A stretch of 64,000 bases of DNA, from NCBI GenBank assembly GCA_000499405.2, contig HG738140.1, positions 62,001 through 126,000 of the forward strand, given 5' to 3'. Source of the DNA: Onchocerca volvulus. Taxonomy: Eukaryota > Nematoda > Chromadorea > Rhabditida > Onchocercidae. Shown here piece by piece: positions 1 through 64,000 of the stretch. Each line of letters opens with the position of its first letter. Position 1 is the first letter of the stretch. The notes below the pieces were generated by a model. It searched no databases, was not told where the DNA came from, and was given only the letters and a program-made list of their open reading frames with translations. The position numbers were made by a program, and so were the translations under genes.

Positions 1-1
1 T

Positions 2-148
2 TTTTTGAAAAACAAGAAACCAATGCAAAGAATGCTTCAAAGATTTTTGAAATCATATAATGTTCGATTTTTTGATGGACAAGACAGCAATGCACAATTG
101 ATTTTTGATTTTTTGAGTATTAACAATATTCAGGTTTTAGATCTTTGA
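2..148 (+). CDS. possible 3' part of an unidentified gene cut by the left edge
   Basis: One frame is open from the window edge to a TGA at 146-148, while the other plus frames carry stops. The peptide (about 48 residues, including FLKSYNVRFFDGQDSNAQ) has a protein-like composition, but I do not recognise the family. Two donor-like sites exist: TTGA|GTATTA after 115 and CAG|GTTTTA after 133. It may therefore be an internal exon, for example joining the acceptor at 268, rather than the last one. Open frames of this length also occur by chance in AT-rich DNA, so the call is weak. Confidence 0.3.
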   Translation, partial: FLKNKKPMQRMLQRFLKSYNVRFFDGQDSNAQLIFDFLSINNIQVLDL

Positions 149-3100
149 AGGCAATTTATCTTTCAATTTTTCTGAAAAAAAATCGAATTTTAATGGCAAA
201 TTGAGGAACGTCTAATTCTAGTTGCAATATTTTTACGGCCTCTTTATTTCATTTTCTTAAATATTCAGTGAAGTTTATCGTTTCTAAAACTAATTTGCTA
301 GAAGATTGTTAATTAAAATCTTCCGGTATAGTGCCAATGATTAGCTCATTCGATCATTAGAAAATCCTCCAGTTAGGATTATTATTTGTTCATTACTCAA
401 AAAAAAAAAAAAAAGAAATCATTTAATCGGTAAAAAATCTGTTTTAAAAGAAATAATTTCAACTTGGATTTTATATTGATCGAATGACTTCTTTTCTAAA
501 GATTCCGCTTGTTCCATTTTTTTTCTTAACCAAAATCAAATAATGCATTTGACTGACAAAAAAAAAACTTTGTTGAACAATATATCCTGCATTGTAGGAA
601 CAGAAAAACTTCGCGATTCCACGTGCGTGCGCTTAATGCATTAAAATGCAAATACTAAGTTGACTGATAACTTGCAGACTTTCAAATGCTAGTCATTAGC
701 ACTTATAAATTTTTTGCTTTTCACATTATATTAATTTTCATTCTTTTTAAAATTACAAATCTCTATTGTTCCAGTTAAGCGTTTGCGCCTTTCGATTCAA
801 TTTGCAATCGAATTAGGGATGATATTTTCGATAATCATTCTGCAATCGTATTACTACGGTTGATAGTTTAGTTGTAACACATTAGGATCCGTCTCATTAT
901 TTATAATCAACATAAATTTACAATTTAACTCTTCTAAATTTCTCATATCATTCTCAGTTAGTGTCTGAATAAGTTGCTGTCAGTTGCGAGGGACATATTT
1001 ACCTTTGAAAAGTATCAGAAATGTAGCTAGCGCATTCTTTGAAGCATCATGGAAATTCGCAAGGATATTACTGGTCAGTCAAAAAAATTCGTTTCTAAAA
1101 ATATTGAAAGTCTTCTTCCAGAAAATCTCGTTAAAAAGATATTTTTTTTCTCGGCGATGTCGCACCAAATAAGTTATGATCTCAAATACATAAAAATCAA
1201 AGCCTGGGAGCAAAAAGAATGTGAAAAGAAAGAAAAAGTACTTATTTCATCTAATAACTACCGAGAATTGATAGATTAGATGGCGCTTAATGATGCTACA
1301 ACTGTACACTGCACTGCTAGAAGTTAATTCCAAACAGATAATCAGTTCGCTGTCCTAATTTTTGGATTGGCAATGAATTAATTAAAATAATCCTTCCCAT
1401 TCGCTAACATCTGTCAACTGCGTCATTAATTATATCTGGCAAAGGTTCCTTATAATACTGCACCTGTGAATGTTGAATTGCGGCAAAGTCTGTTTCAGTA
1501 TCAAATGCATCGAATGTGAAGAATGAGTGATGATAGCTTGTGCTAAAGGCAGTAAAAACTGAAGGTCCATAACATAATCCGTTGAGGACATTTTACATGC
1601 AGCTAGATTATTGTAATCTCAGTGGTTTACATGCCACGAATTCCTTCTGTTTCCTGAATTACTGATTTCAGTTATTAATCAAAGAATTCATCAATTTTCT
1701 AATAATATTTTTCAAAATTTATAGCAATATAAAGAAATTATATATTATTCTAACTAAAAAAAGAAAATGGGATAGACAAAAGAATGGAGCGATAGAATTG
1801 AAAATTGAATTTCAATTCATCATATCATATCTCCCGTTGCTATCTTGCCAATTTCGTCATTTCTTACAGTTTCATGGCAGTGAAAAATTTTATTCAAAAA
1901 CAAAGTTTTTTCACAAATTTCGACGCGCGCTTAGATGAAACAGCAGTATGAAGTCGTTCTGTAACGATATGCGGAATATGCATCGACAACTGAGCTGATA
2001 AATGATATGATCAAATGGAAGGATAAATAACGAGAAGTTTTGATGACAAATATATGCACGCCACAACTAAATTCAGTTGATCTCAAGATTTATAAGACTT
2101 CTTCAGTCATAGCTTGAAGGATATATCTCAAGCTTGACTTTCAGTCTGAAGAAAATAAATCGCAGCAGCGGTATGCAGCTTTTTTTTTAAAGATTCTTTC
2201 ATTAACGCAAATTTCACCTTATGCAAGTTGCAAACAGTTATTCAACTGATGACTGAGAAAAGCGAACAAATGATGGAGGAAGAAACAATTTAGTCGCATA
2301 TGTGCAAGCACACAAACACACATACAGATCAGTGTCGGGAAATTTGATTTATAGCACGAACGAATCTCAGATTTGTGTATTTTTTGCAAAAAATTTGACA
2401 ACTCGACAAGATGAACAAAAAAATCGATAATATCAATTAAATAAACTTAATGGTTGATGTAAAAAAAGGATAAACAATAAAAAGGGAAATTTAAAAACTC
2501 GTATTGGAGCACTAAACTGCTTCGATTGACATCCCTCGAATAAAATGATAAAAGATGACGCTTATGTTAGCGCTTGAGGGTACAATAAACATTGGCTTAG
2601 TTAAGGGTTGTAAAGCTATTTAGGAACAAAGAAATGTGCCACATATCTACAAGAATTACTAATCATCTACATGAAATTTTCTTCATGTTGCTCCGACAAT
2701 CAGTGGTATTTTAACTTGGGAAGCTTTTAAATAAAATTTCGATAATAAGACATTTGTAGCGAATTGTTCAAATAAGATGAGATGATCTTTTTATATAAAA
2801 CAGCAATAAATTATGTCTATAAGACAAATCAGTCAGAATTTAATGGAGCAAATAAGTGAAAAGAATATAAATAACAATGTGACCCTTGTTTAAATCCACG
2901 TCGTGCCCTCAACTTTTCTGAAAGATTAACTTCATCAAAATTTTTATTATAATTATAATTACAGAAAGACACTGCATCAACAATATCATAACAGTTATGT
3001 TATTTTGCGGTATTTTGCGAAAAGTCAGTTTGTGATTCTAAAATGAAATCCCTTTAGAGATATTTAGAGAAAATGAAGCGGAAAAGAGAGCCAAACCAGT

Positions 3101-4175
3101 TTTCGTTGCGAGGTTTCCTATTTGAAGTAGTCATCTTTGCTTTCTAAAGTCAAAAAAATTGGTTTTCGCAGTTACAGATACATTGATTATTTCAAAAAGC
3201 ATTGCAAGATGTGATTGAAAATGTTCTACACATCGCTTCTAATCTGCTCCATGCTATCGACCTGAACTACTATAATACTAAGTACTTGATTAACTTGATT
3301 TATTTAAACTATGAATTGATTAGACTGAAACATGTTTAATGCTATCACCATAAGTAATTTCACATTTCATTGTTACTTTCTGTGATGTGAATGGAATTAG
3401 GTCAGCCGTCTTCTGGATCTAATTTGAGCTTTCTGTGTTCAATTGCTCCATCAAGATGACTGCATTTAGTTTACAAATTACGCCTCATTCTGATTACGAG
3501 ACTAATTCTCTATTTGAGATTAACTTGAAATTATTTGAAGTATTTTTTGGAAATTAGAATGAAAGGATTTATTCCAATGATGCTATGCACTTATAATTAT
3601 TTATGCCAATGTTTGATGTTTTTTCAATTTACGACTCTCCAGTTCAAGCAGTTACATATTAAACTTCCTCAAATGATTGTTCATTCACCGCCTAGAGAAA
3701 TAATGGCATGATATTCTCACTGTTCACTTATCTCCACGTGATGGCTCAGAATACAAAAATTGCGAAAATCTATATTTTAGATTGATCAGCATTACACTGC
3801 CGCTTAATTGACATGTTGTACTCGTTTTGAAGGAGCCGATAAAAAATCGATATCTGATAACCGATATTGAACCGATGAACCGATAACTTCGCAAGCTAAC
3901 TATCGGAATGATTTTAGCTGGACAAAACGAAGTTAACATCGAGATGAAGGGAAATTGGGAAGTTTCATTGTTGATTTAATAATCAAGTCATTTTGGTAGA
4001 TCAGTGCCACGAGAGAAACATGATTCAAATCCTTTTGCTCGATACATCATAATTTCACGCATTGACTGCCTGCACCAGGCATTTCAGCTTCTTCATCTCA
4101 TTTATGCTGAATGTATGTAATGCTCATTAAAATGAATTTGACAAAGAAAGATGTATTTCTCGAACTGAATCCGAA
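149..4175. other. intergenic, no gene recognised
   Basis: AT-rich sequence with short homopolymer runs (for example A14 near 400-413). Several short open frames exist, such as 1049-1279 on plus, but none shows a domain, splice context or codon pattern I can support. Confidence 0.5.
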
Positions 4176-4445
4176 TCAATGACGGTGTCTCTTCTCGTCG
4201 AGATCCACGTCGCTGGGCAAAAGGACGGGCACATTTTCGACAGTTTCACCTTTCATCGGGTGCTGTAAAATGCACGCTTCTTAGCATAATCTTTTAACAT
4301 TTACGAGGTTTTCTTGATGTAAACGTGTCAACAAAACTATCGCACTTTGTTGCAAAAAACAATGCCAAACCATCCAACTGACCGTTGCGACATAAAAATA
4401 AGCAATAACGGCGAGAAGGAAGAGATACGCAGCAGCAAGAAGCAT
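4176..4445 (-). CDS. small two-exon single-pass membrane protein (hypothetical)
   Basis: Exons on the minus strand are 4445-4305 and 4262-4176. Joining them gives 75 residues. The N-terminus is one long hydrophobic stretch (LLAAAYLFLLAVIAYFYVA, residues 2-20, continuing to about 27), a signal anchor or signal peptide. A hydrophilic C-terminal tail ends in DVDLDEKRHRH. The donor is CTC|GTAAAT and the acceptor is TTTTACAG, both phase 0. The intron is only 42 nt and contains an in-frame stop. An in-frame TAA lies shortly before the ATG, so this start is the only one. The exons are richer in G+C than their surroundings. I do not recognise the family. It could instead be the 3' end of a larger gene with undetected exons. 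Confidence 0.45.
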
Positions 4446-4530
4446 GCACCGCCACTTCCGTTACGCACCATGAAATAGATCTGCTGAAATGATCGCTTCC
4501 TTCCATTTTATCCCACTTTGCGTCATTTGA

Positions 4531-4563
4531 TACGTGCATAACACGTACGCGTGCGTATACGTG
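4531..4563. promoter_or_regulatory. cluster of ACGTG/GCGTG core motifs
   Basis: Three ACGTG cores (4532-4536, reverse at 4542-4546, 4559-4563) and one GCGTG lie within 33 bases, forming an imperfect palindrome. They sit 86-118 bases upstream of the ATG of the small minus-strand gene. ACGTG is the core bound by HIF-type bHLH-PAS dimers, and GCGTG by AHR-type dimers. Function here is inference from motif and position. Confidence 0.3.
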
Positions 4564-4891
4564 TGTTTATGTATTATGATTGCATGTTTGTCTTTTGTGT
4601 TTAAATGTATTTATTTACCTTTTTGTATAATTTATGAATGAAAAATGCTTAGAAGAAACAGTAATATAAATCAAATCCAAATTTCTTCGACTTATGACGA
4701 TTGTACATGTTCGCTAATTTATTACAGATCGCTCAAAGATTCTGCTGCTCTTGGATCGGTCTTGATTTGTTTGTTTCATAAATTGTATATCTCTTGATGA
4801 CACGTACTCCATCTATTTCTTATTCTTGATGAGACGTGTGCACTAAAAGATAGTAATCCACTCTTTTCACCTAAGATCAAAGACTGATTAA
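4564..4891. other. intergenic, nothing recognised
   Basis: AT-rich spacer between the ACGTG cluster and the virB4-like relic. An in-frame TAA at 4889-4891 directly precedes the relic's open stretch. Confidence 0.5.
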
Positions 4892-5176
4892 AAGTTGAGT
4901 GCTTTTGTGATTTCTGTCATTCAGAGTGTTGAAAATGCATGCGAAAGAATCATTAGTGATACATTTATACAACACATAGCAACACAAATTTTTTTGCCAA
5001 ACTTGAAAGCTACTAGTACTGCCTGTAGGGATGTTTTTATGTTAACTGAACGTGAATACACACCAATCCAAGTACTTTCAGGGGGACAAGAAGCTAATGC
5101 TAATACAGTAAGACGCTGTGATGATAAAACAAAACTTCTGGGATTAATAAAGGCGAAGATGAAGCGGTCAGTGTAA
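4892..5176 (+). pseudogene. virB4: virB4 fragment of Wolbachia type (nuclear bacterial relic)
   Basis: The 95-codon open stretch reads like the C-terminal part of the VirB4/CagE ATPase of the Rickettsiales type IV secretion system. Visible motifs are FVISVIQSVENACE, ISDTFIQHIATQIFLPN and RDVFMLTEREYT, then VLSG followed by ANANTVRR. The Walker A/B core and the rest of the roughly 800-residue protein are absent. The reading jumps from EREYTPIQ straight to VLSG, where family members as I recall them have about 30 more residues, so an internal deletion is likely. No ATG start exists and a TAA stands just upstream. No neighbouring virB gene is visible. It sits in worm intergenic DNA, so it is best read as a decayed transfer from an endosymbiont. 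Assignment is from motif memory, without a search. Confidence 0.8.
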
Positions 5177-6007
5177 AATTGCGATGTCGAACATTCACTG
5201 TATTAATGAGCCAAGCTGGAATCTTTAGTCTTCTTTCTTTTTTCATTCCAATATAAACATGATCGAGTTTGCTTCGCTCTGGAGGTCATTAAGAATTGAT
5301 CAATTTAATATGTAGAAAGTTGAAACGCAGTGTTCGTCGTGTATGGTTTGCCATGACTGCGATCAGTGAAGTTCTGCTAAACTGGCAAACAAGATTTCTT
5401 TCATTCTCCTAGAACATTACTGATTAGCGAATGAAAAACATCTTGTCTCGCAAGTGTGCCAGATGATGAAAACGAGAGCAGGCAACTGTGGAAGATCAAC
5501 TTTTTCGTAACCGATGTTTGTCCTAGTTGGTATTGTAAGATTAACATATAAGAAACGACTGTGAAAGACCTAATGTTCCATTTGTTGAGAAAATATCAGT
5601 TTGCCATATGATTCAGAAGAACTGAACTAATGAATTTCTCAAGAAGAAAAGATACATTTTTCAATTTGACAAAATTTGTAAGGATGATATTGGAAGTGCT
5701 ATTTAAATTCGAGCTAGATTTATAATGACTATTTCGCAGTTACGGATAATGAATCCTTATGTACATAATTCAGAGATTTGCTAATTATTTCTTGGTAAAA
5801 AAATAAATATTTTTCTGTACTTCTGTGTAACGCTCAAATCATAGCCCGTTTGTGCTATTAGTTCTCTAGTCTCCTGTGACAAACTTATCATATGTTTTCC
5901 CAAAAACTTTTCAGAACAGCATTTTATACTTTAAAACAGTCGTAAATCAAGGGAAGATAATAAGCAATTTCTTTTTCTTTTCATTATTAATCATGCTTTG
6001 GTGGGAT
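5177..6007. other. intergenic and transporter 3' flank
   Basis: No further bacterial-looking frame continues after the stop at 5174-5176. No canonical AATAAA on the minus strand was found close to the transporter stop. Otherwise AT-rich spacer. Confidence 0.5.
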
Positions 6008-9000
6008 TTAGTGACTGATTCTGGAGAAACACTGGATTTCAGGATTTCTGGTAATGTTCGAGTATTGTCCACAGCATTTCAACGAACTATAAGTGGTATT
6101 TGAATGATCCGTTGATTGCAGGAAAGGTTGTACATAGCACGGTGGGACGAATCGAATTGTTGCCATCGCCCTAACTGCCATCACCGCACTTATCATCGAT
6201 GCAATTATTGTTAACACTATAAAAGAAAAAACAAGTTGTATAGCTTACTAGCTTGAACTAAATTACTTTACTAATTAATTAAACTGGTTTACTTGGTTGG
6301 CAAATTATTTCAATTATTGTCCTTTTTATATGATGAGAATTTTTTTATTTGCGTGCCATATCCTGCATGGTTAAGTGAAATGACTCAGCTTATTTTGCTC
6401 GCAAAATTAGATGAACTGTAAGCTCGATAGGCTAAATCTACTTTTTTCGCTTATTCATTTCATTGATTAATAGGACTTACCGTTCACAAACAGGAACCAG
6501 ATCAGTATGTGACGTGGTGTCCTCTCAAAAATTCTGCAAATAAGTAACCGTTAGCAAAGCTGCCCAGCAGATGCAAGTCAAAGAATGCATTCTCGCATAT
6601 TATTTTAAATTTCTATGCAACGATAGCACTTCGTGTGTGACAAGTTCTTTCCGTGCAGGAAAGCGCTTCTTGGCATCAGATGTCATCCTCAATCAGTAAT
6701 GACAAATGGGTACGAATGATCTATGTCTAATTGCAGAATTCTCACGTAAAAAGAATTAGAATCAGCGAGGAGTATCTTTAGTCCTGACATCTTTCATACT
6801 ATATCGATATGATACATTGACATATGCGAGGAAATTCTGCCCAGAGATCAATCATTGCTAAAGAAGCCTAGTCGTAGTTGATTATTCGGCACAACTAACT
6901 CTTTCAGTGTGGGTATTTTCCATTTCTTCGTTTTCTCATTGTATCGTTGGTTCTTGAGAGAAAGACTGAACAGAGTTGGCAGTATAATACAGGTAAATGG
7001 GATAGTTGTGCTCCCAAAGAAATCCATAATTGAGCCGAAATTCGGAATTGATAAAGCGACGAACACTATGACTGCCAAAAGTCCGGTTCGAACAACGATA
7101 CGTTGCCAACACATCTCTATGAAGCTATTTTCAGAAAATTTGGATCTTAGGTTGAAATTTTCTAGGTGCAAAAGAAAGTCTGTTTCTAGCCTTCCATTGA
7201 ATCCTACGAAAGCCAACAAAAATTTCAGACTTTCAGCAGACATCCTTTACCGTATTTCTTTGGTGTCTTTGGTCTTAGTGGTGAAGTTTCAACGTTCTAA
7301 CATCTTTAGACGAGAAGAAAACGAACTGTGTGGAACATGAAAAATATCTTCAAATTGTTGATTGATTGGATTTATTGTGAGAATAATGGTGAGGACGCAG
7401 TGGAATGCAACTGCCAGGTCAGCTCCATGTCGAATCCAGGTTGTTTGAATCGAATCAATTAGTGAATCCTGCATGCTTTGACCGTAGACAAAATAGGCAT
7501 ATACGGACAACGGAATATATAGACAACAGGCCCCTGGAAATGATACCAAAGATTAGGCAAGTTATATCCGTTTTTTCTTAAATTTGCTCAAATCAGGCTT
7601 TTTTTTTTTGGCGAGTTTAAAGATAAATTGGCACAATCAAATCACTTATTTAACAATACACATCGAGTTCATTTTCCTTAGTTAAGATAAACTAACAACT
7701 TTCCGAGTTGTCATCTGAAACAGTCTCAATCTTTTTGAAGTAAACGAGTTGTTTCATCTTCACATCAGATCTTTCAGAACCTGATTTTTTAAAACGATAA
7801 AATACAAACAGAAAAATCCGAGCAGGACGGATTTTGAGAATTCTTTTGGTTCGTGCATATCATGCTGTATTGTTGGGAAAACGTGATGACCACTGTAGGC
7901 AAACACGAACGTCCCAAGACTATAGAGGGCATAAAAGGATGCCGGTTTATAGACGACTGTTGGCTTGCATAAACTATAATCTTGCGTGATGCCAACCGTA
8001 ATTAGAACAGCAGCAATGACGGTGCAAAGAAGTGATATGGCCAGAACAACCCTGAAATGAAACTGTTTTTCAATATAGAAAGCAAAGCAATTGATTTTAG
8101 CAAAGTTTGATAATTGCGAATGGGCCTTGTGGCTTTGTTATATTCTGGAACACTAATATGGCATATGGCGAGCGATCATATATATGGCGTCCCGGAGTTT
8201 TAAATGATTTTTTGAAGAGATTTAAAGCAGGAAAAGGCATGTATCTTGAAAATGACGAAAGTGAGTGGGGATATCACGTCTCTTGCAAGCCAGATACCAT
8301 TCAAAACGTGCTCGACAACGGAATGCCATTCAAAGTGTCTCTGATAGATTCTGTCATTTTTATATAGAATATTCACTTATTTACTCGCTCATCTTCATTT
8401 ACACCTTTTTAATTTCACTAAATGATTTTGTCGAAGGGTCAGTTTGACGATTTTTTGTATGGGTCATTCGATGGATTTACTCAGAGAGCGATGTTTCAAT
8501 CGCGTTCTATATTCAATACTAATGACTAGACAGCATTGACGCCTGGTGAAAAGGAATATTACTGTTGGTTCAACTTCATTCTTCTAAAATCTTATCTCTT
8601 TTTTCAAGGAATAAGATTTGATGGCACTGGAGACCATTCGCATTTTTGTGTCATATCTTTCTACGAAATTTCAGGAAAAAAATGTGATTTCTTGAACAAA
8701 CCAAAAATCAGCTGGTGATTTGAGAAAAGTAGTCGGCAAGATTAATATGGCAAGAATGATTAGCAAAAGACAGAAATGTATTCTAATACCGAAATGGACC
8801 AAAACTTTGTGAAATATGCTTGACGACAGAATAACATATACAGTGGTGACACCGAACAGCGTCGTATTAACACAGAATACTGTGAAAGATCTGAAACTTG
8901 AATTTTTAATTTTTGAAATATGCGGACATAAGGATCTAGCTGGCTATTTACTAGAACTGCAATTTCTGCTGTGCAATACTTTAAATTTATTTTGGCTTTG

Positions 9001-9901
9001 TGGTTTGCACTCGATGTTACCGGTAAAGAAATGGACTTGTAGTTCGTGTGAATTATGGCAACTCGAGAAGAGAAGCATTATCGTGGCATCCGCATATGAA
9101 AATGCAGATGAACAGAACTGCAGTTCATGTGAATATTCTACAAATTCAAATTATGGTGCGTGTAATGCAATCGCAAAAATAGTAAAGTATAGCTTGCCTC
9201 ATCTTAGGTCCGAAACTACGCATACCAATTTCGGGATATGGTTGACGACAGTGAGTCTTGTAGACAGGCCATCGATCTCTCATTATACTCCATGCCTGGG
9301 ACAAGAGATGAGCAGTGCTCGTGAAGAATATGGCAATCAATACCAGAAATATGCAGCCAATAGTCATGCCTAGAACAAGGATTATCTAGCCAAGAATTGT
9401 ACCTAGAATAAGGATCATCTATTCGAAAACAGTCACTTATTTATATCTTTTAAATAAAATTTTTCAAGTTTTAGATGTTACGATTCGATGATCGAATTGA
9501 GAAGGGAGATGGATTCTGATAAAAGTGAGTCCACCTATTCTGATGTTTAATTTTCATTAATTCAGAAGCTATTGTATATACATATAGCTTATTGGATCAG
9601 AAATTTCAGCAAGAAAACCTGTATCATGAAATGCAGCCGGCATGGCCACCAAACCTCCGCCAACCAAATCTGCAACGACGATGATGGATGCAACAAGCCA
9701 GTTGTAACCTCGAGTAGAAGGTACATTCACGGATGCAGCGTTAATGTCCTTGGCCTTATCTTTTACGTTTTCCATTTGCTGATTAACTTGCATTTCAATG
9801 GCAGAAACGAATGTTTTGACATCTTTTATTGGTGATTCACTACCGGTGGTATCTGCTTGTGTTGGCACTGTGGTGCTAGAATCGCCCACTGATCTGTTCA
9901 T
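6008..9901 (-). CDS. AAAP-family transmembrane amino acid transporter
   Basis: Eight exons: 9901-9619, 9369-9198, 8890-8702, 8051-7810, 7533-7327, 7116-6900, 6533-6481, 6216-6008. They sum to 1572 nt, giving 523 residues with all phases closing. A hydrophilic N-terminus of about 65 residues precedes RGYNWLVASIIVVAD and GGGLVAMPAAF (residues 81-91), the first helix signature of Aa_trans/SLC36-SLC32 proteins. Later segments include TTLFGVTTVYVILSS, TQDYSLCKPTVVY, FAYSGHHVFPTIQHDM, YIPLSVYAYFVYG and INPINQQFEDIFHVPH. These proteins move amino acids with protons across plasma or lysosomal membranes; the substrate cannot be read here. Intron 2 has a GC donor (GAG|GCAAGC) and intron 3 carries an unexplained plus-strand frame. 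The nearest worm relatives are likely the uncharacterised Aa_trans genes, so no symbol is given. Confidence 0.9.
8107..8367 (+). other. unidentified open frame inside transporter intron 3, opposite strand
   Basis: The 86-codon frame lies wholly inside the 8701-8052 intron and runs antisense to the transporter. Its composition is balanced for this AT-rich DNA (for example SYIWRPGVLNDFLKRF and YHVSCKPDTIQNVLDNG), with few lysine or phenylalanine runs. I recognise no family. It could be an inserted foreign fragment, a nested gene exon or chance. Confidence 0.25.
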
Positions 9902-10817
9902 TTTCCGGAATTTTTATCTAAATTTCAAAGTTACAAAAACTTCAGTTCTATTGAACTGCAATTTTTTCATTCCGAAAATTTCGAATTTAGGAAGAAATTT
10001 TGGACCATTAAGTAGACCCAAATATTTCTTTACTTTTATTGTTCAACTGATTTCAGTATCTTCCATGAAGCAGATAATGAGTCGCATCATATTCTCTCCT
10101 TCTCAGTGCTTTTCGCAATCACCGAAATATTTCTAGCGAAATTTTCCGAAAAATTCATCAATATCATTCCTTCAAAATCGGGAACCTGACCAACTGGAAA
10201 CTAAACTTGTCGGATTGCATGCAAAAACTCTCATTCAGAAATGTAGCATGCAACTGAGGTTTAATTGCTGCAAAATGTAAGCGATTATTTTATTTGATGA
10301 AATGAAGATATACGTGAGAACATGTGATCCCACATACAGAAAGCTATTCTTTATGGCCCAGATAAAATGCGATAAATGAACTGAGATGTATGTATTTAAG
10401 TGGCGTTCTTTCGAAGAAAAAATGAACGAATGACGTAAAAATTTGAAGGACAGTTTTAAAAGAGCAAGTCGCATGATTTTTTCAAAAAACCGAATTTCGA
10501 AAAAGAGGAATTTAAAAGGATGCTTCACCAAGAAGTAAAATGGACGCATATCAATCAATCAGGTAATTAATTTATAGTACATTCCTTCAACATTCACTGT
10601 TATACCGCAGCAATACAATGAGGTTTAGTGCGAGCGCGACATCCCGTCTAATGATTCGGCAGAGGAATCGCCATCTCATTAATCTAATCTTAGTCGCATT
10701 GTGGTAACTCGAGAAAACTTACTGAGATATTCAGAAGAAGGGCGAATTAAAATTGGAACACAGCGCATGGGTCGGTCTCATCACTTCATTTTAACTTCCT
10801 AACCGTCCCACAGACTC

Positions 10818-10856
10818 AAACTCATTCGAATTCCAAAAATGAATTCGAATGAGTTT
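10818..10856. repeat. perfect inverted repeat, 16-bp arms
   Basis: AAACTCATTCGAATTC at 10818-10833 is exactly complementary to 10841-10856 across a 7-base loop. It lies about 0.9 kb upstream of the transporter start. No T-run follows and no function is evident. Confidence 0.9.
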
Positions 10857-13800
10857 CCTATATACAGTCATGTGAGTGTGTATGTGTATTCGTTTGTGTA
10901 TCGCTACTTCCAGTTGGTTAAGAGAACAGGAAGTTTCGACAGTGCTCGTTGCCAAACATCACTGATCAAATAATTATCAATTAATTATTTAATCAAATAA
11001 TTTCAGAGAATGTGCACAAACAGCAACATCTCTTCACCTTTCATCTACCCGCCTTTTTTCTTACAATAACATCCTTATTAGTTAAATTAACAAAACATCT
11101 TTTACAAGCAACTTTGAAACTCAACGTCAACTTTTCCTTTTCCTTTCTTACTCTCTCTCTCCCTTTCTCCATCTTTGTCTCTTTAAACTTCTCTTTCTAA
11201 AATACCGGCCAATGAATGTCTTCTTAAATATGATTCTGAGTGGTGAATCAGTACTGATGACACGGAAGATTTCCACTTATACGTTGAAATTCATTGAATC
11301 ACTAATTCTGAAATAAATGAGTGGCATACAGTGATTCTGCAGGCAATGTTCTTTTTTTCTGATCACTGATTTCAGTAGTAGTTGATATTTTGAAAAATGA
11401 ACTTTCTATAGTCCTTGGAACCTTTCGAAAAAGATTGTGAATCATTCATTCCGCCGCTAAGTTTACACACCTTTTGCGTAATACGAGGAAAAACATTCGT
11501 ATGCTATGTGAACAAACCACTTAAAATAAGTCATTTATCATCAGACGCGAGATAATATCGCTGATTCGTTGGCAATAATTCCTACAAATGTCGCTTAATG
11601 AGTTTCTGAATCAGTCCAGACAAACTGCGTACGCATCATTCAATCACTTTGACTGATTCGAAGGTGATAGAAGGTTGATTTCAAGTTTAAATGGCATTCT
11701 TTCTGAGGTAATTTATATAAATGTTATCTCTACGAAAATTTATCCAAATATTGTAAACAAACTGGCGTACTGCAAACAAACTGTTCCCCATGTCTGCAGC
11801 ACCCTACATCAGTTCTTAACAATTTTTGATTTTGAATCTTTTATTTTTGACAAGAAATAAAATTCTTTCATTTTTATTTTCACACCTCTCTTTCAATTGT
11901 ATAAAAATGCATAACTAAAAATTTGATAAGGTCGCATTTCAATTTGAAATTTAACAAATCCTTATAACTCTGCGAAAACATTTCCTACTCATTTGTGAAT
12001 CTTTAGAATATTTTTGCAACTTTAAATGAAGCATTTATTGAGTTCGAAAAAATTCTGTTAAGAGATTACATTCTCGACAATGTAATTCGAAAAATTTTTA
12101 AAAATCCCCAAATATTTGTTATCGTTTGTTTTACTTTTTCGGTACTTTTCCTTATCTTTTAGCTATTTTAAAGAATTCAATAAATGCTTCATTGAAAATT
12201 ACAAAAACATGCGGAAGATTTATAAATGAGCAACAGTCAATTAGTTAATATCATTAAAGTAAAAATAGCTCAGATCAGACGACAATTATTTCTGGCAATT
12301 TGATTAATTTTTGGGCAAATTGATTTCATTCATTTTCAGAGGAATTTGCAGTGTTTAATTTCCTTTTTTCTTAAAACTAGAAAATTAAATGAGAAATATT
12401 GCAATTCATATTACTCAATCAAAAATAAACAGCCTAATCGACGAATGAATCACATTGTTAAAAGATGTTCGAATTACTTTTATGAAAAATGAATGACTGA
12501 ATTATGCTATCTGCTTGTGATTTTGATATTATTTTTGCTGCTGCTAATTTCATTATGACTTTTATAATGTTCTTCTAGATAAAGTTTATGGTTACAGCGA
12601 AAAAGAAGGGGAGGAGAAAAAGTACTCCAAAAGGTTCAATAAATTGGAAAGTTCCAACAAAATTTGATGAAAATAGAAAATTAGAAAATGGAGGCATAAA
12701 GTTCAGAATTCTGAGAACAACGAATGATTGGAAAAGGATTGTATGAAATTGTTCCTGTCCTTCATGGAATGTTCAGTAAGAAATGATGCCATTACACAAA
12801 AATCATTTATAGTATAGTGCCGATATTTCCTGAATGTTTGGTTTGAATGGCATTCAATTTTTCGGTACTGAAATCACTTCATAACTTGTGACGTCAGGTA
12901 GACTGATAAGAAGCGATAATCTATCAGCGAAAAGAAATGAAGACTGATAGCGGAAATCTGGAGAATACATGATAAAAAGGATTTGATTAAAATCCAATTG
13001 ATTCATTTGAACAGAACAAAACAATGCAAGAATTGGGTGACAAGCGTAAATTTGAAATATGATTTGAAATGCAAACTATTACTATGGTAGTGTATTTGTT
13101 GTATTCTCCCCGTTTTCATCACGTAGATAATATTATAATTCGTGACACACAACTTCACGTCTTTCTCGCCTGTCACCTGAACAAAGGTGCATTGTTGGCT
13201 GCCACTTGCGAAAACTTCTAAAATAAAACTCCTATATTTTAGCTTGATGTTTCATGCTAAAAGGAAGTACCAAATATTTGTCCTTTCATTGTTACACCAA
13301 AATAACGTTTGGCGATAAAGGAAGATATACTTTTCTTTGTTTCATCGAAAACAAATTAGTTGGACTTTAAGATTCATCAGCAACTTGGAAAGTACCATTA
13401 CACAAAAATAAGTCTGCCATCAATCAATTTTTCTTTTTTTTTTTTCTTTTTTTGATTGTCATTCATTTAGCCATTGGCAGTCAAATTAGGCAGCAGTTGA
13501 TGATTACAAAAAAACGATTTTTAGTGCAAACAAGTTTCAACATAGAAAAAATTCTGATGATATTCGAGCCAAAGAGAAATGTTTCGGAGAAAGTCACAGA
13601 TACTCTTACTGTAATTTATAAATGGCAGTCAAAATGTATCACTATCAATCAGCAATAGTGCCAAAAAGTACTGGGCTTCGGTAGAGTACTGTTGGACTGG
13701 TCCATTAGTAATACTCTTCCTTGTTTGTGATGATGGACGCAATAAAATAAATGCGCAATATATGTAATAAAGGGAACAAAATAATGTAACATGATTGAGG

Positions 13801-16800
13801 GCAGAAACTATTTTTGGCCAGTACATCTAGGATGATTATGAAGATCGATAGTGATGGATGGTGACGATGAGTGCTTAATCTGCAGCAATTTAGCCTCTAT
13901 CTTTTTTCAGGTAACTAATTTAAATAGCACAATTATGAATCATTCTTCCTCTACTACGTGTTTAGTAACTTCGATTCATGTGATAGTAATAATTTTCAAA
14001 TACAAATACACATTGTTTTCACTTCAAATCGAAGATACTCAACTTTGTCAATTTTTCTCGGATTTTTTTATCATTTATTAAAGTAAAAATTTAGGCTTTC
14101 TTCATCTAAAATCCTCAGCGAATAGAGAGACTAATTCGATTTATTTTTGCTTCACCTTCCTGTATCTTATAATACATGTTTGCTTTTTTGATATTTTTTA
14201 ATACATTTTCTATGCATTGCGCAATATATGTTTGCTTTTGCTTAGTATATAATAGGATAAGTGAATACTTTTTCTGGTATTAGCTATTGTTTCAAAATGT
14301 ATCACTAATTAAGGCCTAAAATTTATTACGATTTACTTTTTTGGCTCTTATGAGAAAGATGGCAGTGTTTTTATCCATCGCTGATTGCATGTGACTGGCG
14401 ACTTCTTACATCCTGAATAAAATAAACGAATGAAGGAATGGTGGTGTTTTGATTGTATTGCCTAAGAGTATCAATCATTCCACGTGATTTTGTGCTTCAC
14501 TCGGTAATTCAGCAAAGGTTTCAGATGAAGAATGACATCAGCAGGATGGATTCAGATGGCCAATTAGTGGCTGGTAAGCGAAAGTAACCGGAAACGAACT
14601 GCCAGCCTCTATTTGCTTGCTCGTTTTCATCCAGCAAATATTTCAACTCTCCTTCTGTCGAAAAAAATCACTGAGAAATGCATTGACTCATTCTGCATGG
14701 ATCATCAAAGTAGGTGACTGCAACCATCGAACCAGCTATGCAACAGGGAAAGTAAGCTTAGTGAAAATATAAACTTGATTTACTGCAACAATAATTCATC
14801 GAGCATTAACCGACTATTATCTAACTAACAAGGCATAGTAAGTGAATGAGACAAATGTGATGATTCGATATGATATGCGTATTAAATATAAACAAATTAC
14901 TATCAACTACGAGCTTACTGCAAAAATTGTTATTTAATACATGACACATCCGAATTTACAATTTATCGCTGTAACAATTATAATGATAGAGCAGTTGTCA
15001 AGAGCGATCTGATCAGCGATGATACCGTCGCAGCTTATAGTCAATTGACAGTCAATTCATTTTAGCTTTCTTTTTCGTAATATTAATGTATATTCATAGA
15101 GATATCTTATCAATATAACTTCTGTTCCTTAAATGATTTTAATTAATGTTCCAAAACTTTGATTTAGGTTTGAAATTTGAAAATTTTAATTTATATCCAA
15201 TTTCAATTTGTTTTATTTTCAATTTAAATGAAAAAAAATACTCGCTAGTTTACAAAAAATCTTGAATGCCAAACGTCACTTGTTTGAATGTTTCTCGGTG
15301 GCAATAATATTTATCGAAAATATGTCACGTTCTGCGGCATTTTGAAGAGAAGAAGATCGATGCATTCAAAATTATCTGCACTCATGACACAATAGGGAAG
15401 GGAAACAGATAGGACAGTTTGTGGTAATTTTTCATTCGTACAGTTTGAACAGCAACGACTTCTTTATCAACGATGGGCAACACGAAATTGTGTCACGCGA
15501 TCTGCTCGATTCGTACTGAAATTACAGTTGATGCGCTGGATGACGCAGAATTTCTGAGGCCGATCAGAATCTGCATCTTCATCTATTTTGTTTGCAAATG
15601 CATGATCAGAATTTAGGAATGATTAAGATGTCAAAGTTGCTAATTATAAAATTTATTTCTTGCCCCATCAAGTGTCAACACTGATCGCTTGCGTCACATA
15701 GGAACACATTGATTACCAAGGATATCGAGCAATCTTTCAACTTCATCTTGCATTATCAAATAATAGTTAAGCAAACATAGTTGCATGTGAATGTGGAAAG
15801 TGATTGTTCCCGCAAGCTGTGATGCATTAAAGTGACAATTTATCGGCCAACTTTAAATGGCAAACCGTCATACTGCATTCTTGCTCGTTGATCAATCATA
15901 TATTCACACTTTAGTGAGATGTGATGAAAAGTATGTAAGACATCATTTCTCAGATTACAGTACAATGCTTTGGACCATCTTTATTTCAAATCTGTATGTC
16001 TTCGCAGTCTGCCTTGTCTCTTTGCGAAAGAAAAAATTTTCAGCAAACGTTGCTTGTGCATGGAACTGAGGATACTACAGTAGAAGACTTAATTCTGGGA
16101 GACGAAGCAATGTTCAGGAAGTAACATCCCAATTTCAAAAAAATTATTGAAGAGAAGAATTCTGACAATAAATTTGTAATTTTAATATGAGAAACTGTTC
16201 AAGCAGAATCTCTCATGTTAATATTTTTCACTGAAATATTTAAATCATTTTCATCCATTCAATTCAGTTCACAAATCAATGGATCTTCTCAGAAATAATA
16301 AAAATTAATATCTGGATTCAATTCCTGTTAATTCTCTGCTATTGTTTTTAGTACAGAGGAAAAGTACTTCTGAATCGATGTTTTTCATCCTATCATACTA
16401 AGAATCATCTACGTGAATTTATTCACAGTAGTCAAGCCTATCTTCCACTATTATTTATCTTCAAAAAATTTACTTATCTATTTTAGAAACATCGATATAT
16501 TTCGTCTAATGTCGCTTACTATATTTTCCTCTCTCACTAATAAAGAACATCACGAAATACTTGTTCTTTTGTAAATAAAAACTGAATTAAGGTGAAGCGA
16601 ATTGAGGGTTATCTAAACCACAAAAATGATTTGACTTATCCAAACAAAAATGATTTGATGTGGCTTTTTTATATTATTTTGGTATTTTTGTTTTCCAGTT
16701 TTTATTTTTTTGGTTTTGTAGGTATTGATTGAAATTAATCCTGAAAATGCACTTTAATGGCTAATAGTCTTGATAGTCTTACAAAACCGTGGAAATGATG

Positions 16801-19800
16801 ATCGGAAAAATGTTGAGAATCGGATCAAAGGAAAATAGCCAAGGCACTCAACTCATCAGTGATGTAAAATCAAACAGTTCACATCGAAATGCAGCAAAAT
16901 TGATACTTGCAAACAACGCTATCTATACGCATTTGCTTTCATTCACGTGCTACATATTTACATAAATTAGTTCATCTTTATAATTTATCTATCTCTGCAC
17001 ATTTGATCACACTTGCACATTAAATGAATGACACATTGAAGCTTCAAATTCTACGATAGTGGCTGTCTTGTTTTGCAACTTCAGCAAATGAGCTTTAAAC
17101 AATGTGCTTTTGGAAAATCACTTACTCAGATTTCAACTGACCAAAAATTAATCTAAATTTCACTCAGCAAATTCCATCTGGAACGATAATTTTTATCTAT
17201 TTATCATTGTTTATTTATTTTCGAAAACATCTGTAGCGCATGAAGTCATAATTAAATTCATAAAGGTAAATATGGTTAAAGTTTTACAAAAGTGTCGATT
17301 TTTCTTTCTTTCATTAATGTTATGTTCGCTGTCAGATAGAATTGATGTTCATCTCTCACCAATGTTTAGTATGTCTCGTATTTCAAGTTTAGGAATCTCT
17401 TCCGTTCAATGATTTTCCTCATTAAAATATTACTGATGGATTATAAATATGCAACGTTGCAAATGCATATTTATCACCGGTGATTTCTTCATCTTCTCAT
17501 TGATACGTCCTATCCATTCTTCTTTGCTGTGATAGATTTCTCGCATTCTACTGATAAGAATTGAGAGGTTAGCTGCCTAAATTGTTTCATGTCGCACTGG
17601 ATACCATTCCTCCTATCGAAAACTCTTCACTTTTGTATCTAAAATGTTCAGCGTATCTGTGAATTCTCTTTCCTCAATATGAAGGTACTCATGAAAATCA
17701 CGGTTTTCAAAAGTGTATAATCATGATTTTATAACGTCGTTCAAAGAAAACGAAAATATCATAAAGAACATATATATGGCAATAATTTCCATAAAGTACG
17801 AACAACGAAATAAGCAATAACTATGGACTTTTCTTCACATCATCACGAAATTTCAAAAGTAATTCTTCAGAAGTTAGATTTGAAAGTGAAAGAACTTTAG
17901 TATCTGATGGAGTGCATGGAGACCGAAACGTTTTGAAAGTTCTGCGTGTGCCAGAAATATAATCTGGTCATGGAACAATAATGGTTTTACTATTCGAGTT
18001 AAACCGAAACCGAAGCAAGCTGCAGAAGATTCCATAGATGCTGGCCTTCGAAATTTTAGAGACAAAGTCCTGCAATTATATGTAAATGGCCATTTTCGAT
18101 TATCTATTAAAAATTAGAAAAAGTCATCAAGAAATCATTTACAAATAACTTCAGATCTAGATTAGAAAATTTCGTCTTCCAGTAATTTACTTTATTACTT
18201 AATGATATCCCTTTTGTTATTTTAGATTGTCCATTTCTGAATGACTCCTCATATTTTACTTCATATGTCATCATGGGAAAAAAGAATTCACCAATGATTC
18301 TTGCTATAATGATTCTATGGAAAAGTAGAATTTTTATAATTATATTAAAGTTTATGATATTTTAATTTGCGTGTATTTAAAAATTTAATACATTTTTAAA
18401 ACTGCACTTTTAGGAATTGAAAATGTGAGGAAATATTATTATTATTAATATTATTAGAAATAAGGCAACGTTGATAAACGACAAAAATATCTTGAAATGG
18501 TTTAAAATTGATCAAGTTCCTTTCTATTCACTTTTTGAGGCATGAATGATAAATCCTGGAACTGTTTGGAAGGACGTACTGGGAATGTATCGCAAATTAT
18601 CGAAAATCTCGTCTCTATGATAAGTTTTACGTAAACAGCTAGCAGTAATCTCAAGGACAACTTATTGGTATTTTCAGATCAGTTCTATTACTACTGTTTT
18701 AGATAAAAGCAATTCATTGTCTTCTGACAAAAAGATAAATCGTTGAAGTCACAAAAGATCATTTCCACTACCACTGTTTAGCCATCTCCGTTTCATTTTT
18801 TTTTTTTTTTTTTCAATTAATTTTTGCAATGAAAGTGAATTAGTCAGTTTCACTTGTTCATTCAAACTCTTCTTTCTTAAAAAATATCCAACTTGATTCA
18901 TTTACTGAATTTCATTTGTCGAATCATTTGAAATGATTCCTTAGGTGACATCTAACACTAGAAAAAGAAGAAATGAGGGGGAAACTTTTTTTTTTTCAAA
19001 ACAATTATAATTGACCAAATCCATGTCCAGTTTTAAAACAATAATTTTTGATTTGTTGGACCATTTCACTGAAAATACTGATAACCCATAAAAAAACAAT
19101 TAATTCTCCGATGTACAAATTTCAATTCAGCGATACTGTGGTAATTTCGTCCATACTTTGATTCTAAATTATAAAAGCAATTTATCTTTTTTAAATTATA
19201 AAATTAATGATATCTTTCCTAAAAAAGCATAATGCTTTTATTCAGTTTCATTATGAAAATTTACCTTCATGCAAGCAATTTTGAGATACAACAACTTCTT
19301 ACTCATTCGACTGCTTGCAGTTTCAAAGTATGTATTCTTTCTTCTAAATACAAGCAATCTGAACATATCGAACAGAATCCGAAAATCTGCGAAAGTACTT
19401 TACTGGATAAAGCTTCAATTTCAAAGCTCATATATTGCTGAAATCAGCAAATGTTTGTCTCTGCCTCTCATAATTCTTGTAAATTATTTTATGAAAGTAT
19501 TGCTTGATCTTCTCAGGTATGAAAAAAGTCATTAATTCTCCTCTGTCCTCAAAAAGCTTCATGACTGAATAATATACAAAGAAACACTTCCCATTTTTAT
19601 TTTCTACTGAATTGTTTTTTTCTACTTTTTCATCATTCTGGCTTCGCCTAATTTGATCTTTCTCTCAAGAATTATCTAAAACTAAATCACAGACTTAATC
19701 TATATCACTCATTGAAAACTTAATCAAACCCACTGACAAAAGTTCCGTGTACTTAAGTTTCTCATTGATTGCTCGTTATTTGTCAAATGATCAGAGACTA

Positions 19801-19934
19801 TATAATGCATCTCGAAATGACAATCAGAATCCTTCCAAGATGTATTATATCAATCTTTGGTCGCTTGGCGAAATAAAGAGTGAAAAATGATTGGAAATCA
19901 AAACATTGACTGGAAACTGGTTGAGAAAGAAAAG

Positions 19935-19977
19935 AAAACTAAAGAATGTTGATTAGAAATCAACATTCTTTCGTTTT
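19935..19977. repeat. inverted repeat with 3-base loop, 14-bp perfect arms plus extension
   Basis: AAAGAATGTTGATT at 19941-19954 pairs perfectly with 19958-19971 around a 3-base loop. After one mismatch, AAAAC/GTTTT extends the stem by five pairs. Confidence 0.9.
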
Positions 19978-20759
19978 GAAATAATTGATAATCATGATTA
20001 GTAATCGTACAGAATCAATTTCGGCGATGCTTTTTCTTCCAATCATTATAATCGCTAATTCAAAGACATTTCGATTTTAAAGAAAATTTTTTAGACTATT
20101 GGATTATGCAAACATTTCAAAAATGACGCATTTCTTTTGGTTTTTGCAGTCTAAATTTAAAGCTGCTAGTGCTGTCAATCAGTTAATCTGCTCTGAATAC
20201 ATCCGTATAAGTCAGTTCCATTGTTCATGAAATTTTCATTTTTTCCAACTTTCGGTCTTTCATTAAGCAAAAAAATTTACCGGAATAGAACACGAACAGA
20301 TAAATGTCACCAATTCAAAATAGAAATTGTTTAGGGACATTTTTCAGTCAAATTTAAGAGAAGTACAGGAATGGAATAATAAAGTGAATTTAAAAAAAAA
20401 AAAAAAAAGAAGGTAAAATATTAAAAAAGATGAAAGTATAAAAGATGAAAATTGTAAGTAATAAATTTTGTTGATTGACTAGATCTTATGTTTAATTTAC
20501 ATATTTATAATCTTCAAAGCATTTACAAATTTACTACTTTATTTGAATTAACCTGTAAAACTGCTTCATTTGCATGATGTTATTATTCCCATTCCATATT
20601 TGGATATTCTGTTAGGAAACCTGCACTTTTATTTTATGAAGTTCCTGGCAAAGAAAAGACTATCTAACAGATAGACTACAAGTCATTAATCCAACTCTTC
20701 ACAAGACGTACGAGATGCCAAGAACAATTGGATGAAGCAGAGGAATACAGGGAATAGCC

Positions 20760-23700
20760 CGATGAACTAACTGGAGCTGACTATTTATTTGACTTCATGT
20801 CGCTATATGAGATCCACAATATGTTAATCAATACGAAGGTTGGACCGATAATAACTGGAAGTGATTATACCAACATAGCTTGTAGTTTCAATGAAGACAA
20901 AAGCAAATCGGGAAGAATCTGTTGACTGCGTAAGCAAAGTCACTGCAAATCCAGAAATAGACCAGCTCTGGACACTAGAGCTCATAGGTATCCAATAAAA
21001 ATTAAATGCACAGGATAACGAGAAGGCTCTAGAACAGTTAAAACAAAGTATCACTAAGAAAAACAAAAGATAACAAGTTTGCTAGCCGTGGAAAGACTCA
21101 AAGGTCAGCCTACACAATAACTATGGTTTTTGTCTTAGACGATTGAAAACCTTAATAAAACGACTCCAAAACGAAAAAAAAAACTACTAAATTACTTCTT
21201 TAATTACCTCATCGTATAATCGATACGATGAGGTAATAACGAAAGAAGAAATACAACTCAATATCATCGAAGATGAAACCGGAAATGAATCATATTTATC
21301 TACTACACCACGAGGTTTTAGCACCAAGTAAATAACAACGAAATTACGAAGTGTTTATGATGCTTCGGCCTATTCTAAAGGAATCAGAAGTTTGAAGATG
21401 TTAAATATCGCGTCCCATAACATCACTCGACTTGGTAAGAATTTTACTTCGGTTCAGAATGATAAAAAATGTAACAATAGCTGATTTTGAGAAGGCATTT
21501 TTAAATTGGAGCCAATTCCATCAGAACAAAACTGTACACGATTTTTATGATTGAAGGACATTAAAGAAAAATCACAAAGGAAAATTTGGCATATTACCAT
21601 TATCAAGAGTTCCATTTGAAATAATATTATTTCCCTTCCTACTATCACATACCCTCAATTATCATTTAGGAAACGATGGAAGCAAAACTGCCCTGGAAAT
21701 GAGAAAAAATCTTTAAGTTGACGACATTATTTTATCAACGAAGGGAATCAAAGAAGCGCTCAAAGATTATGAGGAAATGAAGGCTATCTTTCAAGAAGCT
21801 TCAATGAACGTAAGGGAATTTCTCTCGAACGATAATGAATTCAATATATTCATTCCCAAAAATGATCAAGCAGCTGAAACACGATTCAAGGAAAATCTTG
21901 GAGTCAACTGGAATCAGAGAAAGGATGTTCTTCAAATCATTTAAAACCTTGGAACGATGTGGAACAATTTCACAATTCATAGCATTTCAATGCGATCCAG
22001 TGGGATTTCTCGTGCCAATTCTGATTCAATTGAAACTTTTTCTTCAAAACTTATGGAGAAAGAATCACTTATGATCAAGCTTTATCTGAAAAAGACAGAG
22101 GAACTTGGAGATTCTTAATAAAGGCATGTAAAAAAAAAAAAAAAAAAAAAAGATATTGCCATTCGTAAAGAAAACTTGTAATTTCACGTTTTCACAGATG
22201 CGTCAAATGTAGCCTATTCTATTCTGCAGCTGTATATAAAAGAAGCAATGAAGCATAAGGACCAAAACTTCCTTGATATTTGCTAAATCTCGAATAGCTC
22301 CAATCAAAGGCACAACAATACCTCGACTGGAGCTACTGGCAATACTAATTGGAGTACGAGCATAGAATTTGTAATTAATCAATTGGAGCTCGAAAATGCA
22401 CTGATATCTTTATGGTCTGACTCTAAATCTGCATTACATTGGATTCAAAACCATTCTCGTTTACAACCAAAATTTATACAAAACAGGGTGGAAGAAATAA
22501 GGAAAACCAAGGCATTGTTCTACTACATTCCAAGTAAAGCCAGTCCGATTGATATAGCAACAAAAGGAATCTCTCCAATAAAATTCAGAAATTACAACTT
22601 ACGGTGGAAGGGATCGTCATGTTGAAAGAAGAGGAAACCAACTGGCCACAATGAGAATACAAGAAACGAAATCTTCATAGCAAAGATTTTAACAAAACCC
22701 ATTGCAAATAAGAGTTTTCAAATTATAGAGCAAGTCGTTTTAGCAAGTGGTCAAGGCTATGGAGAACAAAAAAAAAAAAAACTGCACGAGCATTAAACTT
22801 TATAAATTTCATATCGAAGGTAAGATTCACATGTTAAAGGATCTGTCGAAAGAGCGAGATAGGTTAATTCTATCAGATTATAGAATGAAAATGAGAATCT
22901 AATTACACAAGCACAATCACAAGGTATAACCGAATAAGAATTCGTTAATTATCACCCTTACGGGTTAATTTTACCATAAGAAACTAAGATTACATTTCCC
23001 TTGTATTATTTTCAACAATTTGCTCAATCTTAAATATTTAGCTGTCATCAAAGCTAACTTTTGTTTTGCATACGATGCCATTTTTTTTTATTGGGTCGAG
23101 CCAATCAAATTCTGCAAAATATACATCTTTTGATTCTGCAGGTGACAGCAATACCACTTGCGAAGAAGAAGAATTTAGCTCCAAGTAGTAAGAGTTTGGC
23201 AAGCTGAAGCTGAACTAACTAATCGAATAATAAAAACTAAGGGCATATAGCCTGACTTTTTCTTTTGTATCATATATTATTTATCATTAAACCTTTTGAT
23301 AATATTTCTCATTTTTGCTACCTCTTCAAACCCTAGATTTTCAGCATGCTTTAAAATCTGCTTCTTTAAGTTTTTCAATAAATGGATTCTCTATTATAAT
23401 GACATAGATCGCTGTTGGAAATCTCGAAGTCGGATAGATGACTCAGCAGTGCATCCAGGTAGTTCACATCTAATCTATCTCTCAAAATATAACTTCATAA
23501 CTGAGATTCTCATACAGCGACAGCATGAAGAATTGTGTCTCAAACATTATCAGAATTGAGAAAGGAATTCTGAATACCGAAAGGCAGAACTAAAGTCAAG
23601 CGAGTTCTAAATAAATGCAAAGGCTGCAAAAGATGGAGTGCAAAACCATTTCAGCTGCTGGTAATATCTAATCTCTGAGAAACATGAATTAAACATTCCC

Positions 23701-24680
23701 GACACTGAACATATTGGACTAGATTTTCTCGTTCCTCTTTCTCTCAAAATGAGAATGGACTAATTAAAAGGTGAAAAGCGTTCTTTACTTGTTTCACAGC
23801 AAGAGCTGTACATCTAGAAATGGCAGATAATTTATCCGCCGAAAGCTTCATGCACGTACTCAGAAGATTCAGCGCACGGCGAGGATATCCCAAATTGGTT
23901 CTGAGCGACAACGCTAGCCAGTTTCAATTAACTTTCCAGACCATCAGGAAGTACAAAACAAATTAAGAAACTTCCGAAGAGTGAAAAGAATAGTACCACT
24001 CCGAGAGCTTGCTGAAGTGGAGTAATGTATGAAAGATTGACTGGCCTAACAAAGAAGGCAATGAGGAGGGTTATATTGGTCGAAGATTATTGTGGGAAAA
24101 GGAATTGATCACACTGATGGCATAAATAGAAGGCATATTGAATATCCGACCATTAACTACGTAAACTCTGAGAATTATATATAATTTTACGCCAGTTGAT
24201 TTCATATCACCTAATTCCTCTCTAATAACTCGAATTTTTTATGATGATGATGAAGAAGAAGAATTTATCCCTCATAGAATGAGTACTCAGAAAAAATAAG
24301 TTAAATGATGGTCATATACACATAGAGCTTCAGATATATTTTGGGCATATGAAAAAGGCAATATCTAAATAGTCTGAGAGAACGAACTAAAAAAAAACAC
24401 GTTTCTCCAAGAACAGTAGAAGAGAGCCTCGTGAAGAAGAAATCCTACCAGTCAACGAACAAGAGATCCCCCGCGGTATGTGGAAAATAGTGAAAATAAA
24501 GGAAATTAAAAGAGGAAGAGATAGAGAAGCTAGAAGTGCCTTAATAGAAACCCCATAAGAAAAATTGCTCAATAGATTGAGGCACAACGTGTATTGTAGT
24601 ACTTGACTTAAACTGAGATAGTTTTTGATTTGTTTTCTTGTCCTTTTATCTTCAAAAGAAATAATCATCAAAAACTTCAA
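20760..24680 (+). mobile_element. decayed BEL/Pao LTR-retrotransposon pol region
   Basis: Frame-broken remains follow Pao order on plus. Protease end: GADYLFDFM and KVGPIITGSDY near 20773-20870. Peptidase A17/RT lead-in: QLWTLELIGI near 20963. Reverse transcriptase: VTIADFEKAFLN near 21470 and the VDDII catalytic motif at 21717. RNase H: FTDAS near 22196 and WSDSKSALHWIQNHS with YYIPSKASPIDIATKG at 22400-22570. Integrase zinc region: KCKGCKRWSAKPFQL near 23620. Integrase core: AVHLEMADNLSAESF and LVLSDNASQF near 23800-23930. C-terminal PRGMWKIVKIKEIKRGRD near 24472. Many stops, frameshifts and internal A-runs (22130-22152) show it is dead. Gag and LTRs were not recognised, so the outer limits are approximate. 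Confidence 0.85.
21203..21237. repeat. perfect inverted repeat inside the Pao relic
   Basis: TTACCTCATCGTAT at 21204-21217 pairs with 21223-21236 across a 5-base loop, with one more A-T pair outside. It interrupts the stretch between protease and reverse transcriptase remnants, so it arose after the element died or is a small insertion. Confidence 0.9.
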
Positions 24681-25340
24681 AGCCTTTCATGGTTAATGCT
24701 AACCAAAAATTAATTTTACTACTTAGTTCATGGGGGGTAGATATAGTGCTAATAATTTTACTTAGAATTTATGACCTTAATCATCTGTTGGTCAGCTGAT
24801 TCTCTTCTTTAGATATAGAATTGCCAGTGAACCTGTTGTATCTCCTTAACGTTGACAACAGTAGTAATCCAAGGAATCATTCGCCAACTTTATAAGAACC
24901 AATACGAGAAACAGGACCAGAAGAACCTAGTCTCAACAAGAAGTGCGACAAACAAGTATTTGAGAAATTTCCAGTTGGAACGATATACGTTTGATTTTTG
25001 AAACTACTTAGCATGTCGACACTCCAAGTCTTTCATGTTAGTGACATAATTCCAATCTTCAAATGCTTGTTCATTAGGATTTGAGGTTGCACGAGAATCT
25101 CGTTCGATAAGCAAAAGAAAACGAATTCACCACATGAGCACAATCACTTTGAACCCAGCGAGATGTGCATGTTGCATTGTGCTACAACATGGTCATAACG
25201 GTAAAAAGGAGCGGTAAGATTTGAATTTTAAATGTGTCTATTGCCCGAACAGTTGACGTTATTCTGTCCAATTGTTACCGTATTCCAGGCATTTTATCGC
25301 TTTACTGTTCATCTTGTTGAGTCATTTATGGTTTGTCATC
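24681..25340. other. intergenic, upstream of the first coiled-coil gene
   Basis: No LTR matching the other flank of the Pao relic was found. A TATTCCAG acceptor-like site ends at 25288, 52 bases before the next ATG, and could be a trans-splice acceptor. Confidence 0.45.
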
Positions 25341-27994
25341 ATGTCGAATTTCTTGAAAATGTTTCGTTCGAAGAAGACAACGGAAAAGGAGAATTTCAAT
25401 ACAGTACACGATGAAGTTAGTATCATTCTCGATAACTCCTGATCTTTTTTCGTGTCGTTGATCACATTTAAATGATAGGATAAATTAATTTTCTCTGTTA
25501 TCCGCAAAATTGTAGAAGAGGAACTAATAGCAGGATCTTAAATACTAGGCAACTTCTACTGGAATACCATCTTGGCTTCGACTTTTTAATTTTTGCCAAT
25601 TGGGGAAGCCTGAGATGGACATAGATTTGAGATGATTTCAGGAGAAGATAAAACATCGAAACAAAGAGACTTATGGTAGTGGATCGTCAAGACGTGATAA
25701 GCGTATTTCTCGAATTCGAAGTATCGATGACTCTTTACTAAAACCCACAGCTGCTTATCATACTGTCACCCAGCCGAGGCAGTACAAAGCTTCACGGTCA
25801 TGTGTTGGCCGAGACGAATATGATGAATACGACAAATTCCGTCATTCAATCGATTTCCACAATAGGGTCAGTTTTTTGATCAAAATTATTTATATACTTA
25901 TGATCATCATAAATACTGCTGCCACCCTTTAAATTTTAAAAGGTGTTAATTGACCCATAAACATATTATACAAATCTTTTCTTTTTTTTTTTTTGTACAT
26001 CCCCTATTTGATTTCATTATTTGTCATATAGTCGTGTTTGTGTTTGCCTCTATGTTTTATAATAAAAAGTATAAAACATTGTATTTTTATCTTATATATT
26101 TATTATCAGTTTCCGATATTATCAATATGTAAAAAAAGTGTAATATAAAAAATCATCATCAATCATTAGATGGTTGGTACTAAAGATCACAAGATAAAGT
26201 TCTCCCTTCACAAATTTCAGAATCTTTTTCTCAATAGTTTCCGGTTTAGTAGGTTAGAGGAAAATGATAAATTCTAAGACGGAAGTGTCGTTGTTGCTGC
26301 AATAACCAGCTGCACCAATACCTCAAACCCAAGCATGATAATTACTGTTTATGTTTTAGTGATTGGTCTTAATTTGAATTACTGGACTACACTTATATCT
26401 GGTTGTTCATTGTTCGTCTAATCATTTCTTATTACTTTTATACATCACTTGTTGTAGAGTAGTATGAGATGTGGGAAGCGGTCACATGTTGAGAATGATC
26501 GATTTCATGATCGGCTTTCAATGTTTACCAAGAACAACTACGACTCGGAAATTTTGGATTCTGATGATTCATATGACTCACAAAATGGTAGCGGTACAAA
26601 CAATAACGATACTGTTCAGGTACATTCTTGATTTTTGGTAATGATATGATATTTTGCAATAATAATTCATCTAAAATAGAAGATGAAACTCATAAATCAT
26701 GTGGAGAACAACTTATAGTTCTATTTTTGGAAAAAAAATTTTAGTTTTTTTTGAGTGTAACGGAGCAATTTCCAGGTTCTAGAGACGAAATTAGATGCTC
26801 TTCTTTATCGCCTTCGTCGAGAGGAAGAGCGCAAAAATTCATATAAACAGAAGTTAATGTCCGAACGTATAGTGCGGCAGCATGTTGAAAGCAAATTCGT
26901 TGAAGATATTCAGCGATTAACTCAAATGGTAGAAATGCTTAAAAATGAGCAAAAATCATATCGAAATAGAATTAGTGTTTTGGAAAAGGTAAGCTACGGA
27001 TGTCATTTGCTGTTCTTTATAAATAATGATCATTTGGACTATCAAAGATATGCTATCCAGAATAATCGAGAATCTAAGCATATCACTTTCTGATATCGCT
27101 CAACATCTGTTCTAAATATGCATGTCCTTTCTTGTTTAATTTTATGGTTGTTTTTCAGCAGCTAAAACAAGCCGGTCCAAAACTTATGACTGACAGCTTT
27201 AAAGGACCATCGCTTTTTTGTTCACCACCGTCGACATCAAATGGTCAGTCTTCGGTTCTTACAATGACTGAACTGGCTTGCTCTGCAACTTCCGGTTCTA
27301 CCGTCCCATTGCCGTCTACATTACACTGCAATACAATTAATGAAGGAAGTGTTGACGAAGTGAGGAATTTTCGTATCAATGAGGTATGATAATTTTCTAT
27401 CCAAATTTTTAAATTCTTAAAGAAAATAGAGAAATTTCCATTAAGGTTTTTTTTGCTACCAAAATGAAAAATTTTTTCTAACATCTTAAATTTCTGGTAA
27501 AAACGAGCGGTTTAACTTTTTTTGCTTTTCATTTTAGATTGATTAACTCTTGTTAGTTGGATTATTTTTCAGAATGAAAATAGTATATCAATATTGACAA
27601 ATAGAAAATAGTATATCAAGATGAAGAATAGAATGAAGTTGGATGATAAAGCCACTTTTATCTATTCTGTTATAGTTTATTTTTTGTTAAATTCTGATCT
27701 TGATCAATTGCTCAACGTCATATTGATATAAATTTTTGTGTTCTATCTCAATAGGTCACTTCGTCTGTGGAAGCTGAACGACGCACAATATCTGGTAGCT
27801 CCTTCTCAACTCGTGAAAATGAGGGCTCTACAACTTTAGAAGAAACTTTTCGTGCAATTGATCGTGTTACTGCTACTGCAACAACAGCATCACATGGATT
27901 TGGTGATAAAATGGCAACATCGATCATTCGACGATCAAGTAGTGATACGAGACTTGGGCAGCGTGATATAATGCTTAAATCTACAAATATTTAA
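25341..27994 (+). CDS. coiled-coil protein, tandem paralog A (unknown function)
   Basis: Six exons: 25341-25415, 25642-25866, 26458-26619, 26776-26988, 27159-27383, 27755-27994, every junction in phase 0, giving 379 residues. The N-terminus is short and basic (MSNFLKMFRSKK). Next come a Ser/Arg-rich segment with AAYHTVTQPRQY (about residues 62-73), an acidic Ser/Asp stretch (SEILDSDDSYDSQ), a 71-residue coiled coil coded by exon 4 (155-225, LDALLYRLRREEERKNSYKQ), and a Ser/Thr-rich tail. There is no signal peptide or membrane segment. I do not recognise the family; the architecture suggests a cytoplasmic scaffold. The next gene downstream is a clear paralog, with the same exon-4 length and the AAYHT motif. 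Confidence 0.8.
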
Positions 27995-28373
27995 GTAGTG
28001 ATCTGATAAATTTAACAGAATATAATCGATACTATTGCTGATGATTCTGGATTTGAAAGAAGAACGCGTTTCAGGGGATCAAAAATAGTTTAGAACTGAT
28101 CGAAAAGATATAGCATTACGTTGAATGATTAAAGTGCTACTCTGGTGAACCAAAATTTTATGATTTTCTTTGTCTAACGATAACTTTTAATTTTCTTATT
28201 TGGCACTTTATGGAATGGATGTACCATGCACCTCTTTATATTTTTTATTGTTTTTAGCCGAATTTTAGTAATTCTTTAATTTGTTAACATTGATATATTG
28301 TTCTTGTCTCCCATGTTTAATGAATTCGCTGGGATTCTGTTGGGATAATTCTTCTCAGTGTAAGAATCATTCT

Positions 28374-28414
<41 letters not shown>

Positions 28415-29663
28415 AAGTATAATAATTTTTTTTTATCATCATATTCACTGGGGCAGCTTATCTCTCAAGCTTCAACATTTCTGATTATCCTAAATTAAAT
28501 CTTTTTTTGATCTAAAAGTTCTATCCACGTATAATCCATAATGTATACGTTGACTTAGATTATAGAGAATTTTATGTGATATTAAATTTTACAATGTTTG
28601 AAGTTTGGAAATTTTACGATGCAATTCGGGTATCACTTTAGGCAAAAGAAGTTATTCCAGAGTTAGGGACTGCATTATTGCTAATTCTAAGATGAAAATG
28701 AAACATTGCTAATTTCCATTTTCTTAATAAATGGTAATTAGCAGCATTTTTTTTTTTTTTTTGAAAGTTTCAGTTTAATTTAAAATTTAAATTTTATTCG
28801 ATTTGAACATCATTGTCATGAGCAGATTCTAGTGCCCAATTTTTGTTTTCTGATCAGTGAGTGTTAACTGAGCAGTCTTCCAGAATATTTCTGATGATTT
28901 AATCAACAGAGATGTCGTCTAATTCATCTTGGAATTTTCTACTGGAGGTTTTCGACCTTTGCTCTTTCATTGTGTTAAAACAGTAATTATTCGCACTGAT
29001 GGAGAGAAATATCGGTGGATAATGTAGAGGAGTTGGTCATAGAGAATATTCCTTCTTTCCCTCCAAACGATTTAATGTCGCCTAGGTCACAAAGTCGCAA
29101 AGGAGTCTTCTCCCTCTTCCTTTTCTCAAGTATCAAAGGATCGGCCGCTCTTTTCCATTCTTTTTATGCCTGCTCTCGTTGGTCAATTATTCACATTTAT
29201 TTTCTGGTTCCCGTCCTGGAAATTTCAATCTCTGCATTTTATGCTATTCTTCTTTTCCTACCTTTTTTTTTTCTTAGTTAAGTTTGAATTTTAACTGTTG
29301 CAATATTCCATTTTTATCATAAAAGTTGCATGCCATCGTGGATTTTTATCTGTCGGATTGCGAATTCGTTTAGGGAGGCTGACTTTTAAGTGTAGACATA
29401 TCTAATCCTGCTCAATCTTTTGATTGAATTATGTAGTTGCCTGTTTCGAAATAACTTTTTCGAACTTTTGAAATAAATTAGTATGTTTTCTTCCCTCATT
29501 ATGGAGTGGATTCATGCGGAATAATTGGCTGACTCGTGTTATTTAAGCAACCTTAGATGTTTCCCTCCTGTGTCATCAGAATTCCATCTCAGTTTTTATT
29601 TTCACTTGTATGTTCCGGAAAATGATCATCTGACCCATTCACTGCGTATATTTTAGAGGTGAA
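27995..29663. other. spacer between the tandem paralogs
   Basis: Contains A35 at 28378-28412 and a T-run near 28750. An AATAAA occurs near 28725, too far from the stop to assign with confidence. The open frame at 29015-29281 has no supporting context. TTTTAG ends at 29656, seven bases before the next ATG, and may be a trans-splice acceptor. Confidence 0.5.
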
Positions 29664-31704
29664 ATGATCAAAAATTGGTTGAAATGGCGAAAAGCGAAGA
29701 AATTAGTAACGGTACGTCGTTTTCTCTCCATTTCTTTCTGTCCATTCAACTTCTCCGTCAAACATTCTATTTACAAATTAATCTTTTTCTGTTTGAAAAA
29801 AATATCGAATGTAAAAAAGTATTAAAGATTTGTTAAGTGACTGAGTGTGAAATATTCAGGACGATGAAACTTATGCAGTCTCCCGAAAGGATCTTCAGCA
29901 TGATTCTCAATTCATCGCCACAGCAGCTTACCATACAGCTACTCGACCGAGTGTAGCACATCGTGGTCCACTCTCATGTCCCGGTGATCTAAACGTTAAT
30001 CAATATGATGCCTACGGTGCTGTTCTGAATCGTTCCTTATATTCGGATATAATTATTCCCTGTGAAATGGTCCGTAATGGTTTCATATCCCGTAAAGTCC
30101 GTCATTATTTAAGCCATGTTATATCTATTTTTTAACTTTGTATTTTTTGAATTATCCATCTTATCTCTCATCTTGAAGACTTATTTTTGGAACTCAGTTT
30201 AATCGGAACTAAATTCAGTCCTCTTAATGCTTCTCGGTCAAAAAAATTAAATAAACTATTTCTTTCTTAATCGTAGGTTCATCGACGTCATCGACAGCAA
30301 CATCGTTTTCGGCGTGTTAATGCATCCACATCAGAGTACGGCAGTGGTGATCCATCATCACTAACTTTGCATAGTAAATGTAATCGTAATTTGAACGATT
30401 CAGCTTCAGATTCTTGGACTGTAGAATATGAACAGACACAACATATTAGGGTTAGTTTAGAGCATTATATAAGTATTCTCTTTTTCTTTAGTGGGTTTCT
30501 TTTTTCCTATAGTTAGTCAATAAGCAAAAGGAGCAAAATGATTTGTTAACTTTTTTCTTCCAAGAATATTAGTTCTTGCCCCTTTGTGAGTCTCTGAAAA
30601 CTTCCAGGAGTTGGAATATAAAGTTCGGGAACAGAGAAAGAAGCTCAAGGACTACAAAGGGAGATTACGAGCTGAAAGAGATTTAAGAATTGTTAATGAA
30701 AGGAATATGATGGAAGAAGTGGAAAAATATAAACGTGAATTAAAGAAGGAGCAACAAGAAAGAAAAGTAACTGAAGAACGATATATCGATGTCATCGCTT
30801 ATATGAAAACCAAACTATCGGTAGCGTTTTGACTTATTATCTTTTGATTCCCCATTTTTAAAATTTCATTTCTGATCCACCTTTACTGCATAAGGGAATT
30901 TGGATACAGTAGTCAAACAAGGCATAGCTTGTCGCCTGAGATAAAGCTGAAATTGAGTGATTTAAGAATTCGTGGCATTAACCTGTCTTAATGATTTTGT
31001 CAGCAAACGGTCATACCATCTCAAATGATTGCGCTAATCTAATGGTCGATCAGTCCTTCAGTCTGTTATAAAAAAATAATAAAACTACTTCGAAATCGTT
31101 CATTTTAAATGACTTTCCACAATTGAACTTAAGAAGGAGGAGAAAAGATCAAAAATTAGTGAAGCAGAAGGAAGTGAAATTCATCAGTAAGATGAATTTT
31201 AAATAATTTGAACTTTACTGTCAAAATTCACTCAATTTCAGTAATCTCAGCTACTAAATACAATTTTCTTTGAAGCTTTTGGAACAGCATCAACCGATGG
31301 GACAGCAATGTCTGCCGCCATCACTATCATTTCTCGGTGATTCAACCATCAATCTGCAAAATGGTGTATCACAGCTCGGAGGTGCCGATGAATTACGATA
31401 TTCTTTGAGCGTGAATGCTTCATCGTCAATTTTGCCAAGAACCGATTTCGAACAGGAATTAGATGAAACGAAGAATTTCCGAGCTGAAGAGCTATGGGGT
31501 GATTTGGAAACTGCTCGAAATAGTAAAAATACAACGACAGACACAGAGCTATCTGATCGAATTTGCCAGTCGATAACACTACTAAAAGAAAACGACTCTG
31601 ATAACGATGATAATGGTTATGTGACCACTTTTGAGTATCCTGCGAAAACTACACAAAAAAACGAAGATATCCAAACTGATGATCTACTACGTATCTCATT
31701 ATGA
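29664..31704 (+). CDS. coiled-coil protein, tandem paralog B (unknown function)
   Basis: Five exons: 29664-29711, 29860-30069, 30277-30450, 30608-30820, 31276-31704, all junctions in phase 0, giving 357 residues. The start at 29664 is chosen because MIKNWLKWRKAKK aligns with MSNFLKMFRSKK of paralog A; a later ATG at 29683 is out of this frame. Shared features in order are the basic start, AAYHTATRP (exon 2), a Ser/Asp-rich segment, a 71-residue coiled coil in exon 4 (145-215, KLKDYKGRLRAERDLRIVNE), and a tail in which DETKNFRAEE matches DEVRNFRINE of A. One tail intron of A is absent here. AATAAA at 32051-32056 is a candidate poly(A) signal. Function is unknown. Confidence 0.8.
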
Positions 31705-34700
31705 ATCCTGATGCAGTTCCAGATCCTACTATTCTTAAAATCATATTATTTGATTTATGTCAGGCTAATTTTAATTATTTGTTGCAATTAAGCTGATGTT
31801 TTTATCAGTTATCTCTTCATATTATAGTAAGAACACTATTTCAAATGATGACAATGTGATCATTTTTGCTTCGCTTTCCGTCAGACATTTTAGTCAGTGC
31901 TAAGTAATAACTGCTCTTGTTTGCTTTTGTCTAATAGATAGTAGTTGATTTATTTCAGAATGTTTTTCATTTGCCTCATAACATTTGTTTCTGATATCGA
32001 TTTTTACTGTGATAAAACTGTTGATAAAACTGTAAATAACTATTCTTATGAATAAACAATTGATTAGCAATATTTTAGTAATCAGTTTTACCGAGTTGAA
32101 ATCATAAGTCGCTTTTGAATACCATCGTTGCCGCCATCATTCTCGTTACTCAGTAAAGATTCGTAGGTCGAATAAATCAATAACAAATTTGTAGCTCATC
32201 TGCCCATAATTTCCGGAATAAACCTCCGGAAATCAATATTTTCCTGGGATTATTTTGATTTGAAGCTTTCGTGATTAGTTTGAGAGAGAAGACTGGTGTT
32301 CAGGAAATTATTTAAATTTCAGTTTCTAATTAGCAATTATTTCATAAGCATCAAAAGCAAATTTTTTTGCCCAGAGGGTATCGATTAATTAGCGGTCAAT
32401 AACATCTGACAGTGCATGAAAAGGTCACCATGAGTGACACATTTTTAGCAGTGCAGAGCATATCTTTATCGAAATGTATTAAGGAAAATAAATACATGTA
32501 CTAAATCGAAGTGGATGAAACTTATCAGTGTGACCGATTTATTGCTACTGCCACCGAGTCCCGCTTCCTGGTTGCGGTCCATTCATGATTTGTTTGTATC
32601 GGATCCATAGCTTTCTTTTACTTATACCGTCCAGAGCAGAAGCTATTTAATGTATTTCTAGTTTTGACGATTAGCTAATATTTATTATCGATAACTAATG
32701 GCCGTATTGGCTATTCGTCATCGATACTAAATATTGTTAATCGTCATGTTACTGTATGAAAGATTGCTTAACTTAACATCTTAGTTGTATTAATGTTGAG
32801 TTGTGACGAAAGGATGAATGATCTTCATTTTGTGACCAAATAATCGTCCCAAACTCATCCCGGATGTCTCCTTTTCGATTTTTTCCAGCATTCTTTGATC
32901 TGTAAGAGAATCGGATATTATTAGACAATGTAATGCAACAAAGGGCAACAATCTTAAGAGAAAAGCGATTTTCTATGGACGATAATATGCTAATTTATGC
33001 GTTAGTCTTTGAGCAATTACTTATAAACTACCGTATTTCGTAGTTTATTCACCATCTGCGGTGGCAATTACCGTGGTAGCAACTGTCGCAGGTGGTGAAT
33101 AAACTACATAATCTATCCAGTCGAAATCGAACTCTCGATGCTTTTGAAATGTCGAGAGAGAAAGGTGCAATTTGTTGAATTCAAAAATGAAATGCCTTTT
33201 AAAATAGTCTTTAATAACTTCGTGCAAACCATCCATCTCCATATTAGTTTCTAATAATTTGATATATGTTGAAGGCAAGATAATGCATGGTAAGAATAAT
33301 AATGAATCAAAGTTTGGAACGATTTCTGAGAAATTGTACTAATTGCCATATGAAGGACAAAAAAAAAGGGATGAAACAATGCGGAATCAGTGACATTCAA
33401 AACTAATTGAAAAATTTTCCCGGAAGTGGATCCAGGAGAAATTGAGGACGAAGAAAACTCAAGAATTCATCATCAAAGTTCGAAGAAATCAGCGCAAAAA
33501 TTGTTCTTGTTCGAATAATTCATCGCTTTGCGAATCAGAAATGCTTTCCTCAAGCTATAGCTGCATGAAATGCTACCAAATGACGAATTTTCATCCTGAA
33601 GATTCCAATCTTCTTTCGGTTGCGAATGTCGGAAAAATCCAAAGATAAGATTATTGCAAACAAGGAGTGTTAAAGGTCAAGAAGCGCAAGATAGTTTCAA
33701 AGGGACCAACAAAGGATAAATATGTTTGTCACCAAAATGCTCCAATTAACAGACAAACAAAGCGAGGATGACTAGACATGAGCTGACACGTTGGAATTCA
33801 GGAAAGAGAAGGAACCCCGAAAGGATTTAAAAGGTTCAAATTTTGGAGCAGAGTTCAAATTCGACACAAGTCGACTCGACCATGGCAATAGCTGGAGTTC
33901 GAAGCAACACAGCGACAACAAATCACCAGGAGCAGGACTTTTCTCTACGAGCAACCAAGGAAAAAATGCCCAGTGATGAATTTACTTGAATATTCTTTGA
34001 TAATTGAAATGAAGATGCACATCTCCGTATATCAATAAATTCTTCCTTCAAATAGAAATCGTCTCTTTCAGAGAATTACTTTCACGACATGTCCTTTGTT
34101 GGCATTGGAATGTGACATTAACAAACAGCTCGAATACCGCGGAGGATAATTCTTGAAGACACGAAGTAGAATAAGGAATCTCTTCAGCTGGTATCAGCAG
34201 ATAGCTTAGAATGTTTGAACTGATGAGGGTTCTAATCGGAGATCATGTCATCATGTGCCTATTCGTTGACAATCTACATGACTATTTCATAGATTGTCTC
34301 CTTCATGAAACATCATATTTTAAAACTGTCCATATCATTTTCTAACTCCACTTTCTCATCGAGCGGAACAAATAGCTTGGATTCGAAGGAAACGTTACAA
34401 GTTTCATCTCAGCCTTCAGTTGCTCGCTTTTTCTAAAACTTGAGCCGTTTGATGGCACAGATTAGTAATGTTCTCCGGATTAACGTCACGGATATTACAT
34501 TACATGATTTGATGTAATGCGTGATTATAGCACAAGAATTCATAATTTTCCTTATTTAAACTCAGTTATCTATGGAATTTCGGCCAGTTGCCATTTCAGT
34601 TTTCCACACATTGATGTCAGTATTGAAACTTGCACTGATCTGCATCCTTAGTTTTCCTTTTAATTCACCCGATGGCCTCTGACCGAATTGCGTATTGAAA

Positions 34701-35078
34701 TTCAACATGTGCAATCCCTTCATGTCACATCTCCCCCCTTCAAAGCCAATCTTATTGTGCAACAACTTAAATAACAGACTTTGTCGTAAAATTGCCACTG
34801 CTGGTTTTGTGCTGTTATCATTCTTCTGATTGGATTTTCAAAATTTTCAAATTTAAACTTATTTCTGCTGATGTTGGCGTGCCTGATAGGCGCAGGGAGG
34901 TACTTTAAGTTTGAGTTATTAAGCAGCTTTTTTAATTATGTTTAAATCCTTTATTATTTATTTCATTGCAGTTTAACAAGAGCATTGTCCATATAGACTG
35001 AGCCTTATCAGTTTGAGTTGCATGTAATCAATCTCCTGTTGTTTTTTCCAGGTTATTATTGCCAATAAAAAGATCGAA
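31705..35078. other. intergenic with hairpin; no gene supported
   Basis: Holds the candidate poly(A) signal of paralog B (32051-32056) and the hairpin at 33040-33107. Open frames at 33442-33648, 33791-33976 (plus) and 34562-34798 (minus) have no recognised domain. The 33.4-34.8 kb segment could be an eroded mobile element, but no diagnostic motif was seen. TTTTTTCCAG ends at 35051, 27 bases before the TRAIP ATG, a candidate trans-splice acceptor. Confidence 0.5.
33040..33107 (+). repeat. inverted repeat, 21-bp arms; miRNA-precursor-like hairpin
   Basis: GTAGTTTATTCACCATCTGCG (33040-33060, one base over 20 if counted whole) pairs along its full length with 33087-33107. Read as plus-strand RNA, 20 of 21 pairs are Watson-Crick and one is U-G. 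The terminal loop is 26 bases, giving a hairpin of about 68 nt. A third partial copy, AAACTAC at 33025-33031, could pair with 33040-33046 instead. The size fits a pre-miRNA, but I recognise no known mature miRNA. Confidence 0.6.
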
Positions 35079-38000
35079 ATGATTCCACGACTACAATGTC
35101 TCATTTGTTTGGATTCGCTTGCTTTGAATGAAAGCGCTGCTATACGCTGTGGCCATACATTCCATCTACACTGTATCTTACAATGGCTTGAGGTAAAGCT
35201 TCATTTTAAATTTCACTTCTGTATTTAGTCTTACTTTTTCCAATTTGTGATTTGAAGGACTTAGATTGATATTGTTTGGTTTATGATGTATGCTTCCCAA
35301 GGCATTACGAACTAATGCTTATCTGCGATGATGGCTCATCTTTCGATATATACATCTGTTTCTCATTTCTTGATAATATCTGTTCCATTAGCAATGGCAT
35401 TTAATGAAATGCTACCCATTAAGGCAGATAGAGTAATAGATAAGACTATCGTAGACACATTTTTAGAAGTCTTAAACAAATCGAAAAGGATTACCTATTT
35501 CGATTAGTTGACATGATCTTGCGATCCCCTTACTAATATTTAGACAGGCGAATGGTTTAGCAGTGAAAGTCGTGGAATTCGTTGGTGTCTCGTGAACAAA
35601 TGATCATAGAGGACAGTACTTATTGAAGATGTTGTGTTTGGTGACTTATGAAACTCTTCTTTTCTTTTCATCCATCTCAAAGAACAATCATTTCTAAATT
35701 ATTGCAGAACTGTAAAACATGTCCGGTTTGTCGAAAGAGGACTACTGCAAAGGATCTCATCCGACAGCTATTTTTTCAAATGGAAGGGAATGAAAACTTC
35801 AGTTCTGACAGCACTGATCTATTCAAAATGCATAATGAAGTTTCCTATTTGTTCGCTTTTTACCAAATTGCAAAAGCCATTTTTAAAAAATATAGTTTTT
35901 GCAGAAAAATAAAGCATAATTAATATATGTCTCATCTGCTTCGATGTGATGGTTTTGTTGTGCTTTATCTTTTTGGTTACATTTGTATTTCATGTTGATA
36001 ATTTAATTATATAAAAATAATATGTCGTATGATGTATCGTTTGATGTTTTTTTTTTTTTTTTTTTTTTGCGAGTGCAATATTTCCAGCTCCAAAATGCTT
36101 TGGATAATCTCAAGAAGGAAAAGCAAGCTGCCGCTAAAGCAAAGGATGAAGCCAGTGGTTTTTTGGCTGCGAATCTTTCATTGGTATTATTGATTATATA
36201 AAAAACTAGCGTTTATTGAGCTGCAACAGCTCTTATGTTATTTATATTTTAAGCTTCAGAAGAAGTATTGTTTAAGTTGGTTTTGTTTCTTTCATATCTT
36301 TATTCTTTTTCTTCTCTTGAAAAAAAAAGAAACCTTAAATAGAATGGTTTCAATAAATCAACTTATGGTAAGCAAAAACTATAAGTTTATGAAAAAATTG
36401 ACTTGAGCAAATTTTCATATGGAAATTTTAAATTTAGAAGGAAAAGGTAACAAATTTGGAATTGATTTCTCGACGTAATGTGCAACAAATCAAACATCTG
36501 GAAGGTATGCTTACCCAGCAACTGAATATGGAGAAAGAGCTGGAGAAATGCAAGAAACGGCTACAAGCTGCTGAATTGTGAGTTCCTCTATTCTGTTGCT
36601 TTAATATATTATTCGAAATTTAAAATATTTTTGAATATACCACCTAATATATTGGTAGGACTTTTTAGTCTTCATTCTAGCTCTTTGATATATGATTGCA
36701 CTATTTTGCTCTTAGTACAAATAGATCTCTTCGAAGAAGTGCTCAAGCTTCACCATTTTTCTTCTTGAGAAACTGATTTTAAAAAGTAAATTCATCTTCA
36801 ATAGTTGAATAAAACGTTTTGTACGTATTTGGTGTATGAAATTGCAAGAGTTCATCAAAGTTTACATTTCATCATGTCTTTTGCAGCTATAACTTGCTTA
36901 ATGATATGAAAAATGAACCTGTTTTGGAAATCGATAAATATATCAGTAAAGAAGGATTGGAAATGAAGAAATTCATTACCTTGCTGAGGAGGTAATATAG
37001 CTTCATTTTCGTGTTTTAAAATTGTAAATATGGGAAAATAATAATAAATATATGGAAGCGTTATTGTAATAAAAAAAACAATTTATTTTCTTTCATATTC
37101 TGAAGACCAGAAGATATTCTGTGATTTTGAACCAGACTATGTAGTTAAGCTATTTTCACAAAATCATGGTATCCATATAATTCGAATCATTTTTGAGAAA
37201 ATCGGTTGGACGATTCCTTTCTGTTTTTAACTTATGCAGATTTCATTTTTTTTTTTCCTGAATAGGAACGAATTTGCTGATTATTTTACTCTGTTTTTAT
37301 TTCATATAGATTTCATTTTTTTTTTCCTGAATCGTTACGAATTTGCTGATTATTTTACCGTCAAAAGAAAATCTACACTCCTAAACATTTACACCTTATT
37401 GCGATAGAGCTAACTCATAATTTATTGCAGGGAATTGAAAAAAACCAGAAAAACAGTGGAAAATCAAAAAGAAGAACTTTTAGAGAATGGAAAGAAAATC
37501 AGTGAACTGCAGAAAAAAGTGAGTATATCTGTTCTTCTACTTCTTGCTTCTCCTACTTCGTCCTTCTCTATTTCCTTTTATTATCTGATAATTTTGAAGA
37601 AAGTCATATCAGTTCAAAGTATCGAATTTCTACTATACGCTTATATCCATTTACTCGTAGGCTCTATATGCTTTTCGCAACGTAGTATATTTTTCTCTTT
37701 ATATCAGCCTTCGATTTGCTGTACTTTAACATTATGATTTTCAGTTAAATGAACATAAAAACCTCAATGTAGCATTGAAAAAAGAACTTGCTTCAACTCG
37801 AGCAGATCCTTCACAAACAATCATGAATGGAGCACTTGAAGAAGTTATTGCTTTTAGGTTAATTTGATTTCCAAAGCTTACGATTTGTCATTTCTATCTC
37901 TATCAAGTTCTTCTATGCCTCAGAGAAAGTATCTAGTGAACATTGTTAAGAAGACCGATTTACTAAGAATGTTTGACAAAAAGCATATATTGCTAATTGA

Positions 38001-38841
38001 TTTATTTTTTTGCAGTCCAGGGCAACATTCGTTTTCATCAATTGACTTAGATGACCACAAAATGTTCCCAGCTTCACTTATAGCTTCAGCATATAGAAGT
38101 ACTTCCGGAAATACTGGTTTAGTGGAAAAGGTTCAACGAATGACGCCAGTTGGAAACAAATTGGAAATTTCCATTTCCGAAAATGAAACAGCAAGGTTTG
38201 CAATTTTATGAGAAGATATTGCCATATTTATCAGTGCTGTTCATTCTTTTCAGTTAGTGCTTAGCTGCGTGCCAAAATAACCTCACGCAGACTCATTAAA
38301 AAAGGTTAATGTATATTGATTAGGCTAACAATGATAATGGTTCATCTAGCGCTGAATTATTTCAATCAATTTTCGAAAGAGTTAGAAATTTTTTTCTTTG
38401 CTTCAATGCTTAACGTAGTTGTCTCTTTGAAAGTTTTAGCATTTAACTGCATGATCTTATTGTTTGCCATCTTCAGATTGAGTTTTCCTAATCGATTTTC
38501 ATAATTTAGTAAAATTGAAACTTAAAAAATTTTATTGTACTAATTATTGTTAATAATCATTTAAAATATAAAATAGTTGCGAGAAAGCCTCGAAAGACGA
38601 ATTGCGAGCAAATGCTGAAGACGATATGGAAGAAGTTTTTGTGCCTCCCATTATTCGAAGATGTGCTACTACAACATTGTCTTGTGGAACATTACATAAA
38701 ACGCCTACTACGAAATGTAATAAAATGATGGAAAACAGAGAATCGTTGAAGAAAAGAAGTTTATTTGCTCAATATCATAAAAAAAAAGGAGCTCGATGTT
38801 CACGATACCATGATTTGAATGATACTATTACTATTGATTGA
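35079..38841 (+). CDS. trul-1: TRAIP-type RING E3 ubiquitin ligase
   Basis: Nine exons: 35079-35192, 35708-35839, 36088-36183, 36438-36577, 36887-36991, 37431-37518, 37745-37857, 38016-38195, 38577-38841, giving 410 residues (human TRAIP 469). An N-terminal RING is complete: C7, C10, C24, H26, H29, C32, C43, C46, with CGHTFHLHCILQW and TCPVC, followed by a long coiled coil from about residue 83 to 250. This RING-plus-coiled-coil order at the extreme N-terminus is specific to TRAIP, which ubiquitylates stalled replisomes and the CMG helicase at inter-strand crosslinks and in mitosis. The C-terminus is basic and lacks a clear copy of the vertebrate PIP box. Intron 5 carries a 70-bp tandem duplication. 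AATAAA lies at 39088-39093. The symbol follows the C. elegans ortholog. Confidence 0.9.
37221..37359. repeat. 70-bp tandem duplication in TRAIP intron 5
   Basis: Unit 37221-37290 and unit 37291-37359 share CTGTTTTT, GATTTCATT with a T-run, CCTGAAT and ACGAATTTGCTGATTATTTT. Several substitutions separate the copies, so the duplication is not very recent. Confidence 0.9.
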
Positions 38842-41800
38842 ATCATTGGAGAGGGCATTTTCATGGCTCCACAACTTTCGTATTATCTGTCTCCAATTTT
38901 CTAAGAATCAAGAAATACATAATATAGATCGTGTTCAGTTGGCTATATATATATAGTGTACATCTGTCTCATGTTGCAAAGAAATCCAAAATGTAGATTA
39001 TAGATTTATAAACAAATGAGTGATGAAAAAGCAGGGAGAGAATAGAGCTTGTGACTTGACAGATGATAAGTGTTGCATATTACTGACAATAAATATATTG
39101 TGCTTTTATGAAATAAAATTTCAAGTTCTGATAATGCTATTTGTTTATGACAGAACTGATGTGGGGCAGTAGATTCTAGTGGAATGATGTCTTGCAAATT
39201 CGATACGACTGTACCATCCAGCGATGTCTGATCATCAAGAAGATTTCAGGAAATGCTTTATAGCTGGATATTTATTTGGTTAAAAACTGATGACATAATT
39301 TGCTTATATTGCATTTTTCTGAATAACTATTTGTACGGTGACAGATTAATTACTTAACTGAGACTAACTGTGAGAACTGCTTAACAAACCATTAAATTTA
39401 TGGAGAATAGTATCATTGGATGTCGGTACATAAAACATTGTGATAAGAGATATTTCAGAGTGTCGTGTAAGTCACAAACTAAGGTTTTATGGTATTTCTG
39501 TAGACATCGGGATTGATATCTTATTTGTTAAAAATAGTGTCTTATTTACTACAATTCTGTTTCGATCAGTTCAACTTACACTCCAACAGTTCATGAATGC
39601 ACTTCGCTATAAGTAAAATCTGGAAAGCTATAAATATTGTGCAACTTCTTGATCATATTATCAGCTGCTGAAGCTTGGAGAAATCGTGGGCAGCAAGTGA
39701 AGGAATAGAATCCATCTGTAGATTCTGCAGCTTGAAATTTCGTCCATTAAATTAGCTGATTTTTTTTTCGATACCAAATATTTAAGTAGAAATACGACTT
39801 TTATGGAAAGGGAAATCTTATTGGTGCTTAATCAAAAGATTGTTAGCGCAGATTTTAGAAAGTAAGGGTTTTTCCTGATAGAAATTATGTGCAGGAAATT
39901 TCTCATATTTCGGTTGCTCTAAATCAATGAAACATTGAATCAGGATGACTGTTATTTGCTTTATCTGGACTCTGTAGTTTGAATTTAAAGAAAAGATTGG
40001 GAAGTTTTACATTTTCAATGGCAGTCAAAGATTGAAGTCGAACAGAAAATGGTAAGTTTCTTGAATTTCAAGCCACAAACTTTCTTACTTCCGTATATCA
40101 CGATACCATGTGGTAATTTTTCATTATGTTACGCACATATGTTTGTGTGCACGTGCACGTTACACACGTGTCTCAAGTACGGCAATATGTTGTTAACTTA
40201 CATAATTTAGTGATATGACTTGCACCGTTGCTGCATTACCTGGTTGATTGGCAAATTAGAAAGAGAAGAAAGAAATGATCATTCAGATGCTTCATCCGAG
40301 CCGGTTATTCAGCATGATAAGCTGATTAAAATAATGAAAGTTCAGCATTTTCTTTATATTAATTTACTGCTCTACAAATATTGGAAATTTCTCCAAGAAC
40401 TCCCAGTATTTCTTATCATTTTTGGTAGGCATCACTCTGCCTATTTAAACACTGGCAGTGCTTCCCTTAGAAGATGGTGAAGCGCTGTTGCAATAGCAGA
40501 AATGAACATCACAAATCTTCGAGTCCAAATCAAATAAGACAAGATAGCAAAGACAGCAATGAGACATTGCTGTCATTCATACTGACCAAGAAGAGGACAA
40601 CTTGGCACAACAGAACATATCCAGAAATGGCAGTTTGCGACGGGTGAAATGAGAAATCTGTGTGAAAAGCGAAGACTGTTCATCATTCGTTCTTTTCGTC
40701 TTCTTGGAAGCTATCCAGTTCTCTAGTTTTCCTAACTAAATGCAACAAAAATTAGGATGAGAAAGCGAACAAAGTTAGCGCAATTGTTCCTAAGCAAATA
40801 AATCTCAAAGTTCACAGCAAATAAATCACAAGCGCTTTTAATTCGTTGATGATAACTATTAGCTGCATTTGCATGCTATGCGAAGCTAAACTATTGCAAA
40901 TTTCCATTATTAGTATAGCTGTTTGTGCAATTTTAATTTGTATTCATTATTAATTTGGCTGTTCTCTTATCTTGTTAATGTTCATGTGAGCATTATTGTA
41001 TGCTGACACTGGTAGCATAATTCGTTTAAGCGGAGAATCAGATTCGAATGATGCGAGTATGATTCCAGAATAATAGAAATTCATCAGATAGTTTATCATA
41101 TTTAACAGTTTCTCATTTGTTATTAGCTTCCAGAATATGTTTGAATCATCGGTTATTTAAGAATAATGCATCCTAAATTTAGCACAAATGTAATTAATTT
41201 CTCGAAGCTTTTGCATGCCAATTTTAATTTCAATTTTCTCTCCATCAAATCTATTTTTCCTCTACTGAAGATGGAACAGTAAGCTATGCTTTCGACCACA
41301 CTTTTCATGAATTTCATCGTTTCTGCAGTTGGCATTGGAAATTAAATAAATAGCTATAAGTGTTGAATATCAACTATGAAAGGAGTTATTACTTTGTTTC
41401 ACTCAGTACTGCTTTTGTCCCATCTTCCAACTGAAATGATTTGTAGATAAGCGTGCGAATCGTGCGAGATGAATTCAGCCTTGAAAGGCCACAAGAATTC
41501 ACTTTACTTCACTCTTCCTCCTATCATCCCATTTCATTATTTATATGAAATTTTAGCTCCCTCATCGCAAATTAAGCCTGAACATAATATGAGCCAAGCA
41601 CATAGAAAAAACCAGTGCTAGCATGAAATTCTCATCTCATCCTTGAATTTATATAGGCAAGAATACCAGCCATCTGAAATAACAAAACGAATTCTAGAAA
41701 ATGGTTTTCGGTTTTCTGAAACAGCCACAAATTAATGGAGCGGTAAAAATAATCCAGATTACATTTATTACTCCGACAGATTGCAATAAACATCAGAAAA

Positions 41801-42074
41801 CTGGTGGTTATTGGTCAAAGGTCAACAACACTAAAACAAATATTACGGGCGGGAAGAATCATTATGAGAAAGGAATAAACAGATTTTTGGATGAAAAGTG
41901 ATAAAAATATAGACTTAAAGAAATTTTTTTTGAAAGAAGAAAATGAATCCAAAAACTGGGCGATAAACAAGACACGAAAAAGCTTTAAAAAGATGCTGAA
42001 GAGATTCATAATGGAATAGAGAAAGTAATGCGAATGGTGAAACATTTCTGAGCATTTTCAAAACTGATTCTATT
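38842..42074. other. convergent intergenic region
   Basis: Between the 3' ends of TRAIP and the ZP gene. Candidate poly(A) signals are AATAAA at 39088-39093 (plus) and, for the ZP gene, TTTATT near 41763 (minus). A CACGTG-rich stretch is at 40147-40172. Open frames such as 40220-40480 and 41701-41901 are unsupported. Confidence 0.5.
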
Positions 42075-45000
42075 TCATGGTATTTCTTCAAATTTGCCAT
42101 TGCTGAACATATTTTCGGAACTTGGAACAAAATCACATTTGAGCAAATGTTTATTATAGTAACGTTTCTGCATGAAAATGATAATCAAGAAGAAAGCCAA
42201 TAACAGAATGAAGACTATATTTTGCAAAAGCATCCCATTTCGCAGTTCCTTGCATGCTATGTTTAATATTTCGGGTGACCTTCTTCGATTCATTTCATTA
42301 CGCTCGAGAATCATTAACTGAAAATATATGTTAATTACTTTCACTTTTTGGACTCTTAATTTTTATTTTTGCAGCATAATTACCTCTTATGGCATATAAC
42401 GCAAGATAAAGAAGACCCATTCTTGTTAGATCGATCAGAATTCCTTTCAAAGATGTACTGGATTTCAAGCGTTAGTTTTTGTACTGTCCCAAAAAAATTG
42501 TTTGTTTTAATCAAAATAAATGTATCTCATTACCCTCAACTTGCAGTACACACTTTAAGTTTCAAAGCATCCTAAAAATCTACAATTCCAGCCATCTTCT
42601 TAACCCAAAATTGAATTTTGAAAGCAACTTCAATCTTTTCATCATTACTCATCATTTTATTTCTAGCTTCTGAAACGATAAAACCGCAAAATGTAACTCA
42701 TTACTCAACCTTTTTTCATCAAATGAGTTATTTTTCAAGCTATAAATTCAACTTAACATGAAAATTTCAAAACCTGATCAGCATTGACATCTAGTGTGAA
42801 ATGATTAACGGTGGTGGAATTCATCATAATAAGAAATTTCCGGGAAAGAGAATCCATTGTGAGTTCAGATTTTTTCACGGAACGTTTTCGTTTGTAATTT
42901 CTCGTTTCATTTTGTCCCACCTCTGACAGTGTAAGAACATTTAATTTCTTGGTATTATTTGGTACATAATCAAAAACAAAAAGTTGTTATTTGATGTATA
43001 ATCAATAACATCTGCATAATTTCTGAATCCAGTACTACTGAATATCAACAATGCAACGCAAGCAGTAATTATTAAAATTTTGAAAAAAATAAGAACCATC
43101 AGTATTCAAGTCTCGTTCAAAATCATTTCCTAAGAATACGATTACTCTACTTTTTTGCCGTCAGCTAGGTGAAAAGTCAAAAACTTCTGTGGATTCTATA
43201 AAATAAAAGAAGCCGCACTAGGTATATTGGTTTACTAATCACAGGTTAACACTTCTCATATTAGTTTACCTTGAACCAACTATTCAAAGTACTCGTTATT
43301 TAATCATTTGTCATTGAATAAAGCAAAACTATAACTCGATCTGCTAAGTTTGGTGCGGTTTTTTTATCGCATGCCATATTAAATATGATTGATTTACCTC
43401 GTTGCGTAATCTCGCATAGTTGATCACTCTCTGGAGACACCATTGATGAAGAGGTCGACTTTGCAGACTTTGTAGTAGTAGGTGTTTGCTGGGTAGGAAC
43501 TGTTCTAGAAGGTTCGATTTTGCAATCAGGTGGCTGAAAAAAAGTAAAAATAAATTTAATGTTTGCTCAATGCTTGTCAAGTAAATCTTTTATTTTGTAT
43601 TTATGAATAAAACAATAGCCGTGTAAATATTTTTCCATATGTGGGACGACACTGCTCTTTTTCTGAAATTAGAAACGAATGTTTTCCGAACAAGAGATCA
43701 TAGCAAGTGATATATATTTTATCCTTATCAGATATTCATCACTTTATTCCATATGGCCATGAAAACAGAATCACTGCATTAAGGCCAGACGAATTGATAA
43801 AACAAGAATGATGTGAACATAAATTTTTCGAAAGCAAAAAATTAAGTACCGAAATGCCTTTACAACCGTTTTCTTCTTTAATGCAGACTGTTACTTTGCA
43901 CTGAAAGTGAATCATGGGTTCATCGACAAATTTGAACGCTGGTACCACGGAAAATGCATTTGTGAGATCCTCACTATATTCCAATGGATCCATTAAGGTA
44001 GAGTCTGTGATACAGCTAGAAATATTATTAATTAATCAAGCATCATTACTGTCTAGTAACTAGTCTTGCATGCCAAATGCCAATTTGAAGTTATAATATT
44101 TTGGAAAACTGAAAACTTTTACGAAAAAAAAGGACATTCATAGAAAATTTTGAATCCCACAGCCAAGTTTGAAGTGACTGCGAAATTCTTTTAACCAATA
44201 TCAAAAAACTTTCCGCATTTATAGCTTTCATAAAAGTGTACGCAGAAGAATAAAACGTGTTAGTAAAATGTGGAAAGCAACTTAGAATCAAAATTTAGCT
44301 CTATTCGAAATTAATCAAACTTACCCTCGATCATCAACAAGCTGAAAAACATTATCATCAGATTTACGAACAAAGCATGAATGAATAAGCATACCGTATT
44401 TTTCTGAAAATTATAACTTTCTCAATTTCCGAATAGTGATAAAATTGTAGTCAGAAACTACTTCCATGTAAATTTATTATGAAAAATCTGGGATTGAATG
44501 AAAAAGCAAAAATTTTTTCAAAATTGTAGATAGAGTGAAAATGAATTAAAGTTCGCTGCATTAAACTTTGTTTTCGGAGATTTCGAAATGAAGATGGAAA
44601 TTGAAAATAAAAGCAAGAAGAAAAGCGTAGCATGAATAAAATCATTTTAGTGAGAGTGGAAACAAAATTAGGTCTAGAGAGATTTGACTGAATAAACAGG
44701 GAAAAATAATTAAATCTAAAATTCAATTTAATAAATCGGACTGGAATAATAGTGATTGCTTGATCATTTGATCCAGTTTTTTACTGTGATAATTCGACTA
44801 GACGTCGAAAACAGTATGAATAGTACCTCAGAAAGAACTCTGTGATATGCAAAGAATTGTGATCTCAGTTCAAAATTGTCACCTGATGCACAGTTCCATG
44901 TATGAATCAGTTTATCGCCAACATTTGCATATTTCACCGGTTTACCGGTTGAATCCCGCACCTCATAGACACACTTCATCACATTTTCGCTTGATAGTTC

Positions 45001-46354
45001 TTTTGTCGTTAAGACGTTGCTAAAAATACAAATTTAGATAGCACAGTTAGCTTTAACTCCATAAAAAGAGCTAAATGAAATGGCAATGGAGCAGTAAACG
45101 TTGTTGAAGCTTTGGAACAATTTTGAAGAATCATCATACTTTCGGATTCATTTGAAAAGCCCATTCGATTCTAAACCAGATTTTAATATTTTGCCGTTCT
45201 TCAAATCAGTAAATACTGCTCTGTTCTGCTGAACCTGATAATATTCTCAGCAAAAATCATTGAGTAAGCAAATTCGGAATTACAAAACTTCCTGATTTAA
45301 TATTTACCCCTACTTAAATTATTTTACCCGACTTCCATATCCAGATTTAAATTGTCGGAGCCTTTCCTATAGAAACACTTCACACGATATATTCTGTCGT
45401 CTTTTGTTAAAAACAAATGGTGATATTGAACGACGACAATTATGTAATAGTTGAATCCTGGCGGTTCTTTCTGAAATATTTTGCATATGTAGAATCATAG
45501 CTATTCACTAGTTGTTTGATTAAAGATCAATTTTCGGCTTGTATTTCAGGGCATTCGCGATTTTCTTCTCCCTGTCTACGAGACAAGTTAAAAACTGGAA
45601 CTCTCCTCTAATAGCTATATTTCAGTTATTTCGCTTAAAATGAATATGCCTGTTGTTCACATTTCAGTTTACAACCACTCATATAGGAAATATCAAAGGA
45701 AACTGCGTTGGTAAGTGGCTTCTGCGTGAAATCTAAATGGCATCTTTTATTCATAAAGGATTCCTTCACATAAATATGTCCATAAAATGGCATTTCCGAT
45801 TCGAAGAATAATCGCAAGCCGTCCATATAACATTCCTAAAAAAAAAAAAAGTTGAATGATGATATGGCTGTGTAGCAGAAAAGATAACTTAAAAGTCGAT
45901 ATATTTGCTGTTAATTACAGAATTCGTTTTGTTTGCGATTGACGGAGTTGATGTAAAAATTTATATGCACTGTGATATTTTGAAGTCAGAAATTAACCGA
46001 TTTGCATTTGACAACAGCTACGCTATGCGTCCATCCCGTATATTAAATTAGATGGATAGCAAAAACTTATAGAATCGAAATTTTTTATAATCATCTGAGC
46101 AGGTCCATCTGAGAAGTTGAACACTACAATAAAGACGTGACATTTTATCGTCTATTGACGTGTGCAGTGCACAATTCATGATCAGATGGACAAATTGACA
46201 GTTGTAAGTAGTAAATACTAATAATACATGTTTGGATTTATCAAAGTAAGAAGGCAAAAGATACAATTACCAGTACTGGTTCTTTTAATGTCCATACCCG
46301 TTGTGACAACAACGTGATGAAGAGTACTTCTGGTAGCAGTACTACTGATCGCAT
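42075..46354 (-). CDS. ZP-domain (cuticlin-like) type I membrane protein
   Basis: Nine exons: 46354-46271, 45835-45650, 45470-45328, 45019-44883, 44403-44325, 44015-43850, 43533-43398, 42922-42774, 42317-42075, giving 440 residues with all phases closing. Residues 1-22 are a signal peptide (VVLLPEVLFITLLSQ). The ZP domain runs from about 30 to 300: DGLRLFFESEMPFYGHIYV, FLTKDDRIYRVKCFY, KCVYEVRDSTGKPVKYANVG, MLIHSCFV, then a C-rich end CKVTVCIKEENGCKG. A furin-type cleavage site, KRKRS, is at 321-325, and a membrane helix at 391-409 (IVFILLLAFFLIII) precedes a short cytoplasmic tail. This is the layout of nematode cuticlins and apical matrix ZP proteins, which are secreted, cut and polymerised. 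Intron 2 uses a GC donor (CAG|GCATAT). Which cuticlin-like member it is cannot be told. Confidence 0.9.
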
Positions 46355-47394
46355 CAGGAAGAGGAAAAAGCGAATCTGGCAGCGATAACTTGCAGGAAGC
46401 TTCAGTAATTGCAGAAATCTGTTGTCAGAAAACTAATGAAATGGTACCAATCTAATTGTATCCTTGGACTATCTTCGAACTATTCTTCTTCTCTTTTATT
46501 TCTTTCTATCAAAAATTAATTTAAATGAAATCCGCCCATCTATTTGTTTATTGAAATTTCTTTTGACGAATGGAAGATGGAGAAATTGTGCTTGCTGCCT
46601 AATTTATTAATCCTACCGTATTTTCACTGTCAATAAACGCTTTTTTAATCCGATTGACACATATGCATTAATGAATCTATGTTTGCGGCCGAAAATAAAT
46701 GGCACCTCGAATAATCTGTATATACAACTTTGAATTATGAAACTAATATAAAATTAACGCTTATGGATCCTAGCGGTAACTATTTTTGAATAATTTTATA
46801 TAATGTACGTCAATTTATCTTTCATTTATGTCCACCTGATTAACAAGCTAAGAGTCAGTGGAAGTTGATTTGTGATTTGGCTTCTTGATAAGAATTCATA
46901 ATTTCGGCCATCAGAATATTCCGATTTATCCATCGTCCATTAGATTCCTGACAAATGCAAGCAATGTCGTGAAAGTAATTTGTGGAAGGTTTTCCATCGA
47001 AGATTGGAACTTGGTACGGATGATTTTGTTGTCTATTGAAGTCCTTGATATGAGAATTTTATTTGTCCGAACTAAGTTACACAATGAATTGATGAATATC
47101 GATAATGAACCGATAATTTGGACTTCCTCTGATAAGGGAGAAGTTATCTGCGGTTTATGGGAATTAACAGAATTTGATGAGGTTTGGAGAGCGCCGCTTG
47201 TCGAATACCGATCAGAAAAGAATTACAACACTGATCGGTCACAGCAAAGGATTGAATAACTTGACTAAATAGGGTAAAGATGGAATGAATGATGAAAGCA
47301 TCCCTTCAGATAAAAATCCTTTTTTAAAGTGAAGTTGTCAAACTTGAATTCCTTCATTTCGCTTTATATCCGAAAGAAAGAGCAAATTTTTTCT
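46355..47394. other. divergent intergenic region, left part
   Basis: Upstream of the ZP gene. The 124-codon open frame at 46885-47259 on plus has no start context, domain or splice support that I can see. It could be a remnant; I make no call. Confidence 0.4.
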
Positions 47395-47552
47395 TTTATT
47401 TTTACTATACCATGATCTAATTTTCTCTTACTTTTTACAAAGCCATGTAATTTAGGTCCATAAGCAACATTACCATATACTGACTTTGGAAAAGGATTTG
47501 ACTTTTGAAATACCATACCGACTTCTGCTCCGAACAGTACAACATCCACATG
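47395..47552 (-). pseudogene. pstB: pstB fragment of Wolbachia type (nuclear bacterial relic)
   Basis: About 50 codons read as the part of PstB, the ATP-binding subunit of the phosphate ABC transporter, that contains the Q-loop. Visible are [38 protein letters not shown] and [11 protein letters not shown]; family members as I recall them have VGMVFQKPNPFPKSIY-NV-YGP. Walker A upstream and the LSGGQ signature and Walker B downstream are missing on both sides. An extra codon seems inserted after KLDH. It is a short, dead piece in worm intergenic DNA, on the opposite strand to WDFY2. A contaminating bacterial contig is unlikely because intact worm genes flank it within 3 kb. Assignment is from motif memory. 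Confidence 0.8.
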
Positions 47553-49249
47553 ACACATTTACTACATGTAAACTCCAATATAATTTACAACATAAGTAAC
47601 TTCAGCGCAAAGAGAGAGAGATAATTTACATGTTCGCATGGCGCAAAGAGAGTTGTTTACTTCATGCCATCATAGCACAACACAATTTACAATATGTTAA
47701 TTATAACGAGAAGGTCAAAAGTTTGCTTATACAAAGATATTCTGTAATACAAAGATTTTTGATTAATTCGTCATATTTATGTTCCAAAAAATATTTCGGT
47801 TTTACCGACAAGCAATTAGATTCCGGAAACACAAGATGACGCCTTTCAATGCCCCTGAGAGTTCCTAGAATCACTCACTGCATACTGCGATAAACATTAG
47901 TTTCGGATTTTGAAGAAGTGGGTGCTAACGATAGCACGTCTTATCTTTTATTCTGATCACTCTTCAGAAGGAAGAATCAATCACTAAAAGTCCCTCAACC
48001 ATGCCCCAGAAGCAACCGCCATCACTCGACACTTCCATTTTTTCAAGTGCCATCGCCCTAAAGTGCTATCGTCACTCTCGGTATAGATCTTATTCCAGTA
48101 TGAGAAACTGTCAACAATCTGTAATTGATCTCGATCCTTCTGAAAATTCAATCACGATCGATGGAGAAATGCTTTCAATCTCTGTCGTACATGCGAATTA
48201 TCACTCCATCAGTCTCCTCAACCTCGGCCCCAGCGTCCCTGTCCTCAGTCATTGCTTCTCTAGTCCTTCAGTCTTCAACATTGTTCAATTCTTATGGCCA
48301 TCGGCATATTCAGCTTATCATAATGTCCTATGAGCCAAGGAAAGAAAAGACGTAGAGCTCTTGACTTCTCCGCTTCTTTTCTCATTTTAAGAGTGATGAT
48401 GGTGTTCACTCTATTTCTACTGTCTCTTTTTCTCATCTCTCTTAACCCAATTTTCAATTGTACGCTAAGTGATCTGTTTAATACCTCGCTATTAAAAGCT
48501 CGCCAGGTTACCTGATTGGTATGAACTAGCCAATCAGGTCACATCTTTTACATATCTCAAGTCACACAGAATCTAATTTCAAATTAAAAAACTTTAATGA
48601 CCATGTAGAAGTTGCTTATTACAGCGCAAAAATTCGTGTCTTCTTTTCCGTTGACAGTTAAATGTGTTAGTACTCGATAATGGGAAGGGTAAGAAATCGG
48701 TACAGCAGTGACCGCGTTAACGTGATTGCTTTGGCATGACATTGACGTACGTTGTATGACAGAATCGAAATGTATTTCAAATTCCTTCATAGACTGTTAG
48801 TTCATAAATTTAGTTCCAGAATTCATGTCATCCAGTATAATATTTGCGTGATTAGAGCTAATATATGCCTTCAGTTAAAGGGTGATATGTGGTGTCGACT
48901 GATATTTCACATCATAGTGATAAGCTACCAGTGTTAATTAACTTATACAATGCTGCAAAGCGATATGGTATAAGTTGACAGTGATAGTTTATCACTGTAG
49001 TGTGAAATGTCGTCGATGTCATGCATTCAAAGATTGCTGAGAGTACGGAGACAAAAAAAATATTTATAATAATTAAGTTGAGGAGTATAAATTTAAGTTG
49101 CGATAAACTGATAAGGAAATATTCTGTGCTTTTTCTTCGTAATGTAGTCCTGAAGTCATGATATCTTCGGACGTTGGCTAAGAATTCTTGAAATTATCAT
49201 TTCTTTGTATTATAGGGGCAGATATTTAATATATTATTGGGAGCAATCC
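47553..49249. other. divergent intergenic region, right part
   Basis: Contains an open frame at 48001-48333 (110 codons, higher G+C, unrecognised) and an inverted repeat, ACCTGATTGG at 48510-48519 with its complement at 48530-48539. TTGTATTATAG ending near 49214 is a candidate trans-splice acceptor for WDFY2. Confidence 0.45.
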
Positions 49250-52200
49250 ATGGCTGCAGTGATAAATGCGAAGCCAAGTTCTTTGACTCGATGTAGCATG
49301 GGTATTGGGAAACCAGGTCTCTCTTTCTCATTTAAATTTACGAAAAGGAAGTATGCATGTATAAATAAATTGAGAGGAAATTTCATGTATTAAGAAACTT
49401 GTTTGTTATGGATGATCCATATATTATTTGCAGTAAAGCTGGACTGTTTCAAAAATTGATGATATTTAACAAACTTTGTTTTATTAGGATTAATTGGTTG
49501 AAAATGTCAATTATCGAGATAAATTTAGTGCTGTTACATAAGATCGAAGGACAAATATCCCGTGTAAACGGCATACATTTATTGAGTACTGAAGAAGGCG
49601 TGCTAACAATCAGTGATGATCGATCATTACGTGTTTACTTGAAACGTGACAACGAGCAATTCTGGCCATCCATCTATCATTACCTCCCATTTTCTCCCAG
49701 TTCGATGCATTTTGATGAGTATAAATTAAGGTATCACTTGGCATCGCTTATTACAATATGTAACATATTCTGCAGCGAAAGTAAAGAAAGAAAAGACAGA
49801 AAAGGCAAAATATAAGAGAATAGTTACACATTTTTAGGGAATGGCATAATGCTGTAATTGGGAGAATTCCAGAGTGGAGGAAACAGATTCCAAATTAAAA
49901 TTAAGAGGATTTGGAACGATTAGCAACATCTTTATATATAATTATTTCCAGCAGAAACTACTTTGTGATATGGAATAATATTCTTTATTACAGGCTCTTT
50001 GTTGGTCTTATCAACGGTAGCGTTTATGAGTACAAAGTAGCGGAAGACATGAACAGTTTGTCGGAACAACGTCACTGGATGGCACATTTGAGTTTGGTTA
50101 CTTCTGTACTATATTCACCGGAAGCTGAACTAATCTTCAGTTGTAGCAAAGATAAAACGACAGTTTGGCATTGTTCCGAAACCTCTGTAAAAATGGGCTA
50201 GTTTCAAGATTATCGCCATATAAATTTCGCGTTGGAATTGTTCATAAATCTGTAGTTGTTCATATGTGATGAAAGACAATCTGTTAAAGTATTTGCTGTT
50301 GTAGGTCATTAAGCTTAATTGAAGAAATAGAAATAGTAATCTTTCATCTACGAATAAGAATGTTGTGGGCGATTTAAAGTGTTATATTAAAAAGATCATA
50401 TGATGATTTTTGAGAACATGAAAATTCGAAGTGACTATGATTATGCTTACCTAGTTCTAGCGACTAGACTTAAAATTCATGGGATCTATTGTTTTCGAAA
50501 TCCTAATGCTGACTTTTCTCTAAAAGTCGAATATAGCATTAAAGGATTTCATCTAGAAAAGTTGAATAGCACAATTGTTCAACGAGCCAATATGTTCTGG
50601 TTCTAACCTATTTTATGACTGCATAGCAAGTGCTCTAATTATCTCCTAGAAACTATAGCTGGTTGTTTAGACCACCCAAACAACTGCTATAAAAAATTTG
50701 CTTTTATTATTCAAATTAGGGAAAAAATATTGCTTTATTAATCGTCTGCTCTTTCTACTCTTTGTTTTTTGTTAATTTAGTTCTTTTTTTTTCTGTGACT
50801 TGCGGATATTTAAACTTCAAGTACTTTTAGTCATAGAAGATTGAATTTTTGAATTATTATAAGATGAATCACCTGCTAGCAGTAATGATTATTTATTGCA
50901 GGATCCTATACAGGCGAATCAGGCTTCACGGCTTTGGAATTCGATGTGTCATCGAAATTTGTTTTTTTAGGCGATTCTGGTGGTGGCGTTATTCTCCTAC
51001 GTTTAAACGGTTCGGAAGCTAATGTCGTCACCACTCTTTCTGCACATACAAGTGGGTTGTACGAGTTAGAATTTATTTTAGCGATATGCTGTATATATGT
51101 AACAGTTCTGACGAAACATGATCTAGCACATCATGGTAAAGATAGCGAAGCATAATGTCATTAATTGATGTTGTGTTGAGGATGATTTTGGAATGGTTGT
51201 AAATTAACATCTCAAACTTATGTTCTGCTCACTGCCATAACTTCATTGGACGATGCACTATATTGAATGATCGGATACTGTTGGAGATAACATGTCGACG
51301 GTGTCTTTTTAATGTAGCATTCCAAAATCATTCCTTTTCTATATTTTTAAATTTCCCTTAAAAAACTGCTCTTAGGAAATATATACTTTTATTTATGTTC
51401 AGCTTTGCTTTTAGATACCATAACATCGCTGGCCTGGGATTCAGAACGTCAATTATTGTTTTCAGCAGGAGCCGATCACCTTGTTATCATGTGGGACATT
51501 GGTGGAAAGAAAGGACAAGCATTTGAATTGAAGTGAGCTTTCCAGTCTTTTCAAATCATTTGAGTTTACAGCATGTATTATTTAATATTTTTACTACGTG
51601 ATACCGATCGTTTTATATCAGACAAGAATGAAGTTCTTCTTCCAGCGTATGCGTATGATGACTATCAATATCAGTATGCATAAAATATATGTGATGTACT
51701 GACAATAAGCGAAATAATAATGGATAGCTTTAAAAGATAAATAATGTAAGCTGATATTCATGCTATTTATTGACTTGGAGCAGAAATTGGTCCAGTTAGG
51801 TCTTCTTAATTGAAACATTATTTTTGCTTTTAGATTTGCTTAATGTTAAAATTTTTTATCCAGACAGCTCATTTTTACCTATGGCTAATTGTTTTCATAA
51901 CTAAAATGGTTCATGTATTGTTTATTTAAACTACTACAGTCGCTATTACGTTAAGTGATATTTACTGTAAATGGCATGAAAATTAAGTTTAAAAAAACTA
52001 AAAACACTAAATTTGATAAAATTTTATTATTTCTTAGATGCTGCTATCTGAATTTTAGCGCCCACAACAACAGATTAACATGTCTACGATATGCACAGCA
52101 TAAGAAAAGGCTTTTTTCGGCAGATGAAGACGGAAGTTTAGTTTGTTGGGATATGACGGCGAAACGCGTGGAAACACCAGGATGGAAAACGAGTGATAGC

Positions 52201-53105
52201 TGTCAGTTGTGCGATTCACCATTTTTCTGGAACTTTCGGGAAATGTGGGATAAAAAGGTATGCAAAATATTGTCTTTTGTGGTATCCTTCATATTTGTTA
52301 ATAATTCTAAAAATTGTTAATTATGTAAGCTGTTACAAACGCATACTTTTTATATTTCTGTAATTTGCGATTTTATGTAGAATTATTTTAAATCACAGAA
52401 ATATGAGTATTTATAAATTGAGATTTTTTTTGTTAGGTAGTTGGTTTACGTCAGCATCATTGCCGTACTTGTGGTAATGCCGTATGCGCGAAATGCTGTG
52501 CCAATACAACTAGATACCCACCGATGGGTTACGAATTACCGGTCAGAATATGCAATGCTTGCCAATCTCGAATGCAGCAGTTCCCTGACCAGTTCGAGTA
52601 AGTTTCATTGAACAAGAAACCATGTTGAAATTGCTTGAAACTCTAACTGAAGCTCATGTGTAATCGAGTGTCAAAAGTTTGAAGTTAAATACCTCGACTG
52701 TAGGAATTATTTATTTGAATTTTTGATTCTTCAGCCTTATGTTATCTGATCATTTACCAAGACTGATTAACAGTCCAATTTGAAATCGTAATCTTAAGTA
52801 TCTCGTTCTGTTGGTATACTGGACATAATGCACTAAGATTTCTTTTAAGATAATGTGTTAGCTCTTCATCTGTATTTGACCTATTTGCTGATTTGATTGT
52901 CACAGATGAAGATTCAAAATTGTCATTTTATTCTCTCAATATTTTAGAAAGTGTTTTGCTCAATTTCAGCCTTACCTCGCTGGCAGTCATTTCGAAACTA
53001 CACCAAGGTATTATATGCATGCACTTACAAGAATCGACAGGTCGCCTTGTTACAGCTGGTTCCGATCGGATTTTAATGATCTGGGATGTGAAGCAGCTGG
53101 TGTAA
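49250..53105 (+). CDS. wdfy-2: WD40-repeat and FYVE protein, WDFY2 ortholog
   Basis: Eight exons: 49250-49316, 49529-49730, 49994-50196, 50902-51051, 51415-51532, 52059-52257, 52437-52597, 52970-53105, giving 411 residues (human WDFY2 400). The N-terminal WD propeller shows SDDRSLRVYLKRDNEQFWPS, SKDKTTVWHCSET, LFSAGADHLVIMWDIGG and LFSADEDGSLVCWDM. The FYVE finger (about 295-355) is inserted before the last WD blade, as in the family: CQLC, FREMWDKK, RQHHCRTCG, CAKC, PVRICNAC. The last blade ends with AGSDRILMIWDVKQLV. WDFY2 binds PI3P on early endosomes and scaffolds kinases such as Akt and PKC-zeta. Intron 3 has a GC donor (TGG|GCTAGT). AATAAA is at 53239-53244. Ortholog assignment is secure. 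Confidence 0.95.
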
Positions 53106-54262
53106 ACAGAAACCATGCAAAATTGAATTTATTTCTTTTACCTAAGCGCCTTGATTATGTATTTATTTCAATGATTTCTAGAAAACAGTTTGAGAGTTCT
53201 CCCTATAATATCGTATAATGCAGCATTTTAGTGATTCAAATAAAGCAAATAATGGAAAGATACTTCCCAGGAATTCCGCTAAGGGATTTTATGTTGCATG
53301 TTTAATAAGTACAAGTTGGACGATAATGCAGCGATTTCAACAGAGGTTCATTTGTCCATAAACAAATGAAAGGAGATAATGAACGAGATAGAATACAAAA
53401 ATAATCTCCTCTGCTCATTCTTTAAAAGCTGGAATGTAATTTTCAACGGTCAAGCCTTCGATAAATGGTTTGACATTTATAATGTGATGACAGGATTTTG
53501 TGATTAGGTTGAGAAGTCAAATGTTGTGCAGTTTCAATGGATCTGAATTTGGAATACTTTTTGAAAATGACATGTGAAGTGACTTGGCAGAACTTATTAA
53601 GCTTTCTCGAAATGCTTGAGATCCGAGTAAATTGCAATTCCTTTGTTTGCATTGCATTCCTGTGCATCTGCGATATCAAATGCTGGCAATACTTTGCTCG
53701 ATTAACTCTTTTTTCATATCCTATTTTACTATTTTGCTATGTATATACTATCAAACTGCATAATAAAATTTGAAGCATAAAATATGGTCGCATTTGTTGC
53801 CTTTTATTTATTTATTTTTTTTTTGTAGCTTCTTAATTGGAAAAGTAACTAATTTTCGTCTCTATTATTTAGAAGAGGAAAATATTTTGAAATTTTGCAT
53901 TTAAATCGACTAGCTTTACTTCCATAATCGCTGTAAATGTCATTTACACATCATTTAGGTAAGGGATAGAATAGTGTTAGGCAGACTCATTTTCCGTTCC
54001 AATATAGGCAATCATTGCAAGATATTACCAACATGATTATATGCATTTTTTTGCCCTTAAATTTTTATCTGTTTATCGGATATGAGCATATCAAAAATTA
54101 ATTGCTTGGTTCTCTTTGCTAGAAGTGAGAAATGTAGCTGTAAACATTATTGAATTTTAAGATGTAGATTAGCGTACAAAATGCACCCATGTACAACAAT
54201 AGCATTAAAACACATATGCGAATGGAAATCATATTTTGCGAAGTTCGATAGTGACCTGTATA
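53106..54262. other. convergent 3' region of WDFY2 and TOE1
   Basis: Carries the WDFY2 poly(A) signal at 53239-53244. TTTATT repeats near 53802-53812 could give a minus-strand AATAAA for TOE1, implying a 3' UTR of about 450 bases. No gene seen. Confidence 0.5.
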
Positions 54263-55608
54263 CTATGGATCGGAACAGAATCGATCTTTCGTTACTACTT
54301 GAACTTCCAATTGTGCTCTGCGATTTCGTTCACGTTCAATAGCGATCCACTTTGCTGCATGATCGTCTGCTGCTTTGATGTAATCACTTTTGCGAATTAC
54401 TAGTGGGGTCATTTTTCCTGATAAAGCCATTCGATTGCCTGAAATGTAACTCTGTCTAAAGCGTCCGAATCATTAGAAATACCAAACATATATCAAACCA
54501 GCATTTTCAAAAATCAAACTAATCGATAGCTCCAAATAAAAATAGAATTTATAATCCAGACAACATTTTGAAGTATTATTTCATCATTGGAAAATTGTTA
54601 GAATTTTTCTACTGCTACAAAACCAGAAATATTCAATTTTCCCTTGATACATACCACATTTCGGATCGAAGTTTCCAGTTCGCAAAAGATTCATACGCTG
54701 CATAAACACCACTGCAAATCCGGTCATAAACGAATCCACACCAGCACGATGGGAACCTTAAAAAAAATCAAAAACTTTCAACTAAGATCCTAAAAAGATG
54801 CCATAAATTCCTCAAATTTTGTAATACTTCGAAATATTTTTTAGCATTTAGAACATTCTAATTAATGGTTTGAAAACATAGCAGTAAACAAGATCATAGA
54901 TCCTTTCAACTATCTTTTACCGAGCAAACTAAATTGGTTTTCTTTACATTAAAGTAGTGCGACTTCAAAATAAAAGCTGTCAAATAAAACGAACTAAGAC
55001 GGCTACAGCATGAATAGATAATGATATTATTACGTATTAGTTTCCAGAACTTCAGAAATAGTCCTAAAGTCCAGAAAGTAATTGGTTAGATATATAAACA
55101 TAGTAATATTAAATATTAAATGAGCTAATAAACAAATAATATTAATTTAATGAAACGCAACTTTTAAATAGTTTGAGGAAGTGGAAGAAATATGTCGTGC
55201 AATAATTATAAGTATGATCAAAACCTGTAATTGATTGTGATAAATTCGTTGCTTCAGACAGATTAACCGATGTCTTCTTTACTTCTTCCTGTTTTAAAAT
55301 ATTCATTAAAATCAAGTCCTTCATAGCGGTTCTTCCTTCAGCGTTTGATGAAACTGAACCCCTATCGCTCCAACCATCTGTCGATGCCGACTCAGAAAGT
55401 TTTGACTGATAATCGTATCTTCTTTTCCGCCTTTCACGAATCTGAGTTAACATAAGTGATGAAACTTATCTCAACTTGCTAATAAATCAACGGTCTTCTT
55501 GAAACAAGTCCGAATAATGTCAAAAGTTTTCTTTTTTTTGTTGTCATAAATGCACTTATTTAAAAGTCAGCATTAAATTGTTGTTATTGTAAATTACCGT
55601 TAGAATTG

Positions 55609-55660
<52 letters not shown>

Positions 55661-58142
55661 GAAACAAAGCAAAATCTTATAGGGTCCAAAACTTTAAGCA
55701 AAAGATCAGATAAGAAATAGCCTACTCTTGCTTGTTTCTGCTCCTCTAAATTTAGCAGGACGTCAACATCATGTATATATGAACAATCTTTGCTGCGACA
55801 GAATCCATAGTTCTGTAAAATAGTATAATCTGATTTAACCCATGCCGGATCCATTTTTTTAAATGTTCGTTCATCTGATTAACCGCTGTTATAAACACAT
55901 GAAAAAATATATAATAAGTGCATTGGAATCGAATGTAACTAAACAACTTTGAGTTATCTCATTTTGATCAAAGTGTAATCAGCAATATTACTGAAATTCA
56001 CGACATTTTTCATCAAAAACAAGCTCAACAAGCATTTTTATTAAAGTATAATTTTACTAATCTAAATAAACTGCAACTCTATCTTGTTCTGAACTACTCA
56101 TCCCTTCCAGCAATACTCTAGAAAGTACATTATGAATCGAGAAGAGTGAAGCAGTGCATGACATCACTAATACCTTCTTCAATAAAGAATCGCTAGAATC
56201 GCTGATGAATGTGAAATTGAAAAGCTCACCGAATATCGCCTGCAAAGTGAATTTTTTTGTTTGTCACTAATAGAGCAGGGCTCCACTGAAGCACTGGCAT
56301 CGAAATCATCGGGAAGTTTACAATTGACAATGTCAACAGTATTTTTCAAGTGCGTTTCTGCAGGTGTAAAATCGAACTCAATGCTTACATATAATCGATT
56401 ATGAGCTTGTTCAATTACATTTTCACGCTGACTGCAATTTTTTGAAGTGAGGCAGTTATTTTTTGCTACTGTCACGAAAAAACTTTTACATGAAAATAAC
56501 AAGAAATTAATTATGCAATATCTGATGCTACACTGAAGAGATTCGTACAAGCTATTGAGCTGTTTTCATTCAGGCATAAAGAAGTTTTGATTTCATTATA
56601 AGGTCGAAAAGATAAACATAATAATGATAATGTTGTTTAGTGATTATTTTGTAAAAGTTGATAAGTGAATGTCATATATATATATATATATATAAACAGC
56701 TTTAGGTATTACCATTTTCTAAAAACATATTCTAGGAAGGATGCTTTAAATCGAGTGACATATTCCGCGATATATTTTGAATCAAAGAGACCAGGAATGT
56801 CTCCTGGCAACAGAAACCAGTCGGAAACATTAACGATGAATTCACTGAATGTCTTCGGTAGAACACTGTAAAAGTGCTGATAAATGAATGTCAAATCGAT
56901 AAGTCCATTATGCAATGTAATTGGAACAGCAGCACATAACACTTCATGCCATAATGTCTTCATTGTGTTTCCCTGAAACATTTCATAATCTGAGCCCGAA
57001 TTTCTAGCCTAGAATTTTTAGATGAGCTATGTTCTTTTTGGTTAAACTTTTTTTTAAAACGACTGAAGGCTTTAATCATCATTATTTCCAACCAAAATAT
57101 TTTGACACGAGAAAATTGTTTAGAAATCTATTTACTTTTTCAGTATCACTATCATATGGAATACCCAAATTGATCCATCGATTAAAATCGAATTTATGTT
57201 TCGACAAAAACTGAAACCCATCTGCTTCAACGATGAACGGTACAGTGCATAATGTGAGTATGTTGAAAACCTGAAACAAATCAATTAAATATTAACTCGA
57301 AACTATTCACATCGATTGCGAAAATGTGATACTGATTGATGTTAAACATTACTTTCATATTCTAGTACACTATAATCTATGACTGCAACATAAGAAATAA
57401 GAAATAATACTTTGAAAAGAAGCTATTAATGGTGTCGAAAATGGTCCTCATTTGAACAAAGTGTTGTTAAAAAACTAAAGTCCGAACCTGACATTTGTAT
57501 TTGAGCTTCTTCTTTGTATTTGTTTCTTTTCTTCTTACTAACTGAAAAGTTGCAATACCAACAGAAAGCACCGAACGAGTCTGGGCACTTTGTCGAATAA
57601 CATTATATCGCTCTTCCAATGATTTCGATAACCATCCCTTTTGCATTCCCAAACCACTAAGTTCCTGCACAAAAAAAATCAAACCAAAGAAGTTTTTTCC
57701 ACAGTCTTATACTTAAAATAAAAAATGATATGGTATCTCCTTAACGGAAGTAATTGGACAGTATATTCATCTCTACTATGGAAAATAATCTCCAGATCCG
57801 AATGCCCTATTTTACAACACATGAAAAAAAAAAAATCAGCCTAAAGAAGTTAATATATTTCTACTCCTAATCTTCTGAGATAGAAAGGTCAACTAAACTT
57901 ACCATGAACCACTCTAACCTGAAATCTATCAATATATCAATTCCATCAGAATTCTTATCGTTATTACTATCATGTTGGGATAATCGTGTTGTGAGAATAT
58001 AATCTACGAATGTTTCTCATTTTTTATCTTATCATTTCATTGAATCTTTGAGTAGGACTTCAGGGTTAAAGAAGGTCATTTTTTTTTGCATATCTTAGTA
58101 TTTTCTAGTACTTTTTTAACACCTCCAGTATTTATTTTATAC

Positions 58143-58177
<35 letters not shown>

Positions 58178-58461
58178 ATAGCAATCTACAAAATAAACAG
58201 GTCCAAAAAATCAAATCAAAAAATAAATACTCTGCATAATAATATATGTACCAAATCAAGCGATATAAATGATGCATTTCGAATGGAAACCAACAGATAG
58301 GGCCATGTAATATTCAAATTCTCCTTGTTCACTTCAATAACAACGATATTCGACAGATAACCTTTACGACTCCGAAAACTATTTCTGGATAGTGATGTCA
58401 AAGAGCAAGTGTTGTCAGCAGGGCACTGTGCAGCTTTACATATATCTTTGCTAATTACCAT
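54263..58461 (-). CDS. TOE1: TOE1-type CAF1-family 3'-5' RNA exonuclease
   Basis: Nine exons: 58461-58252, 57664-57488, 57270-57136, 56972-56713, 56431-56230, 55812-55726, 55441-55225, 54756-54655, 54438-54263, giving 521 residues (human TOE1 510). A DEDD nuclease fold is seen: D69-x-E71 in SLDLELSGLG (split by intron 1), D200 in LHNGLIDLTFIYQ and D238 in FDSKYIAEY. A CCCH finger follows (C324, C333, C338, H342; C-x8-C-x4-C-x3-H), then a basic nuclear signal RERRKRR at 359-365, and conserved C-terminal HRAGVDSFMTGF and LSGKMTPLVI. TOE1 trims snRNA 3' tails in Cajal bodies and nucleus. The ATG sits one base after a TTTTTTCAG acceptor (58463), consistent with spliced-leader addition. The worm symbol toe-1 denotes another gene, so the human name is used. 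Confidence 0.92.
55609..55659. repeat. A51 homopolymer in TOE1 intron 6
   Basis: Fifty-one consecutive A on plus, which is U51 in the TOE1 pre-mRNA. Other simple repeats in TOE1 introns are (AT)n at 56674-56694 and (TTA)n at 58143-58175. Confidence 0.95.
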
Positions 58462-60544
58462 CCTGAAAAAATGGAAAATAAAGTAGATTACCGTCAATTA
58501 GTTAATGAGAATCCACATTCTTTTTATATTCGCTCACAAATGCGAAGTACTTCTAAGAATTCCAAAAGGTCACCTTAGCTACGACAACAGAAGTACAAGC
58601 CGTGCAAGGTACGATTCCCACTCTGCTACCTTAGGCAGCGTGCAGTAACCGAGGATGAAGTTACAGGACGTGTAACTAAAGGTACATCGCAACCCTTACA
58701 CTAAAATGTCTCACTTGGTGTCCAGATGTCACGGATGTCCCACTGTGAGGAGACATAACAAAGAAAGAAAAGGGGAGCAATATCAACTGAGTGGTTTTCG
58801 AGACGAACGTCAAATACGTAACGGAGAATAATTTGAAGTATGAGCCGTCGAATTACGTACGACCAATTGAAATTCCGCTGTTATTTTGGACAGCAATATT
58901 GTGATTTGTGTCGTACTTGACGCTGAGATAGGTTGTATTGTTGACTGAGATTGGGAAAATTTGATGGGAGGATAAATGACTGGTGTTTGAGCATCGAACA
59001 TTATATTGAACTTGCGATAAAGACTATGTATGAAACAGATTGGAAGAAGGATCTCTCAATAGAAGTAGGATTGGATGAAGCAGAGACAGTCTGCAATTTG
59101 ACCATCACATCGAACATCTAAAAATATCAATTGCAGGGATACATCAATTGATACTACTGCTGAGAATAAGGTTTATCTCATTTTAAATCGAACGAAAACT
59201 ATCTTGTTGATGACATGCATTCCTGAATTTTTATTTCTCATTACTTCGCGCAAAAATAGTCACTTTTTTCAATGACTGGCACGGTTTAAAAATTTAACTT
59301 TTTTTAAATAGTTTTGCAGTGCTTTTCACGAGGTACGTTTGTTGTATATGCACACATGTATTTCTCGTACAATTAATTCCATGAGTTTTAACATAAATTT
59401 TTTAAAAAATATGCAAATTACCATTCATAAATATTGAAAACTGAAAAGGATAACAGAGTGAAAACATTAAAGCTATTATACATAATCCGTCGAACAGTAA
59501 ATGATGCAGCACATGTAAAAGTTTTTGTAGTCAATGGAAAAGCTTAACAATACATAACTTGTTACATCTAATGCTTCACAAGTATCCATTCAGGATCTTA
59601 TTTACATAGAACATTAGATATGAGCAGCAATTTCTGAAAAAAAAAAAAAAAAAGAATAGCTAATGAAAAGTAGATCTCTGCATTTCTCCAATTATTGGCA
59701 AATTGATATATTTTGAACTAGAGCATGCACAAAGATAAAGATAACGATCAAATATGATACGGTATAGATGCTTAGTATATTTTAACAACTTCCCTTATCA
59801 TAAAGTACTCAGAGTTCCTTTTTTATCCAAAACAAAATTAGCATTCAAAACTGGAAAACAAAAAAAACTTTTACTGAAAGTATGACATCCAAACTTCTCG
59901 GAAAAAAAAAATATATATAACTTTTATCTCTCTTTTTATTCCATAGATTATCGCTTCTCTATATCGTTAAGAAAATGAAAATCTTTCAGTATTTCCTTTA
60001 TGAAATATCGAAAGATTTTAATTCTTTCAGTATTTTCTAATGTTTGAAATGTATATTAGAATAGCTTACGCTATGTTTTGTTTCTTATACCATGTATAAT
60101 GGACAGAACATGGTATAAGCTATTAATCTAATCATTTCATACATTCCTTATCAAACTATTACTTATAAATAAAAATACTGATGAAAAAAAAAATCCAATA
60201 AACAAACACTAAGCAGTCTGAAGTTATGAAAACCTATATTCTATGCTATGATGTTCGATTGACATGTCACTATAGATTTTCTTCTGCAATGAAAGTAAAT
60301 GACTTACCTGAATAATAGCGTACTTGATTATTAAAATTATTGATTCGACTTGAATGATATTTTTAAAAAGTGGAAGTTTAAAAAAATATTGCAAATAAAT
60401 ATTGGATTTTAGGGAGATTATTTAATTCCTTGCTTTCTGATGAAAGAAATAAAACAAAGAGACGCCCAGCAAAATTATTATTATCCAATAATGCTGCCCA
60501 TTTCTTTTGCAAACATCGGTTGGTCAATTGCAATTCTAAAAACA
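58462..60544. other. spacer between TRIC and TOE1 with a possible short interspersed element
   Basis: No gene recognised. Besides the GC-richer block at 58573-58760, there is an 11-bp inverted repeat (CTTATACCATG at 60084-60094 with 60109-60119) and an A-run near 59640. Open frames here lack support. Confidence 0.5.
58573..58760 (+). repeat. possible tRNA-related SINE-like element
   Basis: A block clearly richer in G+C than its flanks starts with a weak A-box-like TTAGCTACGAC and has a near-consensus B box, GGTACGATTCC (58608-58618; consensus GGTTCGANTCC). It is followed by an A-rich tail (AACAAAGAAAGAAAAGG). The A-to-B spacing (32 bases) is shorter than in a tRNA and no cloverleaf closes, so it is not a tRNA gene. 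Confidence 0.25.
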
Positions 60545-63323
60545 TCACTGTTCTTTCTTTGGTTCTGCAGGTAAAGCTCCATTTTCTGCTTTCTGGCCAA
60601 CTGCTCGTCTTTCTCGACTAGCCATAATTGCTCTTGAAACAGGAATAAATTTACAAGTACAATATAAGTAATACGAAAATAAAATACTATCGAAAATCAT
60701 GAAAGAATTCGAGCAAAAAATTTCCATCTTCTTTCAAAACATGTAGTTTTATTATATTAAATTAACTGAATGAAGTTAGCAAGAGAAGCGACCAACCTAG
60801 ACATTGCATCCCAAATACCGCCCATAAATACGGCACAAAAAAGATTCTCAAATGGTGCGAAAGGATCCTGAACATTTAATAATACGGCGCTCAGCTTAAA
60901 ATAAACAAAGAAGCCAAGAATACCCTGCAAAAACGAATGTCTTTGTTAGTTAACAAAATACTGAAAAGTGCATTGAATTGGAGAAACTGAAAAATTCTTT
61001 CTATTTTAAAGAGGGTTTCAGACATTGAGTTTTGATATTTTCAAACGACGTGATTATAAATGACGAATTAAATAATTTTTAAACAATCTTTTACAAAAAA
61101 TTTAGAATAAAAAGATCAAATTATCCCATTTAATCATTTTATAGGTAGGTCTATGGCATAACTTTAATATAATTAATCAGCATTGAAAATCTAAAACTTG
61201 CAATAAAATATATTCAGTGACAAAGTTAAACAGTAATATAAAAAAGCATTTGACATTAATTTTGTTTCATGAAGAATGTACAAAAAAAGAATGATAAAGC
61301 ACGGCTTAACGAACCAAATAAATGATGTCGTGAGGAGCAGTAATATACCGGGAATGTCTTTCAACTACAAGAATCACCGATGCAACGCAACAAGCTTTGG
61401 TTGAAAAAGACGGTCGAAGTACTTCGTTATGTGCTGGTATCCATACGCCTCTTACCAGCTAAAATTTTAGTCTTATTCGACCTTAAAAATTAGTAAATGA
61501 ACATTAGAGATGTAAACATCAATACAAGTTTGAAGGAAAGAAATGAAGGAAAATTTAATAAAATCATTTTTCTCTTAACTAGAATTGTCTGGATATCATC
61601 TTCTGTCAAAATCTCCCGGATTAACAACGTAATCGTTACTGGAAATATTATGCTGTCTGGGAAAAAAGACAACACATCTAAAGATATAATTAGTCTAAAA
61701 TAATAGAAATTTTAAATATATCTTATCATAATAAATAATATTACTAATATTACTAAGCTTATCACAATCATATATTGAATATATCACTGAGCAGGAGAAT
61801 CGACATTTCACCTGTTCTACTGTTCGCAAGATTCCCGAACCAGCTCCTCTGGCTGTTCCTACGAGAATATGTACAAGATAAGAACTTGGATATAACTTCG
61901 ATGCATACGACACACCATGTGCTACCTGTCAAAGAACATGCGATTATGAGTTTAAAATTTGGAAATCAAAAAAAATCAGTATCACTAATGCGGTTCTTCT
62001 GTTGAACTTTTAAAAAAGTTTTGAATTTGGTTTTAAATTAAGTTTTCGAAGGAAATAAAGAACATTTGCAAAAAAGACCTTGTATGTTCTTCGAACTTCT
62101 TTTAATATACACAGAATAATTCTGACCGGTAGAAGTTTTGATACTTTATAGACCATATCGAATGGTGAATAGAATACAAAGTACCAAACAATAGTAGCCT
62201 GAAAAATATGTGACAGTAGTAGAAAAATATGTGGTAGTAGTCGATAAATAGTTCAATAACTACTTACCACAATTAAATTTGTAAGAATACAATATTTTAA
62301 ATCATGATAAATGATTATAGATTCCAGTAAAAACTGAAAAAATCTTTAATCAAAATATCTACTAAAATATAATGGAAGATGCAAAACAATCAACATCCAT
62401 CAGCATTTAGAAATACAAACCAATATAATGTCTTGCGAAAGATTACGCAGTACTTCAAAGTGTAAAGCATTATTTTGCAGTAACGATTTCTATTAAGTAT
62501 AACTATGAAGCAAGTAACCAGCAAAATGTCATCGTGTCGTTTAAATGGTGCGATGACTGGTTCGCCCAAGAGAAAATTAGCCGAGATGATGCCCGCGAAA
62601 CACATCAGCATCGATGAAAGCCAACAACTCAATGGATGTTTCCGAGAAAACAGCGAAGCTCCAGTCGCCAAATCATCCCGAACTGATATTGTCATCTGAA
62701 ACAGAATGCTTGAATTATATACGATGAACATGAATGAAATCAGGAACTCAAAAGATTCAGAGAGAAAAATTAGAGGATAAACTGCATCGATAGCTCTAAG
62801 AACGAAGACAGAAAAAGCTCTCATCGCAGTACCCTCTTTTCTTCCTCTCCATCCTAATTTATATATTTAATGTTTACTTTACTGCTACTTATAATCTTAA
62901 ACTTTCCATATAAAGTAATGTACATTTCAGAGTGACAACATAAGCATCGTTTGATTCCTTGTCAAGTCTTATTATGCTTACAAAATGACTAGATAATGTA
63001 TAAGAACAGTAAAAGTTATTTTTAGCTGATTTTTTGGGAGAAAAAATAAAGCAGTCGCACCACTTTTTGTTTGAATCCATTAAATCTATGAAAACATAAA
63101 GACAATGAAATGAATAAAAATGATGGAATCAAAGATTCATCACAATGTTCGACAGCATCCTGTTAGAAATGAGTGTTAACAAGTCATCTATAACGGAAAC
63201 AAAACAACTAACGAGTATATAATGTGCCAGATCAAAATATGGATACATTTTGAGTCGTTGCACACGACCTGCGGCACCTGTAAGGATTTCCTGATCCAGC
63301 TTGATATAATCCACAAAGGACAT
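60545..63323 (-). CDS. TRIC (TMEM38-type) intracellular cation channel
   Basis: Eight exons: 63323-63213, 62695-62519, 62333-62268, 62198-62079, 61925-61812, 61458-61315, 60924-60797, 60632-60545, giving 315 residues. TRIC signatures in order are YPYFDLAHYIL, KHPLSCWLSSMLMCFAG, WYFVFYSPFDMVYK, LKEVRRTY, a P-loop-like glycine run HILVGTARGAGSGILRTVEQ, RGVWIPAHNEVLRPSFSTKA and YLGILGFFVYFKLS. TRIC channels are homotrimers in the ER/SR membrane that carry K+ to balance Ca2+ release through ryanodine and IP3 receptors. The tail ends in PKKEQ; a lysine pair at -4/-3 fits a KKxx ER-retrieval signal. C. elegans has more than one tric gene, so no symbol is given. TOE1 lies 2.1 kb downstream on the same strand, too far to claim an operon. 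Confidence 0.92.
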
Positions 63324-64000
63324 TGTACTCAGTATCTATTCAATTCGTGATTCAATATCCAATATACGAATCAAAACGATCGCACCTTCCCTTATTCGTC
63401 GTTTCCTCGTAGCACAAACCAATCCAAAATGAAAAGAAAAAAAACTATTGAAATGATGGATACTATTGTTATTTCGTGATGCTTCAAACGTTATAACAAC
63501 AATCGGATAAAGGATCTATACATCTGTAGTCTACTCGTGATTATCAAAATCTTCACTCTACAGGAAGGGGAGTAATAGAAGATGTGATACAAAATAGTCA
63601 TTACTCATTACAAGGATTATATTCAAGATAATATCAAAAAATCCTATACATGTGTGGATAATATCTGATAAAAAAGCACTTGCAGAACTTCCCAATAAAC
63701 AAGAAGCATTGGATTATGTTAATCTAAGATACAAGAATTTTTTGTCGAAAAAGAATATTTCAGTAATCAGCAAATTATTCCATTAATTAAAGAAATTCTC
63801 GACAAGTAATTCAAATTATATCAATTCATTTATTTTATCAGTGAGGAGGGTTTTCAATCAATCCACCAGAATTATCTCTGGTGTCAACAGCAAAACAGCG
63901 AAAAGTGAAGCAGCACAATCCTTTCGGTCAGTCGGACGGAAGAACATTATTCCCCGAGATAACATTTATCTCTTCGATAGGATTCCGAAATTATCATCAG
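63324..64000 (+). other. TRIC 5' flank and possible exons of a gene cut by the right edge
   Basis: A TTTTATCAG acceptor-like site ends near 63842. From about 63858 all three plus frames but one short stop stay open to the edge; one reads SINPPELSLVSTAKQRKVKQ. Just upstream, 63690-63780 contains PNKQEALDYVNLRYKNFL. The correct frame and joins cannot be decided, and no family is recognised. If real, the gene is divergent from TRIC. Confidence 0.25.

Follow-up and report, generated by a model that had tools for sequence, protein, structure and literature searches.

Filarial nematodes hold nuclear Wolbachia transfers (nuwts), and those of Onchocerca volvulus have been catalogued as 531 putative nuwts (PMC5310847) and as 653 nuwt regions, with 96% of nuwts derived from supergroup C (PMC12693587), the latter in a 96.3 Mb assembly that differs from the one analysed here. 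Nuwts of C origin in Onchocerca have a mean length of 434 bp (PMC12693587). PMC2882956 (Table 2) records fragments of VirB4, the type IV secretion ATPase, at the DNA and RNA level in O. flexuosa and at the DNA level in B. malayi, and a row for Wbm0797 VirB4 of B. malayi stands among the nuwts of a section on qPCR copy number (PMC3849323); PMC3458923 does not mention virB, type IV secretion, pseudogene or stop codon. O. volvulus also carries a living Wolbachia, wOv, 99.51% identical to wOo (PMC5310847), so a Wolbachia relic in its nuclear DNA does not point to a lost symbiosis.

The window, the whole stretch of 64,000 nucleotides analysed here (C5:62001-126000), lies on a long host contig of an assembly of 94.68 Mb in 115 contigs. 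Mitochondrial COX1 from this assembly matches the O. volvulus entry at 100% identity, three O. ochengi entries at 99% and two O. flexuosa entries at 97-98%; the host is thus an Onchocerca, most probably O. volvulus, as the protein differs little between close relatives. Within it, positions 4728-5101 (+ strand) read as a decayed piece of virB4 of Wolbachia origin, embedded in a filarial nematode chromosome.

4728..5101, + strand: putative nuwt, virB4 fragment (nhmmer E=1.5e-75; blastn 81% to wOo over 4732-5068)
4729..4891, + strand: 5' part of the relic (alignments, frame translations)
4892..5173, + strand: open frame described in an earlier note, 94 codons, in VirB4 register at ~4895-5068 and again just before 5101

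The nhmmer match (envelope 4708-5122) was obtained with a virB4 profile built from 14 Wolbachia or Wolbachia-like sequences, three of which are Rickettsiales MAGs, and the next listed match of this profile in the window reaches only E=6.7. The blastn match to wOo has an E value of 1e-86, and the relic covers approximately residues 620-752 of the 804-residue wOo VirB4 frame. Neither the profile nor pairwise scoring detects VirB4 homology past 5101. From 5068 out to 5101 the match is carried by the profile alone, anchored on the remaining homology, and the pairwise tests there are weak by themselves: scored more strictly, wOo and wDi match best over 16 bases (5086-5101), a score that 13 of 2459 null stretches also attain, and the MAG L017 matches best in a different segment, no better than chance (994 of 2459). 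With a more liberal pairwise score, 5069-5300 is at chance level (reached by 104/601 and 113/630 null stretches), so that a continuation of the homology beyond 5101, through the end of the frame, finds no support, and the sequence upstream of 4731 is at chance level too (576/599).

A tblastn search finds a relative of the short frame encoded in 139 of 246 pattern-matched stretches of bacterial genomes. Among the best 80 of these 139, most titles name Rickettsiales and most rows match the first 56-65 residues of the frame; in the rows from Wolbachia, Ehrlichia, Neoehrlichia and Anaplasma, frame residues 1 to 60-65 match at 65-70%. With the short frame by itself as query, Pfam yields no VirB4 family, only DUF4537 at E=0.11. 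For the wOo source gene, Pfam assigns CagE_TrbE_VirB and P-loop_TraG, which we take to be the families of VirB4; PF19044 occurs as well in one database protein that is named VirB4. The earlier note, made without tools, correctly recognised a frameshifted bacterial relic from its motifs, and the rest of the gene is indeed missing. Its limits of 4892-5176 describe a real frame, but the homology starts approximately 160 bases upstream in other frames and ends at 5101; likewise, of its motif ANANTVRR only ANA lies inside the homology.

Compared with wOo, the relic carries eight internal indels (-2, +4, +1, +3, -11, +3, -13 and -8). In the 5' part, the VirB4 register is broken by the -2, +4 and +1 indels, which jointly leave it unchanged, and an in-frame +3 is added. 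This part also holds an in-frame stop after SPKIKD and a remnant of the Walker B region (LILDETCALKDSNPLF), frameshifted and followed by a stop. An 11-base deletion near 4894 ends the 5' part and leads into the open frame, which follows a stop at 4889-4891, has its first in-frame ATG at 5039 (codon 50) and closes with a stop at 5174-5176. The internal skip of about 30 residues suggested earlier is real but smaller, given that the 13 + 8 = 21 deleted bases remove 7 codons and bring back the VirB4 register for QEANA, just before 5101. The last 24 of the 94 codons (NTVRR onward; 5102-5173) have no recognisable relation to VirB4. A functional VirB4 ATPase would need both Walker motifs, A and B, within a single intact frame; taking residues 457 and 649 of the wOo frame to be Walker A and Walker B, the former lies outside the relic and the latter inside it but frameshifted.

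Substitutions in the relic spare neither the first nor the second codon position. Where six C/J/F sequences are invariant, the insert has changes of its own at 14/112, 18/115 and 5/66 sites of codon positions 1, 2 and 3, and at 5/52, 10/55 and 2/33 within 4895-5068. In living Wolbachia, by contrast, 24 of 32 differences between wOo and wDi are at position 3. Together with the indels and the internal stop, this shows that the relic has undergone neutral decay. The earlier note had described a frame still open over 95 codons. There are 94 codons and then a stop, but in neutral simulations (20,000 runs at each of four divergences, 0.10 to 0.20) the 57 in-register codons stay open in 55% down to 34% of the runs, so the openness is not meaningful. 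We see no sign here that the virB4 relic has a function.

In a tree of 19 bacterial sequences and the insert, the insert groups with wOo, wDi and wDcau (supergroups C and J) with a support of 99.6/99, which places the donor, by its sequence affinities, within the supergroup C/J clade; the position inside that clade is without support (0/52). Ungapped identity to the insert is 84.8% for wOo, 83.1% for wDi, 81.2% for wDcau and 81.7-82.8% for the trio of wOc (from Osmia) and the two Rickettsiales MAGs L014 and L017, which are presumably of termite origin. Overall, DNA identity ranges from 84.8 to 79.2% for wOo, wDi, the MAGs L006, L014 and L017, wOc, wStur, wDcau and wLbra, and is lower for five other Wolbachia (73.4-75.1%) and for Mesenet, Ehrlichia and Neoehrlichia (70.6-72.9%). 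Published assignments put wOo and wDi in supergroup C, wDcau in J, wOc in F and wLbra in D (PMC12693587); L014 and L017 may belong to supergroup F, as their nearness to wOc suggests.

Eight states distinguish wOo and wDi from six sequences outside supergroups C and J; the insert has all eight, and the J strain shares six of them. At the 26 sites where wOo and wDi differ, one of which is unclear, the insert lacks 8 of the 10 wOo-derived states and 14 of the 15 wDi-derived states (13 equal to wOo, 1 neither). Because most states private to either symbiont are missing, the donor appears to have been close to their common ancestor, and the copy probably left near the wOo/wDi split. If symbiont and host split together, the insertion would be approximately as old as the Onchocerca-Dirofilaria split. 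As a marker, the relic could then help to time symbiont history, and since it seems to date from about when the Wolbachia of Onchocerca and Dirofilaria separated, other Onchocerca species are expected to carry it at the same site. In a far-reaching version of this, which strikes us as very doubtful, one old transfer common to Onchocerca would have given rise both to the insert and to the VirB4 fragment that is RNA-positive in the Wolbachia-free O. flexuosa, and the insert's transcript (coding or not) would have been retained for a role in the host.

Downstream of the relic lie a further Wolbachia-like segment and a host gene.

5839..5888, + strand: Wolbachia-like segment matching wOo within ClpB (blastn, 50 bases at 94%, E=4e-13; gene by Pfam)
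6848..9913, - strand: amino-acid transporter exons (Aa_trans, PF01490; Pfam)

The relic lies approximately 1.7 kb beyond the last matched exon of the transporter, on the opposite strand. Two exons are matched by Pfam, at E=9.4e-15 (6848-7243) and 1.9e-11 (7763-8137); the frame at 9572-9913 has no Pfam family and is tentatively assigned to the same gene. The ClpB segment is 0.7 kb downstream of the relic, and its wOo source is approximately 515 kb away from that of the relic. The 2.2 kb around the relic match the genome only at the locus itself, as does the short frame, and no symbiont virB contig is seen in the assembly, in which none of the listed matches of two 10-kb wOo pieces exceeds approximately 0.5 kb. 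A separate protein-database contig (P0122, source 'lgn', longest 1168 bases) encodes the same frame with 87 of 89 residues identical and continues past the 3' junction into the tail that lacks VirB4 homology. The two differing residues include its first, Met versus Val, which is probably a start codon translated as Met.

The reading we favour, with a probability of roughly 0.96, is a nuwt drifting as non-functional DNA. On this reading, a piece of a supergroup-C-like Wolbachia chromosome, a few hundred bases long, entered a germline nucleus in an ancestor of this Onchocerca species, probably during double-strand break repair. It has since drifted beside a host gene, with the stretch downstream of the disabling indels left open by chance. 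The profile match, the C/J grouping and the indels and stop thus support the central claim of the earlier note, an old and decayed piece of a type IV secretion gene transferred into a nematode genome. Symbiont reads are to be expected in DNA preparations of a worm with living Wolbachia (PMC5310847), and a stray read or contig could have been joined to nematode DNA during assembly. Such a chimera is scarcely credible, given that the relic differs by 15% from wOo (361 ungapped columns) whereas wOv and wOo are 99.51% identical (PMC5310847), and that it has eight internal indels and a stop. The recurrence of the same frame and 3' junction on P0122 also speaks against a chimeric join, though P0122 could stem from related reads.

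It is likewise highly improbable that the virB4 piece has become an expressed, possibly functional host gene or exon. The 94 open codons, the transcription of some B. malayi nuwts (PMC3849323) and the RNA-positive score of the O. flexuosa VirB4 fragment (PMC2882956, Table 2) would fit such a gene, but third positions show no concentration of substitutions, 34-55% of the neutral runs leave the in-register codons open, the first in-frame ATG comes only at codon 50 and 24 of the 94 codons, at the frame end, are not VirB4. As for the donor, Anaplasma and Neoehrlichia score about equal to Wolbachia in the protein comparison (best 80 of 139), and PMC5310847 assigns one of the transfers in O. volvulus to Midichloria. 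On the DNA level, however, Mesenet, Ehrlichia and Neoehrlichia reach at most 72.9% identity against 84.8% for wOo, and the insert groups with C/J Wolbachia at 99.6/99 in a tree whose 19 bacterial sequences contain neither Midichloria nor Anaplasma, which leaves an origin from another Rickettsiales symbiont barely conceivable.

Including the relic, the window contains 11 Wolbachia-like segments (blastn, 52 bits or more). In the assembly, one 10-kb sample of wOo has at least 29 matching places and a second one at least 43. Seven of the 29 are within the virB4 gene (L027:2973-5384), the relic included; the six further short virB4 pieces, on C2, C3 and C4, are approximately 75-96% identical, and none overlaps most of the relic. 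Three of the 43 are mitochondrial or probably so: two belong to the mitochondrial contig, and the third, probably a mitochondrial piece in the nucleus, is also matched by the COX1 family and has five TGA inside. The approximately 69 non-mitochondrial matches over 20.2 kb of wOo extrapolate to approximately 2 per 64 kb of host genome, where the counts are lower bounds and a few of the matches may represent conserved genes instead of transfers. Hence, the window is richer than average in Wolbachia-like pieces, in good part through a mosaic near 23 kb. Five others, at 26170-26347, 47415-47554, 51598-51749, 63491-63530 and 63565-63772, are 73-90% identical to wOo, and three of them fall in genes that Pfam identifies as aconitase, ABC transporter ATPase and SecA. 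Elsewhere in the genome, a 261-base piece (C2:4952792-4953052; G000, L082) is 99% identical to wOo, and transfers of very different ages therefore seem to coexist. No nuclear mitochondrial piece is found near the relic: the 2,916 bases of mitochondrial DNA that were compared match the window at 28.4 and 55.6 kb and nowhere else, and the stretches concerned each resemble several places within a T-rich mitochondrial part.

The mosaic spans 443 bases (22933-23375) and comprises at least three Wolbachia-like pieces, 90-93% identical to wOo, from two distant wOo loci, the yidC region at approximately 645 kb and the uvrB region at approximately 614 kb. It sits inside a decayed element that we take to be Pao-like from the frame 22287-22625, and for which Pfam gives no family. 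The idea that a Pao-like retrotransposon (~22.2-24.6 kb) carries and spreads Wolbachia pieces is unsupported: 40 of 55 candidates were scored, and among the 46 matches listed this part (query ~734-1176) occurs in the window only, bar 9 bases at the edge of a match on C40. In three copies (C5:1326877, C77:11522 and C19:54806) the element flanks are approximately 400 bases closer together than in the window, so the pieces look inserted into the window copy. The least diverged Wolbachia-like piece of the window, 24577-24823 (94.7% to wOo 226632-226878), begins one base past the furthest reach of the other repeat copies (query 2377 = window 24576).

Compared with the VirB4 of Wolbachia, the relic shares its sequence source, residues ~620-752, but is only a sixth of the gene, frameshifted and without Walker A. 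The VirB4 pieces of O. flexuosa and B. malayi come from the same donor gene and lie likewise in filarial nuclear DNA (PMC2882956, PMC3849323); the O. flexuosa piece is RNA-positive (PMC2882956). A single fossil of this type matters little, given that such pieces are common in these worms. As the nuwts of O. volvulus are described in PMC5310847 and PMC12693587, the relic shows no difference of substance from them: it has the same host genus and most probably species, a length of a few hundred bases, a C-like origin, and a fragmented and apparently non-functional state, and it is a real but ordinary case of the well-described filarial nuwts.
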